Origin: Paenibacillus crassostreae
GTDB taxonomy: Bacteria; Bacillota; Bacilli; Paenibacillales; Paenibacillaceae
Assembly: GCF_001857945.1 (NCBI RefSeq)
Contig: NZ_CP017770.1
Location: forward strand, 1,054,001-1,118,000
Direction: 5' to 3'
Length of the DNA: 64,000 nucleotides
The number at the start of each line of letters is the position of its first letter. The stretch's first letter is position 1. The position numbers were made by a program, and so were the translations under genes. Under the pieces are notes generated by a model. That model was given only the letters and a program-made list of their open reading frames with translations. It searched no databases and was not told where the DNA came from. This document shows positions 1 to 64,000 of the stretch, in pieces.

Positions 1-405
1 AGTTCCAATCAACCCTGTTTTTACACCATGATCATTCATAATCTTCTCTATCAGATAAGAAGTTGTTGTTTTTCCATTGGTACCTGTAATTCCAATCACC
101 TTCATTTGCTTGCTAGGTGAGCCAAAAAACGAATCTGCAATTACAGCCATAGCAAATCGGCAATCCTTCACAATAAGTTGTGGTAATTCAATATCCAATT
201 GATGATCTACAACAAGGGCTACAGCACCATTCTCTTTAGCTTGTTCGGCATAAAGATGTCCGTCTACTGTATGACCGGGTAAACAAATAAATAAATCTCC
301 CGAGCTTACTTTACGAGAATCTGTCTGTATACCGGATACTGTAATATCACCACTTCCGACAATTCGTTTAATCGTTAAAGTAGATGCTAGTTCATTAAAT
401 CTCAT
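1..405 (-). CDS. murE: UDP-N-acetylmuramyl-tripeptide synthetase MurE, N-terminal part (cut by window edge)
   Basis: The first 135 codons of a Mur ligase are present and the rest lies beyond base 1. In this position after spoVD, MurE adds the third residue (meso-diaminopimelate in bacilli) to UDP-MurNAc-L-Ala-D-Glu in the cytoplasm. The N-terminal UDP-binding part contains a TDSRKVSSGDLF block (residues 28-39), and the ATP-binding loop GTNGKTT is at residues 108-114. The ATG at 405 follows GAGGG with close spacing. It is the last gene of the division/wall cluster seen here, 82 bases after spoVD with no terminator between, so probably co-transcribed. Identity is firm from motifs and gene order; the amino acid added cannot be read because the C-terminal specificity region is missing. 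Confidence 0.93.
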   Translation of the reverse strand, partial: MRFNELASTLTIKRIVGSGDITVSGIQTDSRKVSSGDLFICLPGHTVDGHLYAEQAKENGAVALVVDHQLDIELPQLIVKDCRFAMAVIADSFFGSPSKQMKVIGITGTNGKTTTSYLIEKIMNDHGVKTGLIGT

Positions 406-487
406 CAATAATCCCTCACTTATTTCAATTATCGTCCTATGGACGAATATCATGCCCTTTATCGTTCTTATCTTTCATTCATTGTCT

Positions 488-2422
488 TCATTTGGAAGGA
501 GCATCTCCCATGTATATACGAATGGTCGAACCTTGTTCTACTCTACTACCTGGTTTGGGTGCTTGACTAACAACCGTTGTACCACTGCCTGATTTAGAGA
601 GCATGAAATTCATATTAAGTTCCTCATACAGATCCTGTACTGATGCACCCACAAGATCAGGCACAGTCACGATCGGAGTCTCTCCATATTTATATTCCTT
701 ACTCAGTTGATCTTGACGTTCTGGTACTTTCATATAATGGAGTGAGTCTTCTATAATATTCTGTACAATAGGCGCAGCAACTACTCCACCAAACTGTACT
801 CCCTTCGGGTTATCTACAGCCGTATATACGATGATTTGAGGGTCATCTGCTGGCGCGAATCCGATAAAAGATACAATATGTTCTGTTGCTGAATATCGAC
901 CATTAACGACAATTTGTGCCGTTCCTGTCTTCCCACCTACTCGATACCCATCAATAAAGGCTGGTCGACCTGTTCCTTTAGCTACAACGCTTTCCAGTGC
1001 CTCTCTAACTTTAAGGGATGTTTCTTCTGAAATGACCTGCCTAATCAGTTCTGGCTTATTTTCTTCGACAATCGTATTGGTGTCCGAATTAATCCATGCT
1101 TTTGATATATAAGGCTTGTATAGATACCCACCATTGATTGCAGCTGAAACTGCAGCTACTTGTTGTATGGGGGTTACAGATACACCCTGACCAAAAGATG
1201 TAGTTGCTAGTTCCACAGGACCCACTTGTGATAGTTTAAATAATATTCCATTCTCTTCTCCATTGAGGTCAATACCAGTCTTGCTACCAAAGCCGAAATC
1301 CCGAATATATTTAAAGAGGCTTTCTTTACCGAGCCTTTGACCTAAAGCTACAAAGCCAGGATTACATGAGTTTTCCACAACTTCGAGAAAAGTCTCACTA
1401 CCATGGCCACCTTTTTTCCAGCATCTAAGTGTAGCTCCTCCTACTTTAACATAACCAGGGTCAAAAAAAGTGTCATGTTCCAGATCCACTTTATTCTCTT
1501 CTAATGCCGCTGCAAGAGTAATAATTTTGAAGGTAGAGCCAGGCTCATAAGTCATCCATATGGGCAGATTTCGATTATAAACTTCAGATGGGTATTCCTG
1601 ATACTTAGCTGGTTCATAACCCGGTCTGCTAGCCATAGCAAGAATTTCACCCGTTTTAGGATTCATCGCTATGGACCAACTAGCACGTGCTTGAGTTTGT
1701 ACCATAGCTTGATCGAGTTCTCGTTCCATAATAGATTGAATTGATTTATCAAGAGTTAGTTCAAGATTTAATCCATCTTTTGGCTCAGCATACTTCTCTG
1801 AAGATCCTGGCATTAATCTACCACCGGCATCAGATAAATAGGATATATTTCCATTCAAACCTTTTAAGCGATCCTCGTATTTCAGTTCAATACCTGTGAT
1901 GCCTTGATTATCAATCCCAGTAAATCCAAGGATATGTGCAGCTAGGTCACCATAGGGATAATACCTTTTATTGTCCTCCGCGACAATGATACCCGGCAGA
2001 TTCAAATCACGAATTTTCTGAGCAAGCTCCATCGTCATTTTGCGTCCACCGGGCTGTAGTTTTTCATTCATAGATTTTTTTTTAGTTATTTTTTTTAGTA
2101 AACTCTCCTGGGACATTCCTAGTAGAGGAGATAAGGCTGCAGCTGTTTTTTCCGGTTCTTTAATCTGTACGGGTATCGCCCACACGGTTGGTGAACTGAT
2201 ATTGTATGCTAATGCTGTTCCGTTTCGATCAAGAATCTCCCCTCTTTTAGCGGTGAACGGAAGATTTCTGCGCCACAAATCCTCTGCTTTCGCCGATAAT
2301 TCTTTACCTTGTCCAAACTGTACATAAGCGAGCCTGGCCATTAAGGCGGTGAACAGAACACAAATAAACAATAAGCTCCATAGTAGTCGCCGTCTGAGCG
2401 TCACATTAGAAACTTTCATCAT
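488..2422 (-). CDS. spoVD: Stage V sporulation protein SpoVD (class B penicillin-binding protein)
   Basis: This 644-residue class B transpeptidase cross-links peptidoglycan; the SpoVD subgroup makes spore cortex in the mother cell. It has one N-terminal membrane segment (about residues 11-36), a PBP dimerisation region, and the three transpeptidase motifs: STFK at 296-299, SCN at 352-354 and KTG at 498-500. One PASTA domain closes the protein (about 585-640). The single PASTA domain and the place between pbpB and murE fit SpoVD rather than vegetative PBP2B. Two ATGs in tandem follow GGGAGG, so the start could be one codon later. SpoVD needs the thiol-disulfide state of its cysteines controlled by StoA in B. 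subtilis; cysteines at about 334 and 353 flank and sit in the active site here. Confidence 0.93.
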   Translation of the reverse strand: MMKVSNVTLRRRLLWSLLFICVLFTALMARLAYVQFGQGKELSAKAEDLWRRNLPFTAKRGEILDRNGTALAYNISSPTVWAIPVQIKEPEKTAAALSPLLGMSQESLLKKITKKKSMNEKLQPGGRKMTMELAQKIRDLNLPGIIVAEDNKRYYPYGDLAAHILGFTGIDNQGITGIELKYEDRLKGLNGNISYLSDAGGRLMPGSSEKYAEPKDGLNLELTLDKSIQSIMERELDQAMVQTQARASWSIAMNPKTGEILAMASRPGYEPAKYQEYPSEVYNRNLPIWMTYEPGSTFKIITLAAALEENKVDLEHDTFFDPGYVKVGGATLRCWKKGGHGSETFLEVVENSCNPGFVALGQRLGKESLFKYIRDFGFGSKTGIDLNGEENGILFKLSQVGPVELATTSFGQGVSVTPIQQVAAVSAAINGGYLYKPYISKAWINSDTNTIVEENKPELIRQVISEETSLKVREALESVVAKGTGRPAFIDGYRVGGKTGTAQIVVNGRYSATEHIVSFIGFAPADDPQIIVYTAVDNPKGVQFGGVVAAPIVQNIIEDSLHYMKVPERQDQLSKEYKYGETPIVTVPDLVGASVQDLYEELNMNFMLSKSGSGTTVVSQAPKPGSRVEQGSTIRIYMGDAPSK

Positions 2423-2515
2423 ATAACCTCCCTAGTAATCCTGTCTGAATTTCATGTTTGGCATTCATAACATGGATATTCACGATTACCAGGGGTTAGA
2501 ACAAGCTCCATCTCC

Positions 2516-4807
2516 CTACTCTTCTTCCTTTACAACATCTTCTGTTTCACTATCTTGTATTTCACTATCTTGTATTCCGTTTTCTTGAAATCCGCCTTCT
2601 TCCTTTGCTACATATAAAGGTTCCAACGTTAATTGTACTAGACGATCACCTTGATCCTCTATTACTTTTTGTTCAACAACATATCCTTCACCTTCAACGC
2701 TAATTTTCAACTGCATCAACGTCAATACCTGAAGGGCGTCTCTCAAAGATTCACCTTTTAAATCTGGAATTTCCATGTTCACACTATCTTCTGTTAGAAG
2801 ATAGATTCGTTGTCCAGCATTCATTATAGAACTCACAGCTGGATATTGTCGAATCACTTTTTTACCTTTTCCTAAAGTTTCATAAGCGATACCACTATCA
2901 AGTAATTCGCTCTTCGCGGACTCCAGACTCTTGCCTATCAATGCCGGGGTCGTGTATTGAACTGACTGTACACTACTACTCAGCTTCTTTTTAGTTTCAG
3001 TAGAGCCACTCTTAGATTCAGCGGACAGTGTTGTTGGGACATTCATATACTGAAGGGTTTGACTTACAATTTTTTTGAATACTGGCGCTGCGGCTGCTCC
3101 ACCACCTACATTTGCGTCATTTGGCTCATCCAAAATAACAATCAAAGCAATTTTCGGATCATTTACTGGTGCATATCCAACAAAAGAAACAACAGCCTTA
3201 TCGTAATCATAAACACTTTTGCCATTTTCATCTTTTACGAGTTTTACGGCAGTTCCTGTTTTTCCAGCGACTCTATAGCCATCTATATACGCATGACGAC
3301 CTGTCCCAATCTCTTGGTCAGCGACGACTTGTTCTAAATAACTACCCGTTTCCTTTGCTGTTTCTGGCGAAACCACCTGTCGTACCTCTGATGGTGGTGT
3401 TTCTGTGATCTCTCCTGTATTAGGATCATGAATTTCTTTGATAATATGCGGAGTTAGTAACTTACCTCCATTTGCAATAGCAGCAATTGCTGTCAGTTGT
3501 TGGATTGGTGTGACATTGACCCCGTGGCCATAAGACGCCGTTGCTACCTCAACATTACCCGGTAGATTAATTGGCCATGTAGCTTCACCATACATCTCAA
3601 TTCCTGTTTTTTGTCCAAACCCGAAATTATTAATATATTGGAGTAACCGTTCCTTTCCTAACATCTCTAGTCCCATTTTAACAAATGCCACATTACTTGA
3701 ACGCTTAACACCTTCGAGGTAGGTAATCGTCCCCCAACCTGCACGTTTCATATCATGTAGTACTGTCCTCGTATCTTGCACCCTGATCTGTCCAGATAAA
3801 TAGGTATCCGTTGGATTGATTAAGTTCTCCTCAATTGCACCTGCCAAAGTAATGATTTTAAATGTTGAACCGGGCTCGTATAATGATTTAACCGCATGGT
3901 TATAGAAATTTTCTGCTTCTGGTGTTTCCCAGTATGAATTAGGATTGAAATTAGGTAGATTAGCTAAACCTAGAATCTCCATCGTGTTAGGATCGGCTGC
4001 AATCACTGTCATACTAATTGGATTATACTTCTCATACGCCTCTTTCATGGCATCTTCAATATAATATTGGATGGTATCATCAATCGTTAGTTTGATATTC
4101 TTACCATTTACAGCTGGCTGATAGACTTCGTCTGCGTTTGGTAGTTTATCTAACTGTCCGTCACTTTTATAATTAATAGATCCATTTATACCCTTTAGTT
4201 CATCATCATAAAAGGCTTCGAGTCCTGTAATCGCATTACCATCACGGTCAGCATAGCCAATTATATGTGCTGCAAGACTATTTTTAGGATAATATCTCTT
4301 CTGCTCTTTTAGTAAACCAATACCCGCATCAGCGACTTTACCTTCGTCCTCTAACTGTACCTTTATTTCATCTATTAATGTAGCAACTTCATCTCGCTTC
4401 GCTTGATCGATCTTCCAACCTTCGGTACGGACTTCGCGACTAGTTCTAAGCTTTCCATCTTCATCTTTTGCTTTGACGTGATCTCGTAATTCATCTTCAT
4501 CTTTTCCAAGAATTCGATGCAACCCAGCAACAACCACATCTTCGATTCCATTCTCATGAATCACCTTAGGATTCACTGTCACGGTATATGCAGGTGCATC
4601 AATGGCGAGCGCATCACCATTTCGATCGGTTATCGTTCCGCGAGTAGCCATAATGACATCTTTTTTAGACCAATTTTCAACTGCAGTTTCATGCCAAAAG
4701 TCGCCATTCACCACTTGAATCCAAAATACTTTAGTTATTAAAATAGCAAAAAGGAGGGTTATACATCCTCCTACCAGTAGTGTCCGTAACTTTATTCTTT
4801 TTACCAT
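2516..4807 (-). CDS. pbpB: Penicillin-binding protein 2B-like (PbpB/FtsI), septal transpeptidase
   Basis: This is the division-specific class B PBP, acting at the septum with FtsW and the FtsL/DivIB/DivIC complex. One N-terminal membrane segment is followed by the dimerisation domain and the transpeptidase domain with STFK, SSN and KTG motifs (about residues 314, 370 and 516 from the chosen start). Two PASTA domains fill roughly the last 120 residues before an acidic tail that contains a five-residue duplication (IQDSE twice). A GTG at 4825 is in frame, but the ATG at 4807 has GAGG six bases upstream and gives the usual short cytoplasmic tail, so I chose it. The GTG alternative would overlap the end of ftsL by one base. 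Gene order mraZ-rsmH-ftsL-pbpB-spoVD-murE matches Bacillus. Confidence 0.93.
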   Translation of the reverse strand: MVKRIKLRTLLVGGCITLLFAILITKVFWIQVVNGDFWHETAVENWSKKDVIMATRGTITDRNGDALAIDAPAYTVTVNPKVIHENGIEDVVVAGLHRILGKDEDELRDHVKAKDEDGKLRTSREVRTEGWKIDQAKRDEVATLIDEIKVQLEDEGKVADAGIGLLKEQKRYYPKNSLAAHIIGYADRDGNAITGLEAFYDDELKGINGSINYKSDGQLDKLPNADEVYQPAVNGKNIKLTIDDTIQYYIEDAMKEAYEKYNPISMTVIAADPNTMEILGLANLPNFNPNSYWETPEAENFYNHAVKSLYEPGSTFKIITLAGAIEENLINPTDTYLSGQIRVQDTRTVLHDMKRAGWGTITYLEGVKRSSNVAFVKMGLEMLGKERLLQYINNFGFGQKTGIEMYGEATWPINLPGNVEVATASYGHGVNVTPIQQLTAIAAIANGGKLLTPHIIKEIHDPNTGEITETPPSEVRQVVSPETAKETGSYLEQVVADQEIGTGRHAYIDGYRVAGKTGTAVKLVKDENGKSVYDYDKAVVSFVGYAPVNDPKIALIVILDEPNDANVGGGAAAAPVFKKIVSQTLQYMNVPTTLSAESKSGSTETKKKLSSSVQSVQYTTPALIGKSLESAKSELLDSGIAYETLGKGKKVIRQYPAVSSIMNAGQRIYLLTEDSVNMEIPDLKGESLRDALQVLTLMQLKISVEGEGYVVEQKVIEDQGDRLVQLTLEPLYVAKEEGGFQENGIQDSEIQDSETEDVVKEEE

Positions 4808-4824
4808 AGTTATCCTCACATCCA

Positions 4825-5250
4825 CTATTTTTCTGCTGTATCTACATCAGGAACCTTCGTTTCACTGCTTTCCATTGAACTCGAAACACGAGGAACATGA
4901 ATGATACTTGCCTCTTCAGGTAATACATACCCAGATTTAATCGCTATATCAACGACACTCTCCTTAAGGGTCTGCCGCTGAACTTCCAATTGAGATATTT
5001 TCACTTTGTTACTTGTAATCATATCCGCCATACGTTGACTTTGTTTATTCAAGTCATAAATATGGGCATATCGCCAAATAATTAGGCTAGCTATAGCAAC
5101 AAATGAGATAACTGTTACCAAGTATAATAGTTTCTCCCTAATTGGAAGGGACGTTCTTCGTGTAACAACTTTGGTCTGCTCACGATATCCAGGAGAAACT
5201 CGTTCATTCGGTTTTGGTTTTACTGCTAAATTTCCACGCGTATACGCCAT
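4825..5250 (-). CDS. ftsL: Cell division protein FtsL
   Basis: A 141-residue single-pass membrane protein with the FtsL layout: a basic N-terminal cytoplasmic part, one membrane segment at about 41-60, then an outward-facing heptad-rich stretch (about 65-100) that can form a coiled coil. FtsL binds DivIC and DivIB and stabilises the septal transpeptidase. Primary sequence is poorly conserved in this family, so the call rests on size, topology and its place between rsmH and pbpB. The ATG follows AAGGAGG. A proline- and serine-rich tail follows the coiled coil. Confidence 0.88.
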   Translation of the reverse strand: MAYTRGNLAVKPKPNERVSPGYREQTKVVTRRTSLPIREKLLYLVTVISFVAIASLIIWRYAHIYDLNKQSQRMADMITSNKVKISQLEVQRQTLKESVVDIAIKSGYVLPEEASIIHVPRVSSSMESSETKVPDVDTAEK

Positions 5251-5300
5251 GTAACTTTTTCCTCCTTGAGCTCTCCATTAGATGATTTATCTGTATTACA

Positions 5301-6251
5301 TTATAATTTTTCTGCAACCCGCAGTTTAGCTGATCTCGAACGAGAATTTTCCTCAAGTTCCAATTCACTTGGAGCGATGGGTTTACGATTAATAAGTTTG
5401 ACTTGACCAATATGACCACACACACACATTGGAAAATCAGGTGGACATGTACATCTTGCAACATAGCTACTTAGAATCTGCTTACAAATCCGATCCTCTA
5501 AAGAATGAAAAGTAATGACAGACACTCTACCCCCAGGTGCCAAACAGCGTACTGCTTGATGTAATCCCTCTTCAAAAGCTCCAAGCTCATCATTTACAGC
5601 TATACGTAGTGCTTGGAAACTCCGCTTCGCGGGATGTCCACCTGTTCTTCTTGCGGCAGCTGGTATACCTTCTTTAATAATCTCAACCAATTCTCCCGTT
5701 GATTGAATACGTTGTTTCTCACGTTGTGCAACAATCAATTTAGCAATTCGGCGTGAGAACTTTTCCTCACCATATTGGAATAACACTCTAGCGATTTCTT
5801 GCTCTGACCATGAATTGATAATAATGTCTGCTGTGAGTTCTGAGGATTGATCCATCCGCATATCTAACGGTGCATCATGGTTATAACTAAAACCGCGCTC
5901 ACCTTCATCTAACTGAGGTGAAGAGACTCCTAGATCGAATAAAATACCATCTACTTGAGGAATTCCGTCTTTCTCCGGGATTGATTCTCCCTTTAATGTC
6001 TCCTCTAAATAACGAAAGTTTGTTTTCACTAATGAAATACGATCGCTATATGGTGCTAATTTGGTCTTTGCATGTTCTAGTGCCCAGTCATCTTGATCGA
6101 GGCCGATTAACCTTCCGAACTCTCCAAGCTTAGATGCGATTAAGGAACTATGCCCTGCACCACCTAATGTACAATCGACATAAATACCATCTTTCTTGAT
6201 ATTTAGTCCTTCTGCCGCTTCTTCTTTAAGCACCGTAATGTGATGAAACAA
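5301..6251 (-). CDS. rsmH: 16S rRNA (cytosine(1402)-N4)-methyltransferase RsmH (MraW)
   Basis: RsmH methylates N4 of C1402 in the 16S rRNA P site using S-adenosylmethionine. The SAM-binding motif GGAGHS is at residues 30-35 from the chosen start, followed by LDQD near 51-54; [14 protein letters not shown] and the late VISFHSLEDR-type motif ([10 protein letters not shown]) are also present. The frame is open back to a TTG at 6281, but a TTG at 6251 has GGGGGG eight bases upstream and gives the N terminus [12 protein letters not shown], which aligns with known RsmH proteins, so I use 6251 (316 residues). It starts 19 bases after mraZ and is probably translated from the same transcript. Confidence 0.95.
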
Positions 6252-6270
6252 GATGTTACCCCCCAAACAA

Positions 6271-6708
6271 TTAAAAATCAAAATTAAAGTCGACTAATGT
6301 CTCTGCAATATCATTAAATGTTTCTTCAGATTGTTCGTAGTATTCACTCCAAGTGGACTTACTCCATATTTCCATACGATTGGAGACGCCAAGTACAACA
6401 CATTCCTTGTCCAATTTAGCGTAATCTCTAAGGTTACTCGGTAAGTTTACCCTACCCTGTTTATCCCATTCGCATTCAGTAGCACCTGAGAAAAAAAATC
6501 TAGTGAAAGCACGTGCCTCGGATTTCATCAGAGGTAGCGTTTTAAGCTTCTGCTCTAATAATGTCCATTCATCTCTTGGATATACGAATAGACAATGATC
6601 TAAACCACGAGTAACTACAAATGAGGTCCCCAGAAGTTCACGGAATTTAACCGGGATGATAATCCGGCCTTTATCATCAATGCTATGTTGATATTCTCCC
6701 ATAAACAT
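6271..6708 (-). CDS. mraZ: Transcriptional regulator MraZ
   Basis: MraZ is a ring-forming DNA-binding protein of the AbrB/SpoVT fold that represses its own division/wall operon. The 145-residue protein has two tandem half-domains, each with a DKGR-like signature: [14 protein letters not shown] near residues 12-25 and DKQGRVNLP near 85. The ATG at 6708 gives MFMGEYQ, the usual start of this family, with AAGGA just upstream; a GTG at 6720 is in frame but its ribosome site would touch the start. It is first in the operon, directly behind a promoter and three 10-base repeats that look like its own operator. Confidence 0.95.
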
Positions 6709-6733
6709 TGGTTCCTTCACTCCTTAACTAAAA

Positions 6734-6763
6734 TCCCCCACTTTGCACCACTTTACACCACTT
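6734..6763 (-). promoter_or_regulatory. MraZ operator: three 10-base direct repeats
   Basis: On the minus strand three units follow each other exactly: AAGTGGTGTA, AAGTGGTGCA, AAGTGGGGGA. Each carries GTGG or GTGGGG at a 10-base (one helical turn) period, as known for MraZ boxes in other bacteria. They lie between the candidate promoter and mraZ, a position suited to autorepression. The repeats are seen directly; the binding role is inferred from family knowledge. Confidence 0.8.
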
Positions 6764-6764
6764 A

Positions 6765-6793
6765 ACAATACTAGATTCGCCACAAGAAATCAA
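6765..6793 (-). promoter_or_regulatory. Candidate sigma-A promoter of the mraZ operon
   Basis: TTGATT (6793-6788) and TATTGT (6770-6765) are separated by 17 bases. It sits between the terminator after ahcY and the MraZ repeats. Both hexamers are imperfect. Confidence 0.55.
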
Positions 6794-6806
6794 AGTCCTT
6801 TTTTTA

Positions 6807-6845
6807 TTCAAAAAAAAACAAGCCCCAAATGTATTGGAGCCTTCC
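6807..6845 (-). terminator. Intrinsic terminator after ahcY
   Basis: On the minus strand AAGGCTCCAA, loop TACAT, then TTGGGGCTT is followed by a run of nine T. It ends the bshC-ahcY transcript just before the mraZ promoter. Confidence 0.8.
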
Positions 6846-6874
6846 TAATATTTACTATTGTAATGGAAGATAAA

Positions 6875-8143
6875 TCAGTTGGTGTTCCAACTGTCTAAGT
6901 AGGTCACTTGTTCTGTACTTAAAGTATCCAACGTAATTCCTAAACTCTCTAATTTGAAGCTCGCTACTTGTTCATCAATCTCAAATGGCACACTCAGAAC
7001 CTCTTTACCTAATTGTTCGTAATTTTCATTTACATATTTAAGAGACATTGCCTGCAATGAAAATGTCATATCCATGATTTCTGCTGGATGACCATCACCT
7101 GCACCTAAATTCACTAATCGCCCTTCAGCAATTAAATACATTTTACGACCATCCTTAAATTGATATTCCTCAATATTCCTACGAACGGTTCGTACAGAAC
7201 TTGAACGAGCAAGAAGTTCAGGTTTGTTCACTTCTACATCAAAATGTCCCGCATTTGCAAGGATCGCTCCATCCTTCATGACGTCATAATGCTCACCTGT
7301 GATCACATCGCGATTACCTGTAACGGTAACAAAGAAATCTCCAAGTTTAGCGGCTTCAACCATAGGCATCACTTCAAATCCATCCATATGTGCTTCTACA
7401 GCCCGAATTGGTTTCACTTCAGTTACAATAACTTTCGCACCGAGCCCCTTCGCTCGCATGGCAACTCCCTTTCCACACCAGCCATATCCCACAACAACAA
7501 CTGTCTTTCCAGCTACGACTAAGTTCGTTGTACGATTAATCGCATCAAATACAGACTGACCCGTTCCATAGCGGTTATCAAAGAGATATTTACAGTAAGC
7601 GTCATTGACGGCAACCATAGGTAGTTTCAATATCCCGTCCTTCTGCATAGCTTTTAATCTTATAATACCCGTTGTCGTCTCTTCAGCCCCACCCCGAATG
7701 TTAACAAGAAGATCCGGACGTTCCGTATGCAGAATAGTCACGAGGTCGCCACCATCATCAATAATAAGATCCGGTTTAATCTCCAACAACCGAATTAACA
7801 TTTCTTTATATTCCGCAGGCTCTGGATTATGTTTGGCAAGCACGGTCACACCATCTTCTACTAATGCAGCACATACATCATCCTGTGTAGACAGAGGATT
7901 ACTACCTGCAATTGTAACTTCAGCCCCACCTGCTTGTACAACCTTAGCTAAATACGCTGTCTTCGCTTCTAAATGAAGTGATATTGCTACTTTCAACCCT
8001 TTAAAAGGTTGTTCAGCTTCAAACTGCTTGCGTATTCGATTAAGCACCGGCATATGAGCCTCAACCCAATCAATCTTTAAATGCCCTTCCGGGGCTAATG
8101 CCATATCTTTTACAATACTGTTCTCTAATGATCTTGAATTCAT
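6875..8143 (-). CDS. ahcY: S-adenosylhomocysteine hydrolase (adenosylhomocysteinase)
   Basis: It splits S-adenosylhomocysteine into adenosine and homocysteine, removing the inhibitor left by methyltransferases. Visible features: substrate-domain residues around H57 (HLEAKT), DDGGD at 129-133, EETTTG near 154-159, and the NAD-binding loop GYGWCGKG at 219-226. At 422 residues it belongs to the shorter form without the extra loop of many eukaryotic and proteobacterial enzymes, and its C terminus ends YLDSW... rather than the K/YRY tail of the long form. It starts 23 bases after bshC and shares its promoter. B. subtilis lacks this enzyme and uses MtnN with LuxS. A related S-inosylhomocysteine activity, known in archaea, cannot be excluded from sequence alone. 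Confidence 0.93.
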   Translation of the reverse strand: MNSRSLENSIVKDMALAPEGHLKIDWVEAHMPVLNRIRKQFEAEQPFKGLKVAISLHLEAKTAYLAKVVQAGGAEVTIAGSNPLSTQDDVCAALVEDGVTVLAKHNPEPAEYKEMLIRLLEIKPDLIIDDGGDLVTILHTERPDLLVNIRGGAEETTTGIIRLKAMQKDGILKLPMVAVNDAYCKYLFDNRYGTGQSVFDAINRTTNLVVAGKTVVVVGYGWCGKGVAMRAKGLGAKVIVTEVKPIRAVEAHMDGFEVMPMVEAAKLGDFFVTVTGNRDVITGEHYDVMKDGAILANAGHFDVEVNKPELLARSSSVRTVRRNIEEYQFKDGRKMYLIAEGRLVNLGAGDGHPAEIMDMTFSLQAMSLKYVNENYEQLGKEVLSVPFEIDEQVASFKLESLGITLDTLSTEQVTYLDSWNTN

Positions 8144-8166
8144 TGTAGTCCTCCTAATGATAGATG

Positions 8167-9801
8167 TTATATTAAAATAACGCGGTGCTCTTCTAAGTAA
8201 TCTACAGTCGTATCCATCAAATCTTTAATCAAGGATAAGCCGTAGTGGTTCAAATATTGATAAATGTTATATACTCTCTCCTGAGGTTTCCCCATAGGAA
8301 ATAAAGTGGTACCTATTCGATCCCATTGAAGTAGTGCAGCCGCATGTTTTTGTTCTAGTGCTTCCTTTGATTTATGTTCTAAAAAGGAGATTTGATCGAT
8401 GATCTTCCCCTTATTATTCTGTCCCAAAGTTAATAAGCCCTTTTCAAGTTTTCCCAGATCGTTTATTAATGGCTCATACAATTTTTCAAAAGCACTTCGT
8501 GCCTCCGCAAATGTCTCATCGATATTTAATGTATCCTGGTCGGATAACCATTGTTCACGTCTCTCAGCTAAACGATATTGCACATCCTGAAATGTAATTC
8601 CGTATTTATCCATATATTTCAGCTGCGTACCATCAAGTAATGTGAACGACATTCTAGGCAATATAATAGGCATTTTCAAATTGAGTATTTCAAAAGCTTG
8701 CCGAGTAATTGCCCAGTAAGCAATCTCTCCTTGTCCTAACACACTTGCTAGAACCGGAAATAAAGAATCTTGCATGATCGGTCGCGTAAGCACATTATTA
8801 CTGAACCGTTCAGGATGAACCTGTAACATATCCAATAACTGTTCCTCAGTAAAGGTAACCAACCCTTTACGGTCCATAAATTTACCGTCTTGTTTCATTA
8901 GAAGTAATCTATTCCCGTTGTGAATATAGAATAGATTAGCACCATCATCCGATACATCAGCTTGCAAATTATAACCTAATGAGACAATGTGATCAGCCGC
9001 TGAACGATAAGCGCGTCCCAATTCATCATTTCGTTCGATCATAGCTTGGAATATAGGTGCTTCCAGTTTTCGCAAGCTTGGGTCAGCAGAATCTAATAAC
9101 ACTAGACCATATTCTCCAAAAAGATCACCTAATAGATTTGCAAAAGCATTACTCAAATTATCTGTATTTATAATACATCGTTGGATTTTAGTTAAAATAC
9201 TACCTTTTACATCACTATCAGGTAAACTTTCTGACAATATTCTAATCGATCGTTCCCATTCTTCTGTTGAAACCGGCGTGTAACTTACCGATGATCGTGA
9301 ATTTGTATATTTATGTAATGCTAATTTAGATGGTTGTTGCATTTCATCTGTCATTATATAAGTATGATTCACCTCATCCCAATCATGATCTTCACCGGCG
9401 ATCCAGAATACGGGCACTACAGGACGATTCAGACGTTTTGTTGCTTCTCTTGCAGCTTGTATAATAGTGATAGCTTTATATACAACCAGTAATGATCCAG
9501 TAAACAATCCACTTTGTTGGCCACCCGTAACAACCAGTGTTCCAGGCTTCTCTAACAGTTGTAAGGATGTATATACTGCAGCATGGGAATTATGCTTCTC
9601 ATTGTACTGTTTTAATATATCAACTAAGGCATGTCGGTTTACACGTCTGTCTTCTGTATTATCCAACCACTGTACTCGATCAATCCAAGTTATATCTTGA
9701 TGATAATCCTCACCGTACAGTGGTACAACTTTCTCATAGTGATGAATATAATCATTTGCTAGTGCCGACCCTGCTTGTAAGGGCTCAGTAACTACTTCCA
9801 T
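8167..9801 (-). CDS. bshC: Putative cysteine ligase BshC, bacillithiol synthesis
   Basis: BshC catalyses the last step of bacillithiol formation, adding cysteine to glucosaminyl-malate in the cytoplasm. The protein is 544 residues, the usual family size. The glycine-rich GGQQSGLFTG motif is at residues 93-102 and WIAGEDHDWDE at 133-143; a predicted coiled-coil stretch follows in the last third (about 430-500). The ATG at 9801 follows AGGAGG. In B. subtilis the same gene (yllA) also lies upstream of mraZ; here ahcY is inserted between. A good promoter stands 66 bases upstream. Confidence 0.95.
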   Translation of the reverse strand: MEVVTEPLQAGSALANDYIHHYEKVVPLYGEDYHQDITWIDRVQWLDNTEDRRVNRHALVDILKQYNEKHNSHAAVYTSLQLLEKPGTLVVTGGQQSGLFTGSLLVVYKAITIIQAAREATKRLNRPVVPVFWIAGEDHDWDEVNHTYIMTDEMQQPSKLALHKYTNSRSSVSYTPVSTEEWERSIRILSESLPDSDVKGSILTKIQRCIINTDNLSNAFANLLGDLFGEYGLVLLDSADPSLRKLEAPIFQAMIERNDELGRAYRSAADHIVSLGYNLQADVSDDGANLFYIHNGNRLLLMKQDGKFMDRKGLVTFTEEQLLDMLQVHPERFSNNVLTRPIMQDSLFPVLASVLGQGEIAYWAITRQAFEILNLKMPIILPRMSFTLLDGTQLKYMDKYGITFQDVQYRLAERREQWLSDQDTLNIDETFAEARSAFEKLYEPLINDLGKLEKGLLTLGQNNKGKIIDQISFLEHKSKEALEQKHAAALLQWDRIGTTLFPMGKPQERVYNIYQYLNHYGLSLIKDLMDTTVDYLEEHRVILI

Positions 9802-9866
9802 CGGGTATGCCTCCTATTCATAAACATAAAAGAAATCTAATGATACTTATCTAAAATTCTTACTTG

Positions 9867-9895
9867 ATTGTATCTAATATGGTCGTTTCCGTCAA
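9867..9895 (-). promoter_or_regulatory. Sigma-A promoter of bshC-ahcY
   Basis: TTGACG (9895-9890), a 17-base spacer and TACAAT (9872-9867) form a strong housekeeping promoter. A perfect 14-base inverted repeat (9911-9951) lies just upstream. Confidence 0.75.
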
Positions 9896-9910
9896 AAAGA
9901 AGTTGACTAC

Positions 9911-9951
9911 AATCAATTACATAATCGCCTAGGCAGCTTATGTAATTGATT
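9911..9951. repeat. Perfect 14-bp inverted repeat, member of a dispersed family
   Basis: AATCAATTACATAA at 9911-9924 and TTATGTAATTGATT at 9938-9951 are exact reverse complements around a 13-base centre. Close versions of the same arm occur at 17361-17420 and 59239-59269. There is no T-run, so it is not a typical terminator. It sits between the opp terminator and the bshC promoter. Confidence 0.8.
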
Positions 9952-9980
9952 ATATGGAGTTACTTTCATTCTAAACACTA

Positions 9981-10009
9981 AAAAGACCGCCGGATTATCC
10001 GACGGCTTT
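9981..10009 (-). terminator. Intrinsic terminator after oppF
   Basis: On the minus strand AAGCCGTCGGAT pairs with ATCCGGCGGTCTT (two G-T pairs) and runs into TTTT. It closes the oppBCDF operon 22 bases after the stop codon. Confidence 0.85.
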
Positions 10010-10030
10010 CTCGATTATAACTTTTATCAA

Positions 10031-10966
10031 TCAAGCATAAGGTGTTGCAACCCAATGCCCTTTCGATACTTCAACCAACTTCGATTCTGACAAGTTAAAT
10101 TGACTGCCATCATTTGAACCTTTGGCTGAATGGATAGGGCCTGAAAGATCATCATTCATGATAATCCGCTTCTTGTTCGCTTCTACCTCTGGATCTGGAA
10201 TTGGAATAGCTGATAGTAGTGTTTGGGTATATGGATGAATAGGATTGCTATATAATTCTTCACTTTCAGCCAATTCAACTATTTTCCCTAAATACATAAC
10301 AGCTACACGGTCACTGATATGCTTAACCATAGATAAATCATGCGCGATGAATAAATAGGTCAAACCTAAACGGTCTTGTAGATCTTTAAGAAGATTTACA
10401 ACCTGTGCTTGAATAGATACGTCTAGCGCAGAAATTGGCTCATCACAAATAATGAACTTTGGATTCACTGCAAGTGCACGAGCTATTCCAATACGTTGAC
10501 GTTGTCCCCCGGAGAATTCATGCGGATAACGGGTAGCGTGATCTGGATTAAGTCCTACCATATCCAACAATTCTTCAATCTTTTTCTTACGTTCTTTATG
10601 ACTATCGGTTAACTTATGAATATCAAATGCCTCACCAATAATATCAGATACCGTGAATCTAGGGTTAAGCGATGCGTAAGGATCCTGGAATATCATCTGC
10701 ATATCCCGACGCATAGCCTTCATTTTATTCGGTGAAAGGTTATATATATCAGTACCATTAAAATTAACACTACCTGCAGTTGGTTCATATAGTCGAAGGA
10801 TTGTGCGTCCCGCTGTCGACTTACCACAGCCAGATTCTCCTACCATTCCTAATGTTTCACCTTCATTGATAGTGAAGTTAATATCATCAACAGCTTTAAG
10901 TACACTGCCTTTGCCTACATTGAAATATTTCTTTAATCCATTGACCTGAATTAATGGTTGACTCAT
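10031..10966 (-). CDS. oppF: Oligopeptide ABC transporter ATP-binding protein OppF
   Basis: One of two ATPases energising oligopeptide uptake at the inner face of the membrane. Walker A GESGCGKST is at residues 43-51, the signature SGGQRQR near 157, and Walker B IICDEP near 178-183, followed by the switch histidine in LFIAHDLS. At 311 residues the C-terminal part that in the OppD/DppD group holds cysteines is shortened and cysteine-free. It overlaps the end of oppD by four bases (ATGA), showing translational coupling. Confidence 0.92.
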   Translation of the reverse strand: MSQPLIQVNGLKKYFNVGKGSVLKAVDDINFTINEGETLGMVGESGCGKSTAGRTILRLYEPTAGSVNFNGTDIYNLSPNKMKAMRRDMQMIFQDPYASLNPRFTVSDIIGEAFDIHKLTDSHKERKKKIEELLDMVGLNPDHATRYPHEFSGGQRQRIGIARALAVNPKFIICDEPISALDVSIQAQVVNLLKDLQDRLGLTYLFIAHDLSMVKHISDRVAVMYLGKIVELAESEELYSNPIHPYTQTLLSAIPIPDPEVEANKKRIIMNDDLSGPIHSAKGSNDGSQFNLSESKLVEVSKGHWVATPYA

Positions 10967-11958
10967 AGCGATTCACCCTCCTGAGCCATGGGATGCAAAT
11001 TCCAACAACGTGCAAAGTGTGTCTCACTAAAAACGGTTGACTCTGGAGACATAGTTTCGCAGACTTTCATTGCCTCGTCACAGCGAGCACAGAACGAACA
11101 ACCAAGTGGTGGTTTGATCAAATCTGGTGGTGTTCCAATAATCGGAATAAGCGGCTCACCTTTCTTCTGATCAAGTCTTGGCATCGAACGTAAAAGTCCC
11201 TTTGTATAAGGATGTTGTGGATTCTTGAATATTTCCATAACCGTACCTGTCTCTACCACTTCACCTGCATACATAACGATAACCCGATCACACATCCCTG
11301 CTACTACCCCAAGATCATGTGTAATTAGAATAATGGATGTCCCTAAACGTTGTTGCATTTCTTTCATTACATCCAGGATCTGAGCCTGAATCGTCACATC
11401 TAAAGCTGTAGTTGGTTCATCCGCAATCAGAAGTGCAGGTCGGCATGCTAGCGCAATAGCTATCATGACACGTTGACGCATCCCTCCGGAGAATTCATGT
11501 GGATACTGACTAAAGCGAGCTTCCGCATTTTTTATCCCAACAAGCTTCAACATATCAATAGCTTCTTTTTTGGCTTCACTCGCGGACATATTCTGATGCT
11601 TCATCATAACTTCCGTAATTTGTTTACCTACTCTAATCGTAGGGTTTAAGGAAGACATGGGATCTTGGAAAATCATGCCGATGTCTTTACCACGAATGGC
11701 TTCCATCTGTTTATTTGTTTTATTTAAAAGGTTTTGTCCTTGAAAAATAATTTCGCCATTTTTAATACGTGAAGGCGGTGAAGGAATTAAACGCATAATT
11801 GTCTGAGCAGTTACACTTTTACCACTACCTGACTCTCCGACGATTGCCACCGTTTCACCTTTTCCAATTTCAAAGTTCATACCGCGCACAGCCTGAACTT
11901 CTCCGCCATTCACATGAAATGATACATGCAAGTCTTTCACTTGTAGGATCGGCTCCAT
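10963..11958 (-). CDS. oppD: Oligopeptide ABC transporter ATP-binding protein OppD
   Basis: The partner ATPase of OppF. Walker A GESGSGKS starts at residue 41, the signature is SGGMRQR, Walker B LLIADEP, and the switch region ILITHDLG. The C-terminal oligopeptide-transporter extension holds four cysteines spaced as in GCSFCARC, then VCE and ARCW; in some family members this cluster binds iron-sulfur. The ATG follows GGAGGTGG. oppC ends 11 bases upstream. Confidence 0.92.
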   Translation of the reverse strand: MEPILQVKDLHVSFHVNGGEVQAVRGMNFEIGKGETVAIVGESGSGKSVTAQTIMRLIPSPPSRIKNGEIIFQGQNLLNKTNKQMEAIRGKDIGMIFQDPMSSLNPTIRVGKQITEVMMKHQNMSASEAKKEAIDMLKLVGIKNAEARFSQYPHEFSGGMRQRVMIAIALACRPALLIADEPTTALDVTIQAQILDVMKEMQQRLGTSIILITHDLGVVAGMCDRVIVMYAGEVVETGTVMEIFKNPQHPYTKGLLRSMPRLDQKKGEPLIPIIGTPPDLIKPPLGCSFCARCDEAMKVCETMSPESTVFSETHFARCWNLHPMAQEGESL

Positions 11959-11969
11959 GGTTCCACCTC

Positions 11970-12920
11970 CTATTTCTTTAATTTAGGATCTAGTGCGTCA
12001 CGTAGACCGTCACCGAAAATATTAAAACAAAGCATAATTAAACTTATTAGAATGGCAGGGAATAACATCCGCCATGGATAATACATCCAACCTGTGAGTG
12101 CATCATTAATCATGGATCCTAATGATGACACTGGTGCTTGAACACCAAGACCCAAGAAACTCAAGAAAGCTTCTGAGAATATAGCACTTGGGACAGATAA
12201 TGTTAATGTGACAATGATAGGTCCAACCGCATTAGGAAGAAGATGACGGAAGATTAGACGGCCTGATCCTGCCCCCATGGAACGAGAGGCTAATACGAAC
12301 TCTCGATTCTTCAATTGAATAATTTCCCCGCGAACTATCCACGACATATTAATCCAACCCGTAATGGTCAAGGCAATGATAATCGTACCTAAACTTGGTT
12401 CTAGTACGACCAACAAGAGTATAGTTACCAGTAGGTAAGGAATCGAGTATAGAATTTCTGAGAATTTATTCATAATTTCATCAACACGTCCACCGAAGAA
12501 GCCCATAATCCCACCATAAATAACACCAAATATAAGGTCTATCATAGCAGCTGCTAAACCAACGATAAGCGAGATTCTTGCACCCATCCATGTCCGAACA
12601 AACATATCACGACCCAGTTCATCTGTACCGAACCAGTGAATAGAAGAAGGAGCTTGATTGGTATTTAACAGATCATTAGAATAATAGTTAAATTCAGAAA
12701 TAAATGGTCCAATAATAGATGCTAGAATAATTAAAATCAATATAATTAGGGAAGTGATAGCCAGCTTATTCTGACAAAGTCTTAGCCAGGCGTCTTTCCC
12801 TGCTGATAAACTTTCTCTCTGAATAACTTCAGACTGTTTCTCATCGGTACCTATCTTACGGAAGTCTTCAGGTGTTAGTGATACTTGATCTGAAGAAGTA
12901 TTAGTCTGATTAATAGCCAA
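11970..12920 (-). CDS. oppC: Oligopeptide ABC transporter permease OppC
   Basis: A 316-residue inner-membrane permease with a long cytoplasmic N terminus, the first membrane helix near 53-74, and the OppC N-terminal and BPD_transp_1 regions. The coupling loop EAA-like motif (about ASRSMGAGSGRLIFRHLLPN) contacts the ATPases. The start is TTG at 12920, seven bases or so after GGAGGG. It follows oppB by three bases and forms the heterodimeric channel with it. Confidence 0.92.
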   Translation of the reverse strand: MAINQTNTSSDQVSLTPEDFRKIGTDEKQSEVIQRESLSAGKDAWLRLCQNKLAITSLIILILIILASIIGPFISEFNYYSNDLLNTNQAPSSIHWFGTDELGRDMFVRTWMGARISLIVGLAAAMIDLIFGVIYGGIMGFFGGRVDEIMNKFSEILYSIPYLLVTILLLVVLEPSLGTIIIALTITGWINMSWIVRGEIIQLKNREFVLASRSMGAGSGRLIFRHLLPNAVGPIIVTLTLSVPSAIFSEAFLSFLGLGVQAPVSSLGSMINDALTGWMYYPWRMLFPAILISLIMLCFNIFGDGLRDALDPKLKK

Positions 12921-12923
12921 CCG

Positions 12924-13862
12924 TTAGCCCTCCTTTCTGCGGGTAAATGTAATACGTGGATCAATCAATACATAAGCTATATCTGTTATAAATCTAGCTA
13001 GCATCAGAATTACTCCATAGAAAATAGTGACACCCATAATCATTGTGTAGTCACGGTTAGTAATCGAATCGACGAATACCTTTCCGATTCCACCAATACC
13101 AAATATTTGCTCAATGACTACAGAACCCGTAATAATGTTAGCCGTCATAGGACCTACATAAGTCACAACAGGCAATATTCCGTTACGGATGACATGCTTG
13201 AACATAATCGTAAACCAGTTCAGACCTTTAGCTTTGGCCGTCTTAATGTAATCAGCATGCAACACTTCAAGCATACTCGAACGCGTAAGACGTGCTATAA
13301 ATGCTATAGGCTGTGCAGATAATGCCATAACCGGTAGAACATAGTCAATCGGTTTATCGAATCCTAGCACATTAAACCAACCGGCCTTTTCCGCCAAATA
13401 AAACTGTAATAAGGATGCGAGTACAAAGCTAGGTACAGCCATTCCTAATACAGCCAAAATCATGGCGACATTATCGATTAGCTTGCGATGATAAAGGGCT
13501 GCTAACATTCCCAGAAGAACCCCTACTATTACTGCTACGACAATGGCAACAGCTCCCAGTTTCAATGAAGTTTGGAAAGTGTCACTAATAATATCGGTAA
13601 CTTCTTGATTCAATTTCTTCATAGATATCCCGAAATCGCCAGTAGCAATATCACCTAGATACTTCAAATATTGTTGATAAACTGGCTTGTCCAGTCCATA
13701 TTGTTCCATTAGACGGGCTCTAATCTCTTCTGAAACTTTCTTTTCAGATTGAAAAGGGTCACCCGGAATGGCTTTCATGAGAAAGAATGTTGCAGATATT
13801 AGAATGAATAGCGATAGAATCATATAGAAAAATTTATTGGCAACATAACGCACCATTCCCAC
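12924..13862 (-). CDS. oppB: Oligopeptide ABC transporter permease OppB
   Basis: The second permease subunit, 312 residues, about six membrane helices with the first at roughly residues 9-30. The AKAKGLNWFTIMFKHVIRNG coupling loop lies in the second half. The start is GTG at 13862 with GGAGG five bases before it; an ATG two codons further in is the alternative. It is separated from oppA by a 189-base gap containing a terminator, so oppBCDF depends on read-through or on a promoter in that gap. Confidence 0.92.
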   Translation of the reverse strand: MGMVRYVANKFFYMILSLFILISATFFLMKAIPGDPFQSEKKVSEEIRARLMEQYGLDKPVYQQYLKYLGDIATGDFGISMKKLNQEVTDIISDTFQTSLKLGAVAIVVAVIVGVLLGMLAALYHRKLIDNVAMILAVLGMAVPSFVLASLLQFYLAEKAGWFNVLGFDKPIDYVLPVMALSAQPIAFIARLTRSSMLEVLHADYIKTAKAKGLNWFTIMFKHVIRNGILPVVTYVGPMTANIITGSVVIEQIFGIGGIGKVFVDSITNRDYTMIMGVTIFYGVILMLARFITDIAYVLIDPRITFTRRKEG

Positions 13863-13982
13863 TTACACCTCCGTTAACAAAGTACAATCAATATCATATT
13901 TATTCTAATAGAAAACAAGGATTAATTCTATTCACTTTATTTGCCTAAGAATGTAATCCTTGGATTATTCGTAATCACAGAC

Positions 13983-14027
13983 AAAAAAATCGGGATATAT
14001 ATGGTGTTCCACATATACATCCCGAAG
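13983..14027 (-). terminator. Terminator between oppA and oppB
   Basis: On the minus strand CGGGATGTATATGTGG, a short AACA loop and CCATATATATCCCG lead into seven T. The hairpin is long with one bulge and a wobble pair. Partial termination here would make OppA more abundant than the membrane subunits, as is common for binding-protein transporters. Confidence 0.85.
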
Positions 14028-14051
14028 TTACTTATTAACTTCAATCTTGCA

Positions 14052-15734
14052 CTACTCGAAGTAGGCTCGTGAAAAGTCAATTGCACCGCTAAAATCAATG
14101 GAAATCCCTTTTACATTTTCCTTCGTAAGCGATACATTCGTGTAGTAGTAAATCGGCATAAGAACTTGTTCATCTTGAATCAGAATTTTCTCTGCTTTAG
14201 ACAAACTTTCCATACGTACAGCGTTATCTTGTGATGCTTGTGCATCTTTAACTAATTGATCATATTCAGCATTTGCAAATCCAGAATCATTGTTACCGCC
14301 ACCTGTTGTCCACATGTCGATAAATGTCATTGGATCATTGTAATCAGCTGACCAAGCAGCACGTGCGATTTGATAGTTCAAGTTTTGACGTGTTTCTAAG
14401 AAGACACCCCACTCAAGGTTTTCAGTCTTAACAGTCACGCCTAGATTGTTTTTCCACATATCAGCTACTGCCAAAGCAATCTTCTTATGACCTTCAGTGG
14501 TATTATAAATCAATGTAACTTCAGGAAGTGTTGTGTAACCTTCTTCAGCCATACCTTCTGCAAGTAATTTTTTCGCTGCTTCTACATCTTCTGTAAAGTA
14601 ACCAGCATCTTTATACTCATTGCGGAATTCATCGGCATTACCTTTAATACCCGGTGGCACGAAACCATATGCAGGAAGCTCTCCACCAAGGGTTACCTTT
14701 TCTACGATTGCTTGACGATCGATTGACATTGTAAACGCCTTACGAATTTTAGCATTATCAAATGGTTTAGCAGTCACGTTAAATTCATAGTAATACGTGC
14801 TTGCGATCCCTTTTACTTCAAATTCATTAGGCAAATCTTTCTTTACACTAGGAATGGAATCCGAAGGGATTTCACCGGTAGGTTTACCTGCATAATCAAG
14901 TTGTCCACTCTTATAACTGGAAAGCTCAGCAGCTCCACTGTTTACCAGGGATGCTTCGATTTTTGTAAATTTAATGTTATCTTTGTCCCAATATTTATCA
15001 TTTTTAGTGAACTCTAGCTTTTGACCAGTTGTCCAGTTTGAAAGAACAAATTCACCATTCGTGATCATTGTTGCGTAATCCGTTGCCCACTTATCATTAT
15101 CCTTCACAGAACTATGAACTGGGAAGTACGTATAGAAGGAAGTTAGACCCAAGAAATATGGTGTTGGGTTTTCCAAAGTTATTTCTAATGTATAATCATC
15201 AGTTGCTTTAGCTCCAACTTGAGTGAAATCTGTAATATCTCCAGCATTATATGCGTTAGCATTTTTGATGTAGCCTAATTGGTAAGCATATGGTGGAGCT
15301 GGTGTTGTAGCAGGGTCTAGCACACGTTGCCATGCAAACACGAAATCATTAGCTGTTACAGGATCTCCGTTGCTCCAAACGGCATCTTTACGAAGATTAA
15401 ATTTATATTGCAATCCATCGGGAGAGATTTCCCATGATTCAGCTGCAGCTGGAATTTCTTTACCAGATTCATCCATGCGCACTAAACCTTCATACATTAA
15501 ATTAAGAGCTGTATTCGCTTGGCTGTCTTGCGCTTGACCTGGGTCAAATGTTGGTGGTTCAGAAGCCATGTTAAAATGGAACACTTGATCTTTCGCTTCC
15601 ACCGGTGTTTCTGTCGTTGCATTACTTCCTGTGTTTGATGCTCCCTCATTCTTGTTGTTAGATCCACAAGCTGCAAGAACTGTACTTGCGATCATGATGA
15701 GAATAAGCATACTAAGCAAACGTTTCTGTTTCAT
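14052..15734 (-). CDS. oppA: Oligopeptide-binding lipoprotein OppA
   Basis: Extracellular peptide-binding protein of the SBP_bac_5 family (560 residues), anchored by lipid. The signal peptide ends in the lipobox LAAC with Cys23 as the modified residue, followed by a flexible Ser/Asn/Thr-rich linker. Family blocks are visible: the PPTFDPGQAQD start, SPDGLQYKFNLRKDAVWSNG, and the late AWSADYNDPMTFIDMW. The ATG follows TAGGGGG. It is first in the opp operon and has a CodY-like site upstream, which would fit repression under amino acid sufficiency. Confidence 0.94.
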   Translation of the reverse strand: MKQKRLLSMLILIMIASTVLAACGSNNKNEGASNTGSNATTETPVEAKDQVFHFNMASEPPTFDPGQAQDSQANTALNLMYEGLVRMDESGKEIPAAAESWEISPDGLQYKFNLRKDAVWSNGDPVTANDFVFAWQRVLDPATTPAPPYAYQLGYIKNANAYNAGDITDFTQVGAKATDDYTLEITLENPTPYFLGLTSFYTYFPVHSSVKDNDKWATDYATMITNGEFVLSNWTTGQKLEFTKNDKYWDKDNIKFTKIEASLVNSGAAELSSYKSGQLDYAGKPTGEIPSDSIPSVKKDLPNEFEVKGIASTYYYEFNVTAKPFDNAKIRKAFTMSIDRQAIVEKVTLGGELPAYGFVPPGIKGNADEFRNEYKDAGYFTEDVEAAKKLLAEGMAEEGYTTLPEVTLIYNTTEGHKKIALAVADMWKNNLGVTVKTENLEWGVFLETRQNLNYQIARAAWSADYNDPMTFIDMWTTGGGNNDSGFANAEYDQLVKDAQASQDNAVRMESLSKAEKILIQDEQVLMPIYYYTNVSLTKENVKGISIDFSGAIDFSRAYFE

Positions 15735-15772
15735 CTGATGTTTCCCCCTAGCAATATAGTATATGGTTATTG

Positions 15773-15840
15773 ATTATACAACCAGTGGTCAAAAAAATCT
15801 ACACTTCATATCATAAAAAATAGGATATTTTCTGAAAGTG
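15773..15840 (-). promoter_or_regulatory. oppA upstream control region: CodY-like box and -10 element
   Basis: CACTTTCAGAAAATA (minus strand, 15840-15826) matches 12 of 15 bases of the CodY consensus. Downstream, TATAAT (15778-15773) is a perfect -10 with only a weak -35 (TAGATT) 18 bases before it; TTGACC at 15792-15787 is too close to serve this -10. The CodY role is inferred from similarity to peptide-transport control in bacilli. Confidence 0.4.
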
Positions 15841-15865
15841 GCAATAATTTCATCATTTCGACCGT

Positions 15866-15894
15866 ATTCTATGTCACCTTTCATGACATAGAAT
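15866..15894. repeat. Perfect 11-bp hairpin overlapping the DUF3397 stop codon
   Basis: ATTCTATGTCA and TGACATAGAAT are exact reverse complements around a seven-base loop. The stop codon of the DUF3397 gene lies inside the hairpin. No T-run follows on the minus strand, so it may act as an RNA 3' stabiliser or weak terminator. Confidence 0.6.
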
Positions 15895-16270
15895 TATAAA
15901 TATATCTAAATAACACAATTAATGTAAAAATAGCATAACTACACATCATTAATATGAACGTCATTCTCCATACAGCTTTAATCATCCGCGTAAAATCTAC
16001 TTTCCCTTTAATCCGATTTTGAGCACCACCAATCATTCCAACTGCTAATAATAGAAATAGTAATATAAGATAAAAACCGACTTTAGAATCAAATGTATTA
16101 TTAAATAAAGCCGATACTGAGATAATTAAAAATACTGTTGTCACATCCATAGCAATAAGAAGAGCATTCCGCTTATTATTCTTCCACTTAAGATGACCAA
16201 AATACACTAATAAGAATGGAATAAATGGTAAAATACTAAAGATAATAAATGAATCACGCAACCATTCCAA
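15881..16270 (-). CDS. DUF3397-type membrane protein
   Basis: A 129-residue integral membrane protein with four hydrophobic segments (about residues 7-26, 38-58, 65-82 and 99-123). Length, topology and place after panE and upstream of bshC fit the DUF3397 family of bacilli, whose function is unknown. The start is TTG at 16270; its ribosome site GGAGG lies inside the last codons of panE, so the two genes are translationally coupled. A hairpin overlaps its stop codon. Assignment is from context and general sequence character. Confidence 0.7.
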   Translation of the reverse strand: MEWLRDSFIIFSILPFIPFLLVYFGHLKWKNNKRNALLIAMDVTTVFLIISVSALFNNTFDSKVGFYLILLFLLLAVGMIGGAQNRIKGKVDFTRMIKAVWRMTFILMMCSYAIFTLIVLFRYIYNSMS

Positions 16271-16274
16271 GATT

Positions 16275-17255
16275 TCACTCCTCCTTCTCTTTCATTCCTT
16301 CAATTAACTCGACCATCATTTGATGATAATTGGCATGAATTCCTTGTGATTCTGCTAATGAAACGATACTTCCATTAATCCACTGGATTTCCGTTGAGTG
16401 GCCTACTTTTACATCTTTATACATTGATGACGTATTGCTAGAAGTCATCTTACATACATTCATAATTTGATCCCATAAGTCTATATCCCAAACAATACCG
16501 CAAGCATTATATACCTCTATTCCTTCATCGAAGAGTTTTCTCATCAAGTCTATTCTTTGAGACGAGACTAATAATTCTCCATTTTGAATTCTCCATATTG
16601 CCGTGAGAGGGTTTATCACTGCATTAATTAATAATTTTCTGTACATATGGTTAACGATTTCTTTCGACAAATCACATTGAAATCCTGCTTTTTGGAGTTC
16701 TGATAACAGTGCTTTCTCGTCTATATCAGAATTCATTCCCTCTTCTAATTCCTTATGTACTTGTGATCCAACCATGGTCATACCGTGTCCTGCATGAAAT
16801 ACCTTGTTATGAGAATCTTTTCGCGCTGCTTCAGTTGTAATCGCTGAATATATACGACAATGTGGTATAGCTCCTTTTAAAAGTTCAATATGACCTACGC
16901 CATTCTGAAAACACAGAATTCCTTTTATTTCTACTAGTCGATTATAATCTAATCTCGTTAATATCCTAGAAACAACTTTTTCAATTTCCTTTTGTTTGGT
17001 CATCAGAAATATCCAATCACTAGGAGTTTCATCCCATTTAGATATACTTTCTTCTAATACTCCAGCTTCAACAGCGAGTGGGCCCAATTCAATAACAGAA
17101 GAGCCCTCATTACTGTTTATTAATATGCCTTCTGAATTCAGTAAAACTGCTTGTTCTTGGCCCCTACACCATACACGAACTTCATTGCCTACAGAAGCTA
17201 GTTTGCCTGCAAAGAGTAAACCAAGTGACCCTCCACCAATAATATCAATTTTCAT
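16275..17255 (-). CDS. panE: 2-dehydropantoate 2-reductase (ketopantoate reductase)
   Basis: Reduces ketopantoate to pantoate with NADPH, in the pantothenate/coenzyme A pathway. The Rossmann motif IIGGGSLGLLFAGKL is at residues 4-18; the family's NG-containing central block (FQNGVGH, about 126-132), a conserved lysine in YRKLLINAVINP, and a C-terminal helical dimer domain are present. Length (326) is a little above the usual 300. Neighbours (RsfA/GerR-type regulator upstream, bshC downstream) match the ylbO-ylbQ-bshC neighbourhood of B. subtilis. A second reductase elsewhere in the genome could carry the main flux. Confidence 0.88.
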   Translation of the reverse strand: MKIDIIGGGSLGLLFAGKLASVGNEVRVWCRGQEQAVLLNSEGILINSNEGSSVIELGPLAVEAGVLEESISKWDETPSDWIFLMTKQKEIEKVVSRILTRLDYNRLVEIKGILCFQNGVGHIELLKGAIPHCRIYSAITTEAARKDSHNKVFHAGHGMTMVGSQVHKELEEGMNSDIDEKALLSELQKAGFQCDLSKEIVNHMYRKLLINAVINPLTAIWRIQNGELLVSSQRIDLMRKLFDEGIEVYNACGIVWDIDLWDQIMNVCKMTSSNTSSMYKDVKVGHSTEIQWINGSIVSLAESQGIHANYHQMMVELIEGMKEKEE

Positions 17256-17360
17256 CCCTAATTAACCCCATTCCATTTTGCTTGTCGCCCAACTCGCCCA
17301 TCATATTATATCATTAGTTCTATATACAAGATGAGACGGATATAAGAAATAGAGTATCAA

Positions 17361-17435
17361 GAATCAATTTCATAATTACGCAACTCGATTTAGCTGCATC
17401 AGCGATTATGAAATTGATTCAAGTGATCCTTATAC
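17361..17435. repeat. Perfect 16-bp inverted repeat with 31-base unit repeated at 59239
   Basis: GAATCAATTTCATAAT (17361-17376) and ATTATGAAATTGATTC (17405-17420) are exact reverse complements around 28 bases. The right arm plus its flank (17405-17435) reappears at 59239-59269 with 29 of 31 bases identical. A related arm pair lies at 9911-9951. It is intergenic, between panE and the RsfA/GerR-type gene. Confidence 0.8.
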
Positions 17436-17450
17436 TTTGTTATCATTTGA

Positions 17451-17490
17451 AAAAACCCGTACAAAGTCAAAATACGACTTTATACGGGTT
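17451..17490 (-). terminator. Terminator after the RsfA/GerR-type gene
   Basis: On the minus strand AACCCGTATAAAGT and ACTTTGTACGGGTT form a 14-pair stem (one wobble) followed by TTTTTT-type sequence. It lies 21 bases after the stop codon. Confidence 0.9.
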
Positions 17491-17510
17491 ACTTAATCGA
17501 TAGATAGCTA

Positions 17511-18161
17511 TCACTCTAAACGTTCCAAATTTCCATTGGCATCCATTTTAAATCTAGATTTACTTTCTTCCTCTTCCTCATTTAAGAAAGCTAACCGACG
17601 TGCACGATCCATGATTTGAATTAGCGCCTTATAATCATCATTGACCACACGATAATCTGTTTGTACATCATTTACTTGCTTAGATAGTCTCTCATTAATA
17701 TGTCGTAATTGTTCCAATTCTTCATCTTTTTCACGGAGTTCTTTCTCAAGCATTTTCAATTGTCTACTATTTTCCTGAACGTTACCTTTCCATTGTCGTA
17801 GGAATCTAATTATAGCTTCGATAGACAATGTCTCTTCATTAATACCATCCACTTTGTAATAGTCACTATCATCTTCAACTTTCATTAAGCTTGCAACCTG
17901 TAACCCCATTGCTGATGGTTGCTTCCTATAGTAACTTCGTTTCTGTCTCTGAGCTTTAGCGATACTTATAGCTTCTTCATATTTTTTACGAACAGAACTA
18001 TTCCATCTGAATCCACAAGCCGCAGACGTTCTGCCAATTCTCTCGCCAACCTCCTCAAATGCAGATAACTGTGTACCTCCATCACGAATATGTCGCAACG
18101 TTACCTCTGCCAATATTAAATCATCCTCAATGCTCCATGCATCCTGTCTTACGGCTGTCAT
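17511..18161 (-). CDS. RsfA/GerR-type sporulation transcription factor (YlbO-like)
   Basis: A 216-residue protein with an N-terminal Myb/SANT-like DNA-binding domain (about residues 4-60; tryptophans in DAWSIEDD and [14 protein letters not shown] are landmarks) and a C-terminal coiled coil (about 120-190). This is the layout of B. subtilis RsfA and GerR (YlbO), regulators of forespore or mother-cell genes. Position next to panE favours the GerR/YlbO branch. The reading frame extends to a TTG at 18182, but that codon would precede the AGGAGGG ribosome site; the ATG at 18161, nine bases after it, is the start. Confidence 0.85.
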
Positions 18162-18253
18162 GCAATCATACCCTCCTAACAACGTCCTAAAATAACCATC
18201 TTCTTAACCGGCAATACCCGGTAATGAATAAGGTATAAAAGCTGCTTAATTCA

Positions 18254-18283
18254 ATTCTATGCCTCTCGTAGAGTTCATAGAAT
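18254..18283. repeat. Hairpin in the 18.2-18.5 kb intergenic region
   Basis: ATTCTATG and CATAGAAT pair around a centre that itself contains CTCT/AGAG. No T-run follows. Apart from this and the promoter at 18415, the 325-base gap between 18162 and 18486 shows no gene. Confidence 0.45.
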
Positions 18284-18414
18284 CTATTTGATACTATTTT
18301 GTATTTCCATTTTATTCATCACTCATACACCAACATTCAGAATGATCTATAATTTAAGAAACAAAAAATTCTATAACAAACATCACAATAACATGAATTT
18401 TTTACATTTTAGCA

Positions 18415-18443
18415 TTTACACTCAATTCTGTAACCGCTATAAT
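18415..18443 (+). promoter_or_regulatory. Sigma-A promoter of the DUF2626 gene
   Basis: TTTACA (18415-18420), a 17-base spacer, and TATAAT (18438-18443), 43 bases before the start codon. Confidence 0.8.
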
Positions 18444-18486
18444 AGACCATAGATAACGTTGACCGTACATAGAAAGGGGTATGAAT

Positions 18487-18723
18487 GTGGGACGCATGTT
18501 TCGTGTTCTAGGATTTTTCACACTCGCAATTGGGCTTATGGCATTTGCTGGCGGCTTGGTTGAAATGGCTTTTTTATTCTTTCTGCAGACTGCCTTCTTT
18601 GTAATTCTAGGTTATATGAAATTCACTGAGAGAACTTATATACTTCTCTTTTGGGCTTATATGATCGTGACTTTTACTGGATTCAGTTACTGGACCGTAT
18701 TCGTCATGGATATGCCCGTCTAA
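18487..18723 (+). CDS. DUF2626 small membrane protein (YqgY-like)
   Basis: A 78-residue, very hydrophobic protein with about three membrane segments and the family-typical start (M)GRMFRVLGF and end FSYWTVFVMDM. Function is unknown. An ATG at 18481 is in frame, but AAGGGG lies only one base before it and seven bases before the GTG at 18487, so I prefer the GTG. It is transcribed alone from its own sigma-A promoter and closed by a strong terminator. One of few plus-strand genes in the window. Confidence 0.8.
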   Translation: MGRMFRVLGFFTLAIGLMAFAGGLVEMAFLFFLQTAFFVILGYMKFTERTYILLFWAYMIVTFTGFSYWTVFVMDMPV

Positions 18724-18773
18724 GCCTTTAGTTTTCATGGTTCTGCTAGCAAGCAACCGCTCCACTAGAAATT

Positions 18774-18818
18774 TAAAAGGCATTTCTGTCCATCTATTGG
18801 GCAGAAATGCCTTTTTTA
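18774..18818 (+). terminator. Terminator after the DUF2626 gene
   Basis: GGCATTTCTGTCC and GGGCAGAAATGCC pair (13 positions, one wobble) around a short loop, followed by TTTTTT. An A-rich run on the other side makes it potentially bidirectional. Confidence 0.92.
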
Positions 18819-18900
18819 TATAATATGAATCAAGGTATAATAACTAAAATGAAATAACATTACATATAAATACAAAATGACATAGAAAGGAGGCAGACAT

Positions 18901-20001
18901 TTGAACAAAAAGAAGGATCGTTTCGTAATTCTCTTATTTATCATCATATTGCTCATATACTTCATCAGCCTCCCAAATAGCACGATACATGCAGATCCAG
19001 TACTACCTGTTAATGAAGAAACACGACAATTACTCGAAAAAACCTTATCTGTCGTTGAAATCGATCATGAAATTGAACGAATCGACAAGACACAGCAAGC
19101 CCTAGAGCAAGAACAACTTAAATTACAATTAGAACTTCTGCAAAAAAGCAGTCAAATCAAAGACAAACAAGAACGTGCTGGCGAAATTATTCGCTCCTAC
19201 TATATGGGTGAACGAGATTTTTTATATTCTGCGTTCCTATCGATTAATAACATCAGTCAATTATTGATGATATACAGCTATTACGATCTCCTCATATCCC
19301 GTGATCAGGAAATTCTTAATACTTATCAAGTACAATTCAACGATTTGCAAACAACACAACAGAAATTAATACGTAATACAACTGAGTTACGTGATATCAA
19401 ATCACAACTTATACAACAACGAGAACGTATAGTTGTTTTTCAGGAATCCATAGATGGAAGTTTAAAAGAAAGTAATAATCCAGAAGCTATGCAACAAATG
19501 ATGGATGAATTTATTTTGTATTGGGAAAATGTGGGATTATACGAAGTGAAGCGACATTTCAAAGCTCTAGCCTCAGCTATGCAGGATTTACCTGAATTTA
19601 TTCAAAATACGAAAGGCATTATAAGTATCAAAGGTTCTACCTACACCATAGATATTACTGAAGAACAATTAAATACATTCCTTCGTACTAAAAATGAGCT
19701 ATTCAATCATTTTTCCTTTCGTTTCAAGAATAATTCTATCATTGCTTCAGGCAAGAATGGCAATCTGTTATTATCAATTGAAGGCAAGTATAGCATTATA
19801 AATGAACCTCAGAACGGAATTATGTTTCAAGTAGACAAATTACTTTTTAATAATCTCCAACTGCCAGATACAACTAGTAGAGCTCTTGAAGAAGAATTTG
19901 ATCTTGGATTCTACCCACAAAAGCTTATTTCATTTCTTAAAGCTACAGATGTACTAGTATCAGAGAATCATTTACTCGTCACGTTGAAGATTTCTATGTA
20001 G
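18901..20001 (+). CDS. Exported/anchored coiled-coil protein with CwlO/EnvC-like N-terminal region
   Basis: I do not recognise a named gene. The 366-residue protein has a signal peptide or anchor (about residues 8-28), then a long Gln/Glu/Lys-rich coiled coil (about 40-115). The stretch RAGEIIRSYYMGERDFLYSA... and the SINNISQLL...YYDLLISRDQEIL part (about 97-145) resemble the coiled-coil region of PcsB/CwlO/EnvC cell wall hydrolase activators. No NlpC/P60, CHAP or LytM catalytic part follows. Instead a beta-rich C-terminal part (about 240-366) resembles YpmS/LmeA-type lipid-binding folds; this second likeness is weak inference. Start is TTG at 18901 with AAAGGAGG seven bases upstream. It converges on the next gene with 12 bases between stops. 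Confidence 0.6.
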   Translation: MNKKKDRFVILLFIIILLIYFISLPNSTIHADPVLPVNEETRQLLEKTLSVVEIDHEIERIDKTQQALEQEQLKLQLELLQKSSQIKDKQERAGEIIRSYYMGERDFLYSAFLSINNISQLLMIYSYYDLLISRDQEILNTYQVQFNDLQTTQQKLIRNTTELRDIKSQLIQQRERIVVFQESIDGSLKESNNPEAMQQMMDEFILYWENVGLYEVKRHFKALASAMQDLPEFIQNTKGIISIKGSTYTIDITEEQLNTFLRTKNELFNHFSFRFKNNSIIASGKNGNLLLSIEGKYSIINEPQNGIMFQVDKLLFNNLQLPDTTSRALEEEFDLGFYPQKLISFLKATDVLVSENHLLVTLKISM

Positions 20002-20013
20002 CCTTTCTGCATC

Positions 20014-21270
20014 CTATTCAATTACTAATGGTTCTATAATAGACTTTGTAGTAAGTTTTTCTTTAAATTCTACGACTGATATTTGACCCGCGAGCATTTG
20101 ATCTATATAAGAATGTAATTCATTCCATGAATCACTGGGTACTTGACCTGTTTGCGCTGTTTCATCACTTGGTACCTTTAATAGATCTAAACGAAATGGA
20201 ATTTCTGCTTTATAGCTCAGTTTAGCGTCCTCATAAATCATACTCAAAGACGGTAATCTGGCCGTCTTTTCAAACCATTGCTCCTGAATTGTGGATTCGG
20301 TCATATAAGCTATCCATTCCGCAGACTGCTCACTTAAAGATGTATGTGAGGATACTGCAAAGGATCTGCTACGTAGATACATTGGTGAATTATTATAGAA
20401 ATCATCCGGTAGTTCAACCTTCAGACCCTCTTTCCACGATGACTTAGCCTCCGAGAAGGTAGTTAAATATAGCGACAAATCTCCTTCTTGAAGTAATTTC
20501 CAAGCCTCCTGGTTATCTTTGTTCACTATATACATAAAAGGAATTGCTTGTTCAAGCCATAGTAATGCATCTTCATCAGGTTGTAGTATATCTACATCCA
20601 TCCCACCTAATAAAGTAGCCATGGCATAAGGAGCCGCTTCTTCAATTCCAAGTAAATATTGCTTATTTCCCTCTGCTTGCTTGATCAACAAATCAGCCCA
20701 TTCTTTTTTGGTGTTAGGCGGTTCTACCAATCCCATTTCATTTAAAGTCTTCGGTTGCCATACGAATACATAAGGATCCATATCAAATGGTGTAGCCCAC
20801 TGATAACCATTCCATTCCACCGTAGGCAACAATGTTCTCAGAACATTGCTACCTGTTGCATTTTTGAGATATGATTCTACGGGTAACAAGTAACCTTTTG
20901 TTGCAAAGGTATGTACCCACTCATTCTCGATAAAAAGAACATCTGGCCCATTTCCCATAGCAAAAGAACTCAATGCTTCGGCATATGCGATATCAGCATC
21001 CACATTGGAAAGTTCAACTTGGATGCCCGTATCTTCAATGAATTGCTTATTCAATTCGGTTAGCACTTTGAATTGTTCTTCGCTTATATGTACAGATATT
21101 ACTATAGGGCTTTGATTCTGAACTTGATTTGGTGAATCTAGTGCTAAAGGATTCAACGTGATATCATTATCTTTTCGTTCATTTCTTGGTGTAAAGTCAA
21201 GACTTGGAGACAAACTCGTTAAGGATAGTAGCAGAATTGCGAACAACAACCAATAATTTCTTCGCTTCAA
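20014..21270 (-). CDS. Orphan extracellular solute-binding protein (family 1-like)
   Basis: A 418-residue ABC-type solute-binding protein. Evidence: a hydrophobic N-terminal segment (about 6-25), the ISEEQFKVLTELNKQFIEDTG start typical of sugar-binding SBP_bac_1 proteins, GNGPDVLFIENEW near 107-119, and a C-terminal helical part. It is unusual in having no cysteine that could serve as a lipobox, so it is either secreted or held by an uncleaved signal anchor. No permease or ATPase gene is next to it. The start is TTG at 21270 after a purine-rich GGGGAG...GAGG stretch. Substrate unknown. Confidence 0.75.
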   Translation of the reverse strand: MKRRNYWLLFAILLLSLTSLSPSLDFTPRNERKDNDITLNPLALDSPNQVQNQSPIVISVHISEEQFKVLTELNKQFIEDTGIQVELSNVDADIAYAEALSSFAMGNGPDVLFIENEWVHTFATKGYLLPVESYLKNATGSNVLRTLLPTVEWNGYQWATPFDMDPYVFVWQPKTLNEMGLVEPPNTKKEWADLLIKQAEGNKQYLLGIEEAAPYAMATLLGGMDVDILQPDEDALLWLEQAIPFMYIVNKDNQEAWKLLQEGDLSLYLTTFSEAKSSWKEGLKVELPDDFYNNSPMYLRSRSFAVSSHTSLSEQSAEWIAYMTESTIQEQWFEKTARLPSLSMIYEDAKLSYKAEIPFRLDLLKVPSDETAQTGQVPSDSWNELHSYIDQMLAGQISVVEFKEKLTTKSIIEPLVIE

Positions 21271-21365
21271 TCGCCTCTATCTCCCCTCTCATCCATATGT
21301 ACCTATATTAACAAATTAATAGTCCACTTGTCCTAGCTTTATTTCATAATCTTTTAATTTTCTCA

Positions 21366-21406
21366 TAAAAAAGCCTAGAGATCATGTGAAAACAATCTTT
21401 AGGCTC
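21366..21406 (-). terminator. Terminator after ylaK
   Basis: On the minus strand AGCCTAAAGAT and ATCTCTAGGCT pair with one internal mismatch around a 12-base loop, then TTTTTT. It lies about 65 bases after the ylaK stop. Confidence 0.8.
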
Positions 21407-21470
21407 TCTATTTTCAACTTAATCAACTTTGTTATTGCTTGGGAAATATATTTTTGATTATCTTATACTC

Positions 21471-22802
21471 TTAAAGCAGATCTGCAGCCAATTGAGCTAA
21501 CTTTGATCGTTCACCCTTTTCTAATGTGATATGACCGCTAATTTGCTCTTCTTTGAATCGTTCCACAATATAACTCAATCCATTACTAGACGCATCTAGA
21601 TACGGATGATCAATCTGTTCTGGATCACCCATTAATATGACCTTGCTCCCTTCACCCGCACGAGATACTATCGTCTTCACTTCATGTCTTGATAAATTCT
21701 GCGCCTCATCAATTATAATAAACTGACCTGGAATTGATCGACCTCTAATATACGTAAGTGCTTCTACTTGTATACTCCCTAAACCCATCAATATTTTATC
21801 AATATCACCTGAACGTTTCGTCTCAAATAAAAACTCTAAGTTATCGTAGATCGGTTGCATCCATGGTCTTAATTTCTCCTCTTTTTCACCTGGTAAATAA
21901 CCAATATCCTTCCCCATAGGGACAACCGGTCGAGCGATGAGTAACTTTTTATATTTATGCTCATCTTCCACTTTTGAGAGACCAGCAGCTAAAGCAACCA
22001 ATGTCTTACCTGTCCCAGCCTTGCCAGTAATAGTGACTAATGGAATATCATCATTCAAGAGTAATTCTAATGCCATACGCTGTTGCGCATTTCGAGCACT
22101 TAGACCCCATACTGGCTCGTTCCCTAAATAAAGAGGCTCAAGTCTCGTGCATTCGCTATTCACCTTAAGAAGCGCAGATTTCCCACTACCCATTTCATCT
22201 TTTAAAATAATAAATTCGTGGCTGTATAAGGAATATGATAATTGGAGAGTATCAATTGTTAAAAAACGATTGCTGTAAAACTCATCAATTATCGCCGGAT
22301 GAACCTTGATCGTAGAGTACCCAGAATATAGATCACTGGCACTCGCTGTACGGTCGGTAAGATAATCCTCTGTATTGAGACCAAGAACATCCGCTTTGAT
22401 CCGCACAAGTACATCTTTGCTTACAATAACTACTGGTATTGGCTCAGCTTTCTGTTCTTCTTCTAATTGATAATTAAGCGCTACAGCTAAAATACGATTG
22501 TCATTATTTATTTCTCCAAATGTCTCCTGCATTTTAAGAAAACTTCGATGATTTAATTCTACTTTTAGAATTCCACCATTCGGTAACTTCACACCACTAT
22601 GCAAATGTCCATGTTCTCTAAGGCCATCAAGTAATCTGGATACCGTTCGGGCGTTCCGTCCAATTTCATCTGCATTCCGTTTTTTTGAATCGATCTCTTC
22701 CAGTACAACAGCTGGAATAACTACATTATGTTCCTCAAAGCTAAATATGGAGTTGGGGTCATGCAAGAGCACATTCGTATCTAATACATAAATCTTCTTC
22801 AT
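21471..22802 (-). CDS. ylaK: PIN-domain PhoH-like ATPase (YlaK)
   Basis: A two-domain protein of 443 residues, the size of B. subtilis YlaK. The N-terminal PIN nuclease-like domain opens with YVLDTNVLLHDP and further acidic residues (EEID, NDNRILAVAL). The C-terminal PhoH domain has the P-loop TGKAGTGKT, Walker B FIIIDEAQNLS, and MGDPEQID. Such PIN-PhoH fusions are thought to be RNA helicase/nucleases. The frame begins at 22823, but the ATG at 22802 has GGAGGG six bases upstream. It is divergent from ylaJ, as in the Bacillus yla region where the two are neighbours. Confidence 0.9.
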   Translation of the reverse strand: MKKIYVLDTNVLLHDPNSIFSFEEHNVVIPAVVLEEIDSKKRNADEIGRNARTVSRLLDGLREHGHLHSGVKLPNGGILKVELNHRSFLKMQETFGEINNDNRILAVALNYQLEEEQKAEPIPVVIVSKDVLVRIKADVLGLNTEDYLTDRTASASDLYSGYSTIKVHPAIIDEFYSNRFLTIDTLQLSYSLYSHEFIILKDEMGSGKSALLKVNSECTRLEPLYLGNEPVWGLSARNAQQRMALELLLNDDIPLVTITGKAGTGKTLVALAAGLSKVEDEHKYKKLLIARPVVPMGKDIGYLPGEKEEKLRPWMQPIYDNLEFLFETKRSGDIDKILMGLGSIQVEALTYIRGRSIPGQFIIIDEAQNLSRHEVKTIVSRAGEGSKVILMGDPEQIDHPYLDASSNGLSYIVERFKEEQISGHITLEKGERSKLAQLAADLL

Positions 22803-22918
22803 CTTAATCCCTCCATAGCGCATTTATAATGGATACATAAAATTGTCCGTCCTGGACATCATATAGTTACGTTACAAAGATTCAATTAAGACTAACTCCG
22901 TGAAAGGACGGATGACAT

Positions 22919-23479
22919 ATGCGACTATGTCTATGTTTTATTGTATTACTATCGCTCTTAACTAGCTGCGGTACAGCTTCAGACAATGCATCACCCTCTC
23001 CTAGGAATCAACAACAGAATCAAGAGATGGATACCTTAAACATCAGATCAGCAACTGATGACATGACGGATCAATCGCAGGATTTATCGTTAAAGAACCA
23101 TTTAGAAGCATTAGCAGAACGAGTATCAGGAGTTGAAAGAGCTCATTGTGTGGTCATAGGTGATACAGCCGTCGTTGGAATTGATGTTGATGGTGACTTA
23201 CCACGATCTCGGGTAGGAACGATTAAATATTCGGTAGCTGAGGCCCTTAGGGCAGATCCTCAAGGCATGAGATCACTTGTTACAGCCGATATGGATTTAT
23301 CTCATCGTTTAGACGAAATAGGCAAGCATATTCGACAAGGCCGTCCTATTTCTGGATTTTCGTCTGAACTTGCAGATATTGTTGGACGGATCATTCCTCA
23401 GCTTCCAAAAGACGTCAAATCACAACAAGATCCAGCATCCCCACAATCACCTGCAACGAATCAGAATATTGCACCCTAA
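22919..23479 (+). CDS. ylaJ: YhcN/YlaJ-family sporulation lipoprotein
   Basis: A 186-residue lipoprotein: the signal peptide ends in LTSC with Cys17 as the lipid anchor, followed by a low-complexity Ser/Asn/Gln linker. The central domain (about 55-150), with VSGVERAHCVVIGDTAVVGIDVDGD and a helix rich in charged residues, matches the YhcN/YlaJ family found in spores. Function in detail is unknown. AAAGGA lies ten bases before the ATG. It is convergent with the PNPOx gene, sharing a terminator. A TCCGTCC/GGACGGA inverted pair spans the upstream gap and the ribosome site. Confidence 0.85.
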   Translation: MRLCLCFIVLLSLLTSCGTASDNASPSPRNQQQNQEMDTLNIRSATDDMTDQSQDLSLKNHLEALAERVSGVERAHCVVIGDTAVVGIDVDGDLPRSRVGTIKYSVAEALRADPQGMRSLVTADMDLSHRLDEIGKHIRQGRPISGFSSELADIVGRIIPQLPKDVKSQQDPASPQSPATNQNIAP

Positions 23480-23550
23480 TATTGTTAACAACGCTTTAGA
23501 TGACCTCCTCATATCTCTGTGGGTTAACTGTAGTGTATGCTCATTAAATG

Positions 23551-23585
23551 AAAAAAAAGCCTAGTGAATGTTCACTAGGCTTTTT
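23551..23585. terminator. Bidirectional terminator between ylaJ and the PNPOx-like gene
   Basis: AAAAAAGCCTAGTGAA and TTCACTAGGCTTTTT pair almost perfectly around TG, with A- and T-runs on both sides. The stop codon of the PNPOx-like gene lies inside the stem. Confidence 0.9.
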
Positions 23586-24027
23586 GCATGGCAGAGAATA
23601 CTTGTCCGTCCAACTTCTCTGAAGCACGCTGGTCATATGTTTTAATGTATTGAGGGGCAGAAGATAACTTCGCACCATAGAAAAGTGCATTACGCACTGC
23701 TTCTACACTAATGTCGAAACAACAGAGTTTAAAAGGCACTTCTGGTAAGGGATCTAACGCGATAGAAGCTCTACCATTGATAGCATGAACCTTACCTTCT
23801 GCAAACACTGTGATAGTAACTAAGGGATTATTCTTGATATTCTCAACTAGTCGAGATCGATGATCCAGCGCCAACCGCAATGTGGATGCATTCAACGCAT
23901 AAATCCACGAAATCGCACTAGAAGTTGGACCGCCAGTTACTGCATCAACAGTGTTAAGCAGAACAAATGTCTCTGATTGCAATTGCAACAATAAATCATC
24001 TGTCATTTGTGTGACGGATTCGGACAT
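23575..24027 (-). CDS. Pyridoxamine 5'-phosphate oxidase-like protein (YlaL-like by position)
   Basis: A 150-residue protein with the split-barrel flavin-binding character of the PNPOx-like family: the opening helix, FVLLNTVDAVTGGPTSSAISWIYAL, then LRLALDHRSRLVENIKNNPLVTITVF, a typical cofactor-phosphate-binding block. Substrate and even cofactor are unknown. The ATG follows AGGGGGTGG. It lies after the LCP gene and between yla homologues, where B. subtilis has ylaL; that correspondence is inference. Confidence 0.75.
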   Translation of the reverse strand: MSESVTQMTDDLLLQLQSETFVLLNTVDAVTGGPTSSAISWIYALNASTLRLALDHRSRLVENIKNNPLVTITVFAEGKVHAINGRASIALDPLPEVPFKLCCFDISVEAVRNALFYGAKLSSAPQYIKTYDQRASEKLDGQVFSAMQKA

Positions 24028-24101
24028 ATATCCACCCCCTATACGCTACAATTCGTAATGCTCTATTGTATTATATCACAGGTTGAAAATGACATTCAAT
24101 A

Positions 24102-25205
24102 TTATGGATTTATAGCTTCCGACTCTTCACTACTTGACAATGTTGATAATGAATTACCTGCAATTTCATCTTTTAAAGCCTGCTTAGCCTTATCCACTAC
24201 CTCATCATCTAAATAGACATAAGGGCTTTTCCAATTTCCAGTAACAGGCATAAATTTCACATTGTCTTTAGATATGTTCCAATAGGTAGCGATCATATTC
24301 TTTAGTTGAGCTTGTTCCATGTCGATTTCCATATTCTCATCAACGGCATCAATCACTTTTCCAAGCTTAGTCACACCACTGAATGTTTGCATCTGGTCAA
24401 TTAATGAATGAAGCACTTCATTTTGACGCTCATTACGACTGAAATCGTCAGACTCCTTCGTTCTAGGCTTACATCCTGAACTAGACTTACGATACCGAAC
24501 ATAACCCAATGCATCTTCTCCATCCAGCTTAGCAGGCCCCTCAGTGAGATCAATATCAGTGCCATCTGCATTATCTTTATAACACATATCCATACTGATA
24601 TTAACATTTACACCACCAAGCGCATCCACAACATCACTAAACCCTTGGAAGTTAATGACCATCGCATAATCAATTGGAATATCCATGTACTTAGCAAACA
24701 TAACCTTCATTTCATCCAGTGCAGGAATACCTGAGTCGCTTGCTACATCTAGAAAATTAGGATAATAAGCATTAGCCTTCCTAACTTTGTATCCATCTAA
24801 ATCAATTCGAGTATCCCGTGGAATCGAGACTACTGTAGCTGACTTCGTCTCTGGATTAAATGCAGCAACCATCATGACATCTGTTAAATGTGTACCTGTT
24901 TTTGGACGATAATCAGTACCTAAAAGTAGCATAGTGACCGGTTTGATTTTCGCAGAAGCTTCAGGTGCTACCTGATTATCATTACCGGTATCTAGAATAG
25001 TATTATCTACCTTAAGTGCCATCGAACCTACATAAACTGCAACCGCTAAAATAGCCAAAATAATTACAATAAGTAAAAATTTCAAGAAAGATTTGAAGGG
25101 ACTCTTTTTCTTCTTATGTTTCTTATTTTTACTCTTTACTACGTTTGGTTGTTTATTGACACCAGCACGTTTTCTTGGTGGTAGCTGAGTATTACTCGGA
25201 CTCAT
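24102..25205 (-). CDS. LytR-CpsA-Psr (LCP) family protein
   Basis: LCP proteins transfer anionic polymers such as teichoic acids from undecaprenyl carriers to peptidoglycan on the outer face of the membrane. This 367-residue member has a very basic N-terminal tail (KNKKHKKKKS), one membrane anchor (about 43-63), and the LCP core: MLLLGTDYRP, VSIPRDTRIDLDG with the conserved arginine, NFQGFSDVVDALGGVNV, and a late RNERQ. The reading frame extends to a GTG at 25214, but the ATG at 25205 follows AGGTG with six bases. Several paralogues are usual, so I give no symbol. Confidence 0.9.
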   Translation of the reverse strand: MSPSNTQLPPRKRAGVNKQPNVVKSKNKKHKKKKSPFKSFLKFLLIVIILAILAVAVYVGSMALKVDNTILDTGNDNQVAPEASAKIKPVTMLLLGTDYRPKTGTHLTDVMMVAAFNPETKSATVVSIPRDTRIDLDGYKVRKANAYYPNFLDVASDSGIPALDEMKVMFAKYMDIPIDYAMVINFQGFSDVVDALGGVNVNISMDMCYKDNADGTDIDLTEGPAKLDGEDALGYVRYRKSSSGCKPRTKESDDFSRNERQNEVLHSLIDQMQTFSGVTKLGKVIDAVDENMEIDMEQAQLKNMIATYWNISKDNVKFMPVTGNWKSPYVYLDDEVVDKAKQALKDEIAGNSLSTLSSSEESEAINP

Positions 25206-25260
25206 ATAAAACACCTATTTCATTATTTGGAGTTCAAAATATTCCCCATTATTTAAGTTA

Positions 25261-25557
25261 TTACAAGTTCTTAGAGGATGTATCAGTTTTCTTCTTCTGT
25301 CTACCCTCTACAAAATAGCGAACACGTACTAAGAGCATCAATCCAACAGCAACTAATAAGCATTGGATGATGGGGAGCTTGTCATGTTGAAAAATGAGAA
25401 GCATCCCTGAACCTAAAGCCATCAAGATGTATAATATTATCTCCTTCAGTAAAGGCAACTTCTGATGCGCGCGAAATACTTTATTGTATACGTAAGTGAT
25501 CAGTACGAAGATGACAATATAAGCAACCAAAGGATGCTCTGCAAACCATGACTGCAT
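25261..25557 (-). CDS. ylaH: YlaH-like membrane protein
   Basis: A 98-residue protein with three hydrophobic segments and a basic C-terminal tail. Size, the opening SWFAEHPLVAYIVIF..., and location directly after typA match the YlaH family (typA-ylaH in B. subtilis). Function unknown. The ATG at 25557 follows GAGAGGAG. No terminator separates it from typA or the LCP gene, so the three may form one unit. Confidence 0.85.
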   Translation of the reverse strand: MQSWFAEHPLVAYIVIFVLITYVYNKVFRAHQKLPLLKEIILYILMALGSGMLLIFQHDKLPIIQCLLVAVGLMLLVRVRYFVEGRQKKKTDTSSKNL

Positions 25558-25600
25558 GTAGGTTCTACTCCTCTCATAATGGGGTTATAATTAATTAATT

Positions 25601-27442
25601 TTATGAATTTGAATTTGCCGTTTTACGATGTTTCTCTGCGCGTTCACGTTCACTCTTGTTCAAGATCTTCTTACGCATACGAATTGATTTAGGCGTAATC
25701 TCACATAGCTCATCATCGTTCAAGTATTCCAAAGCTTGTTCCATAGAGAAGATAATCGGAGTTTTCATTTTCACTGTTTCTTCTTTATTAGCAGAACGAA
25801 TGTTATTTACAGCTTTTTCTTTACATACGTTTACGACGATATCATTATCACGAGTATGCTCACCCACAATCATACCTTCATAAATTTCTGTACCTGGTTC
25901 GATAAAGAGCGTTCCACGATCTTCGATACCCATCATAGCATACAATGTTGAGTTACCATTCTCACTTGAGATAAGGACACCTTGATGACGTCCACCAACT
26001 TGACCTGAAACGACAGGACCATAGCTATCAAAAGCATGGTTCATAACACCATAACCACGAGTTAATGTTAAGAAATGTGTACGGTAACCGATTAGTCCAC
26101 GTGCTGGAATAAGGAATTCCAAACGCACATTTCCTGATCCTGTATTAACCATGTTAGTCATTTCAGCTTTACGTTGACCTAAGCTCTCCATGACCGCTCC
26201 CATGCTTTCTTCAGGAACATCGATTAACAAGCGTTCAATAGGTTCCATCTTCTTACCATCAATCTCTCTAACGATAACCGAAGGTTTAGATACCTGTAAT
26301 TCATATCCTTCACGACGCATATTCTCAATTAGAATCGATAGGTGAAGTTCACCACGACCTGAAACTATGAAAGCCTCCGGAGTTTCTGTATCATCAACTC
26401 TTAGACTTACATCTGTTTCCAACTCTTTATATAGACGTTCACGTAATTTACGGGAAGTTACCCATTTACCTTCACGTCCAGCAAACGGGCTATTGTTAAC
26501 AATAAATGTCATTTGCAATGTAGGCTCGTCAATTTTTAATACTGGCAATGCTTCAGGATTATTCGGATCTGCAATGGTTTCACCAATATTAATATCCTTA
26601 ATACCAGCAATAGCAACAATATCTCCCGCTCCTGCTTCCTCAATCTCTAAACGTTTCAATCCTTGGAATCCGAACAACTTCTCTATACGAGCTGTTTTAC
26701 TTTTTCCATCACGCATAATTACTGTTACGGATTGACCTTGTTTAATAATACCACGATTAATACGTCCAATCGCAATACGACCCAAGTATTCATTATAATC
26801 CATTAAGGTTACTAGGAATTGAAGTGGTTCGTCCATTTTTTCTGTTGGTGCTGGAATATGATCAAGAATAGTTTCATACAAAGCAAGCATATTATCATCT
26901 TGTTTTTCAGCTTCCAAACTTGATGTACCATTCAAAGCCGATGCATATACTACTGGGAAATTCAATTGGTCATCAGAAGCCCCAAGTTCAATAAATAAGT
27001 CTAATACTTCATCAATAACCTCAGCAGGACGTGCTGCTGGACGGTCAATTTTATTCACAACAACGATCGGTGTTAGATTTGATTCGAGTGCTTTACGCAA
27101 TACGAATTTAGTCTGTGGCATACAACCTTCATAAGCATCAACTACCAACAAAACACCATCAACCATTTTCATTATACGTTCAACTTCTCCACCAAAGTCA
27201 GCATGGCCAGGAGTATCCATAATGTTAATAGTGAAATCTTTATACGTAATGGCTGTATTCTTAGCTAAGATAGTTATTCCACGTTCACGTTCTAAATCAT
27301 TGGAATCCATTGCACGTTCTTGATGTTGTTCATTCTCACGAAAAATCCCCGATTGTTGTAGTAATTGATCGACTAGCGTCGTTTTACCGTGGTCAACGTG
27401 GGCAATAATTGCTATATTTCTAATCTGTTCTCTTGATTGCAT
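25601..27442 (-). CDS. typA: Translational GTPase TypA/BipA
   Basis: A ribosome-associated elongation-factor-like GTPase of 613 residues involved in ribosome assembly and stress or cold adaptation. The G1 loop is [10 protein letters not shown] (about 15-24), G2/switch RGITI, G3 DTPGHADF, G4 NKIDR. EF-G-like domains II, III and V follow, then the BipA-specific C-terminal domain ending in [13 protein letters not shown]. The N terminus resembles other TypA proteins, but the ribosome site is weak (GGAT or a distant AAGGG), which is unusual among its neighbours. Confidence 0.96.
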
Positions 27443-27500
27443 GGTTAATATCCATATCCCTTCATTCTTAAGTCTCTACACTCTTTGCAACGTGTCTCAC

Positions 27501-27533
27501 AAAAGAAGCGTCTGGCGATAATGCCGACGCTTC
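27501..27533 (-). terminator. Terminator upstream of typA
   Basis: On the minus strand GAAGCGTCGGC and GCCAGACGCTTC pair with one mismatch around ATTATC, followed by TTTTG. It ends the preceding small membrane-protein transcript before typA. Confidence 0.8.
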
Positions 27534-27616
27534 ATCATATCTTTTATATTATAATTATTTTTCTGAAATAATCAAGTTTTTTCCTTGAAAAAGATTCATT
27601 TTTTTACATCCAATGC

Positions 27617-28111
27617 TTACCACTTGCTCTTATTCCCTCTTCTGCCCCAGATTAACCAAGCACCACATCCAATAAGTATCAAAGCCAATATATATGTTCC
27701 ACCTGTTCTAAAAAGACTGAAGAAAAAAAGAACCACAGAGAGTAACCCCAGACTAATTGCTACCCATAAAAGGGTATCTGATCGTAAATTCTCATATAAG
27801 TAATATTCATACAAGCCTATAGCGATACCGAGAACTAAGCCAGGCCATATATGCGCCATCAATCCCCATCCCCAAATATTGCAGATCGTGAATAGCAATC
27901 CCCACACGGTTAATATTCCAGCTGGAATTAAAAAGATAGGTTCACTTCGTCGAGAAAAATACAATACATGTAAAGCCAAACCTGCAATAAGTATAACTAA
28001 TGGCCAGAGAAAGCGCCCAATGAAGCCAAATACACCTAAATTACCTAACAATATTACTAATCCAGCTACGATAATTAACAAACCCAGTTTCATATCTTTT
28101 TTTGAAGACAT
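27617..28111 (-). CDS. LiaF-TM/DUF5668-like membrane protein
   Basis: A 164-residue protein with five or six short hydrophobic helices separated by GN, GF and GWG turns. The pattern LGLLIIVAGLVILLGNLGVF, ...FLWPLVILIAGLAL and a C-terminal RRGNKSKW resembles the LiaI/LiaF transmembrane region seen in many Firmicute membrane proteins. It lacks the soluble C-terminal domain of LiaF. The frame opens at 28147 but the ATG at 28111 has GAGGG seven bases upstream. Stands alone between two terminators; role unknown. Confidence 0.65.
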   Translation of the reverse strand: MSSKKDMKLGLLIIVAGLVILLGNLGVFGFIGRFLWPLVILIAGLALHVLYFSRRSEPIFLIPAGILTVWGLLFTICNIWGWGLMAHIWPGLVLGIAIGLYEYYLYENLRSDTLLWVAISLGLLSVVLFFFSLFRTGGTYILALILIGCGAWLIWGRRGNKSKW

Positions 28112-28222
28112 ACGTACACCCTCTTTTCTTATGATATGCGCATTCATGTCTGATTTCGGTTAAACATATTTTCATGATTATTGTATATGATTTCCAACAT
28201 AAAAACCATATCTGTTCATGCA

Positions 28223-28258
28223 CAAAGAAACCTAGCGGTTAATCCACCGTCAGGTTCC
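28223..28258 (-). terminator. Probable terminator after the terC-like gene
   Basis: On the minus strand GAACCT..CGGT pairs with ACCG..AGGTTTC around GGATTA with a two-base mismatch; the T-run is short and broken. Confidence 0.55.
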
Positions 28259-28302
28259 TCTCTTTAGAATTATTTATCGATCATTATTTCCCTATAAAAA
28301 GG

Positions 28303-28962
28303 CTACACTCGATGTATCCTTAATTTTCTATAGCCCCCAGCAAGGATAACAACGATAGCTAAGCCTATTGGTAAGATCGAATGACCATCAGGCCAGACCA
28401 CTCCAATATACCCACCTAAGCTAGCGTCCTGTAGAATCATTTCACCCGCGGTGTATCCTAATATTCCAGCACCGAAATAAACAAGAATTGGGAATCGTTG
28501 AAGCCAATTCACAATAATCGTACTGCCGTAAATCACAATAGGTATACTAATGGCTATTCCAATTACGATTAAAGCAAGATCTCCATTGGCGAGCCCTGCT
28601 ATGGCTAGTACATTATCAAGACTCATAATAAAATCTGCTACGAGAATTGTCCGTATCGCTTTTGATATTGTTGGTATTTCGCCTATCCGTATCTCATCCT
28701 TCTCTTCGGACAATAAATGAAACGCTATCCACAGTAACAATATCCCTCCTACAGCTTGCAAATAAGGGATTTGCAGCATCAATACTGCAACGAAAGTAAG
28801 AAGACATCTTAGGACAACGGCTGCCATAGCCCCCCACCACACTGTTTTCTTCCGCTGAGCAGGGGGAAGATCCTTGCTTGCTAAAGCAATAACAACAGCA
28901 TTATCACCGCTCAAGACTAAATTAATGATCATAATTTCCAACAGTACCCACAAATGCTCCAT
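28303..28962 (-). CDS. TerC family membrane protein (YjbE-like)
   Basis: A 219-residue protein with about seven membrane helices and the TerC signatures LVLSGDNAVVIALAS (about 13-27) and VADFIMSLDNVLAIAG (about 106-121), whose in-membrane acidic residues are thought to bind metal ions. Relatives (YjbE, YkoY, MeeF/MeeY group) export manganese or help load metal onto secreted proteins; the metal here is unknown. I see no yybP-ykoY-type manganese riboswitch upstream. The ATG at 28962 follows GGAGGGGG; the frame also opens at 28983. Confidence 0.85.
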   Translation of the reverse strand: MEHLWVLLEIMIINLVLSGDNAVVIALASKDLPPAQRKKTVWWGAMAAVVLRCLLTFVAVLMLQIPYLQAVGGILLLWIAFHLLSEEKDEIRIGEIPTISKAIRTILVADFIMSLDNVLAIAGLANGDLALIVIGIAISIPIVIYGSTIIVNWLQRFPILVYFGAGILGYTAGEMILQDASLGGYIGVVWPDGHSILPIGLAIVVILAGGYRKLRIHRV

Positions 28963-29054
28963 CGTACAACCCCCTCCATTCATACATTTATGAATGAAAT
29001 GGAGCTTGTATGCTTAACCCAACATTATTTAATTACTCTTCATACCATTTTTCG

Positions 29055-30284
29055 TTAGAACCAATCCTCTTGAATTAGTTTCTCAGTAGATAACCTTCCT
29101 CCATTAGTAGGAGTTAGAACCACTGTCTCAGTTCTTTCTACAGCATCCTGAAGTAATTCTGGAAGCTTGACAATTGATTGTTCTAATCGTTCTACAATAC
29201 GAAGGTTGGGATTAGTAGCTGGTGAATCTGCAACGAATAATGTACAGCAATCTTCATAAGGTTGAATAGAAAGTTCATATGTTCCGATATCTCTGGAAAT
29301 CTGAATGATTTCATTCTTATCCATCATGATTAAAGGTCTCAGTATAGGAAGATCTGTTGCACGACCTACAACATTCAAGCTAGGCAGTGTTTGGCTGGCT
29401 ACTTGACCCAGACTATCTCCTGTTACAATCGCTAATGCCCCTTCTCTCTCGGCAAGCGTCGTTGCAATTCGTAACATTGCTCTACGCATTAGAGTGATGA
29501 TTAATTTATCCTGGCCCATTCCTGTGAACGAAGTTTGTGTTTCTGTAAAAGGAACAAAATGAAGTTTGATTTCTCCTGCGTAACCAGACAAAACTCTTGC
29601 AAGATCCTCAACCTTATCTTTTGCCAATTGACTCGTAAATGGATAACTATAGAAGTGAACACATTCAATCGTAAGTCCTTTACGCATAGAACTCCAAGCT
29701 GCGACAGGGCTATCAATTCCGCCGGATAACAAAAGCATCGCTTTACCGTTACTTCCCCGAGGGAAGCCACCTACAGCAGGAATAACCACGTAGAAAATAT
29801 ATGTTTCTGTCTCTCTGATTTCTACGCGTAGCTCAAGTTCAGGATGGTTCATCATTACGTTAAGCATTTGAAATTCCTTTAATAAGTGCGAACCCACGAG
29901 ATGGTTCATTTCATGTGAAGAATGAGGGAACTTTTTCCAAACACGTCGAGCACTCACTTTAAAAGTAGTGTCATTTTGTATATTCATATCTTGCAAATAT
30001 TGATGACTTGTCCGAAGTATATCTTCTAAATCAGATTTACATACAATGACTGGGCTAATGGATGCGATACCAAATACTTTCTTTAATGCTTGTATTGCTT
30101 CAGATGCTGGTTCACCATTCAGATAAACGTAGATTCTGCCGAATTCATTCCTTAGTTGTACAAGTGGGAATGGTGATAGTACAGATTTCACATGAAGAAA
30201 TATTGATTTCTCAAATCTTCTGCGATTTTTCCCTTTTAATATTAATTCTCCGAATCGTAATAATAACATATCATAGGTCATCAT
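29055..30284 (-). CDS. thiI: tRNA 4-thiouridine synthase ThiI
   Basis: Activates U8 of tRNA with ATP and inserts sulfur; some ThiI proteins also serve thiamine synthesis. Order of domains: ferredoxin-like start with RFGELILKGKNR, THUMP (about 60-165), then the PP-loop ATPase with LLLSGGIDSPVAAW near residue 183-196. The protein ends at 409 residues with no rhodanese domain, so the sulfur comes directly from the desulfurase, as in bacilli. It starts within the nifS stop codon (ATGA), indicating coupling; a second ATG directly follows. Confidence 0.95.
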   Translation of the reverse strand: MMTYDMLLLRFGELILKGKNRRRFEKSIFLHVKSVLSPFPLVQLRNEFGRIYVYLNGEPASEAIQALKKVFGIASISPVIVCKSDLEDILRTSHQYLQDMNIQNDTTFKVSARRVWKKFPHSSHEMNHLVGSHLLKEFQMLNVMMNHPELELRVEIRETETYIFYVVIPAVGGFPRGSNGKAMLLLSGGIDSPVAAWSSMRKGLTIECVHFYSYPFTSQLAKDKVEDLARVLSGYAGEIKLHFVPFTETQTSFTGMGQDKLIITLMRRAMLRIATTLAEREGALAIVTGDSLGQVASQTLPSLNVVGRATDLPILRPLIMMDKNEIIQISRDIGTYELSIQPYEDCCTLFVADSPATNPNLRIVERLEQSIVKLPELLQDAVERTETVVLTPTNGGRLSTEKLIQEDWF

Positions 30285-31438
30285 TTACCCATCCTTCCTC
30301 TTTGAAGTGGCTCTAGTTGCTCAACTGAAATACGAAGAGCTTGCTGTAATAATCTCAGTTCATCTTCCGTATGCATGTCACCCATACTAATTCGAATTCC
30401 ACTTGATGCTTCTTCTATACTCAATCCCATCGAAAGTAATACACGACTTGGTTCAGACTGTTTGGAAGAACAAGCCGATCTAGTTGACACAAGAATTCCT
30501 TGTTCCTCTAGCGTATGCAATAACACTTCTGACTTCATACCAGGGTATGAGAAATGAACAATATGTGGTGCCGACCCATCATGACTATGCAACTTCAATC
30601 CTTTAATCTCTTGAATGGTCGTATGAATTTGATCTCGCATAGTTGAAACATTGCTGTTGAAGGACTCTTGTTGCTCGCTTGCCTTCCGCATTGCTTTTGC
30701 CAGCGCAACGATAAGAGGTACATTCTCCGTACCAGCACGCAACCCAGATTCCTGTGCCCCGCCTGTTAGGATCGGGGTTAACTTCAACCCTTCTCGAACA
30801 TATAGTAGACCTATCCCCTTCGGCCCACGAAATTTGTGAGCAGATAACGTATACAGGTCAACTTGCCATTTTGTTAAATCAACAGGTAGTTTTCCAAAGC
30901 CTTGTACACCATCGACATGGAATATAGTTCTTGGATTACATCGTTTGATCATATCTCCAATTGCCTCTATTGGTTGGATGGCACCTATTTCATTATTCAC
31001 ATGCATGATACTAACGAGGACTGTATCTTTTCTTATAGCCTCTCTTATGGACGCTGGATCTACACATCCTTGAGAATCAACGGGAAGAAAGGTGACCTCA
31101 AAACCCCATTGTTGCAATTGCTGGAAACTTTCATAAACAGATGCATGTTCAATTTGTGTGGTGATCAAATGTTTTCCACGATTCATATATTGTAGCGTAG
31201 CACCTTTTATAGCTAGATTATTCCCTTCAGTCGCACCAGAAGTAAATATAATCTCTGATGGCTTAACATCCAGTGCTCTGCTACAAACCTCACGGGCATG
31301 CTTGATCAACCTCGAAGAGTCCTCACCCCACTGATGCATAGAGGATGGATTTCCATAGTGCTGTTCCATCACTTCTGCTATCGTCCGTATGACATCTTCA
31401 TAGGGAGGTGTGCTTGCTGCATGATCCCAATAGAACAT
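30281..31438 (-). CDS. Cysteine desulfurase (NifS/YrvO/NifZ type)
   Basis: PLP enzyme that takes sulfur from cysteine and passes it on; in this operon the acceptor is most likely ThiI. Landmarks: MFYWDHAASTPP start, FTSGATEGNNLAI, HVDGVQGFGK (Asp binding PLP), the lysine in LSAHKFRGPKG, and the active cysteine in STRSACSSKQSEPS near the C terminus. Length 385 residues from the ATG at 31438, which has AAAGGAG nine bases upstream; the frame extends to 31498. In B. subtilis the thiI partner is NifZ, so this is a functional equivalent. Confidence 0.93.
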   Translation of the reverse strand: MFYWDHAASTPPYEDVIRTIAEVMEQHYGNPSSMHQWGEDSSRLIKHAREVCSRALDVKPSEIIFTSGATEGNNLAIKGATLQYMNRGKHLITTQIEHASVYESFQQLQQWGFEVTFLPVDSQGCVDPASIREAIRKDTVLVSIMHVNNEIGAIQPIEAIGDMIKRCNPRTIFHVDGVQGFGKLPVDLTKWQVDLYTLSAHKFRGPKGIGLLYVREGLKLTPILTGGAQESGLRAGTENVPLIVALAKAMRKASEQQESFNSNVSTMRDQIHTTIQEIKGLKLHSHDGSAPHIVHFSYPGMKSEVLLHTLEEQGILVSTRSACSSKQSEPSRVLLSMGLSIEEASSGIRISMGDMHTEDELRLLQQALRISVEQLEPLQRGRMGK

Positions 31439-31566
31439 AGTGGGATTCTCCTTTCTTTTCTGCAACACAAAAAGATCAGTTATCGGAGAGGGTGCCAATC
31501 AAATTCTGATTCTTCACCCGATGCCTCCTCCATGTGATCTCTTAATGAAACATATGTAGTTGTCTA

Positions 31567-32340
31567 TTATAATTCGAATTTCGAACGAGCATTCTGTACT
31601 TTAGTAATATAATTTCTAGTTTCTGACGGGAGTAGATTCAAATTATTCATTAACTCTTCATCGTTGGATATTCCAAGGCGTTGAACTCTTCCTGGACCTG
31701 CATTGTAGGCAGCAAGTGCTAAATTCACTTCCCCATCAAAACGTTTCAATTGTTGTGATAGGTATCTCGTACCTGCATCAATATTTTCCGCTGGATTAAA
31801 TGAATTTTGAACTCCTAATCCTTCGGCCGTTCCATCCATTAATTGCATTAATCCTTTAGCTCCTGCAGAGGATACAACTTGGGGATTAAACGAAGATTCT
31901 GTATCTATAACCGCTTTGATTAACGATTCCGCTATCCCATATTTATGACTTGCCTGTTGAATCAAATCATTATATTCTGTTGGTGATGATTTCCCAGTTA
32001 TATCCATCTTTACCTCAGAGACATTCAGATGATTCTCACTCACATCTCCAAGCTGTTGCCATAGAAGACCATCACTCCAAGTAACTCCAGCATTTAATGA
32101 TACAACTTCATTATCAGACGTCAATTCAGAAGTAGTCATGATCTGATTCAACAATACATCGAAATCAGAACCCCCACTTTGCGAATTAATAATATCTTGT
32201 AGAAGTTCATTTTTATCCTGGACAGTGGCATTTTGTTGTAGATTCATCAACTGTTTAGCCGTTACTGTATCGATCTGCATTACTTTATCCCAACTTCCAT
32301 CATAATATGCTTTTTCTATTTTATCATGAGAGCGGTTCAT
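31567..32340 (-). CDS. SLT-type lytic transglycosylase (CwlQ/YjbJ-like)
   Basis: The C-terminal half (about residues 124-257) is an SLT domain: ESLIKAVIDTESSFNPQ with catalytic Glu148, SSAGAKGLMQLMDGTA, and LALAAYNAGPGRV. It cuts peptidoglycan glycan strands forming anhydro ends. The N-terminal 120 residues are of unknown type and no signal peptide is visible, so export is unclear; B. subtilis YjbJ/CwlQ has a comparable SLT core. The ATG follows AAGGAGG. A terminator from the upstream membrane-protein gene lies just in front, so it has its own promoter, not identified. Confidence 0.87.
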   Translation of the reverse strand: MNRSHDKIEKAYYDGSWDKVMQIDTVTAKQLMNLQQNATVQDKNELLQDIINSQSGGSDFDVLLNQIMTTSELTSDNEVVSLNAGVTWSDGLLWQQLGDVSENHLNVSEVKMDITGKSSPTEYNDLIQQASHKYGIAESLIKAVIDTESSFNPQVVSSAGAKGLMQLMDGTAEGLGVQNSFNPAENIDAGTRYLSQQLKRFDGEVNLALAAYNAGPGRVQRLGISNDEELMNNLNLLPSETRNYITKVQNARSKFEL

Positions 32341-32357
32341 ATGCTACCTCCTTCAGT

Positions 32358-32406
32358 AAAAAAAGCGAATTTCCGTACCTCATGTCGAGGCTTGGAAAAT
32401 TCGCTT
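32358..32406 (-). terminator. Terminator after the 32435-32866 gene
   Basis: On the minus strand AAGCGAATTTTCC and GGAAATTCGCTT pair, enclosing an inner CCTCGACATGAGG hairpin, then seven T. Confidence 0.9.
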
Positions 32407-32434
32407 AGTGTTACTTATTAGAGCTTGTTTTTGA

Positions 32435-32866
32435 TTATCTACCAAAAGGTGCAAGCAACAAATAACTAAGTGTGGCTAAAATTCCTAGCCCCATAGCCCA
32501 ACCACCTGTCACTTTTTTGCCTTGAGAAAAAGCATAAAAACCAATAATCGCTGCAACCGGACCAAGAACAATAGACCACATAAATAAAGACACTACACCA
32601 AAAGCTAGACCTACATATCCTGCTACTTGCCCAGTTCTGTTATCTAATTCATCAACATCTGCATCTTCACTTTTACTAAGTTCCTTATTGTTATTACGTA
32701 CATGGACAGGGGTTGATGCAATCTCTGCTGCATACTCCTCCTTATCACGATGAGCTAAGCGTGGATAATCGGCACGTTTATACAAATTTTCATGGAGTGA
32801 ATTCTTTTTACGATTAGTATCCATTGGATCAACCTGAGACCCTGTATCATCTTTATGATCTGTCAT
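32435..32866 (-). CDS. Small membrane protein with DUF4190-like C-terminal region
   Basis: A 143-residue protein whose first half is hydrophilic and charged (cytoplasmic) and whose second half has two membrane helices (about 80-112 and 120-140). The AGYVGLAFGVVSLFM...GPVAAIIGFYAFSQGKK...GWAMGLGILATLS pattern is that of DUF4190 domains, common in Gram-positive membrane proteins of unknown role. The ATG follows GGAGGTG. Confidence 0.65.
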   Translation of the reverse strand: MTDHKDDTGSQVDPMDTNRKKNSLHENLYKRADYPRLAHRDKEEYAAEIASTPVHVRNNNKELSKSEDADVDELDNRTGQVAGYVGLAFGVVSLFMWSIVLGPVAAIIGFYAFSQGKKVTGGWAMGLGILATLSYLLLAPFGR

Positions 32867-32921
32867 ACCAACACCTCCTGCTAGATTAAAAAAAGGGAAT
32901 TAATTAGACATTAAATAAACT

Positions 32922-33143
32922 TTACTTAGGTTTAAATGTTAAGCAACAAGTCGCCGATGATGTTTGAGCCTGATCTCGATGATTACCATGATATGGCTCA
33001 TCCCCAAATTCTTCATTCAGATTAGCAGTAGCATGGGAATCAATTTCAATCATTATTTTCTCTGCACGACAAATGTTCTTTTCTCCCCAGTAGTTGCAAT
33101 TACTCACACTGCATTTAACTAATGTTTTGGGCTCATTGTTCAT
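32922..33143 (-). CDS. DUF1540 cysteine-rich small protein
   Basis: A 73-residue protein. VKCSVSNCNYWGEKNICRA near the N terminus and SSATCCLTFKP at the C terminus give five cysteines in the DUF1540 arrangement, probably metal binding. Small DUF1540 proteins are abundant in spore formers. The ATG at 33143 follows GAGGTG; a GTG three codons upstream is part of that ribosome site. Confidence 0.85.
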   Translation of the reverse strand: MNNEPKTLVKCSVSNCNYWGEKNICRAEKIMIEIDSHATANLNEEFGDEPYHGNHRDQAQTSSATCCLTFKPK

Positions 33144-33262
33144 TAATATCACCTCTTCTTCATTGTCTCCGACAGGCTAACCTAATATGCTGAAAAGCAG
33201 TTGTAAGTTGATGTCAACACACAAGAAATAATCCAAAAATGACTCTCTTCACCCAATAAAAT

Positions 33263-33301
33263 AAAAAAGACCATCCACTCCTATAAAGGAGAAGACAGCC
33301 G
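33263..33301 (-). terminator. Probable terminator after the YpuI-like gene
   Basis: On the minus strand CTCC and GGAG pair at the core of an imperfect longer stem (GACTTCTCC-type against GGAGTGGATGGTC), followed by six T. Confidence 0.5.
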
Positions 33302-33335
33302 CTATACAAATCATAATTGATTATAATATTTCACA

Positions 33336-33839
33336 CTAATTATTTTGGCTTTGCATCCTACGTTCTGTTAAGTAGTCACTTTCGTAATATGTAAGATCAT
33401 CCCTCAGCTCTTCATACACTTTTGTGATGTCTAGAATAATGTCACGCGCCTCACGAACAATTTTCTTGCGGAAACGAATAGCATCTTGCCCTGTATAGGC
33501 ATACCGACCATCTTCAGAATAACTTTCATTCTTAGGATAAAAGTAGTTGTTGATACAATGATGGTAAACATTATAAAGTGCTTTCTCAGCAAATGTAATA
33601 TCAAAATTAGCACGACGTAATACAATACCCAATTTTTCATATGAGACTTCAGAGAATACAAGTAAGTGGCGTAGATCAGAGAGAAATCCTTTGTAGAATA
33701 ATATCATTTCATCATCTTGTTGCTCAGCAATTAACTGTGGCAATGTGTATTGATTCAAAAATATCTCTGTTCTTTCAATAGCTGTCTTTAATTTCCCTCT
33801 TGTGTTCTCACACAATTTTTGAATATTGGCTGCTGACAT
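33336..33839 (-). CDS. YpuI/DUF3907-like protein
   Basis: A 167-residue, mostly helical cytoplasmic protein. Blocks such as FYKGFLSDLRHLLVFSE, YNVYHHCINNYFYPKNES, GRYAYTGQDAIRFRKK and LRDDLTYYESDYLT resemble the B. subtilis YpuI group (DUF3907), function unknown. The match is from memory of family pattern, not a search. The ATG follows AAGGGGGAG. It is divergent from the subtilase gene. Confidence 0.65.
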   Translation of the reverse strand: MSAANIQKLCENTRGKLKTAIERTEIFLNQYTLPQLIAEQQDDEMILFYKGFLSDLRHLLVFSEVSYEKLGIVLRRANFDITFAEKALYNVYHHCINNYFYPKNESYSEDGRYAYTGQDAIRFRKKIVREARDIILDITKVYEELRDDLTYYESDYLTERRMQSQNN

Positions 33840-34062
33840 AATTGTAAGCTCCCCCTTATAGTCCCTAGGTCAAATGATAAAATCAAGAAAACTAAAGTAT
33901 CGTTTTTCCTTGTATTATCCTATCATATATTACTTTGAAACGGTATCCCTTTTACCTTCAATTTATACTTCAAAATGTTAGTTTATTTTGATGATTCCGA
34001 ATAAAAACAGAGCATCTAACTAACGATAATAATGAGATCAGATTGTTATTGGAGGTGTATAT

Positions 34063-35985
34063 ATGTCCCGACGAGCATGGACAATTGCAGGGATCGTTGT
34101 AATTGCAGGAATGGTAATCACACTTGTGAATGTACCTCGTTCAGATACAGAGTTAAGTTCGTTAAGTTCACGTTCAAATTCAACCGCAAATCAAGCTGCA
34201 AACCATTCAATAGCAAGTTCTCAACAAGAAAATACAATGAAACATCAGATGTTGAGTCATGACATTTCATCCACAGATACTTTAACGCGTATGGATGCGA
34301 AAGAGCATCTGACAACTATGGCAGGACAATTTAACAATACCAATCAGAAGCAAATAAATGCTTACATTCAAGAATTACAAAAAACTCATCCCCATATTCA
34401 AATGTTAACTTGGATTGATTTATCTAAACCGAATTCCACTCCCAACCGAGGAAAAAGTTTAACTTGGGACACAAACAAAAATAAACAATTTAATAACTAT
34501 TACGAGAAAGCAAAAAGCCATATACGTAATAACCGATCCTACGAGTCTCCGTCATTCCTAGTGAAAGATATCCAATATTTCATTATGGCTGAACCTTCCA
34601 CTAGCAAAAACAAAGGGATCATTGCGTTATTTAGTCAACAAGTTCTAAGCGAGGTTACCAATCATCAGAAACGTAACTTAAGATTAATACCCTATCCTAA
34701 AGAAGGGAACTATCGGATCGAATCTGTCGATACCAATACACTACGTGATATTACAGTTAAGACCGGCCATGATAATGAAAAAGCAAGTCATTATTATGAG
34801 AATGAGATCGTTGTTCATTTCCGAGAATCAATCTCAGATAAAGAACTAATGCAGATTTCCAAGGAGGTCCATTCGAAGTGGGTACGAAAAATGGGATATG
34901 CCTATGTTTTTCATGCTGATGATATGAATTATTCACAATTAAAAACGTACTTCACAAAAAAATACAAACCTAATTACGTTGAACCCCATTATCTTTATTT
35001 AACAAATGAAGTACGAGATAAGAACACTTCTAATTCACCAATTGTTCCTAATGATTTACTGTTCTCTACGTATCAATGGAATCTTCCTGCAATTGAAACC
35101 AGTAAAGGGTGGGATTTATCTAAAGGGAGTAATGATGTCATCATTGCCATTATTGACACTGGTGCCGACATTAACCACCCTGATTTGAAAGCAAATTTAG
35201 TCGATGGGTATAACGTTATTGATCCGTCCAAACAACCCATTGATGACGTAGGACATGGTACACATGTTGCTGGAATTATTGGCGCAGTAGTTAACAACAA
35301 AGAAGGCGTCGCCGGAATTAGCTGGTACAATAAAGTAATGCCTGTTAAAGCACTCGATAGCTCTGGTGCAGGTACAACATACGCTGTAGCAGAAGGAATC
35401 ATCTGGGCTGCTGATCATGGAGCCAAGGTTATGAACATGAGCTTAGGTAATTACGCTGACTCTACATTCCTCCATGATGCGATCAAATACGCCTATGACC
35501 GGGACGTTGTTATTATCGCTGCAACTGGGAATGACAATACGGAACGTCCTGGATACCCAGCTGCCTATCCTGAAGTGTTCGCTGTTTCAGCGACAGACTC
35601 CGATATGAATCTTGCTTCATTCTCTAATTATGGAGATTATGTTGATGTCGTAGCACCTGGAGCAAGTATTGCAAGCACCTATATGGGCAATCAATACGCT
35701 GCTCTATCTGGAACTTCCATGGCTAGCCCCCATGTTGCTGCATTAGCAGGGCTCATCCGATCTAGGAACCCTAATCTTAACAATGAAGAAGTCATGAAAT
35801 TGATGCGTGAAAATGTTGTAGATTTAGGCGATCAAGGAAAAGATATTTATTTTGGATATGGACAAATCGATATATATCAAGCATTAAATGCAGCAGGAAA
35901 TGGTTCATCTCCACTTCAGTTTTGGCCACAACATGTTCGTAATCAGATGCAGTCTGTGATTAAGAAACATCAATCCATTAAGTAA
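34063..35985 (+). CDS. Membrane-anchored subtilisin-like serine protease (peptidase S8)
   Basis: A 640-residue subtilase outside the membrane. One N-terminal hydrophobic segment (about 5-24) may be an uncleaved anchor. Residues about 75-200 form an unassigned region. Next comes a fervidolysin/I9-type propeptide (about 246-312: NEIVVHFRESISD...YVEPHYLY), then the S8 domain with Asp365 (IIDTGAD), His398 (GHGTHVAG), oxyanion Asn490 (ATGND) and Ser552 (SGTSMASPH). All catalytic residues are intact. GGAGGTG lies directly upstream of the ATG. Its transcript ends at a strong hairpin shared with rnpB. Substrate unknown. Confidence 0.93.
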   Translation: MSRRAWTIAGIVVIAGMVITLVNVPRSDTELSSLSSRSNSTANQAANHSIASSQQENTMKHQMLSHDISSTDTLTRMDAKEHLTTMAGQFNNTNQKQINAYIQELQKTHPHIQMLTWIDLSKPNSTPNRGKSLTWDTNKNKQFNNYYEKAKSHIRNNRSYESPSFLVKDIQYFIMAEPSTSKNKGIIALFSQQVLSEVTNHQKRNLRLIPYPKEGNYRIESVDTNTLRDITVKTGHDNEKASHYYENEIVVHFRESISDKELMQISKEVHSKWVRKMGYAYVFHADDMNYSQLKTYFTKKYKPNYVEPHYLYLTNEVRDKNTSNSPIVPNDLLFSTYQWNLPAIETSKGWDLSKGSNDVIIAIIDTGADINHPDLKANLVDGYNVIDPSKQPIDDVGHGTHVAGIIGAVVNNKEGVAGISWYNKVMPVKALDSSGAGTTYAVAEGIIWAADHGAKVMNMSLGNYADSTFLHDAIKYAYDRDVVIIAATGNDNTERPGYPAAYPEVFAVSATDSDMNLASFSNYGDYVDVVAPGASIASTYMGNQYAALSGTSMASPHVAALAGLIRSRNPNLNNEEVMKLMRENVVDLGDQGKDIYFGYGQIDIYQALNAAGNGSSPLQFWPQHVRNQMQSVIKKHQSIK

Positions 35986-35992
35986 AAATAAA

Positions 35993-36037
35993 AATGGTGT
36001 TATTCCTCAGTCATAAACTGATAGAATAACACCATTG
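35993..36037. terminator. Bidirectional terminator between the subtilase and rnpB
   Basis: AATGGTGTTATTC and GAATAACACCATT are perfectly complementary (13 pairs). On the minus strand the stem runs into TTTTATTTTTA, which fits termination of rnpB; on the plus strand it is followed by the weaker GAATTTAAAT. Confidence 0.88.
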
Positions 36038-36061
36038 AATTTAAATCATATAAGTTGTAGT

Positions 36062-36482
36062 TATGAAAGTTTGCCGTAAGCCGGGTCCTGTGTTCTTCGT
36101 GGTACATACGGGAACTACCCTCCCACTCTAAACGACAATCATCTATCTAGGCCGAACATTGCTGAGCGGCTCAAGCGACCAACCTAAACGCACCTCGGGC
36201 TAAGGTTGCTTATCTTTATAGAGAAGCTGCGTTCCATTAGGTCTTGCTCCAAGTGGGGTTTACCAGGAACGAAGTCACCAGCGTTCCTCGGGGTCTCTTA
36301 CACCTCGGTTCCATCCTTGCCTGTGCTGCTTACACAGCCATCGGCGGTCCATTTCTGTGGCACTATCCTTCAACTCGCGCTGACTGGACGTTATCCAGCA
36401 CCCTGCCCTATGGAGCCCGGACTTTCCTCTCGTGATGCCTTAAGCATCACCAGCGATTGTCTGTCAAACTTTCGGGACAACA
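36062..36482 (-). ncRNA. rnpB: RNase P RNA, class A (ancestral type)
   Basis: Catalytic RNA that matures tRNA 5' ends. On the minus strand the 5' side of P1 (GAAAGTTTG, 36473-36465) pairs exactly with CAAACTTTC at 36073-36065. P4 is marked by GAGGAAAGTCCGGGCTCC near the 5' end and AGATAGATGATTGTC near the 3' end, and CCCGGCTTACGG closes the molecule. GGGCAGGGTGCTGGATAACG, ACCGCCGATGGC, the P13/P14 arms after AAGGATGGAACCG, GGAGCAAGACC and GCTTGAGCC are class A features shared with E. coli and differ from the B. subtilis class B RNA. Ends are approximate; the 5' end follows from the promoter. Confidence 0.95.
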
Positions 36483-36488
36483 CTTGAT

Positions 36489-36517
36489 AGTATACAGCGA
36501 ATTAGCTGAGGTTACAA
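36489..36517 (-). promoter_or_regulatory. Sigma-A promoter of rnpB
   Basis: TTGTAA (36517-36512), 17-base spacer, TATACT (36494-36489), placing the RNA start near 36482. Confidence 0.8.
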
Positions 36518-36552
36518 CCCTAACTCATTTACAACTTTGGGAAATTTCAGTA

Positions 36553-37668
36553 TTACATAAATTGAAATGGCTCTGTATTCACTTCAGACACATGTACTTT
36601 CGTCTCTACTTTTGCCTTTTGTAGCTTATCCCTCATCCAATCTGCGACTTTAGCTTTCATTATTTTCTCCGCGTTATGCCCTGGATCAATAATTGCAATA
36701 CCAGCCATTAATGCATCCTGTGCTGTATGATAGTCAATATCTCCTGTAACGAGGACATCTGCACCACGATATATAGATGGTGATACATATCTACTTCCAG
36801 ATCCTCCAAGGACAGCCGCTTTACGAATCGTACGATTCAGATCACCTACTACTCTCACATGATCCACTTGAAGATTCTTCTTAACAACCTCTACGAACTC
36901 AGACAACAGCATAGGTTTGTTCAACTTACCTACACGACCAAGTCCTAGAGTTCTACCTTTTAGATTCATTGCATATAGGTCATAAGCAACTTCCTCATAC
37001 GGATGAGCTTTCAACATAACCTGTATGACTTTACTCCGGATTCCCTGAGGAACAATCGTCTCAATCCGTATTTCTTCCACTCGTTCAATTTCCCCTAGTT
37101 TGCCGATAAAGGGTTCCGTACCCTCTAACGGCATAAAGGTTCCATATCCTTCAATATTAAAGCTGCAATGACTGTAGTCTCCGATCATACCTGCCCCTGC
37201 ACCAAGAATAGCATCTAGAACTTGTTGATGATGAGTCTTAGGCACGAATACGACCAATTTAGATAACTCCTCGGTATGAAGATCTTCTAGAGGAGATCCA
37301 TTCTCAATACCCAGTGCTTCAGCCATCCAATCATTCATACCACCTTCTGTTACATCCAGATTGGTGTGGCTGATATAGACCGCTATGTCATGCTTGATTA
37401 ACTTCTCATATAATTTGCCCATAGGCGTATCTGTCTGTAATTGCTTCAAGGGTCTAAAAATAATGGCATGATGCGCAATGATCAGATCGACTTGGAGCTT
37501 AATCGCTTCCTCAATCACATCATCATTTATATCTAATGCAATGAGAACATTGTGAATTTCCTTCTGCAACGTTCCCAGCTGGAGTCCAATTTTGTCATCA
37601 GGCATAGCTACATGCTTGGGGGCTAATTGTTCCATGTATTGTATTACAGTTTGTCCTTTTGCAAACAT
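36553..37668 (-). CDS. Nif3-like dinuclear metal centre protein (YqfO)
   Basis: A 371-residue member of the NIF3/YqfO family, toroid-forming proteins with two metal ions of uncertain enzymatic role (GTP cyclohydrolase 1 type 2-like). The N-terminal metal site shows as LIIAHHAIIFRPLK and YISHTNLDVTEGGMND; a PII-like inserted domain lies in the middle (about 130-230), characteristic of the longer Gram-positive form; the C-terminal metal residues are in VTGDIDYHTAQDA and DPGHNAEK. It begins 25 bases inside the end of trmK, so the pair is translationally coupled, as in B. subtilis yqfN-yqfO. Confidence 0.92.
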   Translation of the reverse strand: MFAKGQTVIQYMEQLAPKHVAMPDDKIGLQLGTLQKEIHNVLIALDINDDVIEEAIKLQVDLIIAHHAIIFRPLKQLQTDTPMGKLYEKLIKHDIAVYISHTNLDVTEGGMNDWMAEALGIENGSPLEDLHTEELSKLVVFVPKTHHQQVLDAILGAGAGMIGDYSHCSFNIEGYGTFMPLEGTEPFIGKLGEIERVEEIRIETIVPQGIRSKVIQVMLKAHPYEEVAYDLYAMNLKGRTLGLGRVGKLNKPMLLSEFVEVVKKNLQVDHVRVVGDLNRTIRKAAVLGGSGSRYVSPSIYRGADVLVTGDIDYHTAQDALMAGIAIIDPGHNAEKIMKAKVADWMRDKLQKAKVETKVHVSEVNTEPFQFM

Positions 37669-38417
37669 GAGAGTACCTCCTTAATCTGCCGAATTTCTTG
37701 TGTAATAACTTCAGATTTCACCTCAGCCGAGGGTAAGGATGAAGTTGCTAAAGATTTCAATACTCGATCCAATTTATCAAGCTCTGACATCCATTTTGCT
37801 ATAAAGATTGGATTATTTCCCTTTAACAACCATGGTCCCAATCGGATCATCATATCTTGATCAACCTTCACTGACCCCTTACTATTGTTCAAGAAATACT
37901 CTTTATATACGTCATCATTAGAGAGTAGCGTTTCTCCATTATTCTTGGGGACAGCCGTTAATATTTCATAGACTTTACGATCCTCTTCCATAATGTGCTC
38001 CGAAATTAATATCCAACGGTTATCTAATAACCAACGTCGAACTAGATCTTCCCCTACATTGGGTTGTAACACTAGCATCTTAACCCCTTGAAGCTTAGAT
38101 ATCCCTTGTTCCAATATACTGGAGATCAGTCCACCACCCATCCCGGCAATTGTGATTACATCCACTTCACCGGGTTCTATAACATTGAGCCCATCACCAA
38201 GTCTTACAGAAATCTTATCGATTAGTCCAGCTGACGCCACTTGTTTAGCAGCTGCATCCCGTGGCCCAGGATTAACTTCTCCAGCTATTGCACTTAACAC
38301 CTTTCCCTTTTGAACTGCTGCTACCGGCAACATAGCGTGATCCGACCCTATATCTGCCATCGTACTTCCATCTGGAATTTGCTCCATAATATACTGCAAT
38401 CTTTTTGATAATTTCAT
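37644..38417 (-). CDS. trmK: tRNA (adenine(22)-N1)-methyltransferase TrmK
   Basis: SAM-dependent methylation of A22 in the tRNA D loop. The SAM-binding start is MADIGSDHAMLPVAAVQ (about 21-37), then VITIAGMGGGLI and LVLQPN. The C-terminal coiled-coil region typical of TrmK follows (about 195-257). I place the start at the ATG at 38417, which overlaps the upstream stop codon as ATGA; an ATG at 38438 has no ribosome site. It follows a membrane protein gene and precedes nif3 in the order trmK-nif3 known from bacilli. Confidence 0.92.
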   Translation of the reverse strand: MKLSKRLQYIMEQIPDGSTMADIGSDHAMLPVAAVQKGKVLSAIAGEVNPGPRDAAAKQVASAGLIDKISVRLGDGLNVIEPGEVDVITIAGMGGGLISSILEQGISKLQGVKMLVLQPNVGEDLVRRWLLDNRWILISEHIMEEDRKVYEILTAVPKNNGETLLSNDDVYKEYFLNNSKGSVKVDQDMMIRLGPWLLKGNNPIFIAKWMSELDKLDRVLKSLATSSLPSAEVKSEVITQEIRQIKEVLSCLQKDKL

Positions 38418-39235
38418 GACGACACCCACACAATCCATTTTTTTCTAAATATAAACAACAGGAACAAAGCGACAGCGAGTTTAAATACACAAAGTAATAC
38501 TATATCAGATGGCATTTGATGCCTCAGTAGAATAAGGTCAATTTCAGGCATAAACCAAATACTCAATCCTACACTGAAATATACTTGTGATAACATCTTC
38601 TTATATTTATGTAACAACCCGCTTAACCCTATGAACAGTAAGACAAGTGGAATCCATAATGCTTGCAACTCCCCCCATGAAATAGCTGGAAGCTGCCGAA
38701 CGAAGACCACGGCATACAGTAGAAGCCATCCACCTATACCACAATAATGTAGTATCCCTATTCTTAAAATATACCCTATTAAGAGCCATATCAACCCACA
38801 AGAAGTAACCAACACCATTGACCATAATTCCTCATACATAGAGTGAAGAGCTATTATCCATACGCCAAGAACAAGCATCAACAGACTTCCAGCTCCAGCT
38901 AGTATCAGACTGATCATTCGAGATCTATTGTTATATATACCTGCGAATAAGTAACAAACTACGACCATAATCACCAAGGTTGCTATTTGCAATGATAAGG
39001 AAAAAGAGCTAAAATAAAAACCAATAAAACAAATGAAGGAAATAATTCCAAAAGCAAGAAACCAAGGTTTGCTATTTCCATTTCGCAATGTTGCCAACGT
39101 TAATGAGTGTGATTTCATATTCTTTGGTTCTTGATATAAATTACTAAGAAAGTCACAATATTGGTCTGGTAAAAGTCGACTTTGACGCCAATGCTCGATC
39201 TCATCTATTATGATCTTTTTTCTTTCTTGCTTCAT
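38414..39235 (-). CDS. DUF2157-like multi-pass membrane protein
   Basis: A 273-residue protein. The soluble N terminus (KKIIIDEIEHWRQSRLLPDQYCDFLSNLY) resembles the start of DUF2157 proteins, and seven or eight membrane helices follow. Function unknown. The ATG at 39235 has GGGG seven bases upstream; the frame also opens at 39286. Its stop overlaps the trmK start by ATGA, so it is translated with trmK and nif3, which is unusual for this operon. The sigA terminator lies 100-150 bases upstream. Confidence 0.65.
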   Translation of the reverse strand: MKQERKKIIIDEIEHWRQSRLLPDQYCDFLSNLYQEPKNMKSHSLTLATLRNGNSKPWFLAFGIISFICFIGFYFSSFSLSLQIATLVIMVVVCYLFAGIYNNRSRMISLILAGAGSLLMLVLGVWIIALHSMYEELWSMVLVTSCGLIWLLIGYILRIGILHYCGIGGWLLLYAVVFVRQLPAISWGELQALWIPLVLLFIGLSGLLHKYKKMLSQVYFSVGLSIWFMPEIDLILLRHQMPSDIVLLCVFKLAVALFLLFIFRKKWIVWVSS

Positions 39236-39342
39236 AGACTTGCCCCGTTTCTGACCAGTAAATACATGAAACACTATTACTTCCAACGAAGTATAGGAAT
39301 AGCTTTAGAATGTTTCCACATGGTGTTAGACAAGGATCTCGT

Positions 39343-39384
39343 AAAAAAAGGACCTTGCTGAGCCAAATAAGCTACAGAAGGTCC
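39343..39384 (-). terminator. Terminator after sigA
   Basis: On the minus strand GGACCTT and AAGGTCC enclose an inner CTG/CAG-TAGC/GCT stem and run into seven T. It closes the yaiI-dnaG-sigA operon. Confidence 0.88.
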
Positions 39385-39395
39385 AATCAACCGTT

Positions 39396-40532
39396 TTATT
39401 CCAGAAAGTCCTTCAGCCTTTTACTACGACTTGGATGGCGTAATTTACGAAGTGCCTTGGCTTCGATCTGACGAATCCGTTCACGAGTTACACCGAAAAC
39501 TTTACCAACTTCTTCGAGTGTTCTTGTTCTACCATCGTCCAGGCCGAAACGCAACCGTAGGACATTCTCTTCCCGCTCTGTTAGAGTGTCTAGCACATCT
39601 TCTAATTGCTCTTTGAGAAGTTCATACGCAGCAGCATCGGCAGGCGCCAAAGCTTCCTGATCCTCTATGAAATCTCCAAGGTGAGAATCGTCTTCTTCAC
39701 CAATCGGTGTTTCAAGGGAAACCGGCTCTTGAGCAATCTTCATAATCTCACGAACCTTCTCAACACTTAATTCCATTTCAGCTGCAATTTCTTCTGGAGC
39801 TGGTTCACGTCCTAATTCTTGCAACAGTTGACGAGATACACGAATCAGTTTGTTAATGGTTTCCACCATATGAACTGGAATACGAATCGTCCGCGCTTGG
39901 TCAGCAATCGCGCGTGTAATAGCCTGGCGTATCCACCAAGTAGCATAAGTACTAAATTTAAAACCCTTTCCGTGATCGAACTTCTCTACGGCTTTGATAA
40001 GTCCCATGTTTCCTTCTTGAATCAAATCAAGAAAGAGCATCCCCCGTCCAACATACCGCTTCGCTATACTGACTACAAGCCGCAGGTTAGCTTCTGCTAG
40101 ACGTCTCTTAGCTTCTTCATCACCGTTCTCAATACGTTTAGCTAATTGGACTTCATCTTCAGCTGACAATAACTGAACACGTCCAATTTCCTTTAAGTAC
40201 ATGCGAACTGGATCATTGATCTTAATCCCCGGAGGTAACGATAGATCATCTACAAAGTGAATTTCTTCCCCATGTTGTTCTTCAGAGTCATCATTAGGAC
40301 GTAAACTATTTGATTCCTCTTCATCATTCTCATTAACCACTTCAATCTCTAGATCACTCAAATGTTCATAGAATTCTTCCATTTGCTCCGGATCTTGGTC
40401 AAAGGGTGATAATTTCTCCATAATCTCTTTCATATTCAACGTCGATCTTTTTTTACCTTGTTCAACCAATTGATCTTTTACTTGATCAAGTGTCAATTCT
40501 GTCTCTATTTCAGTACGTTGATCATTCGCCAT
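39396..40532 (-). CDS. sigA: RNA polymerase primary sigma factor SigA (RpoD)
   Basis: The housekeeping sigma factor (378 residues). A short acidic region 1.1 is followed by region 1.2 ([17 protein letters not shown]), region 2 with the core- and -10-binding block [21 protein letters not shown], region 3, and region 4 with the -35-binding helix-turn-helix [26 protein letters not shown]. It matches the many TTGACA/TATAAT promoters seen in this window. The ATG follows GGAGGGAG. dnaG-sigA order is the classic Gram-positive macromolecular synthesis operon. Confidence 0.97.
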
Positions 40533-40578
40533 AATTCGACTCCCTCCTCCCTAGAAACAATCAAACCATAACGATCAT

Positions 40579-42399
40579 TCACTGTCTCTCTAGGGCTATA
40601 ATCTCACTTGCTATTTGTGCCGCACGTAAAAAATCACCTGAACGTTCTGCGCTTATCATCTCTTCTTTTTTCAGTTCTATTTGTAGTTGCTGTGGGACTT
40701 TATGAATTTCTCGAATGTAATCATCCAGAACCTGAACATTCCATTCTTGGGGTGTATCCATCATGGAGATAGAACTTAATGTTTTCTCTAATCGATCATC
40801 ATGAAGGGATGAAATAAACCGACTTATATCCGGGTGTTTACCCTGTGCATAATAGGCATATAGATAAGCAGCTATAGCTGCATGATCATCAATATTAAAA
40901 GCCTCTCCGAGCCGTTCACCTACATATTGTGCAACTTCAACATCTTGGAGCATAAGTGATAAAAGTCGACGCTCCGCAGTATGGTATGCGGGTAGTAAAG
41001 TTGGAGCAGAAACCTTCTCTTTTTTATGCCTACCATTATTCCACCCAAGTTCAAAATTATCCCCATCTGATATGTTTTTTTGCATTGTCTGGCGAATCAG
41101 ATTGCAATCTTGCTTGAGACTTTCGTAAGAGAGTTGGTGTTCTGATGATAATTCCCTCAGATACACTTCCCTTTCTGTCGAAGATGGTAGAGCTGCGATA
41201 ATCGGAAGGACTTCCTTCATATAAGCGATTTTCCCATCTTCTTCTAGCAGTATATGGTTTTTTTTCAGATATATAAGTTTAAATTTTGTAGTTGATACAG
41301 CACCGTCAATTATTTGACTCATAAATCTTTCCGAACCATATTTACGTACGAAATCATCAGGATCAAGCCCATCACTTAACACTGCAATTCTAATCCTTAT
41401 TCCCGCACTCTCAAGCAATGGAATATTCTTCATTGCTGACGATTGTCCAGCTCGGTCACCATCGAAACATATCAATATTTCATCGGCCATCGTTTTCATC
41501 ATCGCAATATGACCTTCCGTTAAGGAAGTACCCATCGTTGCCACACCGTTGTGTACCCCTGCTTCCCATGCTGCAATAACATCTCCATAACCTTCAAAGA
41601 GGACGATTTGCCGTAATTTACGTATAGCACTTTTAGCCTGGTGTAGATTGTACAATGTTCGACTCTTGTTAAATAGCTTACTTTCAGGTGAGTTCAGATA
41701 TTTTGGCTGTGCATCTCCGAGCACTCGACCAGCAAATGCAATAACTCGTCCATTCTTATCGTTGATTGGAAAAATGACTCGATCACGAAAACGATCAATA
41801 TAACCAGTGCCATCACTACGAGGGGATAATAATCCACCCTTCTCCATTTCCTCAAGATCAAAAGAACGTTTAGTTAGAAACTGCACCAAAGTATTCCATG
41901 AATCAGGTGCATAACCCATTTGGAATTGATCAATCGTCTTGTCATTAAATCCCCGCGAACGTAAATAATCCATTGCGGGTTTACCATGTTCCGTATTCTT
42001 AAGCAAATAATGAAAAAATTTGGATGACCATTCGTATGCTTGTAACAGTCTCTCTCTCTCTGGGTTAACTGAGATAACTGCTGACCCTTGTACTTCCGGC
42101 ATCTCAATATTACTTTCTTCTGCCATGACCTTAACAGCTTCAGGGAAGGATAGTCCTTCGATTTCCATCGTGAATTTGATGGCATTTCCACCTTTGCCGC
42201 AACCATAGCAATAGAAAATTTGTTTTTCCGGTGTTACAGTAAATGACGGAGTTTTCTCGGAATGAAACGGACATAACCCCTTCATATACTTGCCTTGCTT
42301 CGTAAGATGAACGTATTTACCAACTGTATCGACGATATCATTGTGCTCCAATACGGAGTCGATCACTTTTTCCGGAATGTTTCCTTGTCCGGCACTCAT
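40579..42399 (-). CDS. dnaG: DNA primase DnaG
   Basis: Makes RNA primers for replication forks and Okazaki fragments. The N-terminal CHC2 zinc finger has Cys43, His46, Cys64 and Cys67 (CPFH...CYGC). The TOPRIM catalytic part includes FEGYGDVIAAW and ICFDGDRAG. The last 150 residues form the DnaB-binding domain. 606 residues from the ATG at 42399, which has AAGGTGG five bases upstream; the open frame begins 27 bases earlier with GTG. Spacing to sigA is 46 bases without terminator. Confidence 0.95.
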   Translation of the reverse strand: MSAGQGNIPEKVIDSVLEHNDIVDTVGKYVHLTKQGKYMKGLCPFHSEKTPSFTVTPEKQIFYCYGCGKGGNAIKFTMEIEGLSFPEAVKVMAEESNIEMPEVQGSAVISVNPERERLLQAYEWSSKFFHYLLKNTEHGKPAMDYLRSRGFNDKTIDQFQMGYAPDSWNTLVQFLTKRSFDLEEMEKGGLLSPRSDGTGYIDRFRDRVIFPINDKNGRVIAFAGRVLGDAQPKYLNSPESKLFNKSRTLYNLHQAKSAIRKLRQIVLFEGYGDVIAAWEAGVHNGVATMGTSLTEGHIAMMKTMADEILICFDGDRAGQSSAMKNIPLLESAGIRIRIAVLSDGLDPDDFVRKYGSERFMSQIIDGAVSTTKFKLIYLKKNHILLEEDGKIAYMKEVLPIIAALPSSTEREVYLRELSSEHQLSYESLKQDCNLIRQTMQKNISDGDNFELGWNNGRHKKEKVSAPTLLPAYHTAERRLLSLMLQDVEVAQYVGERLGEAFNIDDHAAIAAYLYAYYAQGKHPDISRFISSLHDDRLEKTLSSISMMDTPQEWNVQVLDDYIREIHKVPQQLQIELKKEEMISAERSGDFLRAAQIASEIIALERQ

Positions 42400-42440
42400 C
42401 TTTACCACCTTCATCTCTTTTAGCACGTAAATATTATTCG

Positions 42441-42914
42441 CTATGGTTGGACGTTCTCCTGCAAACCTTCTAAAATTCTTGTCAAATTGTGTTGAAAAAA
42501 AATCTTGTCTTCTGCTGTAATTGGTTTAGGCCCTTTAGAATGTTTACCCATTCTCCTAGCCTTCGCCTGATGATGCCTACGATCTAACATTAATTCAATA
42601 TCATGATCCCCATATTGTAATCCACGGTTTGAGATAGCATAACAACCTTTAGCTAAAGCAAGTGCTGCTAGACCATAATCTTGCGTTACTACAACATCTC
42701 CACGACTAATGTGATTAGCAATGTAAATATCCGCACTCTGATCACTGCGGTCAACTTGTACAGCAGTAACACCCTCTTCTTCTCGAATGAAATGATCATA
42801 AGATGAGACCATAATAACGGGAATAGAAAAACGGCGTGCAGTAACAGCAATTTCTTGTTTAACAGGACAAGCATCTCCATCGACGACAATGTGACATTTT
42901 ATCTTAGCAGTCAG
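42441..42914 (-). CDS. YaiI/YqxD family protein (DUF188)
   Basis: A small protein of the YaiI/YqxD family, with a PIN-like, possibly nuclease fold: IVVDGDACPVKQEIAV at the N terminus, DQSADIYIANHISRGDVVVTQDYGLAALAL, and RMGKHSKGPKP. Function is unproven. No ATG/GTG/TTG with a ribosome site fits: the frame opens at a TTG at 42935 without one, while AGGTGAT stands seven bases before a CTG at 42914 that gives MTAKIKCHIVVDGDACP. I therefore favour CTG (157 residues). It is the first gene before dnaG, as in B. subtilis yqxD-dnaG-sigA. Confidence 0.85.
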   Translation of the reverse strand: MTAKIKCHIVVDGDACPVKQEIAVTARRFSIPVIMVSSYDHFIREEEGVTAVQVDRSDQSADIYIANHISRGDVVVTQDYGLAALALAKGCYAISNRGLQYGDHDIELMLDRRHHQAKARRMGKHSKGPKPITAEDKIFFQHNLTRILEGLQENVQP

Positions 42915-43024
42915 AATATCACCTATTCTACCCAAAATTTAATTCTTAAATAGTATATACGCGTTGTTATAGCAAAAATCCTTCTTAGTAACCACTTGTA
43001 AATAATTTCTAGTTCTAAAAGAGC

Positions 43025-43076
43025 TATATACGGAACATATCCTTCTACTCTTGAGTAAAAGGTTGTTCCGTATATA
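43025..43076 (-). terminator. Long hairpin terminator after glyS
   Basis: TATATACGGAACA and TGTTCCGTATATA are perfectly complementary (13 pairs) and enclose a second imperfect hairpin (ACCTTTTACT against AGTAGAAGG). On the minus strand CTCTTTTAG follows, so the U-tract is short, but position after glyS fits termination. Confidence 0.75.
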
Positions 43077-43096
43077 TTTACCCAATTATATGATCA

Positions 43097-45172
43097 TTAC
43101 CACACTATTTTTGTGAAGTCCGCAAATTTTTTAAGATCTTGATCTATCGCAGCAAGAAGTGCTAAACGATTGTTTCTGATTTGTTCATCTTCTGCCATAA
43201 CCATGACAGTGTCGAAGAATGTGGTAATTTCATTGCGGATTTCTCCTAACAACTGCAATGACTTAGAACCATCTCTAAGTTCTAATGCATCTTGATAAGC
43301 TGCCACAATTGATTTCCAAGCTGTATATAACTCTTTCTCCCCTACCTCTTGGAAAAGAGACTCGTTAATCATCTGTTGCTCAGCTTTACTTCCAAGATTA
43401 CTAACACGGTTAAATGACTCTACTGTCGTCTTGAAATCTTGCTGATTGCTCACTGCGTCCATTAGTGCTTCACCTCGTGAGACTACGGAAGCTATATCAT
43501 CGAAATCCGCTGTAATGACGGCATCTACTACATCATAACGTAAATTTTCCGAAAGAATCTTTTTCACGCGGAGTTCAAAGAACTCAATAACTGCTTTACG
43601 TATTTCATCAGAAGAAAGTTTCAATTTACGGAGACTCTCATGAACATCAAGCGCGATGTTTATTAGTTCCGATAATGTTATAGGCAGCTTTTGGGCAAGC
43701 ATAATTTGAACAATCCCTTGTGCTTGACGACGTAAAGCATATGGATCTTGTGATCCAGTTGGATTAATCCCAATCGAGAAACACCCAATAATTGTATCGA
43801 TTTTGTCAGCAATACTAACGATAGAACCTACTAGAGTTGCTGGCGTATCATCTCCGGCGAATCGAGGTTGATAATGTTGGAATACTGCCTTAGCAACATC
43901 TTCTTTCTCACCAGCTCTACGCGCATAATCTTCACCCATCACGCCTTGTAATTCAGGGAATTCATAGACCATTTGCGTGACTAGATCGAATTTACAGATT
44001 TCAGCGGCACGGCTAATGGAATCTTCATTATCCTGAGATACCTGTAATTTAGAAGACAATCCATCAGCAATACGACGGATACGACGAACTTTATCTGCAA
44101 TCGTACCTAGCTCATCATGGAATACGATATTTTCAAGCTTCATCAAGGCATCCTTAATATGAAGCTTCTGATCTTCTTTGTAGAAGAAATCCGCATCAGA
44201 CAAACGAGCCCGTAGTACCTTTTCATTACCTTTCGAAATCACATCCAAGGATGTATTATTCCCATTACGTACGGTTACAAAGAATGGTAGCAATTGATCT
44301 TGTTCATTCAATACTGGGAAATAACGTTGATGCTCCCTCATTGAAGTAATCAACACTTCTTGTGGGATTTCTAGAAATGTAGGTTCAAAGGTTCCAAATA
44401 ATACAGTAGGTGTCTCGACTAGGAATAAAACTTCTTCTAGAAGTTCATCTTTTACGGCAATTTTCCATTGCTTCTCATTAGCAAGTGCCTCTATCTGATT
44501 TACTATCATCTCTTTACGCTCATCAATATCGGCAATAACAGACTGATTACGAAGAATCTCTAAATATACTGAAGGATCTGATACTACTGCTTCATCACCT
44601 AAGAATCGATGACCACGTGTTATATTCCCAGATTTCACTCCTGTTATTTCCATGTCTATCACTTCATTACCGAATAACGCTATCATCCAACGTATAGGTC
44701 TAACAAATTTAAATTCGTAGTTACTCCAACGCATATTTTTAGGAAATGTCATCGAAGATAAGATACTTAATAAGGCATCCGCTAGAATACTTGAAGTTTC
44801 CACACCTAAACTACTCTTCGTCACATAGATATATTCAACCCCATTAAGCTCTTGAAAAGTAAATTGTTCAGGATCAACTCCTTGACTTCGAGCAAAACCT
44901 AAAGCTGCTTTACTCCATTCACCATTAGCATCTTTAGCTATTTTACGGGAAGGTCCTTTTACTACTTCTTCAATATCTTCTTGTTTCTCAGACACATCTT
45001 CAACTAAAACGGCTAACCGACGTGGTGTTGCATAAGCATGTACTGAACCATGCGATATTCTCGATTGATCCAACCAATTCATCATACGTTCCTTTAACTG
45101 ATCTACAGCAGAACGAATGAATCGTGCAGGTATTTCTTCTAATCCAATTTCAAATAATAGCTCTTTAGTCAC
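43097..45172 (-). CDS. glyS: Glycyl-tRNA synthetase beta subunit
   Basis: Beta subunit (691 residues) of the alpha2beta2 glycyl-tRNA synthetase; it binds tRNA-Gly. Landmarks: [18 protein letters not shown] at the start, [15 protein letters not shown], and REHQRYFPV; the anticodon-binding DALR-like region is C-terminal. The start is GTG at 45172 with AAAGGAG nine bases before it, lying inside the end of glyQ (8-base overlap), so both subunits are made at equal rates. Controlled by the glycine T-box upstream of glyQ. Confidence 0.96.
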
Positions 45173-46052
45173 GGTTATCGTCTCCTTTCTTACAGAGTGG
45201 GAAGCCTAGTCTTTCACGTTCTTCTAAATACGTAGCAGCCACTTGGCGTGCCAAGTTTCTAACACGCATAATATAACCTGTACGTTCAGTTACACTTATC
45301 GCTCCACGTGCATCAAGCAGGTTAAATGTATGTGAGCATTTCAGTACATAATCATAAGCTGGGAACACCAAATTTTGCTCCATTGCCTTATTAGCTTCTT
45401 CTTCGTACATATTAAATAAAGTGAATAACATTTGGACATTAGACACTTCAAATGTGTATTTAGAATGTTCAAATTCTGCTTGATGGAATACATCTCCATA
45501 CGTAATTCCGTTGACCCATTCAAGATCAAAAACATTCTCTTTATCCTGAATATAAGAAGCGAGTCGCTCCATACCATATGTAATTTCCACAGCGACCGGA
45601 CTTGCATCAATACCTCCAACTTGTTGGAAGTACGTAAACTGCGTAACCTCCATACCATCAAGCCACACTTCCCAACCAAGACCCCATGCTCCTAAAGTTG
45701 GTGCTTCCCAGTTGTCTTCCACGAATCTAATATCATGCAGTAAAGGATCAATACCCAATCGACGTAAGCTTTCCAAATAAATTTCTTGAATATTATCAGG
45801 TGATGGTTTTAGAATAACTTGGAACTGATGATGCTGGTAAAGTCGGTTAGGATTCTCCCCATAACGACCATCCGCAGGGCGACGTGAAGGCTCTACATAG
45901 GCTACATTCCATGGTTCTGGACCAATAGAATGTAAATAAGTCATAGGGTTCATCGTACCCGCACCTTTTTCGGTATCATATGGCTGGACAATAATACAAT
46001 TCTGATCAGCCCAGAACTGCTGTAGCGTAAGAATCATCTGTTGAAAATTCAT
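45165..46052 (-). CDS. glyQ: Glycyl-tRNA synthetase alpha subunit
   Basis: Catalytic subunit (295 residues) that activates glycine and charges tRNA-Gly together with GlyS. Conserved blocks: [54 protein letters not shown], and [19 protein letters not shown] with the class II catalytic residues. The ATG follows GAAAGGAG. Expression depends on a T-box leader, so transcription rises when tRNA-Gly is uncharged. Confidence 0.97.
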
Positions 46053-46112
46053 TTTGCCTCGCTCCTTTCAAATTCCCACTAATTTCACAATCATTCATCA
46101 GATCTGAACAGC

Positions 46113-46366
46113 AAAAAACCCTCGTGCCTACGTCTGCTGTACAGACATAGGGACGAGAGTTTATATTCCCGCGGTTCCACCCTACTTGATTGCGCTGTTA
46201 AATCAAATACTTACAACACAATCCACTTTTATTATTCATTTCATGCTCCCGAGTTGCCAATTTACGATTTTCTTCCACTAGGCTTACACCGTCCCCAGCT
46301 CGCTGATCATTTCAGAGGAAATATCGTAATTATCTCGATCAATGCATGTTACTTTTCATTATAATC
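46113..46366 (-). promoter_or_regulatory. Glycine T-box leader of glyQS
   Basis: The minus-strand leader contains the T-box sequence AGGGTGGAACCGCGGG (46184-46169), which pairs with the tRNA acceptor end. Upstream is stem I with the typical AGCGAGCTGGGGACGGTG and TAAGCC apical segments; TTGGCAACTC offers GGC as the glycine specifier codon. The competing terminator is CTCTCGTCCCTATGTCTG pairing with CAGACGTAGGCACGAGGG, followed by TTTTTT (46159-46113). This is a transcription-attenuation T-box: uncharged tRNA-Gly stabilises the antiterminator. Confidence 0.95.
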
Positions 46367-46373
46367 TTAATAT

Positions 46374-46402
46374 ATACTAATGGATTTTGTAGCATTCGTC
46401 AA
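46374..46402 (-). promoter_or_regulatory. Promoter of glyQS, overlapping the recO stop codon
   Basis: TTGACG (46402-46397), 17-base spacer, TAGTAT (46379-46374). The -35 hexamer contains the TGA stop of recO. A second TATAAT further downstream (near 46358) lacks a -35 partner. Confidence 0.65.
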
Positions 46403-47154
46403 ATGTCATACTTCTCCATCTGATCCAGGAAATTTCTAGATTTTAGATTAATACCAAGTTGCATATCTATAAAACCCCTCATGACCTTTTTCAATTCAAC
46501 TTTAGTTTCTTCCCTAACCGTAATATTACCTAGTTGCCTTAGGTCAAGTTGTGCAAATATACGCAACATTTTTAGCGATCGCGGATATATTTTTATAGCT
46601 GGTGGGTCTAAATGACGGCAGTGTTTGCACAAAACTCCTCCTAACCGAGGGCTAATGAGAAGATCTTCATCACTGCGCTCAGACCCACATGAAATGCATA
46701 CATCTAATTCTGGGCCATAACCGGCGGTTTGTAGTATTTTCATTTCATATAAATTTAGTACAATTCCAGGGTCTTTCCCCTCTTCCAATGCTGCAAGACA
46801 GGCCTTTAACTGTTGGAACCAGAAACTGCCTGTCTCTTCATCTTGAAGAATACGATCTAGAAGTTCACAAGCATATGAGGCATATGCAGCCAAGTAGAGA
46901 TCTCCACGCAAACGGAAATGAGATTGCGAAATTTCACCTGCATTCAAAGTGCCTAATCCAGTACCATTTCTAAAGAAAACATATTCTCCTAATGTAAACA
47001 GTTGCGTCAAAGCAGCATGTCGGCTCTTTACTTTCTTTGCCCCTCGAACAAGAACACCTATTTTCCCCGCATTTTCGGTGCAAAGCGTAATGATTTTGTT
47101 CCCTTCACCGTAGTCCATGCTGCGGATGACAATCCCTTCCACCCTGTAAAGCAT
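46399..47154 (-). CDS. recO: DNA repair protein RecO
   Basis: Recombination mediator that loads RecA on SSB-coated DNA with RecR and anneals strands. 251 residues: N-terminal OB fold (MLYRVEGIVIRSMDYGEGNKI), helical middle, and a zinc-binding region with four cysteines in CISCG...LCKHC. I chose the ATG at 47154, with GGGGGAAG upstream; an ATG at 47172 is in frame. Order era-yqzL-recO-glyQS is as in B. subtilis. Confidence 0.94.
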   Translation of the reverse strand: MLYRVEGIVIRSMDYGEGNKIITLCTENAGKIGVLVRGAKKVKSRHAALTQLFTLGEYVFFRNGTGLGTLNAGEISQSHFRLRGDLYLAAYASYACELLDRILQDEETGSFWFQQLKACLAALEEGKDPGIVLNLYEMKILQTAGYGPELDVCISCGSERSDEDLLISPRLGGVLCKHCRHLDPPAIKIYPRSLKMLRIFAQLDLRQLGNITVREETKVELKKVMRGFIDMQLGINLKSRNFLDQMEKYDI

Positions 47155-47187
47155 GCTTCTTCCCCCAACCATTCCCGGAGCAATTTC

Positions 47188-47337
47188 TCATTCGTTCTCA
47201 TCATAATCAACCATCTCATCCACCATGACATCTGAAGTGATCAACACTGAATTTGTTGTATTAGCTGCTTCTTTAAATAACAAATAAGCATCAACATCTC
47301 CAGTCATCGCAAAATACTTCCACGAAAAATCTCGCAT
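47188..47337 (-). CDS. yqzL: YqzL family small protein
   Basis: A 49-residue ORF: the protein starts MRDFSWKYFAMTGDVDAYLLF and ends in an acidic tail. It lies between era and recO, exactly where B. subtilis carries yqzL, and the N-terminal FSWKYFAMTGD(V)DAYLL pattern is that of the YqzL-like family. AGGAAAGG precedes the ATG. Function unknown; high conservation of the neighbourhood suggests a real gene. Confidence 0.85.
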   Translation of the reverse strand: MRDFSWKYFAMTGDVDAYLLFKEAANTTNSVLITSDVMVDEMVDYDENE

Positions 47338-47442
47338 TCGTATTCATCCTTTCCTTAGGAAATGCGTCTGCATCTTCTAAGTTAGGATGTACGATGTTTA
47401 ATCTAATATGTGTTGCAATTCCTGCCAACCTATATCAGAGCG

Positions 47443-48339
47443 TTAACTTTCACGATGGTAGCCAAGATCTCGAAGAACGCGATCCTGATTGCGCCAATCT
47501 TTTTTAACTTTTACCCATAATTCAAGGAAAATTTTGGACCCTAATAAATTCTGAATATCATGTCTAGCCAATTGTCCAATCTCTTTCAATAGCGCACCTT
47601 GCTTACCAATAATAATGCCCTTCTGAGAGCTTCTTTCAACAAAAATCACTGCTGAAATATGCACTGTTCCATTTTCTCGTACCTGCATATCCTCAATTGT
47701 AACAGCGATAGAATGAGGAACCTCTTCTCTTGTTAGCTTAAGGATTTTTTCTCGTATAAGTTCAGAACAGACAAATTGCTCAGGGTGATCTGTAATCTGA
47801 TCTGCTGGATAATATTGTGGCCCTTCAGGTAAATATTTCTCCAACTGCTCAAGTAAAGTGCTAACATTATTACCATTCTTAGCAGATACAGGAATAATCT
47901 CAGCAAAATCATAGAGCTTACGATATCCTTCAATAAGAGGCAACAATGCTTCTGGCTCTATTCGATCAATCTTATTAAGTACAAGAATAATCGGAGTTCG
48001 AACATTCTTTAATTGTTCAACAATGTATCGGTCCCCGCCACCCATTCCTTCAGAAGCATCTACAAGGAAACACACAGCTTCAACTTCACCTAATGTATTC
48101 AAAGCTGTTTGGTTCATCAAGTCCCCGAGCTTAGACTGGCGTTTATGAATCCCTGGCGTATCAAGAAATACGATTTGTATTTTCTCTGTTGTATATACAC
48201 CATGTATTTTATTACGAGTCGTTTGTGGCTTATCCGACATGATGGCAATTTTCTGGCCGATTACCTGATTCATTAATGTTGATTTACCTACATTTGGTCT
48301 TCCCACGATTCCTACGAAACCTGATTTAAATTTTGCCAT
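47443..48339 (-). CDS. era: GTPase Era
   Basis: Ribosome-biogenesis GTPase that binds the 3' end of 16S rRNA in the 30S subunit. 298 residues: G1 [10 protein letters not shown] (about 11-20), G3 DTPGIH, G4 NKID, then the KH domain with the GXXG-type loop in [15 protein letters not shown], ending in [13 protein letters not shown]. The ATG follows AGGAGGG. Follows cdd by about 60 bases, in the conserved order ybeY-dgkA-cdd-era. Confidence 0.97.
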
Positions 48340-48398
48340 ATCCTTATTGCCCTCCTAAAAGATCTTCCCTCTATCACAATTCATTTCAAATATTTTAC

Positions 48399-48809
48399 TT
48401 ACTTAACGTTTTCTAAATCTGATGGTCCGAAATATCCCGGAAGTAATTCACTCACCGTTGTTTCAAGAACATCACCCTTTAGATTACCAAGAATGACTAA
48501 CATATCGGGGTCACACAATTCTATCATTACTTGACGGCATACACCACAAGGTGCAATTGGACCTCCCGTATCTCCTACAACGGCCATTGCTTTAAAGCTA
48601 CGAGCTTGATGTCCATCGGCAATCGCTCGAAACATTGCTGTACGTTCAGCACAGTTGGTAGGTCCATAAGCAGCGTTCTCAATATTACATCCATGGTGTA
48701 CTTTGCCTTCACTATCTAATAATGCAGCCCCTACACCAAAATGCGAATATGGAATATATGCCTTTTCACGTGCTTTGATCGCTTCTTTTAACAATGTAGC
48801 TGAATCCAT
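48399..48809 (-). CDS. cdd: Cytidine deaminase
   Basis: Converts cytidine and deoxycytidine to uridine and deoxyuridine for pyrimidine salvage. 136 residues, the usual length of the tetrameric zinc enzyme. Zinc ligands and the catalytic glutamate are in GPTNCAERTAMF and PCGVCRQVM; substrate residues in GCNIENAAYG. TTAGGAGGG precedes the ATG. Confidence 0.96.
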   Translation of the reverse strand: MDSATLLKEAIKAREKAYIPYSHFGVGAALLDSEGKVHHGCNIENAAYGPTNCAERTAMFRAIADGHQARSFKAMAVVGDTGGPIAPCGVCRQVMIELCDPDMLVILGNLKGDVLETTVSELLPGYFGPSDLENVK

Positions 48810-48840
48810 ATGAACCCTCCTAAAAGTTTTCGAGCATAAA

Positions 48841-48931
48841 CTTCATGACATACTCCGAGAAAACTCACGTCGAAAGCATATACTAAGCTTTTTATAGCAA
48901 CACATCTTGATATACTTCGTAAAACTCGCAT
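48841..48931. repeat. Degenerate direct repeat between dgkA and cdd
   Basis: A unit of about 31 bases at 48841-48871 (core TGACATACTCCGAGAAAACTC) is repeated imperfectly at 48903-48931 (core TGATATACTTCGTAAAACTC), roughly three quarters identical. The 151-base gap holds no gene or clear terminator. Confidence 0.45.
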
Positions 48932-48961
48932 CTATACATCCCATGACCCTATTATGTACGC

Positions 48962-49330
48962 CTATCCACCTAACAAATCCACAATGGGTTTATAGAATAC
49001 AACAATACCCACAACTACTGCAAAAGCCGCAGTAACTAACACAGCTCCTGCGGCAGTATCCTTCGCCGCCTTAGCTAAAGGATGAATATCTATAGACGTC
49101 ATATCCACAACAGCCTCTATAGCTGTATTAAACATTTCAGCCATCAGCACCAAAGTGATAGCCAGCAGTAGAAACAACCAATTCATAGCCGAAACGCCTA
49201 GAACAGCAGCAAGTAGTATAACAATCACAGCTACTATTCCATGCACCTTCATGTTTCTCTGTGTTGCCATTGCGTGTCGAATGCCTTCCGCCGCAAACCC
49301 AAAAGAAGATAAGAAGGATTTCTTAGCCAT
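48962..49330 (-). CDS. dgkA: Undecaprenol/diacylglycerol kinase family protein
   Basis: A 122-residue trimeric membrane kinase with three membrane helices. The catalytic signature is AEMFNTAIEAVVDM followed by HPLAKAAKDTAAGAVL. In Gram-positives these enzymes mainly phosphorylate undecaprenol (DgkA/UdpK), recycling the wall lipid carrier. It shares one base with the ybeY stop (TAATG), so it is coupled. Confidence 0.93.
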   Translation of the reverse strand: MAKKSFLSSFGFAAEGIRHAMATQRNMKVHGIVAVIVILLAAVLGVSAMNWLFLLLAITLVLMAEMFNTAIEAVVDMTSIDIHPLAKAAKDTAAGAVLVTAAFAVVVGIVVFYKPIVDLLGG

Positions 49331-49827
49331 TATCGAGTTAACCCCACTTTAACTAAAACAGCTTCCTGCTTACCCATCATTTCATCCTCAGCTTCTTTTT
49401 CCTGATGATCATAACCTAGTAAATGCAAGAAACCATGCACAAATAGAAAACCTATTTCACGTTCTAAAGAATGACCATATTCTTCGCTTTGCAATTTCGC
49501 TCGGGGGATTGAGATGATGATATCGCCTAATACTTCTGGAATACCCTCAATTTCTTCCCCTTCTTCCAATTCATATATTATTTCTAGTTCCTCGTCAACG
49601 GTATCATTCATTGCAAATGAGAGTACATCCGTTGGACGATCAATCCCACGATAATCTCGATTTAATTCATGAATTTGTTCATCATCCACAAACGTTAGAG
49701 CCACTTCACCATCGATTACACCTTCCATCTCACCAGCCTTTTGAAGTGCTTGTTCTAGCAAAGTGATTAAAGAATCTTTTATATCGTATTCCGTTTGCTC
49801 GTTACTCCAAGCCAATTGTAAACTCAT
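49330..49827 (-). CDS. ybeY: Endoribonuclease YbeY (16S rRNA maturation)
   Basis: Zinc-dependent single-strand RNase acting on 16S rRNA 3' processing and ribosome quality control. 165 residues, zinc motif HGFLHLLGYDHQ near the C terminus and the RGIDRPTDVLSFAMND block before it. An acidic loop (EELEIIYELEEGEEIE) is somewhat longer than in E. coli. Follows pgpH by three bases. Confidence 0.95.
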   Translation of the reverse strand: MSLQLAWSNEQTEYDIKDSLITLLEQALQKAGEMEGVIDGEVALTFVDDEQIHELNRDYRGIDRPTDVLSFAMNDTVDEELEIIYELEEGEEIEGIPEVLGDIIISIPRAKLQSEEYGHSLEREIGFLFVHGFLHLLGYDHQEKEAEDEMMGKQEAVLVKVGLTR

Positions 49828-49830
49828 ATT

Positions 49831-52092
49831 TTAGACGCCCCTTTTATCTGCTTCGTCATGATTATTCGTCGTTTTTTTAATCTCTTCCGGGTATTCAATT
49901 CTAGAATGGAAAATACCCATCACACTTTCCTTTAATGTCTTACTAATAATATCCAGTTCCTTTAGAGTTAGATCACAATCATTAAATTGATGATCATCCA
50001 TACGTCCCTTAATTATTTTTTCGATCATTGACTCTACTTGTTCAACTGTAGGATTCCTCAAGGAACGAACGGCCGCTTCCACACTATCTGCAATACCTAC
50101 GATAGCTGATTCTTTAGACTGTGCCTTTGGACCTGGATATCTGAAATCGAGATCTGTGAAATCAGGCTCTACTCCTTGTTCCTCAGCTTTCTTTAATGCC
50201 TTGTGATAGAAAAAATGCAGGAAAGTCGTACCGTGATGTTGTTCAGCTATATCTCTAATTAATTTTGGTAGCTTATGAGTTTTCAACATTTCCACACCAT
50301 CTCTTGCATGTGCAATAATGATGGATTTGCTCATCTTAGGATCCAAAGTATCGTGTGGATTCTCCATATGATTCTGATTCTCGATGAAATAGTTAGGACG
50401 CTTCGTCTTACCTATATCATGATAATATGAACCCACTCTACATAATAAACCATTCGCTCCAATTGCCTCAGCTGCTGCCTCTGATAAGTTCCCCACCATT
50501 ACACTATGATGATAGGTCCCTGGTGTCTCAGTAAGTAATTTACGAAGTAGAGGGTGATTCGGATTAGATAGTTCTACAAGTTTCAGTGCGGACAAGATTC
50601 CAAATGTCACTTCAAAGAATGGCATCAGCCCTATGACAAATACAGATGTTAACAAACCACTCATAAAGGCAAAAGCGATCGTATAAAGTGTTTGAACTTG
50701 ACTCCATTCTGTTCCATCAATCAGGATCAAAACAAATACAGTTATGGATCCAAACAGACTTACCATGATCCCCCCTTTTAGTAAGGTAGACCGTTGACTT
50801 GCCTTATGAACAACAGAAATCGCCACAAATGAAACAACCATTGTGAAAAATCCAAAATGAAAATCAAAGATTTGTCCTTGAGTGACATTTAATATAATGC
50901 TAGATAATATGCTGAATAACATAGCACAAAAGAAAGCTAACGACGAATCCATCAGTAAGGTTACTAGAATTGCCCCCAATGCAACAGGAGCTAAATAACC
51001 TACGTAAGGATGAATACTATCCTGAACGATACTCACAAGACTCATAGATACAACGGTAATAATAAAAATCAATACAAGCATAAGTAATTGTGAATTATCA
51101 TATTTATATTTATTTGTACTGGATTGACGAATGTACAAGTGTAAGCCAAGCGTCAATAAGAGTGAGAACATTAAAAGGCCGATTTGTGGCCAATAATTCA
51201 CCTCATTCTTAAGAAGCTTATTCTCATCCAATAACGTATATAACTCTTCTGTTATGAGTTGTCCCTTACTCACAAGAATATCGCCCTGTTTGATATAGAC
51301 CGTTTCTGTATTTTCACGAGCTGCTACTTGTGCTTCCTTAGTTGCTTCTTCATCGTAAAATTTATTAGCTGTCAATGTCACACGTGCTAATTCTTGAACG
51401 ATTTCACGTGGTATTTTGTTTCTTAGCGAGCTTGTACTAACCAGTTCTGCAACTTTTGCTCTAGCTGTCTGACCATCCACGATCTGGTCGTTACTTAATC
51501 TAGAAACTATTTCTCTTGCGACAGGTTTCATTTCTTGTATATCTTCACTTGTAAGTCTAGGTATTTTTATGAAAGTTTCCTCAGGAATAGCATATATCTG
51601 CTGACTAATGACTTTTATCATTTCATCCAGTAGTTTGTCTGAATACGTTCCTAAGTTACGATTACTCTTAACGAAATTTTCTACAAAATCCTCCGCACGC
51701 TGCGGAATTTCCTGACGATAGATCGAAACTTTATCTTGATTGGACACTTGATCATCTTGATTGAGTCCATCAATTCGATCCAGGATTTGAACAATTAACG
51801 TTTCATTCCGGATTGGAATAATACTATAAATAGACTGAACTTGTTCAGCTGCTTTCTCTTGTGCATTTAATGTCGCCTTGCTGTTTGGAATTTGTACTGG
51901 GGCCGTAATTTCTTTTTCACTGTATGAGCCTAAACGGATATCATAGCGTTCAGGTAAAATTTTTGGTGCAAGCGTAGCATAGAATAATACTACTAGAAAC
52001 AGAAACAAAATATAGCGCGCTAACACGCTATACTTGTAGCTAATATCCTTATATGAGAATGATTTGCCTGTTGAATGTTCCTTCGAATCCAT
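49831..52092 (-). CDS. pgpH: 7TM-HD family phosphohydrolase PgpH (YqfF), c-di-AMP phosphodiesterase
   Basis: Degrades c-di-AMP, the potassium- and wall-linked second messenger. 753 residues: one N-terminal membrane helix (about 26-45), a large extracellular 7TMR-HDED region (about 60-290), seven membrane helices (about 300-490), and a cytoplasmic HD domain with TYHHSVMVGNL, YYHDIGKTKRPNYF, and later EQHHGTTFLHFFYHKA. All HD metal ligands appear intact. The ATG follows GAGGGG. Confidence 0.94.
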   Translation of the reverse strand: MDSKEHSTGKSFSYKDISYKYSVLARYILFLFLVVLFYATLAPKILPERYDIRLGSYSEKEITAPVQIPNSKATLNAQEKAAEQVQSIYSIIPIRNETLIVQILDRIDGLNQDDQVSNQDKVSIYRQEIPQRAEDFVENFVKSNRNLGTYSDKLLDEMIKVISQQIYAIPEETFIKIPRLTSEDIQEMKPVAREIVSRLSNDQIVDGQTARAKVAELVSTSSLRNKIPREIVQELARVTLTANKFYDEEATKEAQVAARENTETVYIKQGDILVSKGQLITEELYTLLDENKLLKNEVNYWPQIGLLMFSLLLTLGLHLYIRQSSTNKYKYDNSQLLMLVLIFIITVVSMSLVSIVQDSIHPYVGYLAPVALGAILVTLLMDSSLAFFCAMLFSILSSIILNVTQGQIFDFHFGFFTMVVSFVAISVVHKASQRSTLLKGGIMVSLFGSITVFVLILIDGTEWSQVQTLYTIAFAFMSGLLTSVFVIGLMPFFEVTFGILSALKLVELSNPNHPLLRKLLTETPGTYHHSVMVGNLSEAAAEAIGANGLLCRVGSYYHDIGKTKRPNYFIENQNHMENPHDTLDPKMSKSIIIAHARDGVEMLKTHKLPKLIRDIAEQHHGTTFLHFFYHKALKKAEEQGVEPDFTDLDFRYPGPKAQSKESAIVGIADSVEAAVRSLRNPTVEQVESMIEKIIKGRMDDHQFNDCDLTLKELDIISKTLKESVMGIFHSRIEYPEEIKKTTNNHDEADKRGV

Positions 52093-52106
52093 AGAGTCAA
52101 TCCCCT

Positions 52107-53078
52107 CTATCCTTGGTTTTCTACAGCTCGCTCGTAGGCAACTATAATTTTCTGTACTAATGAGTGGCGGACAACATCTTGTTCAGTAAAGTAGATAAAA
52201 CCAATATCCTCAATTGAACTTAATATGGAATTGGCTTCAATTAATCCTGATTTCTTACCTCTTGGGAGATCAATTTGAGTTACATCACCCGTTATAACCA
52301 TCTTGGAGCCGAATCCAAGACGAGTCAAGAACATTTTCATTTGCTCTGGCGTTGTATTTTGCGCTTCATCCAGAATAATAAAAGCATCTTCTAAGGTTCG
52401 CCCACGCATATAAGCAAGTGGGGCAATCTCAATTAGCCCTCGTTCAAGCGCTTTTGCAGTCTGATCTGGACCCATCACTTCGTACAACGCATCATAAAGT
52501 GGACGTAAATATGGGTCAACCTTCTCTTGCAAATCACCTGGTAGAAATCCAAGATTCTCTCCCGCTTCGACTGCTGGTCGAGTTAGAACAATCCGTTTTA
52601 CTGAACCTTCTTTTAAGGCAGCAACAGCTAGTACTACTGCAAGGTAAGTCTTACCTGTACCCGCAGGTCCAATTCCAAACACAATATCTCGTTTCTTAAT
52701 CGTCGTTACATAATGCTTCTGTCCTATCGTCTTAACCCGAATAGGCTTTCCTCTATAAGTAGTTGTGATCTCACCTTTGAACAAATCAAGAAGTTGATCA
52801 GCCCTGAAATCTTTTGCTAATTCAATCGCATACATCATATCTCGTGAAGTTAGGTTATAACCATTGCGAACCAACTGAAGTAACACATCAAACAATTGCT
52901 GAAGCATTTGAACTTCGCGGTCCCCACCACTTATCGTAATCTCAGCTTCTCGAGAATCAATTTTTGCGGGAATTTGAGATTCAATCATTTCTAGAAACAT
53001 GTCCTGTGGTCCAAAAACGGCTAGTCCTTCTGAAGCATTCTGAAAAGATATTCTTATACTATTTGTATGTTCTGACAA
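52107..53078 (-). CDS. phoH: PhoH family ATPase (YqfE/PhoH)
   Basis: A 323-residue PhoH-type NTPase. P-loop GPAGTGKTYLAV, then RPAVEAGENLGFLPGD, Walker B FIILDEAQNTTPEQ, and TGDVTQIDLP. The N-terminal 100 residues carry a KH-like region. RNA-related helicase activity is suspected. The start is TTG at 53078 with GAGGA close upstream. It is distinct from the PIN-PhoH protein at 21471. Lies between yqfD and pgpH as in B. subtilis. Confidence 0.94.
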   Translation of the reverse strand: MSEHTNSIRISFQNASEGLAVFGPQDMFLEMIESQIPAKIDSREAEITISGGDREVQMLQQLFDVLLQLVRNGYNLTSRDMMYAIELAKDFRADQLLDLFKGEITTTYRGKPIRVKTIGQKHYVTTIKKRDIVFGIGPAGTGKTYLAVVLAVAALKEGSVKRIVLTRPAVEAGENLGFLPGDLQEKVDPYLRPLYDALYEVMGPDQTAKALERGLIEIAPLAYMRGRTLEDAFIILDEAQNTTPEQMKMFLTRLGFGSKMVITGDVTQIDLPRGKKSGLIEANSILSSIEDIGFIYFTEQDVVRHSLVQKIIVAYERAVENQG

Positions 53079-53084
53079 ATATCC

Positions 53085-54278
53085 TCATTCTCCTTGGCTA
53101 TATACTATGGGAAGTTCCTCTGTAATAAACTCTTCCACTTCGAAGAGTACCTTCATATAAACTTTACCATTCTCTGTGTTCTCATGCAAAATTTTTCGAC
53201 TAATGATCTTAGAATCACTGCCGTATTTTGCTAGTATATCACGAATAGCACCGTCTAATCCTTGCCTTTTTGCTTCTTCTAAAGTAATGACCTCACTTCT
53301 TTCCTCCATTTCCATCACATGCTCTGTCATCCATCCTATAGGCAGCTTAGTCGATCTCCAAGTGAGCGGATCTTGTTCAATAACAACACTATATTTTTCA
53401 AAAGAGACTTTTCCATACCCCCATAACTGAATTCCACGATTACCAAGAACAAGATAACTTTTATCTTTACTTTCTCCTGTGTATACTTTTCTCTTCTGAA
53501 CTAGAGGTGCTTCAATTAGGTATTCATGCCATACTAATCCCTTCACCTCCCCTTTAGCAACAACGGGTTGAGAATTCTCTGTATCACCTAATAATCCAGA
53601 AATCAAAACTTGTCCTTTTTTAACTCTATTATTCTTCGCAACCATGGGTCGTCCCTGTTCTGCATATATATTTGTAATAACTGCATCTGTTCTACTGATC
53701 AAATGCCTTGGGCTTAACAGTGGTTGGGCTTCAGGAATAGCTGATTCTACAACTTGGATTGTAATCTTGGTTCCTTGACGACTCACCCCAACCCATGCAG
53801 TACCAGGTAACTGTCTATTTAATTGCTGTGAGAGCTTGTCCAGATGCTTCACACGATAAACCCATTGCAAAGGGTATATTCCCCCCTGCTTAGCTACAAG
53901 TAATACATCATCCTTAGAGATCTTCTCGTTCCCAATCACTTTCACTTCCCAAACGAGAGATGATAGCAAGAGAAGTATAGCGAAGAAAGTGATCAATCCA
54001 ATAGCAAAAAAACGTCTTTTCTTCAACCTCTCCAATTCAAATGGAAAACCTCTCCGACTCATTACATGCACACGGCAGCCTGTCCGTCGCAATAAGGGTC
54101 GGAGATCATGGAAATCTTCTACTAAAATTTTCATATTAGCACTCTGAAGTGAAGATGGTTGAACATCCCAAACTGATATCCCAGCATGTGTTAATTCATT
54201 AATAAATGATTCCATATGGCCATTCCTAACAGCTATTTCAACGTACCCACGCCAATATATTAACGTTGGAATCTTCAA
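53085..54278 (-). CDS. yqfD: Sporulation protein YqfD
   Basis: A 397-residue mother-cell sporulation protein: N-terminal cytoplasmic part (about 1-90), one membrane helix (about 91-111), and a large extracytoplasmic domain beginning with the POTRA-like VIGNEKISKDDVLLVAKQGG. Mutants of B. subtilis yqfD have sporulation defects. The start is TTG at 54278, sharing TTGA with the stop of yqfC, and GGAGGG lies just before it: strong coupling. Confidence 0.92.
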   Translation of the reverse strand: MKIPTLIYWRGYVEIAVRNGHMESFINELTHAGISVWDVQPSSLQSANMKILVEDFHDLRPLLRRTGCRVHVMSRRGFPFELERLKKRRFFAIGLITFFAILLLLSSLVWEVKVIGNEKISKDDVLLVAKQGGIYPLQWVYRVKHLDKLSQQLNRQLPGTAWVGVSRQGTKITIQVVESAIPEAQPLLSPRHLISRTDAVITNIYAEQGRPMVAKNNRVKKGQVLISGLLGDTENSQPVVAKGEVKGLVWHEYLIEAPLVQKRKVYTGESKDKSYLVLGNRGIQLWGYGKVSFEKYSVVIEQDPLTWRSTKLPIGWMTEHVMEMEERSEVITLEEAKRQGLDGAIRDILAKYGSDSKIISRKILHENTENGKVYMKVLFEVEEFITEELPIVYSQGE

Positions 54279-54568
54279 TGACTTCCCTCCACTCCTATAT
54301 ACTTTATATTCATAATAGTCCCCTCAACCAGTACCTCCTGAGGTAAAATAGAACGAATCATAAGTTCCGAACCTTCAATTTCAAGCGATCCCTCACTCAA
54401 TGAAAAGATCAGCTTATCTGGTGAGAAATGTCTCAATCCGAGATGGTTCTCGATGAAGAGCTCTTTATTGCCAACCATCGTTATGCGTGGCATATTGAAA
54501 ACAATGTCTTTAGGCAAATCCAGCTTCTCATATGTCCAATTACGAAGTTTACGACTCATCCGGGTCAT
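54275..54568 (-). CDS. yqfC: Sporulation protein YqfC
   Basis: A 97-residue protein of the YqfC/YabP-like family: LDLPKDIVFNMPRITMVGNKELFIENHLGL followed by a short beta-rich region. In B. subtilis it is made in the mother cell under sigma-E with yqfD. The frame opens at 54610 but the ATG at 54568, preceded by AAGGGGGAAG, gives the family's usual length. A faint sigma-E-like -10 (CATAAAAAT) lies near 54623. Confidence 0.9.
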   Translation of the reverse strand: MTRMSRKLRNWTYEKLDLPKDIVFNMPRITMVGNKELFIENHLGLRHFSPDKLIFSLSEGSLEIEGSELMIRSILPQEVLVEGTIMNIKYIGVEGSH

Positions 54569-54861
54569 ACGAAGGTCTTCCCCCTTCCTATTCCTTCTAA
54601 CGATATGCAAGGATAACCATTTTTATGAGCCCAATTACTCGCGATTATATATATTACAAAGGTTATTGAAATTATCTAGACTACCCATGCAAGGGATGCC
54701 TCTCGAACGATTAGAGGGCCTCTTTTAGGCGACTTAGCGTATTCCCGCTTCAACCATCACTCTACAGTCTAAAAGTCATTTAAAGGACTATTGAGCTTGT
54801 ATTATAATCCATTCTTACATTTATATTATTACGTACTGAGTTCTCCTCATAAATTATGAAC
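54569..54861. other. Intergenic region upstream of yqfC, no gene seen
   Basis: About 290 bases between yqfC and the terminator at 54862. It contains a hairpin GCCTCT/AGAGGGC at 54701-54722, followed on the plus strand by CTCTTTTA, and an AGCG/CGCT mini-hairpin near 54739-54753. No ORF with a ribosome site was found on either strand. Confidence 0.5.
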
Positions 54862-54914
54862 AAAAAAAGAGGATGCCCCAGCCATTATAATGGCATTTGG
54901 AACATCCTCTTTTT
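54862..54914. terminator. Bidirectional terminator after the floA operon
   Basis: AAAAAGAGGATG and CATCCTCTTTTT pair, enclosing GCCATTATAATGGC, with A/T-runs on both sides. Mainly serves the minus-strand gene ending at 54924. Confidence 0.93.
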
Positions 54915-54923
54915 GTAATTACT

Positions 54924-55361
54924 CTACAATTTTCGCTTGTTGAATGCATTTTTCGAACGGGGCGGGCCTAATATTTCAGACCAGATGACACCATTCACAG
55001 CTTGTTGGGCTACTTCTGTTAAATGATTTTTATTTCCACCTTCATCAGAGGTAGCATAAGCATCCCACTCATCAACAGACGAGTTAGAAATATGATCTAG
55101 TTCTGAATAATCCCTCATTTGAGATATCCCTTCACCAGTCATAGAATAAGGTTGTTGCGTACGGTTTCCCACCAAAGTTCTTTCGTTAGTATTGTCGCTT
55201 TCCCTACTAGGTTGAGGATCTAATGAACCTTCTCCTGTTCCGCCAAACGTTGGCATACTGTTTGGGTTATCCTTTGATTTAGTTTTCCCTTTGTTCATAA
55301 TCGAAGAAATCACACCCAAAGCAACGACCAAGAGCCAAATATAATCCATGGGATACATCAT
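54924..55361 (-). CDS. Membrane-anchored small protein with C-terminal SEILGPPR motif
   Basis: I do not recognise a named gene. The 145-residue protein has one N-terminal membrane helix (about 6-22), a long polar, low-complexity middle (Ser/Thr/Asn/Glu rich, about 24-115), and a conserved-looking C terminus VNGVIWSEILGPPRSKN. Similar short C-terminal SEILG-P-R motifs are familiar from several Firmicute membrane proteins of unknown role. It follows floA by 10 bases, in the place where B. subtilis has yqfB. Start uncertain among ATGs at 55361, 55358 and 55349. Confidence 0.7.
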   Translation of the reverse strand: MMYPMDYIWLLVVALGVISSIMNKGKTKSKDNPNSMPTFGGTGEGSLDPQPSRESDNTNERTLVGNRTQQPYSMTGEGISQMRDYSELDHISNSSVDEWDAYATSDEGGNKNHLTEVAQQAVNGVIWSEILGPPRSKNAFNKRKL

Positions 55362-55371
55362 TCCCTACATA

Positions 55372-56367
55372 TTATTTTTTTGGAGCACCAGAATTATCTC
55401 CGCCATCTCCCATTTTACCTATGGATCCTCTCATTTGTGTATCTGCTTCGATATTTTTATAATTCATATAATCCATAACGCCAAGTTGCCCAGAACGGAA
55501 CGCTTCTGCCATAGCAAGTGGCACATCAGATTCAGATTCCACAACCTTCGCACGCATCTCGATGACACGAGCTTTCATTTCTTGTTCTAACGCTACGGCC
55601 ATAGCTCGACGTTCTTCCGCCTTCGCCTGGGCAATACGCTTATCAGCTTCTGCTTGTTCGGTTTGTAAAAATGCACCTATATTTTTACCGATATCAATAT
55701 CAGCAATATCAATCGATAGTATTTCAAATGCAGTACCTGAATCTAAGCCTTTTGCAAGAACCGTACGTGAAATCATATCTGGATTCTCTAATACTGCTTT
55801 GTGAGAATCACTTGATCCGACTGTTGTTACTATACCTTCACCTACACGGGCAATAATTGTCTCTTCACCCGCACCACCGACCAAACGATCAATGTTCGCG
55901 CGTACAGTTACACGAGCTTTTACTTTGACTTCAATTCCGTCTTTAGCTACCGCTGCAACTGTAGGTGTTTCAATGACTTTCGGATTAACACTCATTTGAA
56001 CAGCTTGGAGAACATCACGCCCAGCCAAGTCAATAGCAGCTGCACGTTCAAATTCCAATGGAATATTCGCACGTTGTGCAGCGATCAATGCATTAACAAC
56101 ACGATCTACGTTACCACCTGCTAAATAATGACTTTCAAGTTGGTTAATATCTAATCCCAGACCTGCTTTTGTAGCTTTAATCATAGGATTGACAATTCGA
56201 CTTGGCGTTACACGTCGAAGTCTCATCGCCACAAGCGTAATAATGCTAATACGCACCCCTGATGATAATGCTGCAATCCATAACATGACAGGGAAGAAGC
56301 TGAAAAATACACTTAGTACGATGATTGCAACAACTGCAATCAGCAAGATAGTAATCAATGGATCCAT
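55372..56367 (-). CDS. floA: Flotillin-like protein FloA (YqfA)
   Basis: Membrane-microdomain scaffold (331 residues). An N-terminal hairpin-type hydrophobic stretch (about 4-45) is followed by the SPFH/flotillin domain and a coiled, Ala/Glu-rich part ([26 protein letters not shown]). In bacilli FloA affects membrane fluidity, secretion and sporulation signalling. TTGGAGGG precedes the ATG. It lies 31 bases after nfeD and depends on the same ECF-like promoter. Confidence 0.95.
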
Positions 56368-56398
56368 ATTAATTTACCCTCCAATTATTTCATTTATT

Positions 56399-57769
56399 TT
56401 ATTTTACAATAGATTCAACAACAATACGCGAACCTTCGACTTTTACAACATGAATGATTGAGTTCGTATCAATAAACTCTCCATCTGCGACAACATCTAC
56501 GCGTTCACCATCAATCAGTGCCGTTCCACTCGGACGAAGCGGAGTAACACTAATTCCTTCTTTTCCAAGTAAACTATCTTTACTAGCAGTTGGGATATAT
56601 CCCATCTCTTTAGACAAAGTATCCTTGAGTATAAATCGATTCCATATTCCACGCTTTTTGAATACATTTGCAACTATAATAATGACGATTATCGCCGATA
56701 CAATTGCTATTCCCAGCGATAAAGCAACATGCGATGCACTATAGGCTGCTCGGACAACACCAACAATAAGACTTATTGAACCTATCAATCCTAATATTCC
56801 AAAGCTTGGAATGAACAATTCTATTACCAGCATCACAATTCCTATAAGAAAAAGAATCCATGTCTCTGATCCAGCGAACCCTGCTACAGAGTTACCGAAG
56901 AAATAGAGTGAAAATCCAGCAATACCCAGAATACCAGGCACTCCAAAGCCAGGAACTAACAATTCAATAATTACACCTGCGATCCCCATAAAGAGTAGCA
57001 ATGTCATCACAACACGACTTGTTAGAAATTCTGCCAATTTCTCTGAAAACGTATGTTCTACACGAAACACATCTTCTGTAGAGTAGCCCGCAAATGTAAT
57101 TGCCTCCTCAACAGTCTTGGCAGTCTGTTCTGAATACCCAACCTTTAAAGCTTGATCACTAGTCAGTGAGATAATGTCACCCTGACTCTTGGTATAATTG
57201 ATTTCAGGCATTTCAACAATCATGTCCAAATCAGCCATACCTTCGGCGATTTTAGAATTACGCCCATTTAATTCAGCTGCACCAGCCAGTTTTGATTTCC
57301 AATAAGAGATCAACTTGGGATCAGTAATATACTCACCCGTGGATCCATTGATTAACGATGCTGCGCCAATCATACTTCCTGGAGCCATCATGATTTGATC
57401 CGCATTTAGGGCAATATAACTTCCTGCCGAAGCAGCATTACCATGTATGTATGCCACGGTTTCTATCTCACTTTGACGAATCAATGCTCCAATTTCTTCA
57501 GCTGTATCAATTCGACCACCAGGTGTATTGATTTCCAACACGATGAGGGATGCATCCATACTCTTCGCTTCCTCAAAACCGCGTTCCATAAACTTTTCTA
57601 ATCCTCTTTCAATATTCTGTTCAACTGGGATGATATATACAATCCCTCGGTTACCCACCTCTTTCGTCTCCGTTGTTGCATGAACTGTTTCTCCTAGTGA
57701 AGGGATGAACTGACCTGCAAATAACACGAACAAGATGAGTGATAATCCTATTTTTCTAATAAAATTCAT
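56399..57769 (-). CDS. nfeD: NfeD family membrane protease (YqeZ)
   Basis: A long-form NfeD (456 residues), partner of FloA. A signal peptide (about 1-25) is followed by a ClpP-class serine protease domain with LEINTPGGRID and GNAASAGSY (probable nucleophile Ser114), four or five membrane helices (about 235-365), and a C-terminal OB-fold domain (about 385-450: GKEGISVTPLRPSGTALIDGERVDVV). AAGGAGG precedes the ATG. B. subtilis yqeZ-yqfA-yqfB is in the sigma-W regulon, and a matching promoter is visible here. Confidence 0.94.
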   Translation of the reverse strand: MNFIRKIGLSLILFVLFAGQFIPSLGETVHATTETKEVGNRGIVYIIPVEQNIERGLEKFMERGFEEAKSMDASLIVLEINTPGGRIDTAEEIGALIRQSEIETVAYIHGNAASAGSYIALNADQIMMAPGSMIGAASLINGSTGEYITDPKLISYWKSKLAGAAELNGRNSKIAEGMADLDMIVEMPEINYTKSQGDIISLTSDQALKVGYSEQTAKTVEEAITFAGYSTEDVFRVEHTFSEKLAEFLTSRVVMTLLLFMGIAGVIIELLVPGFGVPGILGIAGFSLYFFGNSVAGFAGSETWILFLIGIVMLVIELFIPSFGILGLIGSISLIVGVVRAAYSASHVALSLGIAIVSAIIVIIIVANVFKKRGIWNRFILKDTLSKEMGYIPTASKDSLLGKEGISVTPLRPSGTALIDGERVDVVADGEFIDTNSIIHVVKVEGSRIVVESIVK

Positions 57770-57837
57770 AACTATACCTCCTTTCTCAATTCTTAATGTA
57801 CCAACCTCTTTTAGATTTAATCCGAGATAACGTTTAC

Positions 57838-57863
57838 TACGTCTATTACCCCATATGGTTCCA
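57838..57863 (-). promoter_or_regulatory. ECF (sigma-W-like) promoter of nfeD-floA
   Basis: TGGAAC (57863-57858), a 16-base spacer and CGTA (57841-57838), against the sigma-W consensus TGAAAC-N16-CGTA. It lies between the yqeY terminator and nfeD. The homologous B. subtilis operon is sigma-W controlled. Confidence 0.6.
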
Positions 57864-57866
57864 AAT

Positions 57867-57897
57867 AAAAAACACCCCTTACGTTCAAGGGATGTTT
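57867..57897 (-). terminator. Terminator after rpsU-yqeY
   Basis: On the minus strand AAACATCCCTT and AAGGGGTGTTT pair (one wobble) around GAACGT, followed by TTT and an AT-rich tail. Confidence 0.88.
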
Positions 57898-57907
57898 CGG
57901 TTATGTT

Positions 57908-58351
57908 TTATTGCAGAAATTGTTGAACCACTTGGTTCACAAGTTTTCCGTCAGCGAGTCCCTTAACCTTAGGCATCAGAGCACTCATCAATTTCCCCAT
58001 CTCGGCTTTCGAAGAAGCACCGGTTTCCTGGATGGTCTGCTGTACAATAACTTTAATTTCTTCTTCAGTAAGCTGTGTGGGAAGATACTGACCTACTAGC
58101 TCGATTTCTGCTTTAGCATCTGCTGCAAGATCATCGCGGCCTGCTTTTTCAAATTCATGGAGGGCATCTTTGCGCTGTTTGATTTCACGACCTAGGATAT
58201 CAAGCACTTCGGAATCATCCAAAGTTCTTTTCAAATCTATTTCAAGATTCATGATTGTCGAACGAATCATTCTAATAGTGGAGAGTTTGAATTTATCGCG
58301 ACTCTTCATTGCTTGCTTCATGTCTTCGTTCAATCGCTCGCTAAGACTCAT
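57908..58351 (-). CDS. yqeY: GatB/YqeY domain protein
   Basis: A 147-residue helical protein of the YqeY family, resembling the tail domain of GatB and perhaps acting on tRNA. Typical blocks: LKSTIRM-like LSTIRMIRSTIMNLEID, EEIKVIVQQTIQETGASSKAEMGKLMSALMPKVKGLADGK. Always found after rpsU in bacilli. AGGAGG precedes the ATG; 15 bases after the rpsU stop. Confidence 0.94.
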   Translation of the reverse strand: MSLSERLNEDMKQAMKSRDKFKLSTIRMIRSTIMNLEIDLKRTLDDSEVLDILGREIKQRKDALHEFEKAGRDDLAADAKAEIELVGQYLPTQLTEEEIKVIVQQTIQETGASSKAEMGKLMSALMPKVKGLADGKLVNQVVQQFLQ

Positions 58352-58366
58352 GGTTGTTAAATCCTC

Positions 58367-58540
58367 CTAAAACTTTCTCTTACGAGCAGCCTCAGATTTA
58401 AGCTTACGCTTAACGCTTGGCTTTTCATAATGCTTGCGTTTCTTCACCTCAGCTAATACGCCATCTTTAGCGATGGAACGTTTAAAGCGACGAAGTGCAG
58501 CATCGATTGTTTCATTTTTACGAACTTTCGTTTCAGACAC
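58367..58540 (-). CDS. rpsU: 30S ribosomal protein S21
   Basis: A 57-residue basic protein: [17 protein letters not shown] at the start and [24 protein letters not shown] at the end, the full S21 pattern. The start is the GTG at 58540 with GGAGGG seven bases upstream, giving exactly the family length; the longer frame to 58594 is not coding. First gene of rpsU-yqeY. Confidence 0.96.
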
Positions 58541-58599
58541 CAGTTTTCCCTCCCTCCGACCAGACCGTCCAAGAGTATTAACACGGTTCATCATTCTTT

Positions 58600-58629
58600 A
58601 TTATAGGTGAAAGTGAAATAACGTGTCAA
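58600..58629 (-). promoter_or_regulatory. Consensus sigma-A promoter of rpsU-yqeY
   Basis: TTGACA (58629-58624), an 18-base spacer and TATAAT (58605-58600), both hexamers perfect. Leader of about 53 bases to the GTG. Confidence 0.88.
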
Positions 58630-58679
58630 CCTTACAACTTTTTTTCATTGACTACCCCTTGATATACCTGACAATATCG

Positions 58680-59039
58680 TTACTTGTGAGAGCTAGATAT
58701 CCCCGTCAGCGTACCTAATCTAGCCCCTCCAAGGAGGTGATAATGAAGATGATGTACCGTTTGTTCCCCATCTGGGCCGCAGTTGTTAATAAGTCGATAA
58801 CCCGATTCTGAGACACCCATATCACTCGCCACCTGCTGAGCAACCTGATGGATTTCAGCAATAAGCGACATATCCTCATGACTAACCTCATTCATGGATG
58901 GAATATGTTTCTTTGGAATAATTAACACATGCGTTGGTGCTGCAGGTGTAATATCGTGAAATGCCAATATATTTTCACTCTCGAACACTTTTTTAGAAGG
59001 AATTGTACCTTCAACTATTTTACAAAATAAACAATCCAC
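58680..59039 (-). CDS. HINT-type histidine triad nucleotide-binding protein
   Basis: A 119-residue HIT protein with LFCKIVEGTIPSKKVFE at the N terminus and the histidine triad HHLHYHLLGG near residue 100. Purine nucleoside phosphoramidase activity is usual for this branch (E. coli HinT-like). The frame extends upstream to 59183, but a GTG at 59039 with GGGGG eight bases before it gives the expected MDCLFCK start; ATGs at 59063 and 59087 have poor ribosome sites. Confidence 0.92.
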   Translation of the reverse strand: MDCLFCKIVEGTIPSKKVFESENILAFHDITPAAPTHVLIIPKKHIPSMNEVSHEDMSLIAEIHQVAQQVASDMGVSESGYRLINNCGPDGEQTVHHLHYHLLGGARLGTLTGISSSHK

Positions 59040-59167
59040 CGAATTCGCCCCCTGATCGTTCATAACATTAACACCATGTTCACTCATAAATAAATCATAA
59101 TCAATATACCATACAGCCACTTTCCTTACCAAACTATCTATAGGTTCTAACAGTATTAAATATACAC

Positions 59168-59201
59168 AAAAAAAGCAGACCAAATATAATCTTGGTCTGC
59201 T
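59168..59201 (-). terminator. Terminator after the coat-like gene
   Basis: On the minus strand AGCAGACCAA and TTGGTCTGCT pair perfectly around GATTATAT, then seven T. Confidence 0.92.
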
Positions 59202-59238
59202 AATACATAATAATGATGGTTTCCAAGTAGAAACGGCA

Positions 59239-59269
59239 ATTATGAAATTGATTCAAGTGAAACTTATAC
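59239..59269. repeat. Second copy of the 31-base dispersed repeat
   Basis: 29 of 31 bases match 17405-17435 (core ATTATGAAATTGATTCAAGT). The left arm of the inverted repeat is absent here, so this is a solo half. It lies between the coat-like gene and its terminator. Confidence 0.75.
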
Positions 59270-59281
59270 CTTCTTATATTT

Positions 59282-59821
59282 TTAAAAATAAGGAAGAAGT
59301 GCGAGTGTGGTAAACAATGTCAGTGGTAATATCACACGATTAAACCGTCGTCTTCCATACGGGTATCCATAGAACGGAGCTGGAGCTGGATAATAACCAT
59401 AACCAGGGAAAAATCCTCTTGTATCCACACCCGGATATCCTCCTGTTCCAGTACCCCACGACTGTCCACCACATCCACATCCTGATTGATTTCCATAACC
59501 CTGTTGTGGTCCATAACCTGCAGATTGAAGCATGGATGGATTCTCATAGCTAGTAGGCTGTATCATTGATGGATTCTCATAACCTGCAGGTTGAAGCATG
59601 GACGGGTTCTCATAACTTCCTACAGGAGCATTATTACCATGATATTGGGCTGCTTCAACCTGTTCATTGTTCATTTCATGCCCAACAGGTACGGCTAAGT
59701 AAATATTCTCATCATCGACATTTTCTATAAAACCATCAACCGCTCTTCCATCTTGGATCATCACTCTCACATAGCGATGTATATGTTGCTGACACAATTG
59801 CTTGGCTTCAAATTTTTCCAT
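59282..59821 (-). CDS. Spore-coat-like protein with Sm-like N terminus and tandem repeats
   Basis: I do not recognise a named gene. The 179-residue protein starts with a compact domain (about 5-48: YVRVMIQDGRAVDGFIENVDDENIYLA) that resembles an Sm/LSm-type fold. Three 11-residue tandem repeats YENPSMLQPAG (about 68-102) follow, then a Gly/Tyr/Pro/Cys-rich part and a hydrophobic C-terminal tail after GRRRFNR. The composition is that of a spore surface or coat protein, which is inference. The ATG at 59821 follows GGAGG by ten bases. It has its own terminator, and a branched hairpin lies upstream. Confidence 0.6.
   Translation of the reverse strand: MEKFEAKQLCQQHIHRYVRVMIQDGRAVDGFIENVDDENIYLAVPVGHEMNNEQVEAAQYHGNNAPVGSYENPSMLQPAGYENPSMIQPTSYENPSMLQSAGYGPQQGYGNQSGCGCGGQSWGTGTGGYPGVDTRGFFPGYGYYPAPAPFYGYPYGRRRFNRVILPLTLFTTLALLPYF
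59518..59617 (-). repeat. Three 33-base in-frame tandem repeats
   Basis: The repeats encode YENPSMLQPAG, YENPSMIQPTS and YENPSMLQSAG. They differ slightly, so they are not a recent perfect duplication. Confidence 0.8.
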
Positions 59822-59888
59822 TTCTTTAATTCCTCCCAAATATTTCATGATCTACTATCATCATATTCAGGTCTAGGCGAATGGATAC

Positions 59889-59990
59889 AAAAAAAAGAAG
59901 AAGTACCCAGTCAGCTAGCATAAAGCTGCTTGACGTACGGACCTATGTTATAGAAAATTTCTATTTCATAAGTCCGTCGAGGTACTTCTT
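59889..59990 (-). terminator. Branched (three-way) hairpin terminator after sbcC
   Basis: On the minus strand the outer stem AAGAAGTACC/GGTACTTCTT (perfect, 59990-59981 and 59907-59898) encloses two hairpins. The first is ACGGAC...GTCCGT with an inner AT-rich stem (ATAGAAA/TTTCTAT); the second is based on CGTCAAGCAGC...GCTAGCTGACTG. A run of eight T follows the closing strand. It can end sbcC transcripts or act as an attenuator for the downstream coat-like gene. Confidence 0.75.
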
Positions 59991-60071
59991 AAGTGATGTC
60001 GGCTATTAACTGTAGTATAACAACCGCTTGTTACTGTTACTGTGATGGACGTCACATTTCGAGCTGGGTTT

Positions 60072-63000
60072 TTACATATTTTCTAACACCAATCGCGATC
60101 CGCCTCCAGCATCTTCTGCTGGTAATACCACCAGTTTACGAGGTAGGCGCGCTCTCAATTCGGGCACATGACTTATGATCCCTACTGATAAGTGGTCGCT
60201 ATGAAGACGTTCTAGTGAGGTAATCACCATCTCAAGCAGTTCAGAATCCAACGTACCGAAACCTTCATCCAAGAAAAAGAATTGCAACGGGTATTGACCA
60301 CGAAGCTGAATTTGAGCGGACAGCGCAAGCGCTAAAGACAACGATGTAAGGAATGTCTCTCCTCCAGATAATGTTGATACGGGGCGACGTGTTCCTCCGT
60401 TTGCATCATCACGAATGACAAAACCACCTCCAGAATCTACTTCCAAGGCATAACGTTGTCTAGTTAGATAAAGAAGACGTTGTGAAGCGGCTTGACTGAC
60501 TTGCATCAACTGCTCTTCTGCAATATACTCCACGAAGGCATTTCCCCGCAAACAAGATTGTAATTTTGAAAGTTGCTCACCCTTCATCTGACGTTCTACG
60601 CGCATATTCTCTAATTCTATCCATCTGGCGTGTCGATCTAATACATCTTCCAAATCGCGCTCAGCCCTTGCTTTCCATTGAATTGCAGCTTCATCTGTAT
60701 TTCGGCATTCATCTAAAACAACCTTGCAGGTTTGCCATTCTTCTATGGTTAACGTAGTACCGGAAAGTTTCTCATTTAGACTCGCTAGCTGGAATGTAAT
60801 TTCACGTTCATTCTCACGATGCGCTGTAACGATATTCGCATATTGTTGCTCTTCTTCCTGCTGTAAACAGCAGGCTACAACCTCTTCTGCACTTGATAGT
60901 TTAGATGATGCTAACATTTCCTCCCAACGACTTGTAGCCGCCATGTAATGTTCCCTTGCAGAATCAAAAGCTTGCTGTGCTATAACAGATGCTTTGATAT
61001 CTTCATGTTTCGTATCCTCAGCAGCACGTCTTGCTCGATGAGATTGTTCTGCTGTAACCTTTAGGGCTTTAAGTTGTTGGATACATTCTACAAGTAAACT
61101 TTCCGCTGAATACTCCCCAACTAGAACAAGCAGCCGCTCCTCTATTCCTTTTAACTGTTCATGTTTTCCTTGTAACTGTGTATTCCATTGAATAAGTGCT
61201 TTATCTAGTTCTCCTATTTGTTGCTCTATGGATTGGACCGTTATCCGCTTGCCCTCTAGAAAAGGAATACTGATCTCTATGCGTTCTCGAATGAGCTCCG
61301 CTTCAGCATCTTTATTCTGCATAAGCTCGAATTTTTCTGCGATCTCAGACATTGGAAGTTCAGGGAATTCATGATGCCATGCTTGTTGTAATTTCGTGAA
61401 TTCTACAGTTAACCTCTCAAGTTTAGATTTCGTTTCAGTATGAATGTTTAATAACGCATCCGCCTCTGCCCTGGACTTCATGACTTTCTGTTGAAGTATG
61501 TCATGACTCTGCTTCATGTGACTGGCTTCCTGCCGCAAAGCTGAAGTAGCAACTGACAGTTGCTGCGATCCATCTTCCATCTGATAGATTCTATCTGTCC
61601 AGTATTTTTCAGAGAAAACAGAACCTGCTCCATCATTCATTTCAGGTAGTGAGATCCCTACAGCGGTCTGTGATACATCTTGTTCAGGAAATACAACGGC
61701 AGCTTGCTCCATTAAAGTTTTATTCTCATTCATTAACTGACGTAGCTTTAACCTAAGCTCTTGAAGCTGTGCCTGAACTTGACGAAAAATATTCATCTGC
61801 TCGTTCTTTATGAAGAGACTATCCGAACTTTCTGTTGCTTCCGCTGGAAGTGGATGATGTTCTGATCCACACACAGGACATGGTTGTCCCATCTGTAACT
61901 GTAAGGCCAAACTCAGTGACAAAGTATGCGTCTCTAGACTCTTAATCTCTTGACGCAACTGTTCCTCTTCTATTGATAGTCTTCGGAGTGCCCCATTGAC
62001 TACTTCTTCGTGTCCCATGATGTCAGAGAAATTCGTAATAAGCCTATCAGCGAAAAGTTTATGATTTGCTTCATCGTTTAATAATTCTCGCTCGGAACTT
62101 TCTAATATGGAACTCATTTCAGTTATTCGTTTGCCCTGCTGATCGTATTCCTTCAATACGACCTGTTGCTGTTCATCACTTGTTTGAATTAGATGTTTAC
62201 GCTGAATAGCTTTATGCATCATTTCCCGCTCTAGTGATCTAGTCTCCAATGTCTTTAGGCTATCCTGTAATTCCGCCTGTTTTTTCTGACCCTTCAGGAG
62301 TAATTCCTGATCTTTCAACAGCTGTGCATGAAGTTCAGACTGTGTGCTTATGACATTCGTTTTCTTAAGTTCGAGGTCTTGACATTCGATTCGAAGTACA
62401 TCTCGTTCCTGCTGAACCTTAACAGCTTGCTCCAACTGATCTTGTCTAATCAACAGCTTAGGCTCTTCTATAGATAGTGTAAGCTGGGCTGCATCATCCG
62501 CTTCATTGGAACGAAGTGAAAGTTGTTCAGATTCTTGAGCTTTATTCTTCAATGTGATTGCTATTGTTTCACGGTTTAAATGCTCTTGTTTACTCTCCTG
62601 CATCTGAGTCAGTAAAGGCATTAGATGCTGGGCAACACTTGCCTTCGATAGCTTATCCTCTAGTTCCTTTATTTCCTTTTCTAGCGATGTAAGTTGTAAT
62701 AGCTGCTCTTGTTTACTATCACGTTCTATTTGCCATTCCCATACTTTCCCTAATTTATCTGCTTGAAGCATAATCTCTTGAAGGCGGTGACGAGAAACTT
62801 CCGCATGAGTCACCGCTTCTGACAATTGTTTCTTAGCCTCTTCAAGAGCCTCCTTACCAGCGTTCCCCAGTCCTTGTTGCTCTGCCTCCATATTTCGAAG
62901 AGATGCTTCATTCTCCTTCACACGACGGCTCAGCTTCTGACCTAATTGATCACCGTACTGTTCCAAGTGAAATAATCGTTGTAGCATTTGCCTTCTTTCA

Positions 63001-63494
63001 CTACCTTTTAAAGACAAAAATTCTGCAAATTTCCCTTGTGGGAGAACGACTGCACGTGTGAAATCATCCATTTTGAGTCCGATTTTATCTTCTACACAGC
63101 GAGTAACATCTGCTAATTTGTCAGCTAACACCTGATCTCCATCTGCAGTAACTTCAATAAATCGACTGATCGTATTGCTTATCGAAAGTTCATTCGATCT
63201 TTTAAAACGACGCTCCACACGATATTGCTGTGATCCCTCAGAGGAATTCAATTCAAAAGTAAAGGAAACAAACAAAGCATCCTCTGAATGATTCATGATG
63301 CCTTGTGTCCCGTTGACGGCCCTCTCAACCTTGCCATACAATGCGAGGGTAATTGCATCGAGTAAAGTAGATTTCCCACTACCTGTAGGTCCGAAGATTC
63401 CGAATAGTCCCATTTGCGTAAGATCACCGAAATCAATCTGTTGCATTTCACGATAACTCTGTAATCCAGATAGCTTTAGCGTGATTGGCTTCAT
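60072..63494 (-). CDS. sbcC: Nuclease subunit SbcC (Rad50-like SMC ATPase)
   Basis: With SbcD it forms an ATP-dependent nuclease that opens hairpins and processes blocked DNA ends. 1140 residues: Walker A GPTGSGKST at 35-43, Q-loop LPQGKFAEFL near 151-160, two long coiled-coil arms joined by the zinc hook CPVC at 539-542, signature LSGGE at 1042-1046 and Walker B FFFLDEGFG around 1073-1081. All motor motifs are intact. It starts within the sbcD stop (ATGA). Confidence 0.96.
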   Translation of the reverse strand: MKPITLKLSGLQSYREMQQIDFGDLTQMGLFGIFGPTGSGKSTLLDAITLALYGKVERAVNGTQGIMNHSEDALFVSFTFELNSSEGSQQYRVERRFKRSNELSISNTISRFIEVTADGDQVLADKLADVTRCVEDKIGLKMDDFTRAVVLPQGKFAEFLSLKGSERRQMLQRLFHLEQYGDQLGQKLSRRVKENEASLRNMEAEQQGLGNAGKEALEEAKKQLSEAVTHAEVSRHRLQEIMLQADKLGKVWEWQIERDSKQEQLLQLTSLEKEIKELEDKLSKASVAQHLMPLLTQMQESKQEHLNRETIAITLKNKAQESEQLSLRSNEADDAAQLTLSIEEPKLLIRQDQLEQAVKVQQERDVLRIECQDLELKKTNVISTQSELHAQLLKDQELLLKGQKKQAELQDSLKTLETRSLEREMMHKAIQRKHLIQTSDEQQQVVLKEYDQQGKRITEMSSILESSERELLNDEANHKLFADRLITNFSDIMGHEEVVNGALRRLSIEEEQLRQEIKSLETHTLSLSLALQLQMGQPCPVCGSEHHPLPAEATESSDSLFIKNEQMNIFRQVQAQLQELRLKLRQLMNENKTLMEQAAVVFPEQDVSQTAVGISLPEMNDGAGSVFSEKYWTDRIYQMEDGSQQLSVATSALRQEASHMKQSHDILQQKVMKSRAEADALLNIHTETKSKLERLTVEFTKLQQAWHHEFPELPMSEIAEKFELMQNKDAEAELIRERIEISIPFLEGKRITVQSIEQQIGELDKALIQWNTQLQGKHEQLKGIEERLLVLVGEYSAESLLVECIQQLKALKVTAEQSHRARRAAEDTKHEDIKASVIAQQAFDSAREHYMAATSRWEEMLASSKLSSAEEVVACCLQQEEEQQYANIVTAHRENEREITFQLASLNEKLSGTTLTIEEWQTCKVVLDECRNTDEAAIQWKARAERDLEDVLDRHARWIELENMRVERQMKGEQLSKLQSCLRGNAFVEYIAEEQLMQVSQAASQRLLYLTRQRYALEVDSGGGFVIRDDANGGTRRPVSTLSGGETFLTSLSLALALSAQIQLRGQYPLQFFFLDEGFGTLDSELLEMVITSLERLHSDHLSVGIISHVPELRARLPRKLVVLPAEDAGGGSRLVLENM

Positions 63495-64000
63495 TCATTA
63501 TCCCCTTCTTCCTGTACGGTGGTATTCTCTTCTACAAGCTCGAGGAACAATTGTACAAGCCCATCATCAGGCTCTGCTCCTCCTGTCTGGCGCTGATAGA
63601 ACTTACGGAATATCTCATGTAATGGTAATTGCGAACGCTGGATCTCCATTTCTGCAACTTCCATTTCCGGGTAAATAGGTCGAATGTGCACTAACCCTTC
63701 CCGGCTCTTGCGCAGTCTCTGAATCTCTCCAAGAGACAACGCATCATTTAGAGTGATTTCCAAATCTATAAAAGCACGAGCATCTAGATCCTCATCCAAC
63801 CAACGATACACTTCTTCTATGCCTCCCTTAGCCCTCCAACGAACTAATGGCCGTCCACATGATAGATATAATTCTTCAAAAATTGGTTGTTGACCTGGTG
63901 AGATATCCAGCATGGCAACAGATTTCGCTTGCCCTGCTTCAGAAAAACTATAGGCAAGTGGGGATCCACTATAACGAGTCATCCCTTCCCCTTTCACAGC
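63491..64000 (-). CDS. sbcD: Exonuclease subunit SbcD, C-terminal part (cut by window edge)
   Basis: About 169 C-terminal residues are present; the phosphoesterase domain lies outside the window. The visible part opens with RYSGSPLAYSFSEAGQAKSV, the end of the Mre11-type nuclease core (the GSP-L motif), followed by the capping domain and an SbcD C-terminal helix that binds the SbcC coiled coil. The GTG at 63997 is internal to the gene, not a start. The stop overlaps sbcC by four bases. Confidence 0.93.
   Translation of the reverse strand, partial: AVKGEGMTRYSGSPLAYSFSEAGQAKSVAMLDISPGQQPIFEELYLSCGRPLVRWRAKGGIEEVYRWLDEDLDARAFIDLEITLNDALSLGEIQRLRKSREGLVHIRPIYPEMEVAEMEIQRSQLPLHEIFRKFYQRQTGGAEPDDGLVQLFLELVEENTTVQEEGDNE

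Follow-up and report, generated by a model that had tools for sequence, protein, structure and literature searches.

A class A RNase P RNA gene at a shared chromosomal address in Paenibacillus, and class A and class B genes together in Tumebacillus genomes

Introduction

The M1 RNA of Escherichia coli is the type of the class A RNase P RNAs. Together with the RnpA protein, an RNA of this class would cut the 5′ leaders off pre-tRNAs. Class A is defined by helices P6, P16 and P17 in PMC7191817, and in PMC2858038 and PMC4919922 type A is held to be ancestral, with the A and B types interchangeable in catalysis.

Here we describe the analysis of a 64-kb stretch of the Paenibacillus crassostreae genome (the window), in which a sequence-only reading had placed a class A RNase P RNA. 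That reading took class B to be the hallmark of low-GC Gram-positive bacteria, and regarded the RNA as either the retained ancestral form or a replacement.

Results

Identity and Structure of the RNA

Positions 35500-37000 of the window were searched with cmscan, and it was found that the single match was to the class A model RF00010, at 36062-36472 on the minus strand (260.1 bits relative to a gathering cut-off of 100 bits, E 2.7e-85), extending over the full length of the model (1-367 of 367) and not truncated. This complete, 411-nt rnpB is the sole Rfam match at gathering threshold across the window. In the whole genome (4.76 Mb, four contigs), the same gene was the sole RF00010 match, and the class B model RF00011 gave one sub-threshold match of 36.2 bits, relative to a gathering cut-off of 97 bits, that coincided with the class A rnpB; a second rnpB was not found in the genome by either search. 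The genome contains one RnpA gene, with a Pfam PF00825 match. Judged by its sequence, the window gene is the RNA subunit of an RNase P of ordinary class A, and it is presumably catalytic. An Infernal comparison of RF00010 with RF00011 had been proposed as a check on the assignment to class A and not class B, and the RF00010 score was clearly the higher. The RNA had been said to occupy 36062-36482, with no strand given; the first position agrees with the model match, whereas at the other end the match stops at 36472, and the four sequence motifs that had been quoted were found on the minus strand.

The class A helices P1 to P19 were mapped on the RNA, with P6 as a pseudoknot (36197-36408, minus strand) in which GGGC (36408-36405) pairs with GCCC in loop L17 (36200-36197). 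The same pair mapping placed the P13 and P14 hairpins of the specificity domain at 36266-36307 and helices P16 and P17 at 36186-36234, all on the minus strand; P16 and P17 are class A elements missing from class B in PMC2858038 (Table 3). Five helices, P6, P13, P14, P16 and P17, could all be drawn on the window RNA, including the P13/P14 arms of the sequence-only reading. On our reading of the RF00010 alignment P5.1, P10.1 and P15.1 are absent: P5 and P7 are separated by 8 nt, the P10/P11 step comprises 3 nt, and P15 encloses P16/P17. None of the signs named beforehand as speaking against class A (a higher RF00011 score, the presence of P10.1 or P15.1, or the absence of P6, P13 and P14) was seen, nor was the class C combination of a P10.1 helix with the loss of P13 and P14.

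Covariation was evaluated in 28 aligned class A RNAs representing 17 families, with the structure drawn on the first sequence. In the class A fold 91.0% of cells paired, compared to 79.1% when shuffled, and double changes were present in 55 of 98 pairs, compared to 36.6 when shuffled, with none of 500 shuffles as high, in a comparison in which related sequences can exceed shuffles. Slid versions of the fold were 33-45% paired, a control that leans toward the drawn fold because the structure was drawn on the first sequence. Covariation supports the class A fold as a whole. Among individual helices in the 28 RNAs, P6 was paired in 99.1% of cells and had two pairs with double changes, P13 was paired in 96.4% (with one A-C mismatch in the window RNA) and P17 in 95.6-100%; the weak helices were P1 (63.4%), P14 (60.1%) and P16 (70.7%). 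The low value for P14 probably reflects a shift of the stem register in other families, as read from the alignment.

Flanking Elements and Neighboring Genes

A pattern scan gave a promoter-like site (TTGTAA, 17 nt, TATACT) at 36489-36517 on the minus strand, ending 16 nt before the RNA start; shuffles of the stretch contained 1.1 such sites on average, so that its frequency is that of chance, and it is the position alone that is suggestive. On the 3′ side, a hairpin followed by a T-rich tail (35993-36036, minus strand; predicted fold -23.7 kcal/mol, z -6.9) is a likely terminator that lies in the 76-nt gap between rnpB and a convergent subtilase (S8) gene (34063-35985, plus strand; Pfam PF00082, 204.9 bits). 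The same pattern scan listed no terminator.

Upstream of rnpB, and also on the minus strand, are genes for a DUF34/Nif3 family protein (36553-37668; Pfam PF01784, 271.7 bits), for TrmK, the tRNA (adenine22-N1)-methyltransferase (37644-38438; Pfam PF04816, 207.3 bits), both of these also identified by synteny, and, farther away, for the primary sigma factor (39396-40532; Pfam sigma-70 regions 1.1 to 4). Between trmK and the sigma factor gene is a 290-aa frame (38417-39286, minus strand) that had no Pfam match; related frames (cluster 27) are present at three other loci of the host's own family and at one locus of the Tumebacillus family described below. The eight Paenibacillus records compared cover differing stretches; P. 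macquariensis, P. antarcticus and P. glacialis gave matches of 80-85% to the window, 1.0-2.4 kb long, and two further records gave matches of 87-88% that were confined to 450 nt around rnpB.

Distribution of Class A and Class B Genes

In a sample of the order (119 genomes, 11 families and 34 genera), all 119 genomes passed the class A cut-off and none passed the class B cut-off, which agrees with the earlier guess that class A may be general for the group; the window rnpB is ordinary for its order. In a sample of the class (249 genomes), 87 genomes were above the class A cut-off and 165 above the class B cut-off, in large-sample searches that used stricter filters and can miss matches. Six genomes, all of one family (f35), were above both, and by arithmetic three were above neither. 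The host's own family (f1) was represented by 22 genomes, all class A. Codes beginning with f and G are family and genome labels, and names such as "Bacillus-like" are guesses. The premise that class B is the hallmark of low-GC Gram-positives is too strong, given the 87 of 249 genomes above the class A cut-off.

Chromosomal Location of the Two Classes

The surroundings of 37 class A loci (17 families) were compared with those of 46 class B loci (27 families) by clustering open frames of at least 90 residues and identifying them with Pfam. A trmK or DUF34/Nif3 gene was upstream on the same strand at 33 of the 37 class A loci (15 of 17 families, f35 included) and at none of the 46 class B loci, a set that includes loci with little upstream sequence. 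The remaining four class A loci belong to f22, where Nif3 is on another contig, to f23, where Nif3 is about 6 kb upstream of rnpB, and to f18 and f5 (one locus each), where neither gene was found in the compared stretch.

In 16 of 27 families, the class B gene had a DivIVA-domain GpsB-like gene on one side and an RlmL-like gene on the other; in f15, the neighbor was the RlmL-like gene alone. A tRNA gene was within 200 nt of rnpB at 13 of the 46 class B loci (four in f35, two each in f17, f10 and f26, and one each in f34, f2 and f19) and at none of the 35 class A loci scanned (all except L012 and L023). In one f34 genome (G092, L153:3376-5127), the class B rnpB is inside a dense tRNA array, between tRNA-Gly and tRNA-Thr. 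Three genomes of f26 and f10 (G146, G135 and G189; L059-L062 and L066-L067) have two class B rnpB genes each over the cut-off, some of them by tRNA genes, and a second class B rnpB of f26 (L060:4331-5499) stands in a row with 6S RNA, SRP RNA and tRNA genes on one strand.

An AsnB-like gene was found downstream, on the opposite strand, at three f21 class B loci (about 1.2-3.5 kb away) and at four f35 class A loci (about 3.8-4.5 kb away), and the AsnB-like genes of f21 (L156, L157 and L065) and f35 (L055-L058) are 60-66% identical. Because this flank is shared with f35 class A, the class B gene of f21 may occupy a portion of the old class A neighborhood, and the statement that class B is always at an unrelated address has to be qualified for f21. 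In one f21 genome (G193), the class B rnpB is on the same strand as Nif3, at a distance of about 90 kb.

Class A and Class B Genes in Tumebacillus

Family f35 consists of seven genomes, namely T. avium (G179, NZ_CP021434.1), T. lacus (G125), T. permanentifrigoris (G114) and four others (G103, G136, G147 and G158) that have the same two genus codes as the three named Tumebacillus. Six of the seven (all except G136; loci L048-L058, L012 and L023) were above both cut-offs. The class A copies keep the Nif3 neighbor in all six, and the class B copies are elsewhere. Contamination is argued against because the two-class genomes G147 and G179 are single-contig. The class B gene adjoins tRNA genes in G125, G114, G136 and G103, is 238 nt from a 16S rRNA gene in G147, and in G158 is on a 3.6-kb contig with a tRNA and a 16S gene about 2.7 kb away; neither kind of gene was found in the readable part next to the class B gene of G179. 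The latter gene (350 nt) was considered as broken and 3′-truncated, a reading that was rejected, as the sequence runs into an N stretch, which is a gap. In T. lacus rnpB is 13 nt from tRNA-Gly and 35 nt from tRNA-Thr, and the order tRNA-Gly, rnpB, tRNA-Thr is common to T. lacus and f34. One RnpA match was present in six of the seven genomes, and none was found in T. lacus. Six class B RNAs of f35 were folded together with RNAalifold, and 24 of the 110 pairs in the resulting structure had compensatory changes.

The seventh genome, G136 (a 110-contig draft), was above the class B cut-off only, and no RF00010 match was found genome-wide. Its Nif3 site is unbroken (L215, C8:75258-76370 plus 1.5 kb downstream), and no class A match was found there at E up to 5; in the same scan the Nif3 site of G147 gave a class A match of 306.5 bits. 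In 14 other class B-only genomes no class A match was found within 1.5 kb of Nif3, in a scan that left out four of 20 Nif3 loci (G022 and G023, which are class A, G080 and G248).

Class B sequences of T. lacus (L050) and f26 (L060) were compared with plasmid and phage collections, and each matched 4 or 5 records at 60-90% identity. The phage-collection matches were records that have no annotation and bear the names of Listeria, Enterococcus and Staphylococcus phages, and the plasmid-collection matches were from Geobacillus (21.7 kb), Listeria, Limosilactobacillus and, for L060 only, Mycoplasmopsis. The plasmid-collection records other than Geobacillus are 0.76-2.9 Mb long and were taken, because of their size, as chromosomal sequence. 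Carriage of class B by a plasmid or phage was set aside, as these comparisons showed no vehicle. In the 21.7-kb Geobacillus stearothermophilus plasmid record, positions 12919-13276 (CP008935.1) have no annotated feature and align with 89% of the T. lacus class B rnpB at 72% identity.

Trees of Hosts and RNAs

A protein tree of 59 genomes was calculated with 11 proteins around rnpA (quick LG+G4, one chromosomal region). The tree is unrooted, with no outgroup, and therefore gives no direction of change. It needed 7 changes of RNA class, and, with two long rows removed, 5 or 7 changes according to whether genomes with both classes were counted as B or as A. For this reduced set, a single clade of all genomes with class B, alone or together with class A, was rejected (AU p 1.3e-6), and a single clade of the Bacillus-like genomes and the class B genomes of f21, f19, f26 and f10 was not (AU p 0.16). 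There was more than one class switch, and because the smaller grouping was not rejected, the number of switches is fixed no further.

In the tree of class A RNAs, six Paenibacillaceae RNAs formed one clade (100/99) and f35 grouped with f6 (93/94); in the protein tree, f35 and f6 were within one clade of 13 genomes with a support of 100. Holding the class A RNAs of f35, f6, f20 and f47 together was not rejected (p 0.15), and f14, a long branch, falls among them. Families f1 and f11 group in the protein tree (98), and in the RNA tree f11, also a long branch, is placed with f18/f31. In the tree of class B RNAs, 17 Bacillus/Lactobacillus-like RNAs formed one clade (100/99), and the RNAs of f12, f27, f34, f35 and f17 grouped at 98/99, together with a second copy from the f21 genome G172 (a long branch). 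This second class B rnpB (L064:4845-5235) is divergent, and its place in the tree is with f35-like RNAs rather than with the copies of its host family.

Discussion

We consider it very probable that, taken as a whole, the pattern is explained by vertical inheritance of class A at its old address in the Paenibacillales and, elsewhere in the class, by the presence of class B beside class A, followed by the loss of A. Retention is the plain reading because the RNA class and the neighbors are the same and the order is uniform, and of the two possibilities that the sequence-only reading had left side by side, it is favored by the location of trmK/Nif3 upstream of class A rnpB in 15 of the 17 families. 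The address at which the Paenibacillales would have inherited class A is the one downstream of trmK and DUF34/Nif3. In other parts of the class, a class B gene would have existed at, or come to, a different address, with tRNA/rRNA genes as neighbors in several families and gpsB- and rlmL-like genes on either side in 16 of 27, and would have coexisted with class A until class A was lost. An intermediate with two genes would be viable because A and B can replace each other in catalysis, according to PMC2858038, where Wegscheid 2006 is cited, and PMC4919922. Because the class A and class B neighbors differ in most families, the switch would be mainly a swap between two genes and not an in-place reshaping, with f21 as a possible exception. 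Class B may have spread by transfer, or the two classes may have coexisted since ancient times with differential loss, and the tRNA-array setting of class B in distant families fits either.

The f35 genomes with two genes look like living intermediates of a switch from A to B. We suggest tentatively, with slightly less than even confidence, that Tumebacillus runs two RNase P ribozymes, with class A at the trmK-Nif3 site and class B transcribed in a tRNA/rRNA operon, that would share one RnpA, and that these are surviving A-to-B intermediates, of which one relative finished the switch by losing class A. As part of the same suggestion, class B would have entered, or been born in, tRNA arrays, where its ends would be made by tRNA processing, and would later have moved to the gpsB-rlmL site in Bacillus-like lineages. 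No report of class A and class B in one genome was found among titles and opening lines of abstracts in the open-licence PMC literature, in which most subscription papers are not covered, and no paper there was found to treat Tumebacillus and RNase P together. Genomes with two genes and a relative in which one has been lost open the replacement of an essential ribozyme to direct experiment.

For the wider pattern, class B could have arisen several times by convergence rather than once with transfer or differential loss. The protein tree does not unite the class B genomes in one clade, their rnpB genes are at several kinds of address, and the AsnB-like neighbor that f21 has in common with f35 class A leaves an in-place change possible. 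We nevertheless think convergence unlikely, as 165 of 249 genomes are above the cut-off of one RF00011 model, the 46 class B RNAs align together, those of f12, f27, f34, f35 and f17 group at 98/99 with the long-branched second copy of f21, and f34 and T. lacus have the tRNA-Gly, rnpB, tRNA-Thr order in common.

It is very unlikely that class A in the window is a replacement, reacquired through transfer from an outside source by an ancestor of the Paenibacillales that carried class B. Such a history would be compatible with the interleaving of class A and class B families on the unrooted protein tree (5 or 7 changes), by which direction is not fixed, but the transfer would need to have hit the same site downstream of trmK/Nif3 that class A occupies in 15 of 17 families, and no genome of the 119 in the order passed the class B cut-off. 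A class C-like RNA or A/B hybrid intermediate, for which the weak full-length RF00011 match of 36.2 bits could be cited, is scarcely credible and was discarded: this score is far below the cut-off, sub-threshold RF00011 matches were also obtained in control genomes such as Caulobacter and Synechococcus, the RF00010 alignment leaves no room for P10.1 or P5.1, and P13 and P14, lost in types B and C according to PMC2858038, are present.

Class B does not mark every low-GC Gram-positive, as the window gene shows. With vertical retention of class A in the Paenibacillales, the ancestral ribozyme would have been kept throughout an order of Bacilli, as far as it was sampled.

Relative to the known classes, the window RNA resembles class C of the Chloroflexi in having P6, P16 and P17, but class C has P10.1 and lacks P13/P14 according to PMC2858038, whereas the window RNA has P13 and P14. 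With class B, as in Bacillus subtilis, it shares a common core that gives the weak RF00011 match, but it scores 36.2 bits (below 97), has no room for P5.1 or P10.1, and has other chromosomal neighbors. With class A (RF00010), it gives a full-length match that includes P6, P13, P14, P16 and P17; it differs from the model in having 17 nt inserted at P16/P17 and 26 nt at P19, and from the class A type in that its host is a member of the Bacilli.
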